This document shows positions 1 through 38,578 of a stretch of 38,578 bases of DNA, piece by piece; the first letter of the stretch is position 1, and the number at the start of each line of letters is the position of its first letter. The notes beneath the pieces are model-generated. The model made no database searches and was not told the origin of the DNA. It saw only the letters and a list, made by a program, of their open reading frames with translations. This DNA is from Flavobacteriia bacterium (GTDB lineage: Bacteria; Bacteroidota; Bacteroidia; Flavobacteriales; Flavobacteriaceae). The translations under genes and the position numbers were made by a program. The DNA is taken from NCBI GenBank assembly GCA_024635575.1, contig JAGXIN010000004.1:1-38578 (forward strand). Reading direction: 5' to 3'.

Positions 1-2
1 GA

Positions 3-104
3 TTGTTTTTAGATAAAAAGCCTCGGCAGTTTGTTACAATACATGAATTCTCGGAATATACTGGTATTGAGCTCAATATCATAAATGAATACATTTTAGA
101 TTAA
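3..104 (+). CDS. C-terminal end of an unidentified protein (partial)
   Basis: An open frame runs from the left edge to a TAA at 102-104. It encodes 33 residues ending in NIINEYILD and contains the charged, helix-prone stretch KKPRQFVTIHEFSEYTGI. The other two forward frames hit stops within the first 15 bases, so this is probably the tail of a gene that starts outside the window. I do not recognise the family. The tail looks soluble, with no membrane segment or cysteine motif. It is too short for the ORF track and no function can be assigned. Confidence 0.55.
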   Translation: MFLDKKPRQFVTIHEFSEYTGIELNIINEYILD

Positions 105-200
105 ATAAAAAGGGGGCGATTCGGTGTCAGTTATAAATGGGCACCTCTGTAGCCCTAGTAAAATAAGGGAAGTTTGGAATAGTTCTAGTTCCTTCCTCTC
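105..200 (+). other. GC-richer structured spacer, possible small RNA or leader
   Basis: The spacer between the partial gene and trmN6 is clearly richer in G and C than neighbouring intergenic DNA. It can form several short stems in a row: GGTGTC (123-128) with GGCACC (140-145), CCCT (153-156) with AGGG (166-169), and GGAA (176-179) with TTCC (189-192), the last extended by an outer GGAA/TTCC pair. I see no tRNA, 5S, tmRNA or SRP core motif. A small RNA, a trmN6 leader or an untranslated gene end are all possible. The RNA reading is inference from base pairing only. Confidence 0.25.
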
Positions 201-216
201 TGCATTAAATGGTTAG

Positions 217-259
217 TTTGAAAGTTAAAAGTGTTTATTTGATACTTTTAACTTTCAAA
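217..259. repeat. Perfect inverted repeat, 16-bp arms, upstream of trmN6
   Basis: TTTGAAAGTTAAAAGT (217-232) and its exact reverse complement (244-259) flank an 11-base spacer. The arms contain the AAAGTTAAAAGT word that recurs in two other spacers of this window. There is no T-tract after the stem, so a classical terminator is unlikely. The stem ends 27 bases before the trmN6 ATG and could be part of its 5' leader. Confidence 0.6.
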
Positions 260-286
260 GCTTTCAATTTTTCAACTTCCAGCCAA

Positions 287-997
287 ATGAAACCTTTTCA
301 ATTCAAACAATTTACCATTCAACAGGATAAAACAGCGATGAAAGTCGGTACTGATGGTGTTTTGTTAGGTGCTTGGGCGAATTTGGATTTTTACCCGAGT
401 AGTATTTTAGATATTGGGGCAGGAACAGGTTTAATCGCTTTAATGATGGCACAAAGAAGCAATGCCGAAACTATTGATGCCATTGAATTGAATGATGCCG
501 CATATGAACAAACGGTTGAAAATTTTGAAAACAGCGATTGGGCTGACCGATTGTTTTGTTACCATGCCTCGTTACAGGAATTTACCGATGAAATTGAGGA
601 TAAATATGATTTTATAATTTCAAATCCCCCTTTTTATACGTCCACTTACAAAGAACTTTCAGAAGAAAGGGCTATGGCACGCCATTCAGAAAGTTTAACT
701 TATTCTGATTTATTGGAATCCACTTCAAAATTATTGTCGGAAAAAGGAAATTGTGCGTTTATAATTCCTTTTGAAGAAGCCGAAAACTTCATAAAAATTG
801 CTGAAGAGAACAAGCTTTATCCAAACAGAATTACAAGCGTTAAAGGTGCAATAAATACAGCGGTGAAAAGAAGCCTGCTTCAATTTTCTTTTGCGAAAAC
901 TGAAACAATCCTCAGAGAATTAACCTTGGAATTGTCGCGCCACAATTATACTGAGGAATATAAAAACTTGGTTCAGGATTTTTACCTGAAATTGTAA
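287..997 (+). CDS. trmN6: tRNA1(Val) (adenine(37)-N6)-methyltransferase
   Basis: This SAM-dependent enzyme (YfiC/TrmN6 family) methylates N6 of A37 in tRNA-Val. The N-terminus MKPFQFKQFTIQQDKTAMKV and the following GTDGVLLGAW are typical of the family. The SAM site DIGAGTGLIAL and the adenine N6-methyltransferase motif NPPFY are both present. The start is placed at the ATG at 287 rather than at 209: the extra 26 residues of the longer ORF are encoded by a perfect inverted repeat and do not look like protein. The resulting 236 residues match the family length. The gene is convergent with the saccharopine dehydrogenase gene, with only two bases between the stop codons. Confidence 0.9.
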   Translation: MKPFQFKQFTIQQDKTAMKVGTDGVLLGAWANLDFYPSSILDIGAGTGLIALMMAQRSNAETIDAIELNDAAYEQTVENFENSDWADRLFCYHASLQEFTDEIEDKYDFIISNPPFYTSTYKELSEERAMARHSESLTYSDLLESTSKLLSEKGNCAFIIPFEEAENFIKIAEENKLYPNRITSVKGAINTAVKRSLLQFSFAKTETILRELTLELSRHNYTEEYKNLVQDFYLKL

Positions 998-999
998 TA

Positions 1000-2370
1000 T
1001 TATCCTGTTACACGTTCAGGATTGTAACCCAAATAAGGTATTTTTTTTTCGTGAAATACAATGCCGTTTTCTTCCAACTCTTTTAGGATTGGTTCATAAA
1101 CTTCTTTGCTAATTGGCATTTGAACACCTGGCGTTGTAATTTCTCCATTTAGTATTTTCAAAGTGGCTATGGCTACAGGCAATCCTACTGTTTTTGCCAT
1201 TGCGGTATAAGTCTGGTTGTCTCCAATGCAAACCATGCTGCTTTCAATTTGCTCTTTTTTGCCATTCAATTCGTAACCAAAAAGATGTTGCATCACAATC
1301 ATATCCTTATCATTTTCATTCAATGTCCAGCTGTCTCTTAATATTTTTTCAAGAATTTGGGCAGGCGTCGCATTTTTAAGCCCAACCATTTTAGTTGAAC
1401 TAAACAAGTCTAATTCGGATAATTTGTCCCAAACAATATCGTCTTGGTCAATTTTTAAATAATAGCGTAATTTTAATTCAACAGAATCAAAAGGGTTATA
1501 AGCTAAAAAGGAGTTTGTAAAATCCCTATAACTCATATGTTCAGAATTTTCAATGGTGTAACTATCATCGGTCATTCCTAATTGAATAAAAACATTCCAG
1601 GCTCTGGAAAAACCTACACGCCTAATGGTTCCCCGGTATAAAGTTAAAATATTGTCTAAGCCATAAACGCTTCTATATTTCAGGGAATCTCTGTTGGCAT
1701 AGGCTTCAAATTTTCCATAACCGTCAATATTCAAAATTTCGGTACGTCTAAATAATTTTTGATAAGGAATGTACTTGTAGGTTCCTTCCTGTATAAATTT
1801 TGCGGCACCGCCTTGTCCGGCCAAAACCACATTTCTAGGATTCCAGGTAAACTTATAATTCCATAAATTATCATCACTCTCCGGAGCTACTAAACCACCG
1901 CAAAAAGATTCAAAAAGGAGCATCTTGCCGTCTTTTTCCCTTATACGGTCTATTACTTGCATCGCACTCATATGGTCAACACCGGGATCTAATCCAATTT
2001 CATTCATGAAAATCAGATTTTTTTCGACCGCTTCTTCATGCAGTGCTATCATTTCATTTGAAATATAAGATGCCGTAACCATACTTTTTCCAAATTCCAA
2101 GCAATCTTTGGCCACATTGATATGTAAATGGGCCGGAAGCATAGAAACTACAATATGGGCATTTTTAATCGCGTCTTTTCTTTCGGCTTCATTTAAAATG
2201 TTAAGTGCCATCGCAGTACCATTTTCATGATTTTTTACTTTGATTTTGGCAAGTTCCAATGAGACATCGGCGACAGTGATATGAAGATTTTCGTTAAATG
2301 ATTTGTTTAATAAATAGGTTATTAATGAAGAAGATGATTGGCCGGAACCAATAACCAAAATATTTCTCAT
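1000..2370 (-). CDS. Saccharopine dehydrogenase family protein
   Basis: This is an NAD(P)-dependent enzyme of 456 residues. It has an N-terminal Rossmann fold (ILVIGSGQSSSSL) and the saccharopine dehydrogenase C-terminal domain. The motifs EIGLDPGVDHMSAMQ and FCGGLVAPESDDNLWNYKF resemble the yeast Lys9-type (glutamate-forming) branch. Known members interconvert saccharopine with aminoadipate semialdehyde plus glutamate, or with lysine plus 2-oxoglutarate. In flavobacteria the likely role is lysine catabolism, but the partner activity is not in the window, so direction and substrate are inferred. Its 3' end abuts trmN6. A DUF2007 gene lies 72 bases upstream on the same strand and may share transcription. 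Confidence 0.85.
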   Translation of the reverse strand: MRNILVIGSGQSSSSLITYLLNKSFNENLHITVADVSLELAKIKVKNHENGTAMALNILNEAERKDAIKNAHIVVSMLPAHLHINVAKDCLEFGKSMVTASYISNEMIALHEEAVEKNLIFMNEIGLDPGVDHMSAMQVIDRIREKDGKMLLFESFCGGLVAPESDDNLWNYKFTWNPRNVVLAGQGGAAKFIQEGTYKYIPYQKLFRRTEILNIDGYGKFEAYANRDSLKYRSVYGLDNILTLYRGTIRRVGFSRAWNVFIQLGMTDDSYTIENSEHMSYRDFTNSFLAYNPFDSVELKLRYYLKIDQDDIVWDKLSELDLFSSTKMVGLKNATPAQILEKILRDSWTLNENDKDMIVMQHLFGYELNGKKEQIESSMVCIGDNQTYTAMAKTVGLPVAIATLKILNGEITTPGVQMPISKEVYEPILKELEENGIVFHEKKIPYLGYNPERVTG

Positions 2371-2442
2371 TCTGTTATTTTTAAGAATTAAATCAGAATC
2401 CGAAAATACAATTTTTAAGATAAAATTTATAAGTTTATAATA

Positions 2443-2676
2443 TTAATTGCTTTCATCCTCTATCGACGATAATATTTTTTTTGCTTTCTCATAATCTGAA
2501 CTGCTTACTTCTAGTTTATAACCTTCAACATAGGCTGTCCCAATTGTTGACATTATATTTTCATCAAAAATATAACTATGAATTCCATAACTCGACAATA
2601 ATGTTTTTGCGATATGAATTTCATGGAGTAAACTGGCGGTTAAAACCGTGACTAAAGTGTCTGAATTACTTTTCAT
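2443..2676 (-). CDS. DUF2007 family small protein (putative signal-transducing protein)
   Basis: This is a 77-residue soluble protein. The pattern VTVLTASLLHEIHIAKTLL, followed by a G-I-x-S-Y-I-F-D stretch and GYKLEVSSSDYEKAKKIL, matches the DUF2007 fold, a small ferredoxin-like domain. Members are annotated as putative signal-transducing proteins, but no biochemical role is established. The ATG lies in an 86-bp divergent spacer shared with the DUF423 gene, and the saccharopine dehydrogenase follows on the same strand. The family call is by motif and length. Confidence 0.75.
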   Translation of the reverse strand: MKSNSDTLVTVLTASLLHEIHIAKTLLSSYGIHSYIFDENIMSTIGTAYVEGYKLEVSSSDYEKAKKILSSIEDESN

Positions 2677-2762
2677 ATTTCTTAATTTTATCCTAAATAT
2701 ACGAAATGTACTTTTGAAACCGTGATAAATTTTATCTTTACAAGTAAAAAAAATGAATACAA

Positions 2763-3131
2763 ATGAAAATTAATTTGGGAATAGCTTCATTAATAGGAGC
2801 GTTGACAATAGTATTGGGTGCTTTTGGGGCGCATGCATTGCAAGATATTTTATCGGCAAATGGGCTGAAAAGTTTTGAAACGGCTGTTCGTTATCAAATG
2901 TATCATGTTATCGTATTACTTTTTGTGAATTCTTATTCTGAATTCTCCTTAAAAACTAAAAATATCGTCAGTTATTTGTTTTTTGCGGGCATTTTATTTT
3001 TTTCAGGGTCAATTTATGCAATTACATTAGGTGTAAATCCAAAAAGTATATGGTTTATAACACCATTGGGCGGCTTATTTTTTATTTTAGGATGGTTAAA
3101 ATTGGGAATTTCATATTTTAGAAAAGATTAA
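2763..3131 (+). CDS. DUF423 family membrane protein (YgdD-like)
   Basis: This 122-residue inner-membrane protein has four predicted hydrophobic segments, at about residues 5-25, 43-60, 68-88 and 97-117. The signature GAFGAHALQDILS followed by FETAVRYQMYHVI is diagnostic of DUF423. The biochemical function of the family is unknown. A plausible promoter lies upstream: TTG at 2714-2716, 16 bases, then TATCTTTA at 2733-2740. A second ATG lies 10 bases earlier in another frame, and the in-frame ATG at 2763 gives the normal family N-terminus. Confidence 0.85.
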   Translation: MKINLGIASLIGALTIVLGAFGAHALQDILSANGLKSFETAVRYQMYHVIVLLFVNSYSEFSLKTKNIVSYLFFAGILFFSGSIYAITLGVNPKSIWFITPLGGLFFILGWLKLGISYFRKD

Positions 3132-3174
3132 TTGGTTGATTTGATAATTTACCTAGAATCCTTTAATTTTTTTG

Positions 3175-3204
3175 TTGTTTACTAAACAAATAAATCTATT
3201 TTTG
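3175..3204 (+). promoter_or_regulatory. Candidate Bacteroidetes promoter upstream of pckA
   Basis: TTG (3175-3177), a 19-base spacer and TATTTTTG (3197-3204) match the Bacteroidetes -33/-7 pattern TTTG/TAnnTTTG. Transcription would start near 3211, giving a leader of about 200 bases that contains both palindromes described next. A weaker alternative, TTG at 3358-3360 with TAACCTTTAG at 3380, would put the palindromes upstream of the start instead. The sequence alone does not decide between them. Confidence 0.45.
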
Positions 3205-3254
3205 CCTAATATTTTTTAAAATAAAAAAACGGAAAAAAGATTTTTTTTATCAAA

Positions 3255-3274
3255 ATACGAAAACGATTTCGTAT
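3255..3274. promoter_or_regulatory. Palindromic operator 1, LacI/CcpA-like, upstream of pckA
   Basis: ATACGAAA-ACGA-TTTCGTAT has perfect 8-bp arms, and the central GAAAACGATTTC has the AACG/CGTT-type core seen in LacI-family (including CcpA) operators. It pairs with a similar site centred 72 bp downstream. The regulator is not encoded in the window. Confidence 0.55.
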
Positions 3275-3321
3275 AAAATCATGTAATAAAAAAATAGTTA
3301 ATATGCATAAATTGAGTGGTT

Positions 3322-3345
3322 TACGAAACTGAAAACGTTATCGTA
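3322..3345. promoter_or_regulatory. Palindromic operator 2, LacI/CcpA-like, upstream of pckA
   Basis: TACGA and TCGTA bracket the core GAAAACGTTATC (3331-3342), which matches the core of operator 1 at 10 of 12 positions. The two centres are 72 bp apart, about seven helical turns, as expected for dimers on the same face of the DNA or for looping. The site lies 112 bases before the chosen pckA ATG. Confidence 0.5.
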
Positions 3346-3456
3346 GATAGTGCGTTTTTGCTGATAAATATCATAAAAGTAACCTTTAGTTAGTTCGAAA
3401 TTTGTAATATAAATGAAATGAGATTACCTATAAACAATATAATTAATACTGAAAAG

Positions 3457-5058
3457 ATGAAAAATATTAAAGTTATTCAGGAGTTACATGATTTGGGAAT
3501 TACAGGATATCACGAGGTATCGTACAATCCTTCTTATGAAGAATTATACCAAGCTGAGGTTTCACACAGAAGAGTTGGATTTGAAAAAGGAGCTGTAACA
3601 GATAGTGGTGCAGTAGCTGTAAAAACAGGTATTTTTACCGGACGTTCTCCTAAGGATAGATTTATTGTAAAAGATGATGTTACTAAAGATACCATTAATT
3701 GGGATGATAAAGTAAATTTTCCAACTACTTTAGAAGTTTATAACGACTTAAAATCTTTAGTGCTTAATCAACTTTCAACTTCAAAAAAATTATATGTGGT
3801 TGATGCTTTTTGCGGAACAAATCCTGACACACGATTGAAAGTTCGTTTTGTGATGGAAGTTGCTTGGCAGGCTCATTTTGTCACCAATATGTTTATAAGA
3901 CCTTCAATTTACGAACTGGAAAACTTTGGTGAACCAGATTTTATTGTAATGAATGGATCTAAAGTTGTTAACCCAAAGTGGAAAGAACAAGGATTGAATT
4001 CTGAAAACTTTGTGGTGTTTAACCTTACGGAAAAAGTTCAATTGATTGGTGGTACTTGGTATGGTGGTGAAATGAAAAAAGGAATGTTTTCTATTATGAA
4101 TTATTATTTGCCACTTCGCGGAATTGCTTCCATGCACTGTTCTGCCAATGTTGGTGAAAAAGGTGATGTTGCAGTGTTCTTCGGATTGTCTGGAACAGGA
4201 AAAACAACACTTTCTGCCGACCCAAAACGTTATTTGATAGGTGATGATGAACATGGTTGGGATAACAATGGCGTATTCAATTTTGAAGGAGGCTGCTACG
4301 CAAAAGTGATTGATTTAAGCGAAAAAAACGAACCGGATATTTGGCGTGCCATTAAGAGAGACGCATTATTGGAAAATGTTGCCGTAAATGAATATGGCGA
4401 AGTGGATTTTCACGATCACTCAATTACTGAAAACTCAAGAGTTTCTTACCCAATTTATAATATAAATAAGATTGTATTGCCTTCTAAAGCAGGGCATGCA
4501 AGTAAAATTATATATCTTTCTGCTGATGCATTTGGGGTTTTACCTCCAGTTTCCATATTGAACGATGCTCAGGCTCAATACCACTTTTTATGTGGATTTA
4601 CCTCTAAATTAGCAGGTACTGAAAGAGGAATTACAGAACCTCAGCCGTCTTTTTCTCCTGCATTTGGAGAGGCATTTTTAACATTGCATCCAACGATGTA
4701 TTCTAAAACATTGGTTTCTAAAATGCAAGAACACAATGCTAAAGCTTATCTTGTGAATACTGGCTGGAATGGAACAGGAAAAAGAATATCTCTAAAAGAT
4801 ACTCGTGCAATTATAGACGCTATTTTAGATGGTTCAATTGATAAATCGGAAACAGTTCAAATTCCTTTTTTAAATTTAAAAGCGCCTAAAAAATTGCCTA
4901 AAGTAAGTAATATTTTAGATCCTAGAACAACTTACTCCAACGTTAAGGATTGGGAAGAAAAAGCCATAAAATTAGCAGGATTGTATGTTAAAAACTTTGA
5001 AAAATATACAGATACTGAAGCCGGAAAAGCATTGGTAATTGCTGGTCCTCAGCTATAA
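3457..5058 (+). CDS. pckA: Phosphoenolpyruvate carboxykinase (ATP)
   Basis: PckA converts oxaloacetate and ATP to PEP, CO2 and ADP, the entry step of gluconeogenesis, in the cytosol. It has the substrate region [12 protein letters not shown], the P-loop [13 protein letters not shown], the metal site IGDDEHGWD and the C-terminal [11 protein letters not shown]. The ATG at 3457 gives 533 residues starting [15 protein letters not shown], which fits the family. An in-frame ATG at 3418 adds 13 atypical residues. Two LacI-type palindromes precede the gene and a strong terminator follows it, so it is probably monocistronic. Amino-acid catabolic products from the hydroxyproline locus at 25-30 kb would reach sugars through this enzyme. 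Confidence 0.95.
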
Positions 5059-5084
5059 TAGAAAGTTAATTTATATTGATTTTT

Positions 5085-5115
5085 AAAGTCTTCCTTTTTG
5101 GAAGACTTTTTTTTT
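5085..5115 (+). terminator. Rho-independent terminator of pckA
   Basis: AAAGTCTTCC (5085-5094), a TTTTT loop and GGAAGACTTT (5100-5109) form a perfect 10-bp stem followed by a run of T. It lies 27 bases after the pckA stop. It overlaps the 5' end of the ORF-track version of nhaA, which argues against that longer start. Confidence 0.85.
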
Positions 5116-5147
5116 ATTTCAAAATGGACTATCTTCGTCAATCAAAG

Positions 5148-6461
5148 ATGAAGAAAAAAATAAAATCAGTTAGCGGTTCCTTAAATCAATTTATGCACTT
5201 AGAAACAACAGCAAGTTTGCTTCTTTTTGCATTTTCGATTTTAGCCGTAGTTTGGGCAAATTCACCTTACAGCAATACCTATGAGGAACTTTGGTATTAT
5301 AAGTTAACGATTGGGTTTGCAAACACAAATTTTTATTTGGAAAAATCACTGATTTTATGGATTAACGATGGCCTAATGGCCATTTTCTTCTTCGTCATTG
5401 GTTTGGAGGTTAAACGTGAAATTTTAGCAGGCGAACTAACTACCATGAGAAAGGCTTCACTTCCTATTTTTGCTGCAATTGGAGGTATGCTGTTTCCCGT
5501 GCTGATATTTTTATTTTTCAATCAGGGAAAATCAGGTGGAGATGGTTGGGGAATTCCAATGGCAACTGATATTGCTTTTACTTTGGGAATTTTAAAATTA
5601 TTGGGAAATCGAGTGCCATTGGGATTGAAAATATTTTTAACGGCCTTTGCCATTGTTGATGATATTGGTGCCATTTTGGTTATAGCTGTTTTTTATAGCG
5701 CCAATATTCAATGGGATTTAATAACCTATGCATTGCTAATTGTTGGTGCAGTCGGATTTTTAAGTTATAAGCATATTTACTCCAAATATCTTTATTTTGT
5801 TTTGGGATTTGTGGTTTGGTTATTATTCTTAAAATCGGGAATTCACCCAACTATTGCAGGAATATTGATGGCATTTACCATACCAATGTATCGGGAAATT
5901 AATTTAAGTGAATACGAAAAAGAATTAACAACTCAACTTCAAACTTTTAAAGGTTATAAGTATAAAAATCCACAATTGCTCAATAAAAAACAATTGGAAG
6001 TTGTTGATGAGATAGAAACCATTAGCAATAAAGTGCAATCACCACTACAGCATTTGGAGCATTCGCTTCATGGTTGGGTTTCTTACTTAATTATGCCAAT
6101 TTTTGCATTGGCAAATGCTGGCGTGGCATTAAGTTTTAGCGGGTTGGAAAGTACAGGTCATATATCCTTAAACATTGCGATGGCATTGGTTTTTGGAAAC
6201 ACCTTCGGGATTATGCTGCTCTCTTTTTTAGCCATTAAATTGAAATTGGCCGATTTGCCTGCAGGCGTGGAATTTAAGCAATTATTGGGAGTGAGTATTT
6301 TGGGCGGACTCGGTTTTACGATGTCTTTGTTTATTACCAACCTTGCCTATAATGATGAAAGTTTTATTTCAGCCGCAAAAACAGGTGTAATTTTAGGATC
6401 TCTAATTGCAGGGATTTTAGGATATTTGGTTTTAAGAATGCAACTGAAAGCCAACAAATAA
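5148..6461 (+). CDS. nhaA: Na+/H+ antiporter NhaA
   Basis: This inner-membrane antiporter exchanges Na+ (or Li+) for protons in pH and salt homeostasis. It has about 12 hydrophobic segments. Family motifs are NDGLMAIFFFVIGLEVKRE, the ion-binding aspartates in ATDIAF and AFAIVDDIGAI, and the C-terminal LGGLGFTMSLFI. The start is set at the ATG at 5148 (MKKKIKSVSG). The upstream 24 residues of the track ORF are encoded by the pckA terminator and are not credible. An ATG at 5124 is a weaker alternative. TATCTTCG at 5130-5137 resembles a -7 element just before the start. The gene fits a salt-exposed lifestyle. Confidence 0.95.
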   Translation: MKKKIKSVSGSLNQFMHLETTASLLLFAFSILAVVWANSPYSNTYEELWYYKLTIGFANTNFYLEKSLILWINDGLMAIFFFVIGLEVKREILAGELTTMRKASLPIFAAIGGMLFPVLIFLFFNQGKSGGDGWGIPMATDIAFTLGILKLLGNRVPLGLKIFLTAFAIVDDIGAILVIAVFYSANIQWDLITYALLIVGAVGFLSYKHIYSKYLYFVLGFVVWLLFLKSGIHPTIAGILMAFTIPMYREINLSEYEKELTTQLQTFKGYKYKNPQLLNKKQLEVVDEIETISNKVQSPLQHLEHSLHGWVSYLIMPIFALANAGVALSFSGLESTGHISLNIAMALVFGNTFGIMLLSFLAIKLKLADLPAGVEFKQLLGVSILGGLGFTMSLFITNLAYNDESFISAAKTGVILGSLIAGILGYLVLRMQLKANK

Positions 6462-6465
6462 AGAT

Positions 6466-6873
6466 CTAAAAAAATATCTGGTTGTATTTATACTCAACGA
6501 ATTTAAAATAGTTGTAAAGCTTATAATTTACCTCTAAACCATAATCAACATTATAATCATAATCTATTTGGTTTTCATAAATATCGTTGCGATATCTTAG
6601 CGGATTTCGGGTCCTTATATTCCACTCTGTGACATAAAAGTAGTTTTTGGTTTCATAATATTCCTGTGAATAAAAATTCATCGGTTTTGCGATGGTATTC
6701 AAATAAGTTTCAAATCCAATATCTGTAATAATTATTTCATATTCCAAATTATCATTGGCAATTCTAACGGATTCTGCAGGAACGTTTGTATCACTTGTTT
6801 TCGTGGTTTTTGTTGTTGAAGAACATCCAACAATAAATAAACCAAAGGCCATATAATAAAATAACGTTTTCAT
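6466..6873 (-). CDS. DUF6146-like lipoprotein
   Basis: This is a 135-residue predicted lipoprotein of unknown function. The N-terminus MKTLFYYMAFGLFIVGC is a short lipoprotein signal with the lipobox cysteine at residue 17, followed by a Ser/Thr/Lys linker. The mature part is rich in Tyr and Asn, with the pattern NDNLEYEIIITDIGFETYL and later WNIRTRNPLRY and DYGLEVNYKLYNY. This resembles the flavobacterial family I recall as DUF6146. The inner ATG at 6873 gives a better signal peptide than 6879. The gene converges on nhaA with a 4-base gap. Family assignment is from memory of the pattern. Confidence 0.65.
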   Translation of the reverse strand: MKTLFYYMAFGLFIVGCSSTTKTTKTSDTNVPAESVRIANDNLEYEIIITDIGFETYLNTIAKPMNFYSQEYYETKNYFYVTEWNIRTRNPLRYRNDIYENQIDYDYNVDYGLEVNYKLYNYFKFVEYKYNQIFF

Positions 6874-6967
6874 AATCATTTGGTTTTAGTTCTGTTAAAA
6901 TTACATAAAAAATATCAATTTTTATGTTAATATTTCTAATTTCGCTTTTCATTTAAATTGAACTAAA

Positions 6968-7531
6968 ATGGATAAAATACGTTGTGGCTGGTGTAAAAAT
7001 GACCCACTTTATATGGCATACCATGATACAGAATGGGGTGTTCCAGTTTTTTCGGATGATAAATTATTTGAATTCTTAATTTTGGAAACTTTTCAGGCGG
7101 GTTTAAGTTGGATTACTATCCTGCGGAAGCGAGAAAATTTCAGAAAGGCTTTCGATAATTTTGACTATAAAAAAATTGCCAATTATTCTGAAGCCAAATA
7201 TGAAGAACTTTTGCTTGATGCAGGAATTATCAGAAACAGATTAAAAATTAAAGCTACCATTTCAAATGCCGTTTCCTTTATGGAAGTTCAGCAAGAATTT
7301 GGTTCTTTTTCAAACTATATCTGGAGTTTTACAAATGGGAAACCCATTAGAAATAAATGGAAAACATTGAGTGAACTTCCTGCAACCACCGAATTATCAG
7401 AGATCATTTCAAAAGATTTAAAAAAACGCGGATTTAAATTTGTGGGCTCAACAGTGATTTATGCACATATGCAGGCTACTGGAATGATTAACGATCACAT
7501 AATAGATTGCTTCAGACATCAAGAAGTTTGA
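6968..7531 (+). CDS. tag: DNA-3-methyladenine glycosylase I
   Basis: Tag removes 3-methyladenine from alkylated DNA as the first step of base excision repair. The 187-residue protein has all family landmarks: RCGWCKNDPLYMAYHDTEWG at the N-terminus (zinc-binding Cys and base-pocket residues), LILETFQAGLSWITIL, and near the C-terminus the remaining zinc ligands around MINDHIIDCFRH. It stands alone with its own ATG. It converges on the SRPBCC/GyrI-like gene, with a repeat hairpin in the gap. Confidence 0.95.
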   Translation: MDKIRCGWCKNDPLYMAYHDTEWGVPVFSDDKLFEFLILETFQAGLSWITILRKRENFRKAFDNFDYKKIANYSEAKYEELLLDAGIIRNRLKIKATISNAVSFMEVQQEFGSFSNYIWSFTNGKPIRNKWKTLSELPATTELSEIISKDLKKRGFKFVGSTVIYAHMQATGMINDHIIDCFRHQEV

Positions 7532-7591
7532 TTTTGATTTAAGATGTACGATTCTATGTCTTTTTAATTTTAACCTTTTACGGTCCAACAA

Positions 7592-7618
7592 TAATTCCCC
7601 CTTTGGGGGTTAGGAGAC
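7592..7618 (+). repeat. Dispersed CCCCC/GGGGG hairpin repeat, copy 1
   Basis: TAATTCCCCCTTTGGGGGTT followed by AGGAGAC is nearly identical to the reverse complement of 26484-26510, differing at two or three of 27 positions. The inner CCCCC/GGGGG forms a hairpin. A related degenerate copy (CGGAGGTTAGGG, 7624-7635) follows at once and runs into the end of the next gene. It lies between two convergent genes and may also help termination. Confidence 0.7.
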
Positions 7619-7629
7619 TTTTTCGGAGG

Positions 7630-8670
7630 TTAGGGAGCGACCGGGATATAAATTTCCGTTACCCACTTTCCCGGATTTGCAGTTTCTTTTGGGCCAACAG
7701 AATAAACCTCAAAGGGTTCGGCGCCTTCAATTTCAGAATAACCTTGAGCGTTCAAGGCATTATAAGCCGCTTCCCAAGCATCATTAGAAAATTTATAATC
7801 CCCTTTAAAAATAGTTTTAAAAACTTTCTGAGGTTTTAAATAGCCAGTTAAAACGTCGCCCGTGGTAATCACCCTTTCTTTTACAGGAATACAGACCGAA
7901 AACATAGCCGTATTATTTTCCTCGTCCCATTTATGATTGAGCGAAAAAGGTTTTCCGGAAGGCTCAATGCTATTATCTGCCATAAATTTTTTAACTACCG
8001 GAAACATTTCACTCATTTTTTTCTCAATATCTTCTATTTTACATGAAGTTGTTTGGTATAAATAATAGCCGCCTCCATAATCAACCGCGCCTATTGGTTC
8101 AAAAGAATGTTTTTCCATTTCTTTTAAAATATGCTGCTCCAGCAATTCCAAACCTCTGTCATAAATTGGCATCGTATTTTTTTCTATGCCTCCTTTAAAC
8201 AGCCAATAAAATTTTTCGGTATAAGAATTTTCGCCACGCATTCCCCAAATAACATCCGTGCCCAAATCACCCTCATTGAATTTCCAATAAACTTCAGGAG
8301 AGCTGCTGTTGCCAAAATTAATTTGATGTATTATTTCTTTGTTTGGTATTAAAGAGACGGTTTTCATAAACCCACTACCACTTTTCCCTTTCCAGCTGTA
8401 TGACGCGCCAACACCCGATGTGGTATCAGGATAAGTGGTTACTATGGTTGAATCTTCTTCAAACCACGGACTCCAATTTTCCCAATTTTTAAACTCATTT
8501 ACATTCTCAAAAATAACTTCTGCAGGTGCTTTTATGACTCGGGAACGATTTATATCATATTTACTTTCGAGAAGAGCACCATAAATAGCCAGTACAATTA
8601 TTGCGGCCAAAAGCAAAAAAATGAAGTATTTTAGATATTTCAAAAGAGAAAATTTAGAATTACTAATCAC
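7630..8670 (-). CDS. SRPBCC domain + GyrI-like effector-binding protein, membrane-anchored
   Basis: This 346-residue protein has an N-terminal membrane segment (about residues 11-30). It is followed by a START/SRPBCC ligand-binding domain (SRVIKAPAEVIFENVNEFKNW through about 170) and a C-terminal GyrI-like/AraC effector-binding domain (about 190-346, with GDYKFSNDAWEAAYN and PFEVYSVG). Both domains are hydrophobic-ligand folds and no DNA-binding domain is present. The protein may bind or sense small lipophilic molecules at the membrane, but the ligand is unknown. The start is a GTG. The TAA stop lies in a CCTAACC word of the adjacent intergenic repeat. Confidence 0.7.
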   Translation of the reverse strand: MISNSKFSLLKYLKYFIFLLLAAIIVLAIYGALLESKYDINRSRVIKAPAEVIFENVNEFKNWENWSPWFEEDSTIVTTYPDTTSGVGASYSWKGKSGSGFMKTVSLIPNKEIIHQINFGNSSSPEVYWKFNEGDLGTDVIWGMRGENSYTEKFYWLFKGGIEKNTMPIYDRGLELLEQHILKEMEKHSFEPIGAVDYGGGYYLYQTTSCKIEDIEKKMSEMFPVVKKFMADNSIEPSGKPFSLNHKWDEENNTAMFSVCIPVKERVITTGDVLTGYLKPQKVFKTIFKGDYKFSNDAWEAAYNALNAQGYSEIEGAEPFEVYSVGPKETANPGKWVTEIYIPVAP

Positions 8671-8735
8671 TAATTTAAGGAATTATATTGTTATAAAATA
8701 GTAAATTTGTTGATAAATTTTAAATTATCCATCAA

Positions 8736-10769
8736 ATGAAAATTAAATATTTTTTACCGATGCTGTTAATGGCATCATTCTTCTTTTCTTGTGAAGATCA
8801 AAAGAAAAATGAAAATGACAAAAAGGAAGTCTCAACAGAATTTAAAACTGAAGTTGAGCAATTTGCAGACATTAAAATTCTGCGTTATCAAATTCCGGGT
8901 TTTGAAAACCTAACATTAAACCAAAAAAAATTGGTGTATTATTTGTCACAAGCGGGTATGGAAGGCCGTGATATGATTTATGATCAAAACTACCGCCATA
9001 ACCTGACAATAAAAAGAGCCTTAGAGACTATTTACCAAAATTATGCCGGGGACAAAACGAATGAAGATTGGAAAAATTTCGAAATCTATTTAAAAAGAAT
9101 TTGGTTTTCTAACGGTATCCACCATCATTATTCAAATGATAAATTTAAACCTGAATTTTCATCGGCATATTTTGATATGCTATTAAAAGAAACCAATACC
9201 AATCTTACGGGGGAAGCTTATGAAGTTATTTTTAATGATAAAGATGCTAAAAAGGTAAATCTGGATGAAAGCAAAGGATTGTTGGTAGGCTCGGCCACAA
9301 ATTTTTATTCGCCTGAAGTTACCGCCGCAGATGTAGATAAATTCTATGCTTCAAAAATCGATAAAAATGATAAAACGCCAGTAGAATACGGATTGAATTC
9401 GAAATTGATTAAAAATGCTGACGGATCTTTAGAAGAAAAAGTTTGGAAAGTTGGCGGTATGTATAGCGCATCCATCGAAAATATAATTGGGTGGTTAGGA
9501 AAAGCCATTGAAGTTTCGGAAAATGAAAAACAGGCTGAAGCCCTAAAATTACTAATTGAATATTACAAAACCGGTAATTTAAAAACTTGGGATGCCTATA
9601 ATATTGCCTGGGTAACAAATACCGAAGGTGATATTGACTATATCAATGGATTTGTTGAAGTTTATAACGATCCAAAAGCCTTTAGAGGCTCATACGAGTC
9701 AATTGTCCAGATAAAAGATTTTGATATGTCTAAAAAAATGGCTGTTTTGGCTGAAAATGCCCAGTGGTTTGAAGACAATTCAACATTACAAGAATCCCAT
9801 AAAAAGAAAAATGTGGTCGGCGTTTCCTACAAAACGGTAAATGCAGCTTCAGAATCTGGAGATTCATCTCCTTCAACGCCAATTGGCATAAACTTGCCAA
9901 ATAACAACTGGATTCGTGAACAACATGGCTCAAAATCTGTCTCCCTTGGAAATATTATTGAGGCCTATAATAATGCTGGCGGAACAGACAGATTAAAGGA
10001 ATTTGCTTTTGATGAAGCTGAAGTTGAAACTGAAATAAAATATGGACAAACAGCTGACAAATTGCATACAGCTTTGCATGAAGTAATTGGTCACGCGAGC
10101 GGACAAATAAATAAAGGAATTGGACAACCTAAAGAAACCTTAAAAAATTATTCTTCAACATTGGAAGAAGCTAGAGCTGATTTGGTTGGACTTTATTATT
10201 TACCTGACGAAAAATTGGTTGAAATGAATATTTCACCAAATGCACAAGGAATAGGAAAAGCAGCTTATGATGCTTATATCAGAAATGGTTTAATGACCCA
10301 ATTGATTCGTTTAAATTTAGGCGATGACATTGAAGAAGCGCACATGAGAAACCGACAATTGGTGGCTGCTTGGGCATTTGAAAAAGGCAAAAAAGATAAT
10401 GTCATCGAAAAAGTGATAAAGGACAATAAAACATATTTTGTAATAAGGGATTACGCCAAATTAAGAGTTTTGTTTGGTGAATTGTTGAATGAAATTCAAC
10501 GTATCAAATCGGAAGGAGATTTTAAATCAGGAAAATCTTTGGTTGAAACGTACGGCGTAAAAGTTGATCAAGCGCTTCATAAAGAAGTTTTGGATCGTAA
10601 CAGTCAATTTAAATCGGCACCTTACAGCGGCTTTGTGAATCCAGTACTGACAACTGAATTAGATGCTGAAGGAAATATTACGGATATAAAAGTTACTCAG
10701 CCTGCTAGTTTTGCTGAGCAAATGTTGGATTATGCAAAAAGATATACCACATTGCCTGAGGTAAATTAA
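8736..10769 (+). CDS. Dipeptidyl peptidase III-like zinc metallopeptidase (family M49), lipoprotein
   Basis: This 677-residue peptidase is expected to cut dipeptides from the N-terminus of oligopeptides. The zinc motif HEVIGH (residues 448-453) and the second motif EEARAD (about 477-482) are the M49 hallmarks HExxGH and EExxAD. The N-terminus MKIKYFLPMLLMASFFFSC is a lipoprotein signal with Cys19, so the enzyme should be anchored on the outer membrane or in the periplasm, unlike eukaryotic cytosolic DPP III. A good terminator follows. With the M13 peptidase 1.4 kb downstream it suggests use of external peptides. Confidence 0.9.
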   Translation: MKIKYFLPMLLMASFFFSCEDQKKNENDKKEVSTEFKTEVEQFADIKILRYQIPGFENLTLNQKKLVYYLSQAGMEGRDMIYDQNYRHNLTIKRALETIYQNYAGDKTNEDWKNFEIYLKRIWFSNGIHHHYSNDKFKPEFSSAYFDMLLKETNTNLTGEAYEVIFNDKDAKKVNLDESKGLLVGSATNFYSPEVTAADVDKFYASKIDKNDKTPVEYGLNSKLIKNADGSLEEKVWKVGGMYSASIENIIGWLGKAIEVSENEKQAEALKLLIEYYKTGNLKTWDAYNIAWVTNTEGDIDYINGFVEVYNDPKAFRGSYESIVQIKDFDMSKKMAVLAENAQWFEDNSTLQESHKKKNVVGVSYKTVNAASESGDSSPSTPIGINLPNNNWIREQHGSKSVSLGNIIEAYNNAGGTDRLKEFAFDEAEVETEIKYGQTADKLHTALHEVIGHASGQINKGIGQPKETLKNYSSTLEEARADLVGLYYLPDEKLVEMNISPNAQGIGKAAYDAYIRNGLMTQLIRLNLGDDIEEAHMRNRQLVAAWAFEKGKKDNVIEKVIKDNKTYFVIRDYAKLRVLFGELLNEIQRIKSEGDFKSGKSLVETYGVKVDQALHKEVLDRNSQFKSAPYSGFVNPVLTTELDAEGNITDIKVTQPASFAEQMLDYAKRYTTLPEVN

Positions 10770-10793
10770 AAATATAAATAATTTTTATTAAAG

Positions 10794-10827
10794 TCCGTTT
10801 CAATTTTATTGAAACGGATTTTTTTTT
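10794..10827 (+). terminator. Rho-independent terminator after the M49 peptidase gene
   Basis: TCCGTTTCAA (10794-10803), a TTTTA loop and TTGAAACGGA (10809-10818) form a perfect 10-bp stem followed by nine T residues. The T-tract reaches the stop codon of the convergent 61-residue gene. Confidence 0.88.
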
Positions 10828-11011
10828 AGTGTAAGGAGAAGGTTATTAAGGTAAAAATAAGGATGATTAAAATAACTGAAATGAGTACAATGAATGAGTT
10901 TTTATAATACTTTTTGTGAATTTTAATGTCCTTTTTATAACTCCAAAACATAGCGATTATAAATACAATTACAAAAATTGCCGCAAAAATTAATTGTCCT
11001 TTACTAAACAT
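10826..11011 (-). CDS. Small two-helix membrane protein, uncharacterised
   Basis: This 61-residue protein has two hydrophobic segments (about residues 6-24 and 40-58) separated by a basic loop (SYKKDIKIHKKYYKNS). The N-terminus MFSKGQLIFAAIFVIVFII followed by W-S-Y-K-K-D resembles a small conserved protein found in many flavobacteria. I know of no function. The basic loop suggests both termini face the periplasm. It fills the gap between the M49 gene and the dehydrogenase gene, is divergent from the latter, and its stop codon touches the M49 terminator's T-tract. Confidence 0.65.
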   Translation of the reverse strand: MFSKGQLIFAAIFVIVFIIAMFWSYKKDIKIHKKYYKNSFIVLISVILIILIFTLITFSLH

Positions 11012-11055
11012 AATAAATGTGTATATTTAACTTCAAAAATACGTAAATTTTCAAC

Positions 11056-11772
11056 ATGAAAAATGCATTAATTATTGGCGCATCATCTGGAATAGGACGA
11101 GAATTGGCTAAATTATTGACTGAAGATGATTACAATGTAATCATTACAGGCAGAAGGGGACAATTGCTTGAAGAAATTAAGGCAACCAATCCTGAAAAAT
11201 TTGTGGTTAAAATTCATGATGTAAATGATTTGGATTCCAGTGATGTTTTATTCGATACCCTTAAAAATGAATTTAAAACCATTGATTTAATTGTTTACAG
11301 TTCAGGTGTTGGCAATCCAAATTACGAACTTGAATGGGAAAAGGAACTTCCGACATTGCAAACCAACATTATTGCGGCTACCAAAATTTATGGGCTCGCT
11401 TATAATTTTTTCAGGAAACAGGGGTATGGGCATTTGGTTGGGATTTCTTCTATCGCATCAATTCGCGGAAACCGTCATGTGCCGGCATATTTTTCCTCAA
11501 AAGCGTTTCAGGCAAATTATTTGGAGTCCCTTTGGATGAAAGGCAAAAGAAGTAAAGCCGAAATTTACGTGACCGATATTCAGCCCGGATTTGTGGATAC
11601 GCCAATGGCCATAGGCAAGACATTTTGGATGGCTACCACAGAAAAAGCAACCAAACAAATTTATACGGCAATTAAACAGAAACGAAAAAAAGCATATATC
11701 ACAAAACGTTGGCGATTGGTGGCATTTGTGTTGAAAAATGCACCTTCACGTTTGCTTTATAAATTTTTATGA
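11056..11772 (+). CDS. Short-chain dehydrogenase/reductase (SDR) family
   Basis: This is a 238-residue classical SDR oxidoreductase. The nucleotide site GASSGIGREL is at residues 8-17, an NNAG-like position reads VYSSGVGN, the catalytic serine lies in GISSIAS, and the YxxxK pair is in AYFSSKAF. A C-terminal basic tail (KQKRKKAYITKRW) resembles SDRs that act on membrane-associated substrates. The substrate is unknown. The gene is followed after 30 bases by the MazG-like gene and then the M13 peptidase on the same strand, which may form a loose operon. Confidence 0.88.
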   Translation: MKNALIIGASSGIGRELAKLLTEDDYNVIITGRRGQLLEEIKATNPEKFVVKIHDVNDLDSSDVLFDTLKNEFKTIDLIVYSSGVGNPNYELEWEKELPTLQTNIIAATKIYGLAYNFFRKQGYGHLVGISSIASIRGNRHVPAYFSSKAFQANYLESLWMKGKRSKAEIYVTDIQPGFVDTPMAIGKTFWMATTEKATKQIYTAIKQKRKKAYITKRWRLVAFVLKNAPSRLLYKFL

Positions 11773-11802
11773 CCATTCAAAAGAACACTAAAATATAATT
11801 AA

Positions 11803-12189
11803 ATGATAAATAAACTGAAAGCCGTTCAGGAATTTCATGAATCCTTCAGATTGGGAATTCAACATAAACCTATTGCAAAACTTGAAGAAAATAAACTTAA
11901 ATTGCGGTTTGATTTAATGGCAGAAGAAAATGAAGAATATTTAGAAGCTGCCAAAAATAATGATTTGGTTGAAGTGGCTGATGCCCTTGGTGATATGCTG
12001 TATATTTTATGCGGAACTATTTTGGAGCATGGCATGCAATATAAAATTGAGGAAGTTTTTAATGAAATCCAACGCAGCAATATGAGCAAATTGGGCGAAG
12101 ATGGCAACCCCATTTATAGAGAAGACGGCAAAGTATTGAAAGGTCCGAATTATTTTAAACCGAATATTTTAAAAATTTTAGAAAATTAA
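11803..12189 (+). CDS. MazG-like nucleotide pyrophosphohydrolase (all-alpha NTP-PPase)
   Basis: This 128-residue protein of the MazG/PRA-PH superfamily has the metal-binding pattern EENEEYLEAA followed by LVEVADALGDMLYI, the ExxE...ExxD arrangement. Relatives hydrolyse non-canonical NTPs or phosphoribosyl-ATP to monophosphate plus pyrophosphate. There are no other histidine genes nearby, so a house-cleaning role is more likely than HisE. It sits between the SDR and M13 genes with gaps of 30 and 23 bases. Substrate is not determinable from the sequence. Confidence 0.8.
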   Translation: MINKLKAVQEFHESFRLGIQHKPIAKLEENKLKLRFDLMAEENEEYLEAAKNNDLVEVADALGDMLYILCGTILEHGMQYKIEEVFNEIQRSNMSKLGEDGNPIYREDGKVLKGPNYFKPNILKILEN

Positions 12190-12212
12190 TACCATAATTT
12201 AATAATAAAAAA

Positions 12213-14300
12213 ATGAATGCAAATAAATTATTTTTACTGTTCATTGCAGTAGTGTCAATAAACTATTCTTCTAGCGCACAAGAAAAAATGAAAGAAACGC
12301 ATACCCCTGGATTAGAAATAAAAAATATGGACCTCAGCGTAAGTCCTACTGATGATTTTTTTAGATATGTAAATGGATCTTGGCTAGATAATGCTGAAAT
12401 TCCGGCAGACAGAACTTCTTGGGGAAGTTTTAATGAATTAAGAAAAAAAACAGATGCCGATGTTTTGGAAATTTTAAATGAAGCCATTAAAAATCAAAAT
12501 TCCCCAAAATTAAAAGATGCTCAAGGAAATTTAACGGCCATGTCAGATCAAGAAAAAGCAGTGAATTATTATGAATCGGTAATGGATACCATAACAAGAA
12601 ACATTCAGGGTATCAATCCTGTTCTTCCTTATTTGGCTAAAATTGACGCTGTAAATAATTTGGAAGATTTGAATCATCTTTTGGTTGAAAGCACACCTTA
12701 TGGCGGCGTTGGGTTTTATAATTTTTATATTTATAATGATTTAAAAAACAGCAACAGATATGTTGGATATGTTTCACCGGCAGGATTGGGTTTGTCTCGT
12801 GATTATTATGTAGACCAAGATGACAATACGAAATTAAAGAGAGAAAAATATATTGAACATATTGCCAAAATGCTTCATTTTTATGGTGATTCCAAAGAAA
12901 TTGCGAGTAAAAATGCGCAACGAATTTTTAATTATGAATACAATTTAGCAAAACCGAGAATAACCAAAGAAGAATCCAGAGATCGTCGAAAAACATACAA
13001 TCCAAAAAGCATCGACGAATTAAATGCGCTTACTTCTTCTATTCATTGGAATACTTATTTTAAGGGGATTGGCATTGCTAAAATGGATACCGTTGTGGTA
13101 AGAGAACCAAAATATATGGCAGCAATGGATTCCATCATCAAAGCAAGTTCTATTGACGATATTAAATTGTATTTGAAATGGACCGCGATAGATGGCGCCG
13201 CAAATATGTTAAGTGATGACATTGAAGTTGCAAATTGGGAATTTTACGGTAAAGAATTAACTGGCGCTATTCAACAACGTCCTCGCGATGAAAGAGCTTT
13301 AAGTTCCATAAATGGTGTAATTGGTGAAGCATTGGGAAAATTATATGTAGATAAAAAATTTCCGCCTGAAGCCAAAGCCAAAGCATTAGAAATGATTGAA
13401 AATGTCATGGCCGGCTATGAAATCAGAATTCAAAAATTACCTTGGATGAGTGATGCCACAAAACAAAAAGCCATAGAGAAACTGCATAAATTAACCATTA
13501 AAATTGCCTATCCAGATAAATGGAAAGATTACTCGGCATTGGTGGTTGTTGGCGTAAAAGACGGCGGTTCTTATTTTCAAAATTCAATGAATGCCAGAAA
13601 ATGGAATTTCGATAAAAATATTGCAAAATTGGGAAATCCGGTGGACAGAACAGAATGGGGAATGTCTCCTCAAACAGTGAATGCTTATTTTAATGCCACA
13701 AACAATGAAATTGTATTTCCTGCGGCTATTTTACAACCACCTTTTTATAATTATTTGGCTGATGAAGCTGTTAATTATGGCGGAATTGGAGCCGTAATCG
13801 GTCACGAAATTTCTCATAGTTTCGACGATTCAGGCGCGCGATTTGACGGTGATGGAAATTTAGTTGATTGGTGGACTGCTGATGATTTGGAAAAATTCAC
13901 GGTGCTTGGAAGTAAATTGGCCGACCAATATAGTGCAGTGGAAGCATTGCCAGAAGTATATTTAAACGGAAAATACAATTTAGGAGAAAATATTGGTGAT
14001 TTGGGTGGCGTGAACGCTGCTTTAGAAGGATTGGAATTGTTTTATAAAACAAACGGCCGACCTAAAAATATTGATGGATTTACTGCAGAACAACGATTCT
14101 TTATATCTTGGGCAACAGTTTGGCGCACAAAAATGCGTGAGGATGCATTGCGCAATTTAATAAAAACCGATCCACATGCGCCGGGAATGTTTAGAGCCTA
14201 TATGCCTTTAACAAATGTTGATGCATTTTATGACGCATTTAATATCAAACCAGAAGATAAAATGTATTTAGAGGAGAAAGACAGAGTTAAAATTTGGTAA
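12213..14300 (+). CDS. M13 family zinc metallopeptidase (neprilysin/PepO-like)
   Basis: This is a 695-residue exported endopeptidase for oligopeptides. The signal peptide MNANKLFLLFIAVVSINYSSSAQE probably ends after SSA. The peptidase M13 N-terminal domain starts at DLSVSPTDDFFRYVNGSWL. The catalytic site is GHEISHSFDD (His531) with the third zinc ligand in ENIGDLGG (Glu592), and NAYFNATNNEIVFPAAILQ is the substrate-binding region. The end of the protein, DRVKIW, matches the family C-terminus. A bidirectional terminator shared with nadB follows. It could generate substrates for the M49 dipeptidyl peptidase encoded 1.4 kb upstream. Confidence 0.93.
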   Translation: MNANKLFLLFIAVVSINYSSSAQEKMKETHTPGLEIKNMDLSVSPTDDFFRYVNGSWLDNAEIPADRTSWGSFNELRKKTDADVLEILNEAIKNQNSPKLKDAQGNLTAMSDQEKAVNYYESVMDTITRNIQGINPVLPYLAKIDAVNNLEDLNHLLVESTPYGGVGFYNFYIYNDLKNSNRYVGYVSPAGLGLSRDYYVDQDDNTKLKREKYIEHIAKMLHFYGDSKEIASKNAQRIFNYEYNLAKPRITKEESRDRRKTYNPKSIDELNALTSSIHWNTYFKGIGIAKMDTVVVREPKYMAAMDSIIKASSIDDIKLYLKWTAIDGAANMLSDDIEVANWEFYGKELTGAIQQRPRDERALSSINGVIGEALGKLYVDKKFPPEAKAKALEMIENVMAGYEIRIQKLPWMSDATKQKAIEKLHKLTIKIAYPDKWKDYSALVVVGVKDGGSYFQNSMNARKWNFDKNIAKLGNPVDRTEWGMSPQTVNAYFNATNNEIVFPAAILQPPFYNYLADEAVNYGGIGAVIGHEISHSFDDSGARFDGDGNLVDWWTADDLEKFTVLGSKLADQYSAVEALPEVYLNGKYNLGENIGDLGGVNAALEGLELFYKTNGRPKNIDGFTAEQRFFISWATVWRTKMREDALRNLIKTDPHAPGMFRAYMPLTNVDAFYDAFNIKPEDKMYLEEKDRVKIW

Positions 14301-14310
14301 TAACAACAAT

Positions 14311-14339
14311 AAAAAAGGAGCTGTTAAAGCTCCTTTTTT
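14311..14339. terminator. Bidirectional terminator between the M13 peptidase gene and nadB
   Basis: AAAAAAGGAGCT (14311-14322), a GTTAA loop and AGCTCCTTTTTT (14328-14339) form a perfect 12-bp stem with a T-tract on either strand. The nadB stop codon (14324-14326) lies in the loop. Its last codons, for the C-terminal KKEL, form one arm. Confidence 0.88.
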
Positions 14340-15919
14340 ATTAAATCCACATTATAAAATCCGCCCCTGTTTTCTTTTCTTTTTTTAGAAAATCGTGTAA
14401 TTAAAAAAGCAGTTGTAATTAAATTTCGCAGCTCACATAAATCAACTGAAAGTTCAGAATGCTCGTAAAGACGCTTATTGTCTTCAAACAATACATGAAG
14501 CTTTCTTTCAGCGCGCAATAAACGTTCATTAGAGCGAACAATACCAACATAATTGCTCATAATGGTTTTTACTTCATTTCTGTCATGCGTAATTAAAATC
14601 TTCTCCATGTTTTTTACCACGCCACTGTCATTCCAATCCGGAATATTTTTTGGTGCTTTAATTTTTTCAAACCGTTGTGTTAAATTTTCAAAAGCCCTAT
14701 GAGCAAAAACAATGCCTTCCAATAAAGAATTTGAAGCCAGTCTGTTTGCGCCATGAAGACCTGTTCTGGTAACTTCACCAGCACCATATAAATTTTTAAT
14801 GGAAGTTTTGCCCTTTTTATTCACATTTACGCCACCACAAATATAATGTGCAGCAGGTGATACAGGAATAAAATCCTTGCGCACATCAATGCCTAAAGAC
14901 ATACATTTTTCGGTAATGTTTGGAAAGTGTTTTTTAAAAGATTCAAACTCTAAATGCGTACAGTCAAGATAAACATTGGGCATCCCGCTTTTTTTAAGCT
15001 CGTGGTCAATGGCTCTTGCCACAATATCCCGTGATGCCAATTCTTCACGTTCATCATATTTATGCATAAATTGGTTGCCATAATAATCTCTTAAAATAGC
15101 ACCTGCACCACGAACAGCTTCTGAAATTAAAAAAGCCGGATATTCTCCGGGATTATATAAAGCGGTTGGGTGAAACTGAATAAACTCAACATCAGAAACT
15201 TCCGCCATCGCTCTATAAGCCATTGCAATTCCGTCACCGGTGGCAACAACCGGATTTGTGGTGGTAAAATAAACTTGTCCGTTTCCGCCTGAAGCCAACA
15301 TGGTTACTTTTGCTGCAAATGTTTTTACCACATTTTTTTTCTCATCCAATACATAAGCGCCATAACAGGTAATTTTTTCTGAAACTGATGTTTGTCTCTT
15401 TTTAACCTGATGTTCCGTAATCAAATCAATTGCGAAATGGTGCGATAAAAATTGAATATTTTTGGTATTTTCTACTTGCGCAATAAGTGCTCTTTCAATT
15501 TCTGCACCTGTAAGATCTTCATGATGTAAAATCCGATCCTGTGAATGTCCGCCTTCTCTTCCCAAAGAAAAGTTTCCTTTGGAGGTCTTATCAAATATAG
15601 CTCCCCATTCCATCAATTCCTTGAGTCGGGCAGGAGCGTCTTCAACCACCATTTTAACCACTTCTTCATCACACAATCCATCACCTGCAATTAAGGTGTC
15701 TTCTATATGCTGTTCAAATGAATCAACAGTTTTATTCCAGACGGAGGCGATTCCTCCTTGGGCATATTTGGTATTGCTTTCGCTCTTTTCGCTTTTTGTG
15801 ATGATAGTGACTGTAGCATCTTTAAAGTAATTTGCCACTTTTAAAGCAAAACTCAGCCCTGCAATTCCAGAACCAATGATTAGAAAATCGGAGTTGTATG
15901 ATTTTTTTTCAGCATTCAT
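14324..15919 (-). CDS. nadB: L-aspartate oxidase
   Basis: NadB oxidises L-aspartate to iminoaspartate with FAD, the first step of de novo NAD synthesis. The 531-residue protein has the FAD motif IIGSGIAGLSFALKVA, the flavin-binding TKYAQGGIASVW region, and the active-site segments HPTALYNPGEYPAFLISEAVRGAGAIL (quoted in part) and ARAIDHELKKSG. GAGEVTRTGLHGANRLASNS is the C-terminal FAD contact. NadA is encoded 11 bases upstream, so the two form an operon. The 3' end overlaps the shared terminator. Confidence 0.95.
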   Translation of the reverse strand: MNAEKKSYNSDFLIIGSGIAGLSFALKVANYFKDATVTIITKSEKSESNTKYAQGGIASVWNKTVDSFEQHIEDTLIAGDGLCDEEVVKMVVEDAPARLKELMEWGAIFDKTSKGNFSLGREGGHSQDRILHHEDLTGAEIERALIAQVENTKNIQFLSHHFAIDLITEHQVKKRQTSVSEKITCYGAYVLDEKKNVVKTFAAKVTMLASGGNGQVYFTTTNPVVATGDGIAMAYRAMAEVSDVEFIQFHPTALYNPGEYPAFLISEAVRGAGAILRDYYGNQFMHKYDEREELASRDIVARAIDHELKKSGMPNVYLDCTHLEFESFKKHFPNITEKCMSLGIDVRKDFIPVSPAAHYICGGVNVNKKGKTSIKNLYGAGEVTRTGLHGANRLASNSLLEGIVFAHRAFENLTQRFEKIKAPKNIPDWNDSGVVKNMEKILITHDRNEVKTIMSNYVGIVRSNERLLRAERKLHVLFEDNKRLYEHSELSVDLCELRNLITTAFLITRFSKKRKENRGGFYNVDLIKKEL

Positions 15920-15930
15920 TTGATTTATTG

Positions 15931-16923
15931 TTATTTAGAAAGTTCCAGCATACGTTCAATAGAAACCAATGCTTTTTTCCTTAATTCTTCCTCTACATGA
16001 ACCTCTGGCAATTCATGTTTTAAACATAAATACAATTTTTGCATTGTATTCATTTTCATATAAAAACATTCGCTGCAATTACAATTATCATCGTCAACCG
16101 GGGCAGGAATTAAAATTTTATCTGGTGATTCTTGTCGCATTTTGTGTAAAATACCGACTTCGGTAGCTATAATAAATTTTTTCGCTTTGCTTGTTTTTAC
16201 ATAATTCAACAATCCTGAAGTTGAGCCAACATATTTGGCAACTTTCAACAAATGTTCTTTAGATTCAGGATGTGCAATAATTTCGGCATCTGGATTTTCA
16301 GCGTATAATTTCAATATTTTATCTATTGAAAAAGCTTCATGAACCATACACGCACCATCCCAAAGAACCATTTCTCGACCTGTTTTTTTAATCAGCCAAG
16401 CACCTAAATTACGATCCGGAGCAAAAATAATGGGTTGCTCTTTCGGTATCGAATTGATTATTTTTTCGGCATTTGAAGAAGTGCAAACAATGTCTGTCAT
16501 TGATTTTATTTCTGCGGAAGTGTTTACATAAGAAACTACCAAATGGTTTGGATGCTGTTTTTTGAAAGCGGCAAAATCGGCTGGTGGACATGAGTCTGCC
16601 AATGAGCATCCCGCTTTTAAATCGGGCAATAAAACTTTTTTGGACGGATTTAAAATCTTTGCGGTCTCAGCCATAAAGTGCACGCCGGCAAAAACAATAA
16701 TATCTGCACTGGTTTTAGCTGCTTGTTGTGCCAAAGCCAAACTGTCACCCACAAAATCTGCAATATCCTGTATGGCGTCTTCTTGGTAATAATGCGCTAA
16801 AATAACGGCGTTTTTTTCTTTTCTAAGTTTGTTTATCTCTTTTACGTAATCAATATTAGGAGTTTTAATGTCTAAAAACCCTTTTTCCTGAAGTTCATTC
16901 TTAGCTTGTTCTAACGTAGTCAT
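15931..16923 (-). CDS. nadA: Quinolinate synthase
   Basis: NadA condenses iminoaspartate with dihydroxyacetone phosphate to quinolinate using a 4Fe-4S cluster. Family motifs are [33 protein letters not shown] with a cluster cysteine, IVCTSSNA with the second, and the C-terminal [12 protein letters not shown] with the third. The start is set at ATG 16923 ([11 protein letters not shown]), giving 330 residues. The longer track version begins with a TTG inside a hairpin and adds 14 non-homologous residues. It forms an operon with nadB downstream. Confidence 0.95.
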
Positions 16924-16963
16924 ATCCTGTTTTTTTTGATTGATTAAGACCAAATAATATGCC

Positions 16964-16992
16964 AAACAATCGGATGATAAATCCGATTGTTT
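16964..16992. other. Perfect stem-loop between ilvE and nadA
   Basis: AAACAATCGGAT (16964-16975) and ATCCGATTGTTT (16981-16992) form a 12-bp stem around a 5-base loop. On the minus strand it follows ilvE and precedes nadA. The trailing T-run is only three bases, so it is a weak terminator at best; a processing site or a nadA leader element is also possible. Confidence 0.45.
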
Positions 16993-17047
16993 TAATAGTT
17001 CCCATGCAATAAATGTATGCTTTTTGGCAAAGTTAACCTAATCGAGT

Positions 17048-18100
17048 TTATTTTACTTTATAAGTCCAGCCAAATTTATCATCTGCATTTTTTCGTTGGA
17101 TATCGGTGATGCCTTTTTTTATTAAGGCTGCATAGCTGTTTTCTATTTTAGGCAATTCGAAGTTTTCTCCTTTGTTTGAAAAAGCATTGATGACGCTAAC
17201 TACTGCGGCTGTGCCTGCACCAAACATCTCCAATAATTCACCATTACGGGCCGCTTCCACTATTTCAGAAACTCTGATGGGTCTCACATCAATTTTAATT
17301 CCTTTATCTTCTGCAAATTGAATAATGCTTTTACGTGTTACGCCGTCTAAAATACGATCGCTAACAGGTGCGGTCAATAAGGTGTCCTTTACTCTGAAAA
17401 AGACATTCATAACTCCCGCTTCTTCCAAAAATTCATGAGTACAGGAATCAGTCCATACTACCTGTTGAAAACCTTGTTGATTCGCCAATTTGGTTGGGTA
17501 GAACGAGCCGGCATAATTTCCCGCAGCTTTTGCGGCACCTACGCCTCCGTTTGCTGATCGGCTGAATTTATCAGCAAAAACTACTTTAACCTCTCCTGTA
17601 TAATAGGATTGAACAGGGGAACAGATGATCATAAATTTATATTTGTTTGATGAAGATGCGGATACGCCACATTCGGTTGCAATGATAAATGGCCTGATGT
17701 AAAGTGCGTTATCCCCTCCTTTTTTTACCCAATCTTTATCTAATTTCAACAATTCATTCAATCCTTCAAAGAATAAGTCTTTTGGAAAAGCAGGCATATC
17801 CAATCGCTCAGCTGATTTGTTAATTCTTTCCTGATTTTGGTCAGGTCTAAATAACCAAACATCATCATTGTCGTCTTTATAAGCTTTCATGCCTTCAAAA
17901 ACGGCTTGACCATAATGAAAAACTTTTGCAGAAGGATCCATAATTAAAGGATGGTAGGGTACAATTTGAGGAGTTTGCCATTTTCCATTTTCATAATCGC
18001 ATTCAAACATATGGTCGGTAAAAACCTTTCCAAACGTTAAATTGTTAAAATCAACTTCTGAAATTTTTGATTTTGTTGTTTTTTCAATATGTAAAGCCAT
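17048..18100 (-). CDS. ilvE: Branched-chain amino acid aminotransferase
   Basis: This PLP enzyme of fold type IV transfers the amino group between Leu/Ile/Val and 2-oxoglutarate. The 350-residue length and the motifs HYGQAVFEGMKAYKDD, GVGAAKAAGNYAGSF (with the PLP-lysine region), QQVVWTDSCTHEFLEEAG and DGVTRKSIIQFAED fit the longer BCAT group. A -7-like TAAATTTG lies on the minus strand at 18131-18124, about 24 bases before the ATG. nadA follows on the same strand after 124 bases with a hairpin between, so co-transcription is uncertain. Confidence 0.93.
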   Translation of the reverse strand: MALHIEKTTKSKISEVDFNNLTFGKVFTDHMFECDYENGKWQTPQIVPYHPLIMDPSAKVFHYGQAVFEGMKAYKDDNDDVWLFRPDQNQERINKSAERLDMPAFPKDLFFEGLNELLKLDKDWVKKGGDNALYIRPFIIATECGVSASSSNKYKFMIICSPVQSYYTGEVKVVFADKFSRSANGGVGAAKAAGNYAGSFYPTKLANQQGFQQVVWTDSCTHEFLEEAGVMNVFFRVKDTLLTAPVSDRILDGVTRKSIIQFAEDKGIKIDVRPIRVSEIVEAARNGELLEMFGAGTAAVVSVINAFSNKGENFELPKIENSYAALIKKGITDIQRKNADDKFGWTYKVK

Positions 18101-18123
18101 AGTATGTCTATATTTATTTAAGC

Positions 18124-18131
18124 AAATTTAC
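18124..18131 (-). promoter_or_regulatory. -7 element of the ilvE promoter
   Basis: TAAATTTG on the minus strand is a perfect match to the Bacteroidetes TAnnTTTG and sits 23 bases before the ilvE ATG. No clear TTG is found at the expected -33 distance. Confidence 0.4.
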
Positions 18132-18303
18132 TTAAATTTTTTAATTCACAGTTTTATTTTTCCCGAAGGTTCCTGCCTTATTTTTAATATATTTGAACAA
18201 AAATATTCATATGGGCAATATGGATAAAATAAAATTGCATTTTTGATATTAATTCACTGGTTTGTGTTATTTTATTATAAAAATGGTGTCAACTAAAATG
18301 GTG

Positions 18304-18311
18304 TAAATTTG
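18304..18311 (+). promoter_or_regulatory. -7 element of the mnmD promoter
   Basis: TAAATTTG (18304-18311) is a perfect match to the consensus. It overlaps the TTG used as start by the ORF track, so the transcript would begin after that codon, and translation should start at 18378 or 18393. Just upstream, AAAATGGTGT occurs twice, 15 bases apart (18280 and 18295). Confidence 0.45.
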
Positions 18312-18392
18312 CTGGAATACAAGCTGTTAAACTCAATTTCAGGAATAAAAAAACGAACATTTTTAATTTTAAAAATTTTGGAAAGAAAGATA

Positions 18393-19040
18393 ATGATTAC
18401 TGCCGATGGTTCTACCACCATTCATATTCCTGAATGGGACGAACAGTACCATTCTAAACATGGCGCAATTCAAGAGGCGAAGCATGTGTTTATTAAAAAT
18501 GGCTTGTCCCTTTTTACAAATCAAAGAATAAGTATTTTAGAAATAGGTTTTGGAACCGGACTTAACTGTTTCATTACTTTTTTGGAAGCACCAAAAATGA
18601 ATCTGGCGATTGATTATGTTGGCGTTGAAGCATATCCCTTAGCTTCAGAAGAGGTTGAAAAAATGAATTATGTCAATCAATTGGAAGCGAACGAATTTTC
18701 AAATATTTTTAATCAAATGCACCAACAGGGTTGGGAATTAAGAAATGAAATATCACCTGATTTCTCTTTAACAAAACGCAAACAGTTTTTTAATGAAATA
18801 AATGATGAAAACCTGTTCGACCTCATTTATTTTGATGCTTTCGGCGCAAGAGTTCAACCAGAATTGTGGACAGAAGAAATATTTGAGAAAATGTACAAAT
18901 CCTTGAAAACAGATGGCGTTTTAGTGACCTATAGCGCCAAAGGAAGCGTGAGAAGGGCGTTGCAATCTGTCGGATTTTTAGTTGAAAAATTGCCTGGTCC
19001 ACCCGGAAAAAGAGAAATGCTACGGGGAAAAAAAAGTTAA
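18393..19040 (+). CDS. mnmD: tRNA (mnm5s2U34) methyltransferase MnmD-like
   Basis: MnmD is the SAM-dependent methyltransferase that completes the mnm5s2U modification at wobble position 34 of certain tRNAs. The N-terminus TADGSTTIHIPEWDEQYHS, the SAM site LEIGFGTGLNCFI, and LIYFDAFGARVQPELWT with the GSVRRALQSVGFLVEKLPGP end are characteristic. In E. coli this domain is fused to an FAD oxidase (MnmC); here it stands alone. The start is placed at ATG 18393; a TTG at 18378 would add five residues (LERKI) and is also plausible. The ORF-track start at 18309 lies inside the promoter. Confidence 0.88.
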   Translation: MITADGSTTIHIPEWDEQYHSKHGAIQEAKHVFIKNGLSLFTNQRISILEIGFGTGLNCFITFLEAPKMNLAIDYVGVEAYPLASEEVEKMNYVNQLEANEFSNIFNQMHQQGWELRNEISPDFSLTKRKQFFNEINDENLFDLIYFDAFGARVQPELWTEEIFEKMYKSLKTDGVLVTYSAKGSVRRALQSVGFLVEKLPGPPGKREMLRGKKS

Positions 19041-19071
19041 AAGTTAAAATCTGAATACTCAATACTAAAAT
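19033..19071 (+). repeat. Composite intergenic repeat: AAAGTTAAAAGTT plus CTCAATACTAAAAT
   Basis: After the mnmD stop, AAAGTTAAAAGTTAAAAT (19033-19050) is followed by CTGAATA and then CTCAATACTAAAAT (19058-19071). The first word recurs at 220-232 and 26513-26525. The second recurs exactly at 21932-21945, also just behind a gene end and in the same order after an AT-rich AAAATTTAAAAG stretch. Confidence 0.5.
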
Positions 19072-19073
19072 TA

Positions 19074-19211
19074 ATGGAAAATCGATTTAAAAAACGGAAA
19101 AAACCAAATTACAAAAGAGGTGTAGTTTTGGCTATTTTATTGCTTGTTATAATTTATTTATGGATTAATGCCGAAAGTATCATCAATGCACTTTTTGGCG
19201 TAAAATCATAG
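19074..19211 (+). CDS. Very small single-pass membrane protein, uncharacterised
   Basis: This 45-residue ORF is below the ORF-track limit. ATG at 19074, TAG at 19209-19211. It has a strongly basic N-terminus (MENRFKKRKKPNYKRG), one hydrophobic helix (about residues 17-32, VVLAILLLVIIYLW) and a short C-terminal tail. The charge pattern predicts the N-terminus in the cytoplasm. The composition and coding periodicity look real, and similar short proteins occur next to mnmD in related bacteria as far as I recall. No function is known. It follows mnmD by 33 bases. Confidence 0.55.
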   Translation: MENRFKKRKKPNYKRGVVLAILLLVIIYLWINAESIINALFGVKS

Positions 19212-19242
19212 AATAAGCTCGATTTAGCTGAGTTTTGGAATG

Positions 19243-20370
19243 TTATTTTCTAAAGCTTCGGCCTTTCCATTCGTAGTTTTTAAATGCGGATAAACATCCC
19301 GTAAAAACAATGAAAAAAGGATACAATAAACTTACTGGCAAATAGTGTTTTAAAGATTTTGTGTTTTTCAAAAAAATGGAAGTTTGGGTAATTAGGATAA
19401 AATCAACAATGATTTTTGCTGCAAAAACAAGCGTAAAATAGATCCAAAATTCAGGAAATAACAACACGAAAATTCCTAAAATCAGCACCATTAAATTTTC
19501 TAAAAACACAATAATCCCTACAGATTTAGCAAACAAACTTTTATAGGAAGCGGATTTGGAGGCCCAACGTAGCTGCTGATTTAAAAACAGCTTCCAATTA
19601 TTTTCAGCATTGGTTTGTACAATGACTTCATCCGATTTTAAGAATTTAACTTTTTCGGGGAATGCATTAAACATTTTTTCCATTAAAAAAATATCATCGC
19701 CACTGGCAATATGGTTATTGTCTTCAAAACCCTTCAATTTTAAAAAAGCATCTTTGTGGTAACACAAATTGGCGCCATTACACATAAAGGGTTTTTTGAG
19801 CCCGAAACCGCCAAGTGTACTTCCCATTAAACTTATAAAATTCAGATTTTGAAAGTGGAACAGAAATGAATTTTGTGCAATGAATTTTACGGGTGCACTT
19901 ATAAATTGTGGATGCTCATCCTCAATAAATTGATTGAAAAGATGTAACCACAAATCAGGGACTGTACAATCGGCATCGGTGGTAACAATCCATTCAAAAA
20001 TTGCTGAATTTATGGCAGTGTTTATGGCATCTTTTTTAGGAGATTGGGTTTTTCGTTCATTTTGTAAAACCCTCAAGTTTAAGTTCGGATGTTGTTTCCT
20101 GAATTTTTCAATAATCGAAGTAAAATTGTCTTTGGAATCATCATTTATCAATAAGATTTCAAATAAATCTGAAGGGTAATTCAGTTCAGAAAGCGATTGT
20201 AATAAATCGGATAAATTAAGTGCTTCGTTTCTAAAAGGAATTACAATAGAAAACCTGTTTTTGGGTGCAGCATTTTTATTTTTAACGACCGCACTTTTAT
20301 TCATGCCAATTATAAAAGCCATAATCAGCAGAAAATATGAAATCGAAATTATAATGGAGACAAAAATCAT
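19243..20370 (-). CDS. Family 2 glycosyltransferase, membrane-bound
   Basis: This 375-residue processive-type GT2 enzyme has an N-terminal membrane helix (about residues 1-21). The catalytic GT-A domain starts at FSIVIPFRNEALNL, with DDSKDN, the DxD-type TTDADCTVP, and the acceptor/product motif QQLRWASK. At least two C-terminal membrane segments follow (about 285-355). It should transfer a sugar from a nucleotide donor to a lipid or polysaccharide acceptor at the inner membrane; donor and acceptor are unknown. Its ATG overlaps the stop of the upstream flippase-like gene (shared ATGA), indicating translational coupling. Confidence 0.88.
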   Translation of the reverse strand: MIFVSIIISISYFLLIMAFIIGMNKSAVVKNKNAAPKNRFSIVIPFRNEALNLSDLLQSLSELNYPSDLFEILLINDDSKDNFTSIIEKFRKQHPNLNLRVLQNERKTQSPKKDAINTAINSAIFEWIVTTDADCTVPDLWLHLFNQFIEDEHPQFISAPVKFIAQNSFLFHFQNLNFISLMGSTLGGFGLKKPFMCNGANLCYHKDAFLKLKGFEDNNHIASGDDIFLMEKMFNAFPEKVKFLKSDEVIVQTNAENNWKLFLNQQLRWASKSASYKSLFAKSVGIIVFLENLMVLILGIFVLLFPEFWIYFTLVFAAKIIVDFILITQTSIFLKNTKSLKHYLPVSLLYPFFIVFTGCLSAFKNYEWKGRSFRK

Positions 20371-21329
20371 TTGGCAGTAACCATTTTAAAGTTTAATACA
20401 AATAGACTTCCTATCAATGCAGGAACGGCGAAATTCAACAGCCACATAAAAGTGGTGACGGATACAATTGTTAATGGGTTTACATGAATAAAATTGAAAA
20501 TAAACACTGCAACTGAGCCTTTAATCACCCAATCAAAAATAGACAAACCAGGAACGATTGAAGCAATAAAATACGTGCTAAAAATCAGGCTCATGAGTGT
20601 GTAATAATCAGCTTCCACTTGAAAAAGTCTTAAAAAAAAGTAAAACTGATGCGAAAAAACCAGGTAACGAAACAGGGAATAAAATATGGTTTTTGCAAGA
20701 ATTTTGGATGGCAATTGTTTTGAGTATCTTAAAATTTTAGATTTTAAATCAGCTATTTTTTTTGTAATTCCAAAGTGTTTTCCAATTAAAAAAAGCAACC
20801 CAAGAATACTTATAAAAAGAAAGAATTTAGGTGCATTAAAAGAGAACATCCCAACTTTGAAATGCGAACTTAAAAAGAATATTCCGATGATTCCGAAAAA
20901 CAGGGTTATTCCCAACTGACTTAAATTTCCGATCAGGTTTAAAACCATGATTTTTTTTTGCTTTTTCTTTTCAAAATACAACGCTTTTGCGCCGTATTCA
21001 CCAATTCTGTTAGGTGTGACAATGGAAGCGGTTAAGGAAGCCAAACATTGTTCATAGGCTTCAAAAAAAGTAATTTTTTTTTCATGGGAAGCCAATGTTT
21101 TCCATTTAAATATTTCCAAAATCCAATTAACATCGGTAAATAAAAGCAATAACAAAAGCAACCAACTGTTTTTAGAAAAAAGCACAGAAATTTGCTGTTT
21201 CAATTGTGAAACCGACAAAAGCTGGTTGTTTGCCAACTGCTGAGATATAAAATAAAACGCGCCAGCAACAATCGCTAATTTAATCAGCAAAAAAATGAAA
21301 CGTTTATATTTGTGCAAGATATTGTACAT
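20367..21329 (-). CDS. Lysylphosphatidylglycerol synthase TM-region/UPF0104 family membrane protein (flippase-like)
   Basis: This 320-residue integral membrane protein has about eight hydrophobic segments. The motifs NWILEIFKWKTLA, ASLTASIVTPNRIGEYGAKALY and the late SIVPGLSIFDWVIKG are typical of the LPG_synthase_TM family (PF03706). Members include MprF-type flippase domains and proteins of cell-envelope lipid export. No soluble synthase domain is present. Its stop overlaps the start of the glycosyltransferase by four bases, so the two probably act on the same lipid-linked product. The cargo is not identifiable. Confidence 0.8.
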   Translation of the reverse strand: MYNILHKYKRFIFLLIKLAIVAGAFYFISQQLANNQLLSVSQLKQQISVLFSKNSWLLLLLLLFTDVNWILEIFKWKTLASHEKKITFFEAYEQCLASLTASIVTPNRIGEYGAKALYFEKKKQKKIMVLNLIGNLSQLGITLFFGIIGIFFLSSHFKVGMFSFNAPKFFLFISILGLLFLIGKHFGITKKIADLKSKILRYSKQLPSKILAKTIFYSLFRYLVFSHQFYFFLRLFQVEADYYTLMSLIFSTYFIASIVPGLSIFDWVIKGSVAVFIFNFIHVNPLTIVSVTTFMWLLNFAVPALIGSLFVLNFKMVTAK

Positions 21330-21353
21330 TTGGATTTACAAATAAACAACTAA

Positions 21354-21905
21354 TTGAGCATAGAAAAAATCATATTGGGAATTGATCCGGGAACAACCAT
21401 CATGGGTTTTGGGTTGATAAAAGTTGTCAATAAAAATATGGAATTAATTCGGATGGATGAATTGATGCTCAAAAAATATGATGACCATTATTTAAAGTTA
21501 AAACTAATTTTTGAACGAACCATACAACTTATCGACACTTATCATCCAGATGAAATTGCGATTGAAGCGCCTTTTTTTGGAAAAAACGTGCAATCTATGT
21601 TAAAATTAGGACGGGCTCAAGGCGTTGCAATGGCTGCAGGTTTGTCCAGAGAAATTCCGATTACTGAATATTCGCCTAAAAAAATTAAAATGGCCATTAC
21701 AGGAAATGGAAATGCGAGTAAAGAGCAAGTCGCTAAAATGTTGCAAAGTTTGCTAAAAATAAAGGAATTGCCAACAAATTTGGATTCCACGGACGGATTG
21801 GCAGCTGCGGTTTGTCATTTTTACAATGGCGGAAATATAACTTCAGAAAAAAGTTATACAGGTTGGGGTGCTTTTGTAAAACAGAATGGTAAAAGAGTGA
21901 AATAA
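21354..21905 (+). CDS. ruvC: Holliday junction resolvase RuvC
   Basis: RuvC cuts four-way junctions with RuvAB during recombination and repair. Catalytic acidic residues are visible: Asp11 in GIDPGTTIMGFGL, Glu71 in AIEAPFFGKN, and the pair in DSTDGLAAAVCHFY. The 183-residue length is normal. The start is a TTG at 21354: an in-frame stop lies directly before it and no ATG precedes the first catalytic Asp. TACATTTG at 21325-21332 is a likely -7 element. The gene is divergent from the flippase-like gene, 24 bases apart. ruvA and ruvB are not in the window. Confidence 0.95.
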   Translation: MSIEKIILGIDPGTTIMGFGLIKVVNKNMELIRMDELMLKKYDDHYLKLKLIFERTIQLIDTYHPDEIAIEAPFFGKNVQSMLKLGRAQGVAMAAGLSREIPITEYSPKKIKMAITGNGNASKEQVAKMLQSLLKIKELPTNLDSTDGLAAAVCHFYNGGNITSEKSYTGWGAFVKQNGKRVK

Positions 21906-21931
21906 CAATTGAAAATTTAAAAGTCTCTATT

Positions 21932-21945
21932 CTCAATACTAAAAT
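21932..21945 (+). repeat. CTCAATACTAAAAT intergenic repeat, copy 2
   Basis: This 14-base exact copy of 19058-19071 lies in the 53-base gap between ruvC and the convergent ABM-like gene. The surrounding AT-rich text is also similar between the two copies. Confidence 0.45.
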
Positions 21946-21958
21946 CTCAATTCCAATT

Positions 21959-22246
21959 TTAAACAATTACATCACATTCGTAAGTTTCACATCTTTTATC
22001 AATCACCAATTTTCTGTGTTCATGGAAAAGTTGATGTTCTTTGGAAGCTTCCAATTTATCCTTGTCTTCTTTAGAATTCCAGTATTCAACCAAAAAATAC
22101 TTATTTTCTTCGATTCTGTCTTTAAAAATATGAAAATGATCTAAGCCGGCAGGCTTTGCTTCTGTCAATTCCTCGAATTTTTGAAGTTCAATAAATGTAA
22201 TTCCTTCTCCTTCTTTTACCTTAAATGAAACGATATATGCATACAT
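21959..22246 (-). CDS. Antibiotic biosynthesis monooxygenase (ABM)-like small protein
   Basis: This 95-residue protein has the dimeric alpha/beta-barrel pattern: a first strand YAYIVSFKVKEGEG, a helix, then HFHIFKDRIEENKYFLVEYWNSKEDKDKL and HQLFHEHRKL. This matches ABM/DUF-type ferredoxin-like domains. Family members include heme- or quinol-modifying enzymes and many of unknown function. Nothing here shows the substrate. Its ATG faces hemW across 113 bases. Family-level call only. Confidence 0.65.
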   Translation of the reverse strand: MYAYIVSFKVKEGEGITFIELQKFEELTEAKPAGLDHFHIFKDRIEENKYFLVEYWNSKEDKDKLEASKEHQLFHEHRKLVIDKRCETYECDVIV

Positions 22247-22359
22247 AATTAGTCAGTTTACTCAAAATTACAATATGCTTTTCAAAAAAAGGTAACAAAA
22301 ATCACTTTTCACAATTTTTTAAAAAAAAGTGTACATTTATAAAATAATAAAAAAACGGT

Positions 22360-23505
22360 TTGGCAGGAATTTATATACACATACCATTTTGTAAGCAAGC
22401 ATGTTATTATTGTGATTTTCATTTTTCGACTTCATTAAAAAGAAAAGAAGATATGCTGACCGCGATAAAAAGGGAATTGGTTTTAAGGAAGGACGAACTC
22501 AGTAAGGAACAAATTGACACCATTTATTTTGGTGGCGGAACACCATCTATATTGACGATTGATGAATTGAGAATATTGATTGACACCATATATGAAAACT
22601 ATGAAGTGGTCGAAGATGCCGAAATTACCTTAGAAGCCAATCCCGATGATCTAACTTCCGAAAAAATAAAGGAATTGGCAAAAATTCCAATAAACCGACT
22701 AAGCATTGGAATTCAATCTTTTTTTGACGATGATTTAAAATTCATGAATCGGGCACATTCTGCGGAAGAATCGAGAAAATGTTTAACAGAAGCAACCAAA
22801 TATTTCGACAATATTACCATCGATTTAATTTATGGAGTGCCCAATATGAGCAATGAAAAATGGTTGTCTAATTTGAAGCAGGCATTCGATTTTAATATTC
22901 CTCATATTTCTGCTTATGCCTTGACCGTGGAAGAAAAAACAGTATTGCATAAGCTGATTGAAAAAGGAAAAGTTCCTCCTGTTGATGAAGATTTGGCTTT
23001 GGAACATTATAATATTTTGGTTGAAGAAACTGAAAAACGAGACTTTGTGAACTACGAAATTTCTAATTTCGGCAAACTTGCTTATTTTTCAAGACACAAT
23101 ACTTCTTATTGGCTAGGTGAAAAATATATTGGAATAGGTCCTTCAGCGCACTCTTATAACGGTTTTGAAAGAAGCTGGAATGTTTCAAACAATACAAAAT
23201 ATATCAACGCTTTGCTTGCCGACGAATTACCTTCAGAAAATGAGCAACTTACCGAAATAAATAGGTTTAACGAATATGTTATGACAGGTTTGCGCACGAT
23301 TTGGGGCGTTTCTTTTCAAAAAGTAGAAAAGGAATTTGGCGCGATGTATTTAGAGGAATTAAAAAAAGGCGCGGAACGCCATATAAAAGCTGGTTTGTTG
23401 GAAATTGAATTGCGTTCTTTTTCGGGCAGCGTTTTGGTCATTACCAAAAAGGGTAAATTTTTAGCTGATGGAATTGCTTCGGACTTATTTAAAATAACTT
23501 CCTGA
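22360..23505 (+). CDS. hemW: Radical SAM protein HemW (heme chaperone, coproporphyrinogen oxidase-like)
   Basis: This 381-residue radical SAM protein has the cluster motif CKQACYYCDF (CxxxCxxC) near residue 10. It lacks the extra cysteine that follows the motif in genuine HemN (CxxxCxxCxC), so HemW is favoured over coproporphyrinogen dehydrogenase. Further support comes from IYFGGGTPSIL, RLSIGIQSFFDDDLKFMNRAH and the HemN_C-like end. HemW binds heme and inserts it into target proteins. The start is a TTG (22360): an in-frame stop lies 12 bases upstream and no ATG precedes the cysteine motif. Confidence 0.9.
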   Translation: MAGIYIHIPFCKQACYYCDFHFSTSLKRKEDMLTAIKRELVLRKDELSKEQIDTIYFGGGTPSILTIDELRILIDTIYENYEVVEDAEITLEANPDDLTSEKIKELAKIPINRLSIGIQSFFDDDLKFMNRAHSAEESRKCLTEATKYFDNITIDLIYGVPNMSNEKWLSNLKQAFDFNIPHISAYALTVEEKTVLHKLIEKGKVPPVDEDLALEHYNILVEETEKRDFVNYEISNFGKLAYFSRHNTSYWLGEKYIGIGPSAHSYNGFERSWNVSNNTKYINALLADELPSENEQLTEINRFNEYVMTGLRTIWGVSFQKVEKEFGAMYLEELKKGAERHIKAGLLEIELRSFSGSVLVITKKGKFLADGIASDLFKITS

Positions 23506-23508
23506 TTT

Positions 23509-23530
23509 ATATGTAATTATAGTTACATAT
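23509..23530. promoter_or_regulatory. Palindrome ATATGTAA-N6-TTACATAT upstream of the osmC-like gene
   Basis: Perfect 8-bp arms (23509-23516 and 23523-23530) are separated by six bases. The core TGTAA-N6-TTACA is the geometry of Crp/Fnr-family sites. It reaches into the -33 position of the putative promoter ending at 23556. No Crp/Fnr gene is in the window. Confidence 0.5.
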
Positions 23531-23551
23531 TGCTATTCGTTATCGCAATAT
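23527..23551. promoter_or_regulatory. Second inverted repeat ATATTGC-N11-GCAATAT overlapping the osmC-like promoter
   Basis: Arms at 23527-23533 and 23545-23551 are exact complements. The first arm overlaps the preceding palindrome and the second runs into the -7 element TATCTTTG (23549-23556). A bound protein would compete with the polymerase. Confidence 0.4.
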
Positions 23552-23556
23552 CTTTG
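23530..23556 (+). promoter_or_regulatory. Promoter of the osmC-like gene
   Basis: TTG (23530-23532), 16 bases and TATCTTTG (23549-23556) fit the Bacteroidetes pattern, with a slightly short spacer. It lies 21 bases before the ATG at 23578. Confidence 0.5.
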
Positions 23557-23577
23557 CTGAAAATTAAATAGTTAATT

Positions 23578-23955
23578 ATGGAAATACAAATAAAATTTGA
23601 TGAAAACGGTAAAATAGTTCCATTTATGAATGGCACGGAAATTACCATGAATGAATCTCCTTTTTTAATATTTTTGGCAACTGCAGGAATGTGTTCGGCA
23701 GTATTTGTAAGATCGTTTATGCAGCAAAGAGGATTGCCTTTTCAGGAAGTGGGCATCACACAAAAAATGAACTATAATCGAATGACCAATATGGTAAGTG
23801 ATATTGATATGGTTGTTGATTTACCGGCTAATTTTCCTGAAAAATATGTTGGAGCAATTAAAAATGTGATCGCACAATGTCCGGTTAAACGTCATTTGGC
23901 AGAACCGCCAACATTTAATGTTATTGCCAATTTAAATACAGTACTTGAAAAGTAA
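23578..23955 (+). CDS. OsmC family protein
   Basis: This 125-residue protein has the two cysteines of the OsmC/Ohr superfamily: one in TAGMCSAVFVRSFMQQRGL (helix-borne) and one in IKNVIAQCPVKRHL, plus the FPEKYVGAI stretch. Relatives are thiol peroxidases that reduce organic hydroperoxides, or uncharacterised YhfA-type proteins. The specific substrate cannot be read here. The gene has its own promoter with two overlapping palindromes and a strong terminator, so it is a separately regulated unit, consistent with a stress response (inference). Confidence 0.8.
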   Translation: MEIQIKFDENGKIVPFMNGTEITMNESPFLIFLATAGMCSAVFVRSFMQQRGLPFQEVGITQKMNYNRMTNMVSDIDMVVDLPANFPEKYVGAIKNVIAQCPVKRHLAEPPTFNVIANLNTVLEK

Positions 23956-23971
23956 TCTCAATTGATTTCAT

Positions 23972-24003
23972 AAAAAAAGCAGCTCTTAGAAGCTGCTTTT
24001 TTT
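23972..24003. terminator. Rho-independent terminator after the osmC-like gene
   Basis: AAAAAAAGCAGCT (23972-23984), a six-base loop and AGCTGCTTTTTTT (23991-24003) form a perfect stem with a T-tract. It lies 17 bases after the stop. Confidence 0.88.
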
Positions 24004-24080
24004 ATGTGCAAAGCACAAAATATTTTGGTAATTTTAGAGTTTTATGAACTGTTTCTGTTTAAATATTTAAATAAATTTGT

Positions 24081-24440
24081 ATGAATATCGAAGAATTTAG
24101 AGACTATTGTCTGTCTAAAAATCAGGTCATGGAAAGTTTTCCTTTTGATGAAGTAACCCTGGTTTTTAAAGTAGCCGGAAAAATGTTTGCACTGGCAAGT
24201 ATAGAAAGACACCCTGTAACCGTAAATTTAAAATGCGATCCTGAAAAAGCCTTGGAATTGCGTGAGGAACATGACGAAATTTCTCCTGGTTATCATATGA
24301 GCAAAATGCACTGGAATACGGTAACTATTGAGGGCAGTTTATCGAATAAATTAATCAGGGAATTAACAGATGATTCTTACAATCTAGTGGTAAAAGGAAT
24401 GTCTAAAAAGCAGCAAAAAGAAATGGGATTTGATGTTTAA
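24081..24440 (+). CDS. MmcQ/YjbR family DNA-binding-like protein
   Basis: This 119-residue cytosolic protein has the YjbR/CyaY-like fold. The patterns NIEEFRDYCLSKNQVMESFPFDEVTLVFKVAGKMFAL and later SPGYHMSKMHWNTVTIEG are diagnostic (quoted in parts of family length). The family is annotated as DNA-binding from a structural similarity, but its role is unproven. It stands between the osmC terminator and the convergent araC-type gene. Confidence 0.85.
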   Translation: MNIEEFRDYCLSKNQVMESFPFDEVTLVFKVAGKMFALASIERHPVTVNLKCDPEKALELREEHDEISPGYHMSKMHWNTVTIEGSLSNKLIRELTDDSYNLVVKGMSKKQQKEMGFDV

Positions 24441-24493
24441 TTATTCAGGTCGAAACAAACTTTAAACTTTAATTTTTTGTGCGACTTTGAGGA

Positions 24494-25345
24494 TTAGGAG
24501 GAGAACTGTTTCCTCCTATAATCTGAAGGTGTTATGCCTTTAATGGCTTTAAATTTCCGATTAAAATTCGCCAGATTGTTGAATCCGGACTTGTATGAAA
24601 TTTCGGTGATGTTCAAATCGTTGTTTTTGGTCAGCAGTTTACAAGCATTTCCAATTCTGATATCAATTAAAAAATTTACAAAAGTCTTGTTGGTTCGCTG
24701 TTTAAAATACCTGCAAAATGCATTGGGTGTCATATTTGCGATATCTGCAACATTATCCAAGGTAACTTCTCTGTGAAAATTATTCATGGTGTATTGAAAA
24801 ATATCACTCATCCGTTTTCCTTCGTCACCATCATATTTTTTTAGGTTTATTAATGACGACAATGTTTGTTTCTCAGCTTCGGAAATTAATGAAATAATTG
24901 ATAAAAAAGAAGTAAACTGTTTGTACTTTGAATAGGTATCAATTTTTGTCAATAACAAAGAAAGTTCCGGTTTGTTGGAAAGTACTTCAAAACCTAAAAC
25001 GGCATCATAAAAAAAGTTGTTGAAATGTTCAAATTCAGGCAAATTAAAAAAATGCTCTCCGTAGGAATTTTTTGAAAAAAATAAGGATATCATTGTCGTT
25101 TCTTTTTCAAAGGCAGCATCTCTTTTAAAAATATGCGGTAAATTTTCACCAATTACAAAAACGTCATTTTTTTTAAATTCTCCTACACAATCCCCAATAA
25201 TGTATGTGCCTTCGCCTTCAAGAAATATACTTATCTGTATTTCTTCATGTTGGTGCAATTTTTCATAAAAGGACTCGCCATCATATTTTTGAATGTATAA
25301 AGTTACATTTTCAGGTTTCGGAATTTTAAATGGCAATACCTTCAT
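24494..25345 (-). CDS. AraC family transcriptional regulator, probable hydroxyproline-operon regulator
   Basis: This 283-residue regulator has an N-terminal cupin sensing domain (about residues 10-100, with LHQHEEIQISIFLEGEGTYI). The C-terminal half holds two helix-turn-helix motifs: VTLDNVADIANMTPNAFCRYFKQRTNKTF and NITEISYKSGFNNLANFNRKFKAIKGITPSDYRR (each cited in part). It is divergent from the hydroxyproline catabolic genes, sharing a 235-bp spacer, so it most likely controls them. Effector identity (hydroxyproline or a pathway intermediate) is inference. A -7-like TAATTTTG lies on the minus strand at 25370-25363. Confidence 0.88.
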   Translation of the reverse strand: MKVLPFKIPKPENVTLYIQKYDGESFYEKLHQHEEIQISIFLEGEGTYIIGDCVGEFKKNDVFVIGENLPHIFKRDAAFEKETTMISLFFSKNSYGEHFFNLPEFEHFNNFFYDAVLGFEVLSNKPELSLLLTKIDTYSKYKQFTSFLSIISLISEAEKQTLSSLINLKKYDGDEGKRMSDIFQYTMNNFHREVTLDNVADIANMTPNAFCRYFKQRTNKTFVNFLIDIRIGNACKLLTKNNDLNITEISYKSGFNNLANFNRKFKAIKGITPSDYRRKQFSS

Positions 25346-25580
25346 TTCTATGAAATATATGTCAAAATTAATCTATTTTTTTGATTTAATGACAAATAGA
25401 AGGTAAAATACTATTATGAATAGATAAAAAAAATGATGGTGTCAAAACTTAGAAAGTATAAATTTGATAAAAAAGTCGAAAGTTGGAAGACTAAATAAAA
25501 TTTCAGCAAAAAAAGATTGAAGTTTAAAATTGATCACTTTGAACTTATTTACATTTAGAACCCGATTTAAATAATTATTT
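25346..25580. promoter_or_regulatory. Divergent control region between the araC-type gene and the hydroxyproline genes
   Basis: Three related words, TCTATT (25372-25377), AATAGA (25395-25400) and AATAGA (25419-25424), are spaced 23 and 24 bases apart and could be AraC-type half-sites. CTATT-ATG-AATAG (25411-25423) is a short palindrome. For the plus strand TAAATTTG (25459-25466) is a perfect -7 element, leaving a leader of about 110 bases before the ATG at 25581. No clear TTG is present at -33, which would suit an activator-dependent promoter. Confidence 0.45.
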
Positions 25581-26480
25581 ATGAGCGTACAATGGAAGGG
25601 CGTAATGCCAGCGGTTACAACAAAATTTACAGATGAGGACACTTTGGATTTGGTAAATTTTGAAATAAATATTAAAGCACAATTGGTGGCTGGTGTCAAT
25701 GGAATTATCCTTGGAGGCACTTTAGGCGAAGCGAGTACACTTACTGCTGATGAAAAAAAAATCCTGATCAAAAAAACAATCGAAATTGTAAAAGGTAAAG
25801 TTCCCGTAATTATTAATATTGCTGAGCAATCAACCTGCGCTGCTATTGAAGCGGTTCAAAAGGCCGAAGAATATGGAGCAAACGGATTAATGTTGTTGCC
25901 GCCAATGCGTTACAAAGCCGATGCCAGAGAAACGATAACTTATTTCAAAAAAATTGCCAAAAGCACCTTGCTGCCAATTATGATTTACAACAATCCGGTA
26001 GATTATGGTATTGAAGTGACCCTGGATATGTTCGAGGAATTGAAGGAATGTGAAAATATTCAGGCTGTAAAAGAATCTACGCGCGATATTTCAAACGTGA
26101 CCAGAATGAAAACGCGTTTTGGTAGCCGTTTTAAAATTTTATGTGGCGTTGACACCTTGGCATTAGAAAGTTTATTGATGGGTGCCGACGGATGGGTGGC
26201 TGGGTTGGTTTGCGCTTTCCCTGCGGAAACTGTTGCCATTTATAAATTGGTAAAAGCTGGAAAAACAAGAGAAGCCATTGCTATTTACAGTTGGTTTTTA
26301 CCTTTGTTAGAGTTGGATATAAATACTAAATTGGTACAAAATATTAAATTGGCGGAAGTTGCCACTGGGATTGGAACAGAAAATGTGCGAGAACCTCGTT
26401 TGCCTTTGGTGGGTGAAGAAAGAGCAAAAGTATTGGCAATTATTGAAAAAGCTTTAAAAAACAGACCAAACATCAATTAA
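25581..26480 (+). CDS. DapA/DHDPS family lyase, probable delta1-pyrroline-4-hydroxy-2-carboxylate deaminase
   Basis: This 299-residue class I aldolase-type TIM barrel has GGTLGEASTLTADEK (the GTTGE loop), the catalytic tyrosine in YNNPVDYGIEV and the Schiff-base Lys164 in IQAVKESTRDIS. The fold alone would also fit dihydrodipicolinate synthase or a keto-deoxy-sugar aldolase. Its position as first gene of a cluster with hydroxyproline epimerase, a D-amino-acid dehydrogenase and 2-oxoglutarate-semialdehyde dehydrogenase points to the deaminase step. That step converts pyrroline-4-hydroxy-2-carboxylate to 2-oxoglutarate semialdehyde and ammonia. Specificity is inferred from context. Confidence 0.85.
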   Translation: MSVQWKGVMPAVTTKFTDEDTLDLVNFEINIKAQLVAGVNGIILGGTLGEASTLTADEKKILIKKTIEIVKGKVPVIINIAEQSTCAAIEAVQKAEEYGANGLMLLPPMRYKADARETITYFKKIAKSTLLPIMIYNNPVDYGIEVTLDMFEELKECENIQAVKESTRDISNVTRMKTRFGSRFKILCGVDTLALESLLMGADGWVAGLVCAFPAETVAIYKLVKAGKTREAIAIYSWFLPLLELDINTKLVQNIKLAEVATGIGTENVREPRLPLVGEERAKVLAIIEKALKNRPNIN

Positions 26481-26483
26481 AAT

Positions 26484-26510
26484 GCCCCCTAACCCCCGAA
26501 GGGGGAATTA
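26484..26510 (-). repeat. Dispersed CCCCC/GGGGG hairpin repeat, copy 2
   Basis: On the minus strand this reads TAATTCCCCCTTCGGGGGTT then AGGGGGC, nearly the same as 7592-7618. It begins four bases after the stop of the DapA-family gene, inside the hydroxyproline cluster. The next 15 bases carry GAAAGTTAAAAGT (26513-26525), a member of the other repeat family, so the 127-base gap is largely repeat material. Confidence 0.7.
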
Positions 26511-26607
26511 ACGAAAGTTAAAAGTTTGTGCTAGGTTATTATAGCGTTGAAGTGAAAGTTCAAAAGGGAAAAAGACCAATAATACAATATACTAAAATAC
26601 ATAGAAA

Positions 26608-28191
26608 ATGATTACAGGAAAAAACTACATTGGAAATCTGCTGGCATCAACAGGGAAAGTGAAATTCAAAACATTCAATCCGAAGGAAAATAAGGAAAAC
26701 GATGTTGTTTTTTCTGAAGCTTCTGAAGCAGAAATTGAGATGGCAGTTGAATTGGCAACGGCAGCTTTTAAGGTGTTTCGAAGTATTTCAGGAATCAAAA
26801 AAAGTGAATTTTTAAACCAAATCGCCAATGAAATTGAAGCATTGGGCGATGAATTGATTAAAACCTATTGCTCAGAATCTGGTTTGCCGGAAGGCAGGGC
26901 AATTGGAGAAAGAGGAAGAACTGTTTTTCAGTTGCGCACTTTTGCCAATTTGGTAAAAGAAGGATCTTGGGTGGAAGCAACTATTGATACTGCTGATTTA
27001 AATAGAACACCCATTCCAAAAGTCGACATTCGTAAAATGTTAATTCCATTAGGTCCAATTGTGGTTTTTGGCGCAAGCAACTTTCCATTGGCCTATTCAA
27101 CAGCAGGCGGAGACACGGCAGCAGCATTTGCTGCAGGTTGTCCGGTTATTGTAAAGTCGCACCCAATGCATGCAGGAACTGGAGAATTGGTGGCATCTGC
27201 AATTATAAATGCTGCTGAAAAAACGGGTATGCCAAATGGCGTATTTTCAAATTTAAACAGCAGCGGTATTGAAGTTGGGGTTAAATTGGTGAAGCATCCG
27301 CAAGTAAAAGCGGTTGGTTTCACGGGAAGCGTTGGAGGAGGAAGAGCATTGTACAATTTGGCTTCACAGCGTCCGGAACCCATTCCTGTTTTTGCTGAAA
27401 TGGGAAGCGTAAATCCGGTAATTATTTTCCCAGATGCCACTAAAAATAAAGGGAGTGAATGGGCAAAGATTTATGCGGGTTCCATCACTTTAGGTTCTGG
27501 ACAATTTTGTACAAATCCCGGATTAATTTTAGGAATAAAAGGAGCCGATTTAAACAATTTTATTCAAAAATTATCTGAAGAAATTGTCAAAATTGAACCT
27601 ACTTGTATGTTGCATCCAAACATCATTGGTGCTTATGAAACTAAAAAGAAAATCATGCAAAAGCAAGAAGGTTTGGAAACTACTGCAAGTTTTTCTGATG
27701 AAATCACTGCTAATTTTGGCCGCCAAGCCATAACAACCGTTGAAGGCGCCACTTTTTTAAAAAACACAGCATTGCATCAGGAGGTTTTTGGACCATTCTC
27801 CATGGTGGTTCAGTGTGAAAATACGCAACAATTGGAAGAAATAATCACTCATTTAGAAGGACAGTTAACAGGAACAGTTTTGGCTGAAAATGAAGAATTG
27901 GAAAATTATGGTAAAGTTATAAACGCACTTGAAAATAGGGTGGGGCGTATTATTTTTAATGGGGTACCAACCGGTGTTGAGGTTTGTGCCGCAATGGTAC
28001 ATGGAGGTCCTTACCCAGCGTCAACCGACAGCAGGTTTACGGCCGTGGGAATCAATTCCATTAAACGTTGGGTGCGTCCGTTTAGTTTTCAAAGCTGGCC
28101 AAACGAAATGTTGCCAGACGAGCTTAAAAATGAAAATCCGTTAAAGATTTTCCGTGTTATTGATGGTGTTCAATCGGTAAAATCAATTTAA
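26608..28191 (+). CDS. 2-oxoglutarate semialdehyde (2,5-dioxovalerate) dehydrogenase
   Basis: This 527-residue aldehyde dehydrogenase oxidises 2-oxoglutarate semialdehyde to 2-oxoglutarate, the final step of hydroxyproline breakdown. The catalytic cysteine is Cys301 in SGQFCTNPGLIL and the general base is Glu264 in VFAEMGSVNPV. The nucleotide region reads VVFGASNFPLAYSTAGGDTA and GFTGSVGGGRAL. The length and the FCTNPG motif match the KGSADH subgroup rather than succinate-semialdehyde or betaine-aldehyde enzymes. It ends 13 bases before the epimerase gene, so they are co-transcribed. Confidence 0.9.
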   Translation: MITGKNYIGNLLASTGKVKFKTFNPKENKENDVVFSEASEAEIEMAVELATAAFKVFRSISGIKKSEFLNQIANEIEALGDELIKTYCSESGLPEGRAIGERGRTVFQLRTFANLVKEGSWVEATIDTADLNRTPIPKVDIRKMLIPLGPIVVFGASNFPLAYSTAGGDTAAAFAAGCPVIVKSHPMHAGTGELVASAIINAAEKTGMPNGVFSNLNSSGIEVGVKLVKHPQVKAVGFTGSVGGGRALYNLASQRPEPIPVFAEMGSVNPVIIFPDATKNKGSEWAKIYAGSITLGSGQFCTNPGLILGIKGADLNNFIQKLSEEIVKIEPTCMLHPNIIGAYETKKKIMQKQEGLETTASFSDEITANFGRQAITTVEGATFLKNTALHQEVFGPFSMVVQCENTQQLEEIITHLEGQLTGTVLAENEELENYGKVINALENRVGRIIFNGVPTGVEVCAAMVHGGPYPASTDSRFTAVGINSIKRWVRPFSFQSWPNEMLPDELKNENPLKIFRVIDGVQSVKSI

Positions 28192-28204
28192 TGACGTTTG
28201 AGAA

Positions 28205-29215
28205 ATGAGCAGAAAAACTTTTTTTTGCGTTGATGCCCACACCTGCGGAAATCCGGTGCGCCTAGTTGCTGGTGGTGGTCCTCATTTAAAGGGAGCCAAT
28301 ATGAGCGAAAAGCGTCAGCATTTTTTAGAGGAATTCGATTGGATTCGCAAAGGATTGATGTTTGAACCGCGAGGACATGATATGATGAGCGGGAGTATTT
28401 TATTTCCGCCGCATAATGAGGAAAATGATTTTTCGATTTTATTTATTGAAACTTCCGGTAGTTTGCCCATGTGCGGCCATGGAACTATAGGGACAGTAAC
28501 CATTGCCATTGAAGAAGGTTTGATAACGCCAAAAATTCCTGGAAAAATAAGGATGGAAGCACCAGCCGGACTTGTGCATATTGAATACCAAAAAACCGGC
28601 AAAAAAGTAGACTGGGTGAAATTAATCAATGTAAAATCTTATTTGGCTGAGGAAGGATTAACAGTGGATTGTCCGGAATTGGGAGCACTTACTTTTGATG
28701 TTGCTTATGGAGGAAATTATTACGCCATAGTGGACCCGCAAGAAAATTTTAGTGGCATTCATAATTTTACGGCTAACAAATTAATTCAATATTCACAAGT
28801 CGTCAGAACGCGGATCAATGAAAAATATCCCAATTTGTTTATTCATCCCGAAAATGAAACCATTAGAGATGTGCGTCATTTGATGTGGACCGGAAATCCT
28901 ATCCATCCAACTTCTTCAGGCAGAAACGCCGTTTTTTACGGCGACAAAGCAATCGATCGTTCACCTTGCGGCACAGGAACATCAGCGCGTATGGCTCAAT
29001 TGTATGCTAAAGGCAAACTAAAACTTGGTGAAGAATTTATTCACGAAAGTTTTATTGGCTCTAAATTTATTGGAAAAATAGTGGAAGAAACCACTTTGAA
29101 CGGTGAAAAAGCAATTGTTCCCAGCATTCAGGGCTGGGCAAAAATATATGGTTACAACACTATTATTATTGATGAGGAAGATGATCCTTATGCACTCGGA
29201 TTTCAAGTTTTATAA
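28205..29215 (+). CDS. 4-hydroxyproline 2-epimerase (proline racemase family)
   Basis: This 336-residue cofactor-independent enzyme epimerises trans-4-hydroxy-L-proline to cis-4-hydroxy-D-proline. Both catalytic cysteines of the two-base mechanism are present: Cys90 in LPMCGHGTIGT and Cys255 in DRSPCGTGTSARMAQ. A Cys/Thr pair would have indicated the dehydratase instead. The N-terminus CVDAHTCGNPVRLVAGGGP is characteristic. The operon context with the dehydrogenase, lyase and aldehyde dehydrogenase supports the hydroxyproline epimerase over proline racemase. The gene is followed after 26 bases by the FAD enzyme. Confidence 0.93.
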   Translation: MSRKTFFCVDAHTCGNPVRLVAGGGPHLKGANMSEKRQHFLEEFDWIRKGLMFEPRGHDMMSGSILFPPHNEENDFSILFIETSGSLPMCGHGTIGTVTIAIEEGLITPKIPGKIRMEAPAGLVHIEYQKTGKKVDWVKLINVKSYLAEEGLTVDCPELGALTFDVAYGGNYYAIVDPQENFSGIHNFTANKLIQYSQVVRTRINEKYPNLFIHPENETIRDVRHLMWTGNPIHPTSSGRNAVFYGDKAIDRSPCGTGTSARMAQLYAKGKLKLGEEFIHESFIGSKFIGKIVEETTLNGEKAIVPSIQGWAKIYGYNTIIIDEEDDPYALGFQVL

Positions 29216-29241
29216 ATATTTAAAGTTTAAACAATCATAAT

Positions 29242-30480
29242 TTGAAAAATGTTATCATCATCGGGGGTGGAATTATTGGATTATGTTCTGCATATTATTT
29301 GGCAAAAGAGGGGTCTAAAGTTACAGTTATTGACAAATCTGATTTGCTGGATGGCTGTTCTTATGGAAATGCGGGAATGATTGTTCCCAGCCATATTATA
29401 CCTATGGCACAGCCAGGCGTAATTCATCAGGGAATTAAATGGATGTTCAATGCCAAAAGTCCATTTTACATAAAACCAGCTTTAAGTTTGGATTTACTTT
29501 CTTGGTTGGTGCAATTTTACAAAAATTCCAATCAGAATCATGTCAACAAATCAATGGTTCCATTGCGGAATCTTTCTTTTTTCAGCAAAGAATTGTATCA
29601 GGAATTAGCGAAATCAACCAATGAATTCGGGTATCAGGAAAAAGGACTTTTAATGCTTTACAATACTGAAAAAGTTGGCGAAGAAGAGATAAAAACTGGA
29701 AAAATTGCTGAAGAATTGGGTATAGAAGTCGATTTTTTAGACCAACAGGAAGTTAAGAAGTTAGAGAAAAATATTAAAGTTAATGCGTTGGGGGCTGTGC
29801 ATTATAAATCGGATGCACATTTGTCTCCAAATCATTTTATGTCGTTTTTAAAATCCGAGTTAAATCTAATGGGGGTGAAAATGATTTCTAATTGTTCACT
29901 GTTGAATTTTAAGGTTTCCAATGAAAAAATTGAAGAATTAATCACCAATAAGGGTAATTTTAAGGCTGATGGATTTGTGCTTGCAACAAGTTCTTGGAGT
30001 GTGGAAATAGCCAAAAAGCTAGGAATTAAATTATATATTTTACCAGGGAAAGGCTATAGTTTTAATGTAGAAAACCTTTTGGTAAAACCAACAATTCCGT
30101 CTATTTTATGTGAGGGAAAAGTGGCTGTAACGCCTTTTAATAATGCTGTTCGGTTTGGCGGAACATTGGAAATCACCAACAATAATGACACTAAAATCAA
30201 TATAAAACGATTGCAGGGAATTGTAGAAAAAGTAAATCAATTTTATCCGGAGATAAAAGTTGACCTCCCAGAAAAGAAAAAAGTATGGCATGGTTTTAGG
30301 CCTTGCACACCAACCGGATTGCCAATTATTGAGAAATCTCAAAAAATTAAGAACTTGACCATTGCAGCAGGACATGCGATGATGGGCTTAAGTTTAGCTC
30401 CGGCTTCCGGAAAATTGGTCAGTGAACTGATAATGGATAAAAAACCATCTATAGACCTTTCAGAATTCAGGAGTACTTAA
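29242..30480 (+). CDS. FAD-dependent D-amino-acid dehydrogenase, probable D-hydroxyproline dehydrogenase
   Basis: This 412-residue DAO/DadA-family flavoprotein has the FAD motif IIIGGGIIGLCSAYYLAKEG at the N-terminus. Other family features are GCSYGNAGMIVPSHIIPMAQPG and the C-terminal WHGFRPCTPTGLPIIEKS with AAGHAMMGLSLAPASG. In the pathway it oxidises cis-4-hydroxy-D-proline to delta1-pyrroline-4-hydroxy-2-carboxylate, probably donating electrons to the respiratory chain. The start is a TTG at 29242, since the nucleotide-binding motif begins within four residues and no ATG precedes it. It follows the epimerase gene and precedes the MarR-type gene by 23 bases. Confidence 0.88.
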   Translation: MKNVIIIGGGIIGLCSAYYLAKEGSKVTVIDKSDLLDGCSYGNAGMIVPSHIIPMAQPGVIHQGIKWMFNAKSPFYIKPALSLDLLSWLVQFYKNSNQNHVNKSMVPLRNLSFFSKELYQELAKSTNEFGYQEKGLLMLYNTEKVGEEEIKTGKIAEELGIEVDFLDQQEVKKLEKNIKVNALGAVHYKSDAHLSPNHFMSFLKSELNLMGVKMISNCSLLNFKVSNEKIEELITNKGNFKADGFVLATSSWSVEIAKKLGIKLYILPGKGYSFNVENLLVKPTIPSILCEGKVAVTPFNNAVRFGGTLEITNNNDTKINIKRLQGIVEKVNQFYPEIKVDLPEKKKVWHGFRPCTPTGLPIIEKSQKIKNLTIAAGHAMMGLSLAPASGKLVSELIMDKKPSIDLSEFRST

Positions 30481-30503
30481 AATATTTTGGTTACTTTTGA
30501 CGC

Positions 30504-30974
30504 ATGACTTTTATAGAAATTTTAATAAAGCTCAGAAGAATAGTGCGATCCGTAAATTTGGAAAGCAAGCGGGTGGATAAAGAATTGGGCGTGAGTATTC
30601 CTCAATTATTATGCCTTCAATTTTTGGCAGAGCAAGATGAATTTAAGGCAAATGCTTCAAAACTAAAAGGTTTTTTAAATTTAAATGCCAGCACAATTAC
30701 AGGGATTATATCAAGGCTGGAGAAAAAAAAACTTGTTATGAAACTTCCTAAATCCATTGACAAACGAGTTACTTTAATTTCTTTAACAACTAAAGGGAAG
30801 GAACTTATTCAAAATGCTCCAATTACTTTTCAACAAAAATTAAGTGAAAAGTTGCAAGCACTTCCGTCAGAAAAACTTAAAATCATCATTGAAGGAATTG
30901 ATTTGTTGACAGAACTTATGGAAGTTGATGAAATTGATGCCTTACCAATTATTACTTCGGAAGAATTTCTTTAG
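30504..30974 (+). CDS. MarR family transcriptional regulator
   Basis: This 156-residue winged-helix regulator has the core NLNASTITGIISRLEKKKLVMKLPKSIDKRVTLISLTTKGKEL (seen in segments), which is the MarR recognition helix and wing. MarR dimers bind palindromes of about 16-20 bp. Two related palindromes lie in the 245-bp spacer directly downstream, before rpsU, and are the best target candidates. The gene is the last of the hydroxyproline run and may also regulate that run. The ligand is unknown. Confidence 0.88.
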   Translation: MTFIEILIKLRRIVRSVNLESKRVDKELGVSIPQLLCLQFLAEQDEFKANASKLKGFLNLNASTITGIISRLEKKKLVMKLPKSIDKRVTLISLTTKGKELIQNAPITFQQKLSEKLQALPSEKLKIIIEGIDLLTELMEVDEIDALPIITSEEFL

Positions 30975-31047
30975 GACTTATATATAGATACAATCGTTTT
31001 TTTTAAATATTATTTCATTTTCATTTTTTGGATTTAATCTTAAAAAG

Positions 31048-31059
31048 TTTCTGCAGAAA
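31048..31059. promoter_or_regulatory. Palindrome 1 upstream of rpsU (TTTCTGCAGAAA)
   Basis: This perfect 12-bp palindrome, in the context GTTTCTGCAGAAAAC, shares GTTTCTRCAGAAA with the stronger site centred 114 bp downstream, roughly eleven helical turns away. It is a candidate operator for the adjacent MarR protein. Confidence 0.45.
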
Positions 31060-31156
31060 ACATAAAAATAAGTGTATTTTTATCAAAATATTTACCAATA
31101 AATCAACGTTATAGGATTTTGATTACTTGTTTGTTAAATTATTATAATTGATTTTC

Positions 31157-31178
31157 AATAGTTTCTACAGAAACTATT
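31157..31178. promoter_or_regulatory. Palindrome 2 upstream of rpsU (AATAGTTTCT-AC-AGAAACTATT)
   Basis: Ten-base arms are perfect around a two-base centre. It ends three bases before the -7 element at 31182-31189 and covers the position where a -33 box should be, so a bound protein would directly block or replace -33 recognition. Confidence 0.6.
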
Positions 31179-31181
31179 TCG

Positions 31182-31189
31182 TATTTTTG
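31182..31189 (+). promoter_or_regulatory. -7 element of the rpsU promoter
   Basis: TATTTTTG matches TAnnTTTG exactly and lies 30 bases before the rpsU ATG. No TTG is seen at the proper -33 distance; palindrome 2 occupies that place. Confidence 0.55.
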
Positions 31190-31219
31190 CGTCATAACCA
31201 TTAAAATAAAACAAGAAAT

Positions 31220-31414
31220 ATGCTCATTATACAAGTAAAGGAAGGCGAAAACATTGATAGAGCGCTAAAAAGATACAAACAAAAAACCAGAAGAACAAAA
31301 CTGATTAATAATTTAAGAGACCAGAAACAATTTACTAAAAAATCAGTAAAGAAAAGAATGAAATTGGCAAAGGCGGTTTACATACAGGATTTAAGAAATC
31401 AAGAAGAAAAATAA
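31220..31414 (+). CDS. rpsU: 30S ribosomal protein S21 (bS21)
   Basis: This 64-residue very basic protein has the S21 pattern IIQVKEGENIDRALKRYKQK, then RRTKLINNLRDQKQF and a Lys/Arg-rich helix. bS21 sits near the anti-Shine-Dalgarno end of 16S rRNA on the small subunit. The length is normal for Bacteroidetes. It has its own -7 element with an overlapping palindrome. The next gene starts two bases after its stop, so it appears to be the first gene of an operon that continues with an acetyltransferase and a transporter. Confidence 0.95.
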   Translation: MLIIQVKEGENIDRALKRYKQKTRRTKLINNLRDQKQFTKKSVKKRMKLAKAVYIQDLRNQEEK

Positions 31415-31416
31415 AT

Positions 31417-31866
31417 ATGGAGACTTTTAAAATTTACAACAATATCACAACACCTTCAGCTGAAGAAAAGGAGGAAGCTATTTCGTTTTTATTTAAGCAC
31501 CTGCAGGAATATGGTGATAAAAAGGAAGATATTGGCAAATGTTTCGATTTTGCGGTAAGGGATTCCAAGGAAGAACTTGGCGGATTTGTATTGATGCTTT
31601 TGGAAAATAACGAAATTAAAGGCGTTACCATCGTTAACAAAACCGGAATGGCCGGATATATTCCTGAAAATATCCTTGTTTATATTGCCGTTCACGAAAA
31701 TGCCCGTGGTAAAGGTTATGGTAAAAAACTAATGAATAAAGCTATTGAATTGGCTGATGGTAATATTGCATTGCACGTAGAACCAAACAATCCGGCAAAA
31801 TTTTTATATGAAAAATTAGGCTTTGAAAATAAATATTTAGAAATGAGACTTAAAAAACAACAATAA
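31417..31866 (+). CDS. GNAT family N-acetyltransferase
   Basis: This 149-residue acetyl-CoA-dependent transferase has the GNAT acetyl-CoA loop in VHENARGKGYGKKLMNKAIEL, preceded by the strand ILVYIAV and followed by HVEPNNPAKFLYEKLGFENKYLEMRL. The acceptor is unknown; small amines, amino acids or protein N-termini (including ribosomal proteins, given rpsU two bases upstream) are possible. Gaps of two bases to rpsU and seven to the symporter gene indicate tight co-transcription. Confidence 0.85.
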   Translation: METFKIYNNITTPSAEEKEEAISFLFKHLQEYGDKKEDIGKCFDFAVRDSKEELGGFVLMLLENNEIKGVTIVNKTGMAGYIPENILVYIAVHENARGKGYGKKLMNKAIELADGNIALHVEPNNPAKFLYEKLGFENKYLEMRLKKQQ

Positions 31867-31873
31867 ACTCTCT

Positions 31874-33277
31874 ATGGCTTTTTTAGACATTGTTGTTTTT
31901 GTTGTTTATATGGCCGCCGTTTTGGGGATTGGGTTTTATTTTTTTAAAAAAAATGAAACTGTTAAGGATTACTACGTCGGTGGAGGTGAAATGAGCAGTT
32001 TGCACGTGGGCTTATCCGTTGTTGCGACAGATGTAGGAGGAGGATTTTCAATTGGATTGGGCGGATTGGGTTTTGTGATGGGAATATCCGGTTCCTGGAT
32101 GTTATTTACCGGACTTATAGGCGCTTGGTTAAGCGCCGTTTTTTTGATTCCAAAGGTTGTTAAACTTGGTAATCTTCATGGTTTTTTAACATTTCCCGAA
32201 TTTTTGAAGCACAGTTACGGAACTACAGTAGCTATGGTTGCTGGTATTATTTCCTTTATTGGCTATTTGGGTTTTACTTCATCACAATTTCTTGCTGGCG
32301 CAAAGTTGGCAGTTGGCACATTTCCTTCTCTTGATTTGAATCAAGCTTTATTGATAATGGGAGGTGTGGCATTGGTTTATACTGTTTTTGGAGGGATGAA
32401 AGCTGTCATTTATACAGATACTTTTCAATGGATTATTTTAATGGTTGGGTTAATATTTGTAGGAATCCCTATTGCTTATAACTACTTAGGAGGTTATGAA
32501 GCGATTGTAAGTGTACTTCCTGATAAATATTTTTCATTGCAAAACGTTTCCTGGGTTCAACTTATAAATTGGTTTGTAATTATTGTTCCTATTTGGTTCG
32601 TTGGAATGACACTTTATCAAAGAATATACGCTTGCAAAGATGAAAAAACAGCAAAGAAGGCTTGGTTTATAGCAGGGCTTTTTGAATATCCTACAATGGC
32701 TTTTATGGGTGTAATTCTTGGTTTATTTTCAAGAGTCGCAGCTGCAAAAGGTATTTTTATTTCAGATGGATTTGAAAGTGAAATAGGGATGGATCCTGAG
32801 ATGGGAATGCCGTTGCTTTTAAAACATGTATTGCCTGTAGGTCTTATGGGATTAATGTTGTCAGCTTATTTTTCTGCAATAATGTCAACAGCAGACAGTT
32901 GTTTGTTGGCAGCATCAGGTAATTTTGTAACTGATATTTTAGGACTTAAGCATCCTAACAAAAGCAATATAAAAATTTCTCAGATTGTGACATTTGCGGT
33001 TGGTGGAGCTTCAATAATTATTGCCACTACTATGCAAAGTGTATTGTCGCTCATGCTATTGTCCTACTCATTTATGGTTTCAGGACTTTTGGTGCCAGTT
33101 TTAGGAATATTATTATCAAAAAAAAGAAAACCTGTAGCAGCTTTGTTCTCAATGATCATAGGAGGGTCTACAACACTGATTTTAACATTTCTTGAAGTGA
33201 AAATACCTTTTGGTTTTGACCCAATATTAATAGGAATTTCATTATCTTCCATTGTCTATTTAACAATTAAGAAATAA
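31874..33277 (+). CDS. Sodium:solute symporter (SSS family), candidate proline/hydroxyproline transporter
   Basis: This 467-residue inner-membrane protein has about 13 hydrophobic segments. SSS features are FKKNETVKDYYVGGGEMSS, VATDVGGGFSIGLGGLGF, FGGMKAVIYTDTFQWIIL and the Na+-site region AYFSAIMSTADSCLLAASGN. Relatives import proline, pantothenate, sugars or other solutes with Na+. The hydroxyproline pathway upstream and Xaa-Pro aminopeptidase downstream suggest an imino acid or related amino acid as substrate, which is inference. It lies seven bases after the GNAT gene and five before the racemase gene. Confidence 0.88.
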   Translation: MAFLDIVVFVVYMAAVLGIGFYFFKKNETVKDYYVGGGEMSSLHVGLSVVATDVGGGFSIGLGGLGFVMGISGSWMLFTGLIGAWLSAVFLIPKVVKLGNLHGFLTFPEFLKHSYGTTVAMVAGIISFIGYLGFTSSQFLAGAKLAVGTFPSLDLNQALLIMGGVALVYTVFGGMKAVIYTDTFQWIILMVGLIFVGIPIAYNYLGGYEAIVSVLPDKYFSLQNVSWVQLINWFVIIVPIWFVGMTLYQRIYACKDEKTAKKAWFIAGLFEYPTMAFMGVILGLFSRVAAAKGIFISDGFESEIGMDPEMGMPLLLKHVLPVGLMGLMLSAYFSAIMSTADSCLLAASGNFVTDILGLKHPNKSNIKISQIVTFAVGGASIIIATTMQSVLSLMLLSYSFMVSGLLVPVLGILLSKKRKPVAALFSMIIGGSTTLILTFLEVKIPFGFDPILIGISLSSIVYLTIKK

Positions 33278-33282
33278 CCGAT

Positions 33283-34356
33283 ATGGCATATATAACACTC
33301 AATAAAAAATCATTAACTCATAATTATTCATTTTTACAGTCGTTGTTTGCAAGCCATCAAAAGGAATGGGCTCCTGTATTGAAGTTGCTTTGCGGGAATA
33401 AAACCTTCTTGGAATATGTATTGTCATTAGGCGATGAACAGGTATGCGACGCTCGATTGAGCAATATAAAAAGAATTAAAGCCATAAATCCTGATAAAGA
33501 AACCATCTACATAAAACCTCCTGCGAAGCGAAGCATACCCAATGTAGTTAAATATGCTGATGTAAGTTTTAATACAGAATTAACGACCATGAAATGGTTA
33601 TCCATAGAAGCCGTTAAACAGCAAAAAATCCACCGAATTATTATTATGATTGAATTGGGTGATTTGCGCGAAGGTATTATGGGTGAGTATTTAATGGAAT
33701 TTTACAAAAAAATATTTGAGTTGCCCAATATTCAAGTGGCGGGCATTGGAGCAAATCTAAATTGTTTAAGCGGTGTGATGCCAAGCAAAGACAAGCTAAT
33801 TCAATTGAGTTTGTATGAACAATTGATTGAAGCAAAATTCGGAAAGAAAATTGATTATGTGTCAGGCGGATCTTCCGTGATGATTCCTCTTTTATTAAAA
33901 AAGCAAATTCCTAAGGGAATTAATCATTTCAGAATTGGGGAAACCCTGTTTTTTGGCGTTGATTTATTTACAAATAAAACAATCCCTAAAATGAAGGATG
34001 ATGTTTTTATGCTTTACACCGAAATCATTGAGATTACTGAAAAACCCATTATTCCTTATGGTTATTTAGAAGAAAATCCTTCGGGAGAAACCTTGGAAAT
34101 TGACCCTGAGGATTACGGAAAAAACCACAGCAGGGGAATTTTAGACATAGGGCTTTTGGACATTTCTAATACTGAATTTTTGATTCCAGTTGACAAAGAG
34201 ATTACCTTTATTGGCGCAAGCTCCGATATGTTGGTGGTGGATTTGAGCAAAACAGCAAAAAAATATAAAGTCGGTGACTTGGTTAGGTTTAAAATGAAAT
34301 ATATGGGTGCCTTGCGCGTTATGAACTCTGAATATATTGAAAAGAAACTGGTTTAA
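33283..34356 (+). CDS. Alanine/ornithine racemase family PLP-dependent enzyme
   Basis: This 357-residue protein has the alanine-racemase-type PLP barrel. The likely Schiff-base lysine is Lys34 in WAPVLKLLCGN. IIIMIELGDLREGIMGEYL, IGANLNCLSGVMPSKDKL, DYVSGGSSVMIPLL and INHFRIGETLFFG closely resemble the clostridial ornithine racemase (Orr) group rather than the cell-wall alanine racemase Alr. It should interconvert L- and D-forms of a free amino acid. The substrate is unknown; the symporter gene five bases upstream may import it. Coupling to the symporter suggests a catabolic role. Confidence 0.8.
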   Translation: MAYITLNKKSLTHNYSFLQSLFASHQKEWAPVLKLLCGNKTFLEYVLSLGDEQVCDARLSNIKRIKAINPDKETIYIKPPAKRSIPNVVKYADVSFNTELTTMKWLSIEAVKQQKIHRIIIMIELGDLREGIMGEYLMEFYKKIFELPNIQVAGIGANLNCLSGVMPSKDKLIQLSLYEQLIEAKFGKKIDYVSGGSSVMIPLLLKKQIPKGINHFRIGETLFFGVDLFTNKTIPKMKDDVFMLYTEIIEITEKPIIPYGYLEENPSGETLEIDPEDYGKNHSRGILDIGLLDISNTEFLIPVDKEITFIGASSDMLVVDLSKTAKKYKVGDLVRFKMKYMGALRVMNSEYIEKKLV

Positions 34357-34385
34357 TGTATTGCTTTCTTTCCAGATTGGTTCGG

Positions 34386-34405
34386 ATGGTATTTAATGGT
34401 ATTAA
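34386..34405 (+). repeat. Tandem 10-bp repeat upstream of the Xaa-Pro aminopeptidase gene
   Basis: ATGGTATTTA and ATGGTATTAA lie head to tail, exactly one helical turn apart, in the 133-base gap between the racemase and peptidase genes. They could be half-sites for a regulator. TAAATTTA at 34445-34452 is a near -7 match downstream. Confidence 0.3.
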
Positions 34406-34489
34406 ATTTTCTTCAAAATTTATTTCAAAACGAAAAAACTTCCTTAAATTTAGACGTTTTCAGCAGAGAATTTAACTAAATTAAAGAAT

Positions 34490-35785
34490 ATGAGATATGC
34501 CCAAATTCCTTCCGAATTATTTATAAAAAACAGACAAAATTTTACAGCAAAGATGGAGCCCAACTCCATCGCTATATTCACCTCAAATGATGTGATGCCC
34601 AACAATGCAGATGATGAAATGGGGTTTTCACAAAACAACGATTTGTTTTATTTAAGCGGCGTTGATCAGGAAGAATCTATTTTAGTATTGTACCCGGATG
34701 CTTTATTGCCTGCAAACAGGGAAATTTTATTTGTGAAAGAAACCAGCGATCTCATTAAAATTTGGGAAGGGGATAAGTTGACAAAAGAAAAGGCTTTTGA
34801 AATTTCAGGCGTTAAAAATGTAAAATGGTTGCAGGATTTTGACCTGACACTACAATATATGGCGTTTGAAGCGGATACTTTTTATATGGGTCATAATGAA
34901 CATAAAAAAACATTGACTGCTGAAATGTTGACCCAGCAAGACAGGATGATAGCCAGTTGCAAAGAAAAATATCCATTGCATAATTACAGGCGCGCTGCAA
35001 AAATTACCCGCGAACTTCGTCAAATTAAATCAGATGAAGAAATCGTACTTATGCAAAAAGCTACCGACATAAGTGTTGGTAGTTTTAAGAGGGTTTTAAA
35101 AGCCGTAAAATCAGGTATTATGGAGTACGAATTGGAAGCGGAACTAACCTACGAATTAATAAGAAAAGGTGCTAAACGCCACGCATTTATGCCAATTGTG
35201 GCTTCGGGAGCAAATGCCTGCGCATTGCATTACAACACCAATGATGCTATTTGTAAAGATGGTGATATGATATTAATGGATTTTGGAGTGTGTTATGCAA
35301 ATTACAATTCAGATACTACGCGTTGTTTTCCAGTAAACGGGAAGTTTTCAAAAAGACAGAAAGAAGTGTACAATGCAGTTTTATATTGTTTAAAGGAAGG
35401 GTCTAAATTGTTAAAACCAGGAGTGATTTCAGCCGGATATGAAAAACAAATGGCAAGTTTGGTTGAGCGGCAATTGATTAATTTGGGCTTGCTCGATGCT
35501 GAAAAAGTTAAAAATCAGGATCCTGAAAATCCGTTATATAAAAAGTATTTTATGCACGGAACAGCTCATTTTATTGGTTTGGATGTGCATGATGTTGGTT
35601 TGTATACCCGACCATTTGAGGCGGGAATGGTATTGACCTGTGAACCTGGAATTTATATTCCTGAAGAAGGTATTGGTTGTCGTTTGGAGAATGATTATTT
35701 AATCACCGAAAATGGAAACTTTAATTTAACAGCGGACATGCCTATTGAAATTGATGAAATTGAATCCCTGATGAATGTTAAATAG
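34490..35785 (+). CDS. pepP: Xaa-Pro aminopeptidase (aminopeptidase P, M24B)
   Basis: This 431-residue cytosolic metallopeptidase removes the N-terminal residue from peptides with proline (or hydroxyproline) in second position. The N-terminal AMP_N domain runs from MRYAQIPSELFIKNRQNF through NDLFYLSGVDQEES. The pita-bread catalytic domain has metal ligands in LMDFGVCYANYNSDTTR, HGTAHFIGLDVHDVG, CEPGIYIPEEG and the final CRLENDYLIT. No signal peptide is seen, so it acts on imported peptides. Its place behind the symporter and racemase genes and 4 kb from the hydroxyproline pathway supports a joint role in imino-peptide use. Confidence 0.93.
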   Translation: MRYAQIPSELFIKNRQNFTAKMEPNSIAIFTSNDVMPNNADDEMGFSQNNDLFYLSGVDQEESILVLYPDALLPANREILFVKETSDLIKIWEGDKLTKEKAFEISGVKNVKWLQDFDLTLQYMAFEADTFYMGHNEHKKTLTAEMLTQQDRMIASCKEKYPLHNYRRAAKITRELRQIKSDEEIVLMQKATDISVGSFKRVLKAVKSGIMEYELEAELTYELIRKGAKRHAFMPIVASGANACALHYNTNDAICKDGDMILMDFGVCYANYNSDTTRCFPVNGKFSKRQKEVYNAVLYCLKEGSKLLKPGVISAGYEKQMASLVERQLINLGLLDAEKVKNQDPENPLYKKYFMHGTAHFIGLDVHDVGLYTRPFEAGMVLTCEPGIYIPEEGIGCRLENDYLITENGNFNLTADMPIEIDEIESLMNVK

Positions 35786-36137
35786 CAAAAAATAATAGTA
35801 TAAACTGCCGTTTATTGTCATAAAAAAAACTCCTTTGCTATTTCCGCTTCTATCACAAAAAAGCTTAATTTAGTAACGGATAGAAAATTTTAGTCTTAAA
35901 ACTTTCATGAGTTACACAAGTATTATGTAATTGGTTTTGCTGAATCCTAAAAAATATCGATAAAAATTTAAGAATAAAAGCATAAATTTATCATTCTAAA
36001 TCACATACCCAGAGCCATATTAATGAGACTGTGTTATATATTTATAAATTTTTTAGTGCCAAGGAAAAAGCAATTGAACTGGCAGGCAAAATCATTGTGA
36101 ACAGAAAAATGAAATATTTATCATCAAATATTAAATA
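35786..36137. other. 352-bp gene-poor spacer before the histidine kinase gene
   Basis: No recognisable gene is seen. A frame without ATG stays open from 35986 to a TAA at 36136-36138 that overlaps the kinase ATG by one base; its end reads AKEKAIELAGKIIVNRKMKYL. It could be a very small upstream ORF (GTG at 36031) or a gene remnant. TTACA-N9-TGTAA (35912-35930) is a short inverted repeat. I see no strong promoter or terminator. Confidence 0.3.
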
Positions 36138-38366
36138 ATGAAGGAATCCATTCTCATAGGATTATTACAAAATACAGCTATATTACTTGCTTTTTCATTG
36201 TTGTATCAAAATATATGGATTAAGAACGAGGCTACTAAAAGTATTTCAGCAAAAATTGTAGTTGGACTGGTATTAAGCTGCATCGGCATTATTTTGATGT
36301 CTACGCCTTGGATGTTGATTCCTGGAATTGCTTTTGATATGCGTTCTGTTTTGCTTTCCGTATCTGGTTTATTTTTTGGGCCAATTCCTACTATAATTGC
36401 TATGTTGGTAACTGGGATTGTTCGGGTAACTATGGGCGGAGAAGGATTGTGGATGGGTTTGGCAATAATTATTTTCTCTGGAACAATTGGTTTGTTATGG
36501 CGAAGATATAGACCAAACTGGAAATCCAAAAATTATTATCTTGAATTGTTGGCAATGGGTTTGGTTGTACATATTATAATGTTGGCCAGTACCATCTTCC
36601 TTCCATCTGATAAAATATTTTCAACCTTAAAAACCATAGCCCTTCCCATTATATTTATTTATGCTCCTGCTACAATGTTACTGGGTGTTTTATTGCTTAA
36701 ACAATATAAAAACTGGCAAAATGAATTGGCCCAATTACAATTAAAGGAATATGAACGCCGATTTACACAAATACTGGAAAGTGGAAATATTGTTTCTCTT
36801 ATGCTGAATAATGACGGAAGCATAAACTTTTGTAATGATTACATATTACGAATAACAGGATATGAAAAAGAGGAAGTATTGGGGAAAAACTGGTTTGAGA
36901 TATTTGTTCCAATTGATGAAAGACCAAAATTAAAGCAGTTATTTTCTAAGGGGATGAAAATCAAAGAGTTTTCAAAAAATTATGAAAACAAAATACTTAC
37001 GAAAACAGGGGAGCAATTATATATTTTATGGTATAATATAGCATTAAAATCGGATGAAGGAGAAGTAATGGGAACTGCAAGTATTGGCGTAAACGTTACG
37101 GAGAGCAAAAATCATGAAAAAATGCTCGAAGAAAAAAATGCCGAAATAAAAGCCCAAAACGAATCATTAAAAAAAATAAATCAAGAATTGCAAATAGCCA
37201 AAGAACGTGCTGAAAAAAGCGACCTTTTAAAATCGGCTTTTCTTGCCAATATGAGCCATGAAGTTCGCACACCTATGAACAGTATTCTTGGCTTTTCTGG
37301 TTTATTGAAGGAATCAAATCTCGTTAATGAAAAGCAAAAGAGATATATTGGCGTTATTGAGCATAGCGGAAAACGAATGCTCAATATTATAAACGACATT
37401 CTTACAATCTCAAGAATAGAGTCAGGAACTGTGGAGGTCATTATTTCTGAATTTAATATAAATGAGCAAATAGAAAGTTTATTCACATCTTTTAAAGATG
37501 AAATTGAAAAAAAAGGAATTGATTTCAACTATAAAAATGACTTACCGGATAGTGAAGCCATGATAATTTCTGATGGTGAAAAATTTTATGCTATCTTTCT
37601 CAATTTAATTAAAAACGCCATAAAATTTACAAATCATGGCACCATAGAATTTGGCTATATCTTAAAAATAGATGTTGAACCTGCCGAACTGGAGTTTTTC
37701 ATAAAAGATACTGGCGGAGGCATTCCACAGGAACAACTGGAATTTATTTTTGAAAGGTTTAGACAAGGCAGTGAATCTCTTACCAGAAATTATGAGGGCG
37801 CCGGTTTGGGATTGTCTATTTCTAAAGCTTATACGGAATTGTTGGGCGGTAAAATTTGGGCTGAAAGTGAAGAAGAAAATCTATCCTCCGGTAAGGCAGG
37901 AAAGACGACTTTTTACTTTACTATTCCCTATGATGTGAAACCAAATAAAAAAACAGATATGAAAAATTCAACCTATGAAACAGGAAAAACGCATCAGGAC
38001 AATGAAATGAAAATATTAATTGTTGAAGACGATGTAACTTCTGAAGAGATGCTGGAAATTATGATTGAGGATTATTGCAAAGCCCCTTTAGTTGCGTATA
38101 ACGGATTGGAAGCGGTTCAATTATGTAAAGATAATCCAGATATTGATTTTGTTTTAATGGATATTAAACTGCCTAAATTAAATGGCTATGAAGCCACAAA
38201 GCAAATTAGGCAGTTCAACAAAGATCTTATAATTTTCGCACAAACTGCCTACGCGCTTCCGGGAGACAGGGAAAAGGCAATAGAGGCGGGCTGTAACGAT
38301 TATATTTCAAAACCATACAGTCAAAGCGAATTGACTGGGTTGATTAATAAGTATTTTAAGAAATAA
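36138..38366 (+). CDS. Hybrid sensor histidine kinase with 5TM LytS-type sensor, PAS and receiver domains
   Basis: This is a 742-residue membrane kinase. Residues 1-190 form a 5TMR_LYT-type sensor (FGPIPTIIAMLVTGIVRVTMGG). A PAS domain follows (about 208-320, SINFCNDYILRITGYEKEEVLG), then a short coiled coil. The HisKA domain has His374 in NMSHEVRTPMNSILGF, and the ATPase domain has NLIKNAIKFTN, DTGGGIPQE and GAGLGLSISKAY. A C-terminal receiver (about 624-742) has VEDD and the phospho-acceptor Asp675 in LMDIKLP. No separate output regulator or LytTR gene is adjacent. In known LytS proteins the 5TM domain senses cell-envelope state or metabolites such as pyruvate; the signal here is unknown. 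Confidence 0.92.
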   Translation: MKESILIGLLQNTAILLAFSLLYQNIWIKNEATKSISAKIVVGLVLSCIGIILMSTPWMLIPGIAFDMRSVLLSVSGLFFGPIPTIIAMLVTGIVRVTMGGEGLWMGLAIIIFSGTIGLLWRRYRPNWKSKNYYLELLAMGLVVHIIMLASTIFLPSDKIFSTLKTIALPIIFIYAPATMLLGVLLLKQYKNWQNELAQLQLKEYERRFTQILESGNIVSLMLNNDGSINFCNDYILRITGYEKEEVLGKNWFEIFVPIDERPKLKQLFSKGMKIKEFSKNYENKILTKTGEQLYILWYNIALKSDEGEVMGTASIGVNVTESKNHEKMLEEKNAEIKAQNESLKKINQELQIAKERAEKSDLLKSAFLANMSHEVRTPMNSILGFSGLLKESNLVNEKQKRYIGVIEHSGKRMLNIINDILTISRIESGTVEVIISEFNINEQIESLFTSFKDEIEKKGIDFNYKNDLPDSEAMIISDGEKFYAIFLNLIKNAIKFTNHGTIEFGYILKIDVEPAELEFFIKDTGGGIPQEQLEFIFERFRQGSESLTRNYEGAGLGLSISKAYTELLGGKIWAESEEENLSSGKAGKTTFYFTIPYDVKPNKKTDMKNSTYETGKTHQDNEMKILIVEDDVTSEEMLEIMIEDYCKAPLVAYNGLEAVQLCKDNPDIDFVLMDIKLPKLNGYEATKQIRQFNKDLIIFAQTAYALPGDREKAIEAGCNDYISKPYSQSELTGLINKYFKK

Positions 38367-38449
38367 GAACTTTATAAATTGAAGTTAAATTTGGTTTTGC
38401 ACAATTTTACCGATTGTTGCAATTAATTTTTTTTAGAACATTTAAAACA

Positions 38450-38578
38450 ATGAAAAAAATACTATTCTTAACAGGAGATTTTACGGAAGATTATGAAACA
38501 ATGGTCCCATTTCAGATGCTTCAAATGGCAGGGTATGAAGTCCACGCAGTTTGTCCTGACAAAAAAAAGGGAGAATCC
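38450..38578 (+). CDS. DJ-1/PfpI family protein (partial, N-terminus only)
   Basis: ATG at 38450 opens a frame of 43 codons that runs off the window. The sequence begins [20 protein letters not shown] and continues [20 protein letters not shown], the first beta-alpha-beta unit of the DJ-1/PfpI glutamine-amidotransferase-like fold, including the early acidic residue position. The nucleophile cysteine region lies outside the window. Family members include glyoxalase III/deglycase-type and protease-type proteins; function cannot be narrowed. It follows the kinase gene by 83 bases. Confidence 0.8.

Follow-up and report, generated by a model that had tools for sequence, protein, structure and literature searches.

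The window, i.e., the whole stretch of DNA that was analyzed (38,578 nucleotides), corresponds to contig 11 in a MAG of 1.7 Mb that is 62% complete and whose closest named relatives belong to Lutibacter. A gene encoding a MarR-family regulator is followed, after 245 bp, by a bS21 gene, and then by the genes of a GNAT acetyltransferase (2 bp further), a sodium:solute symporter (SSS; 7 bp), an Orr-like racemase (5 bp), and a Xaa-Pro aminopeptidase (133 bp). The name ORR-B is used here for a group of 63 Bacteroidota proteins that includes the racemase of the window. The relevant features are the following:

30504 to 30974, + strand: MarR-family regulator, putative repressor of the gene string
31047 to 31061, no strand: second, imperfect copy of the palindrome, GTTTCTGCAGAAAAC, after the MarR gene
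31159 to 31176, no strand: perfect palindrome TAGTTTCTACAGAAACTA in front of the bS21 gene, proposed MarR operator
31220 to 31414, + strand: bS21 paralog, first gene of the string, with no Shine-Dalgarno sequence
31417 to 31866, + strand: GNAT N-acetyltransferase, invariant partner of ORR-B as judged by co-occurrence (61 of 61 genomes), with its assignment backed by fold
31874 to 33277, + strand: sodium:solute symporter of the SSS family, common but dispensable
33283 to 34356, + strand: Orr-like fold-type III PLP racemase (ORR-B) with K34, Met316 and Leu292, assigned by profile, alignment and model

The racemase ORF has an ATG start and 357 codons (357 aa), and it begins just past the end of the symporter ORF, exactly as the preliminary description of this DNA had claimed. 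That description had missed the GNAT and bS21 genes, which lie in the same gene string. Intact relatives of the racemase, with identities of about 40–92%, were found across Bacteroidota, and as a coding sequence the ORF is far beyond chance. The SSS symporter scored below every NCBIfam equivalog cut-off.

The sole Pfam match of the racemase is Ala_racemase_N (48.8 bits, cut-off 24.1), with no Pfam match to the Ala_racemase_C domain in this protein. The best NCBIfam model is racem_Orr (NF040742), which gives 308 bits against a cut-off of 480, while the alr model (TIGR00492) gives only 19.7 bits against a cut-off of 168, and thus the enzyme can be called Orr-like and not Alr, in agreement with what had been described. 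Modeling with AlphaFold2 (mean pLDDT 84) gave an Alr-type fold whose nearest matches are VanT, Alr, and the lysine racemase Lyr. The Ala_racemase_N match above cut-off, the PLP lysine, and this fold place the protein in the fold-type III PLP racemase superfamily, and it is probably a PLP-dependent amino acid racemase that interconverts L and D forms. A sequence search found no solved structure related to ORR-B. Alr, the VanT serine racemase, and Lyr, which share fold type III and are the nearest solved folds, have only 12–18% identity with it; ORR-B differs from them in lacking an Ala_racemase_C match, and the position of the catalytic Tyr of Alr appears as Leu291 in the motif alignment.

The string lies next to a hydroxyproline catabolic operon (25581–30480) that encodes a DapA-like lyase, an aldehyde dehydrogenase, a 4-hydroxyproline epimerase (582 bits), and an FAD oxidase; it is accompanied by a divergent regulator which, by eye, resembles the AraC type. 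The idea that the racemase is a housekeeping alanine racemase, or contributes some accessory step to the hydroxyproline pathway, draws on the superfamily that it shares with Alr and on its closeness to the hydroxyproline operon in several Lutibacter, but we consider it highly improbable. A housekeeping Alr was rejected on the domain content together with the very low alr score and on the presence of an ordinary alr elsewhere in the same genome (contig 67), so that the earlier view of a non-housekeeping enzyme is supported. ORR-B is near hydroxyproline genes only in part of Lutibacter, and variably there, and no such genes were seen near it in the loci inspected outside this genus. The earlier statement that the racemase corresponds to no known step of hydroxyproline catabolism agrees with the lack of a conserved linkage with the epimerase, oxidase, and dehydrogenase genes; the suggestion that it could extend the hydroxyproline locus is not supported, given this variable proximity and its restriction to Lutibacter. 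The external aldimine of a PLP racemase can be formed only with a primary amine, and secondary amines form no ordinary PLP aldimine. For this reason of general chemistry, imino acids and proline-type compounds are unlikely substrates of ORR-B.

A maximum-likelihood tree built from 74 proteins, which was midpoint-rooted and contains long branches, places the 63 Bacteroidota sequences in one group (100/100 support) that is set off by a long branch from 11 other members of the family. These 11 comparators are Orr-family members, only some of them being proven or probable ornithine racemases. Residues K34 (the PLP lysine), C161, R217, D315, and Y340 are invariant in the 86 aligned family sequences. 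The His of the SSDH motif, present in all 11 comparators, is replaced by Met316 in 73 of 75 ORR-B sequences; the Gln of the GxQD motif (Gln292), present in 8 of the 11, is replaced by Leu292 also in 73 of 75; and, in the alignment of 86, the family Arg78 becomes Lys in ORR-B. The nearest characterized family is Orr, to which ORR-B is linked by its profile family, the PLP lysine, and its length, the window protein sharing 37% identity with Orr from Acetoanaerobium noterae. Nevertheless, ORR-B orthologs reach just 280–315 bits with NF040742, whereas two true Orr proteins reach 549.6 and 497.9 bits. To judge from the tree and the residues, ORR-B is a subfamily distinct from Orr. The resemblance to ornithine racemase that had been described therefore stands at the level of the family and not for Orr proper, and the predicted structure, which had been suggested as a further comparison, was obtained and led to VanT, Alr, and Lyr. 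These data argue that the label "ornithine racemase" is not safe for this group.

The two true Orr genes provide a comparison of gene context. In A. noterae (L147), Orr (549.6 bits) is located after Ord, OrtA, OrtB, OraS, OraE, and a gene for a 465-aa protein, and a Bacteroidota genome, G213, carries a complete ornithine-fermentation operon (L118:3114–11012) with an Orr of 497.9 bits; in both loci, OrtA, OrtB, and OraS were named from gene order and size, and Ord, OraE, and Orr from NCBIfam. In ORR-B loci the partner is a GNAT in place of Ord-OrtAB-OraSE. No Ord, OrtAB, or OraSE genes were found in the window, and no OraE-sized PF09043 match, as expected for a D-ornithine aminomutase, was found in the 37 genomes of the genus set searched, in which the genome of the window itself is 62% complete. 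It is thus distinctly unlikely that ORR-B is a plain ornithine racemase feeding an ornithine fermentation like that of Acetoanaerobium and Clostridium. Although racem_Orr is its best family model and ArgBDCJ genes are its neighbors in two species, its score is far below the cut-off, it has its own group in the tree, the conserved His and Gln are replaced, and the phylum does have a genuine Orr operon in G213. A canonical Orr was discarded on the score, the tree, the residues, and the missing aminomutase.

Since the family His is a Met in ORR-B and no second catalytic base was found, the enzyme may have an altered racemase activity or none. The protein might then catalyze another fold-type III PLP reaction (lyase, dehydratase, or aldolase) or be a non-catalytic PLP protein, its racemase name being inherited. 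The second-site residues, unlike those of the rest of the family, are compatible with this idea, as is the presence of D-threonine aldolase, beta-hydroxyaspartate aldolase, and D-threo-3-hydroxyaspartate dehydratase among the fold matches of the model. However, racemases are the best fold matches, and R217, whose equivalence was deduced from the motif and not from a superposition, is kept where decarboxylases of the same fold have Glu, as in the contrast between the Arg of Alr and the Glu of ODC (PMC8142540). We regard this explanation as unlikely.

The distribution of the neighboring genes was analyzed in a sample of 396 genomes across Bacteroidota. ORR-B is present in 61 of them, about 1 in 6, and all 61 encode a close relative of the GNAT of the window. 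A single genome (G134) has the GNAT without ORR-B, and the GNAT is absent from two genomes that carry other Orr-family members. Within the 61 genomes, the GNAT gene is upstream of ORR-B on the same strand in 59 and at 300 bp or less in 52, while 2 genomes have the two genes on different contigs. The Fisher value for this co-occurrence is about 1e-71 when relatedness is ignored, and the pair spans many families. The invariant partner of ORR-B is therefore the GNAT rather than the symporter, and the data argue for a function shared by racemase and GNAT. Because the racemase is always found with one particular GNAT in the Bacteroidota sampled, it appears to belong to a conserved unstudied pathway and not to the hydroxyproline pathway. 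In the literature searched we found no paper on the ORR-B subfamily or on its pair with the GNAT, an absence that is not proof of novelty. What is new here is the invariant acetyltransferase partner and the separate subfamily; the kind of enzyme, a fold-type III PLP racemase, was already known.

Regarding the specificity of the GNAT, sequence and fold searches gave generic matches only. Weak family matches include RimI, a protein acetyltransferase, and the fold matches include yeast Hpa2 (1qsm). Hpa3 acetylates D-amino acids, and the GNAT fold is common to the Hpa2/Hpa3-type enzymes and to the partner of ORR-B, but the match of the latter is generic to all GNATs. Our preferred reading, to which we assign a probability of roughly 0.4, is that ORR-B and the GNAT constitute a racemase-acetyltransferase unit that would act in sequence on one small molecule.

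The preliminary description had taken the symporter as the key to the substrate. This view is not supported: a symporter is found within 6 kb of ORR-B in 49 of 79 loci, and four Lutibacter loci (L029, L035, L037, and L048) have none between the GNAT and the racemase, compared with the constant presence of the GNAT. Several layouts recur: GNAT-ORR alone; SSS-GNAT-M20-Alr2-ORR in Flavobacteriales; SSS-GNAT-ORR-M23-M20-Alr2, in the order of G165; and UspA-GNAT-ORR-AraC in family f5, where UspA and AraC were labeled by eye. The genes encoding an M20 amidohydrolase and a second Alr (Alr2) occur together in 38 of the 79 loci and apart in 2. Alr2 is absent from the complete genomes G036 and G018, which carry ORR-B, and thus neighbors of the M20/Alr2 type are accessories. 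The SSS-GNAT-ORR-M20-Alr2 module also includes an M23-family peptidase, about 200 aa long and showing no signal peptide that was obvious by eye (L108:10556–11152, L128:10784–11386, and 15 more loci).

These accessory genes could also be read as a system for salvage or detoxification of D-amino acids. The symporter would import free D-amino acids, e.g., from peptidoglycan debris, ORR-B and Alr2 would convert them into L forms that serve as nitrogen and carbon sources, M20 and M23 would trim D-containing peptides, and the GNAT would cap the excess of D-amino acid. The recurrence of M23, M20, and Alr2 beside the pair, the frequent joint presence of M20 and Alr2, and the symporter found in more than half of the loci speak for such a role. 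On the other hand, it is the GNAT that is invariant, while the transporter, M20, M23, and Alr2 are dispensable, and the set of ornithine biosynthesis genes described below fits production better. For these reasons, salvage seems to us rather unlikely, albeit the most serious competitor of the racemase-acetyltransferase unit.

In Lutibacter flavus and L. maritimus, the operon has the order SSS-M20-Alr2-ArgB-ArgD-ArgC-ArgJ-ORR. Both species have an additional argC of the type common to other congeners, and thus ArgB-D-C-J is a second set. This second ornithine-biosynthesis set was observed in some Lutibacter either inside the racemase operon or alone (L038:3618–7963; L157:8912–13237). Among 22 congeners (G001–G022), ArgJ is found in 6 of the 11 with ORR-B and in none of the 11 without it. 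Against ornithine, the ArgBDCJ genes of G002 stand alone, the palindrome was looked for in front of them and not found, and the genus genomes searched yielded no D-ornithine aminomutase. Given the location of the second ArgB-D-C-J set inside the operon of two Lutibacter, ornithine (or a close basic homologue) is the best guess for the substrate, and it is possible, if doubtful, that the substrate is ornithine itself. A lysine route via KamDE was considered and rejected, since KamD-sized proteins, found in five genomes, do not track ORR-B, and two of these genomes (G001 and G016) lack it.

According to the racemase-acetyltransferase reading, the symporter or biosynthesis would supply a primary-amine alpha-amino acid, ORR-B would interconvert the two enantiomers (L and D), and the GNAT would acetylate an amino group of one of them, pulling the racemization one way. 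In many relatives, the M20 amidohydrolase, the second Alr, and the M23 peptidase might process or recycle related compounds, and in Lutibacter a MarR-type repressor acting on the palindrome in front of the bS21 paralog would switch the unit. Should the pair turn out to produce or clear a D-amino acid derivative, an unrecognized branch of D-amino acid metabolism would be revealed.

The palindrome at 31159–31176 is kept with small changes in Lutibacter loci. Ten Lutibacter genomes contain few further exact matches to GTTTCYRYAGAAAC; the sequence is nearly unique genome-wide, and we infer that the neighboring MarR binds it. A wider MarR regulon was discarded, as the other palindrome matches inspected fall inside or beside unrelated genes. 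The MarR gene starts 23 bp after that of the FAD oxidase, which closes the series of enzyme genes in the hydroxyproline operon. With the MarR gene placed after this operon and the palindromes before the bS21 string, a regulatory link between both is possible.

Two bS21 copies were found in each of three genomes with ORR-B and one in each of two genomes without it; in the incomplete genome of the window, only the operon copy was seen. By these counts the operon bS21 gene is a paralog. An extended Shine-Dalgarno sequence, AAAGGAGGTGC, precedes the five housekeeping rpsU genes inspected and is absent from the operon paralog; in Flavobacterium johnsoniae, bS21 autoregulation has been tied to this sequence (PMC9976891). 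Duplicate bS21 genes have been reviewed in Francisella and others (PMC9976891), and the present case resembles them in having two genes per genome, but differs in that the ORR-B-associated paralog is part of a metabolic operon, has a conserved palindrome in front of it, and lacks the Shine-Dalgarno sequence that the housekeeping copy carries. As a long shot, one can imagine a Bacteroidota pathway in which ORR-B and its obligate GNAT would make an N-acetylated D-amino acid, e.g., N-acetyl-D-ornithine, and which in some lineages would be wired, via the MarR switch together with a bS21 paralog that has no Shine-Dalgarno sequence and would escape autoregulation, to a change in ribosome composition. 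An operon-heading paralog devoid of the autoregulation-linked sequence makes specialized bS21 paralogs in Bacteroidota directly testable. These observations on the bS21 Shine-Dalgarno sequence and module correspond to the loci 31220–31414, L181–L185, and L211:11421–11618, the last one being from the distant genome G729, where the bS21 gene is also found in the module with the order GNAT-S21-SSS-ORR.
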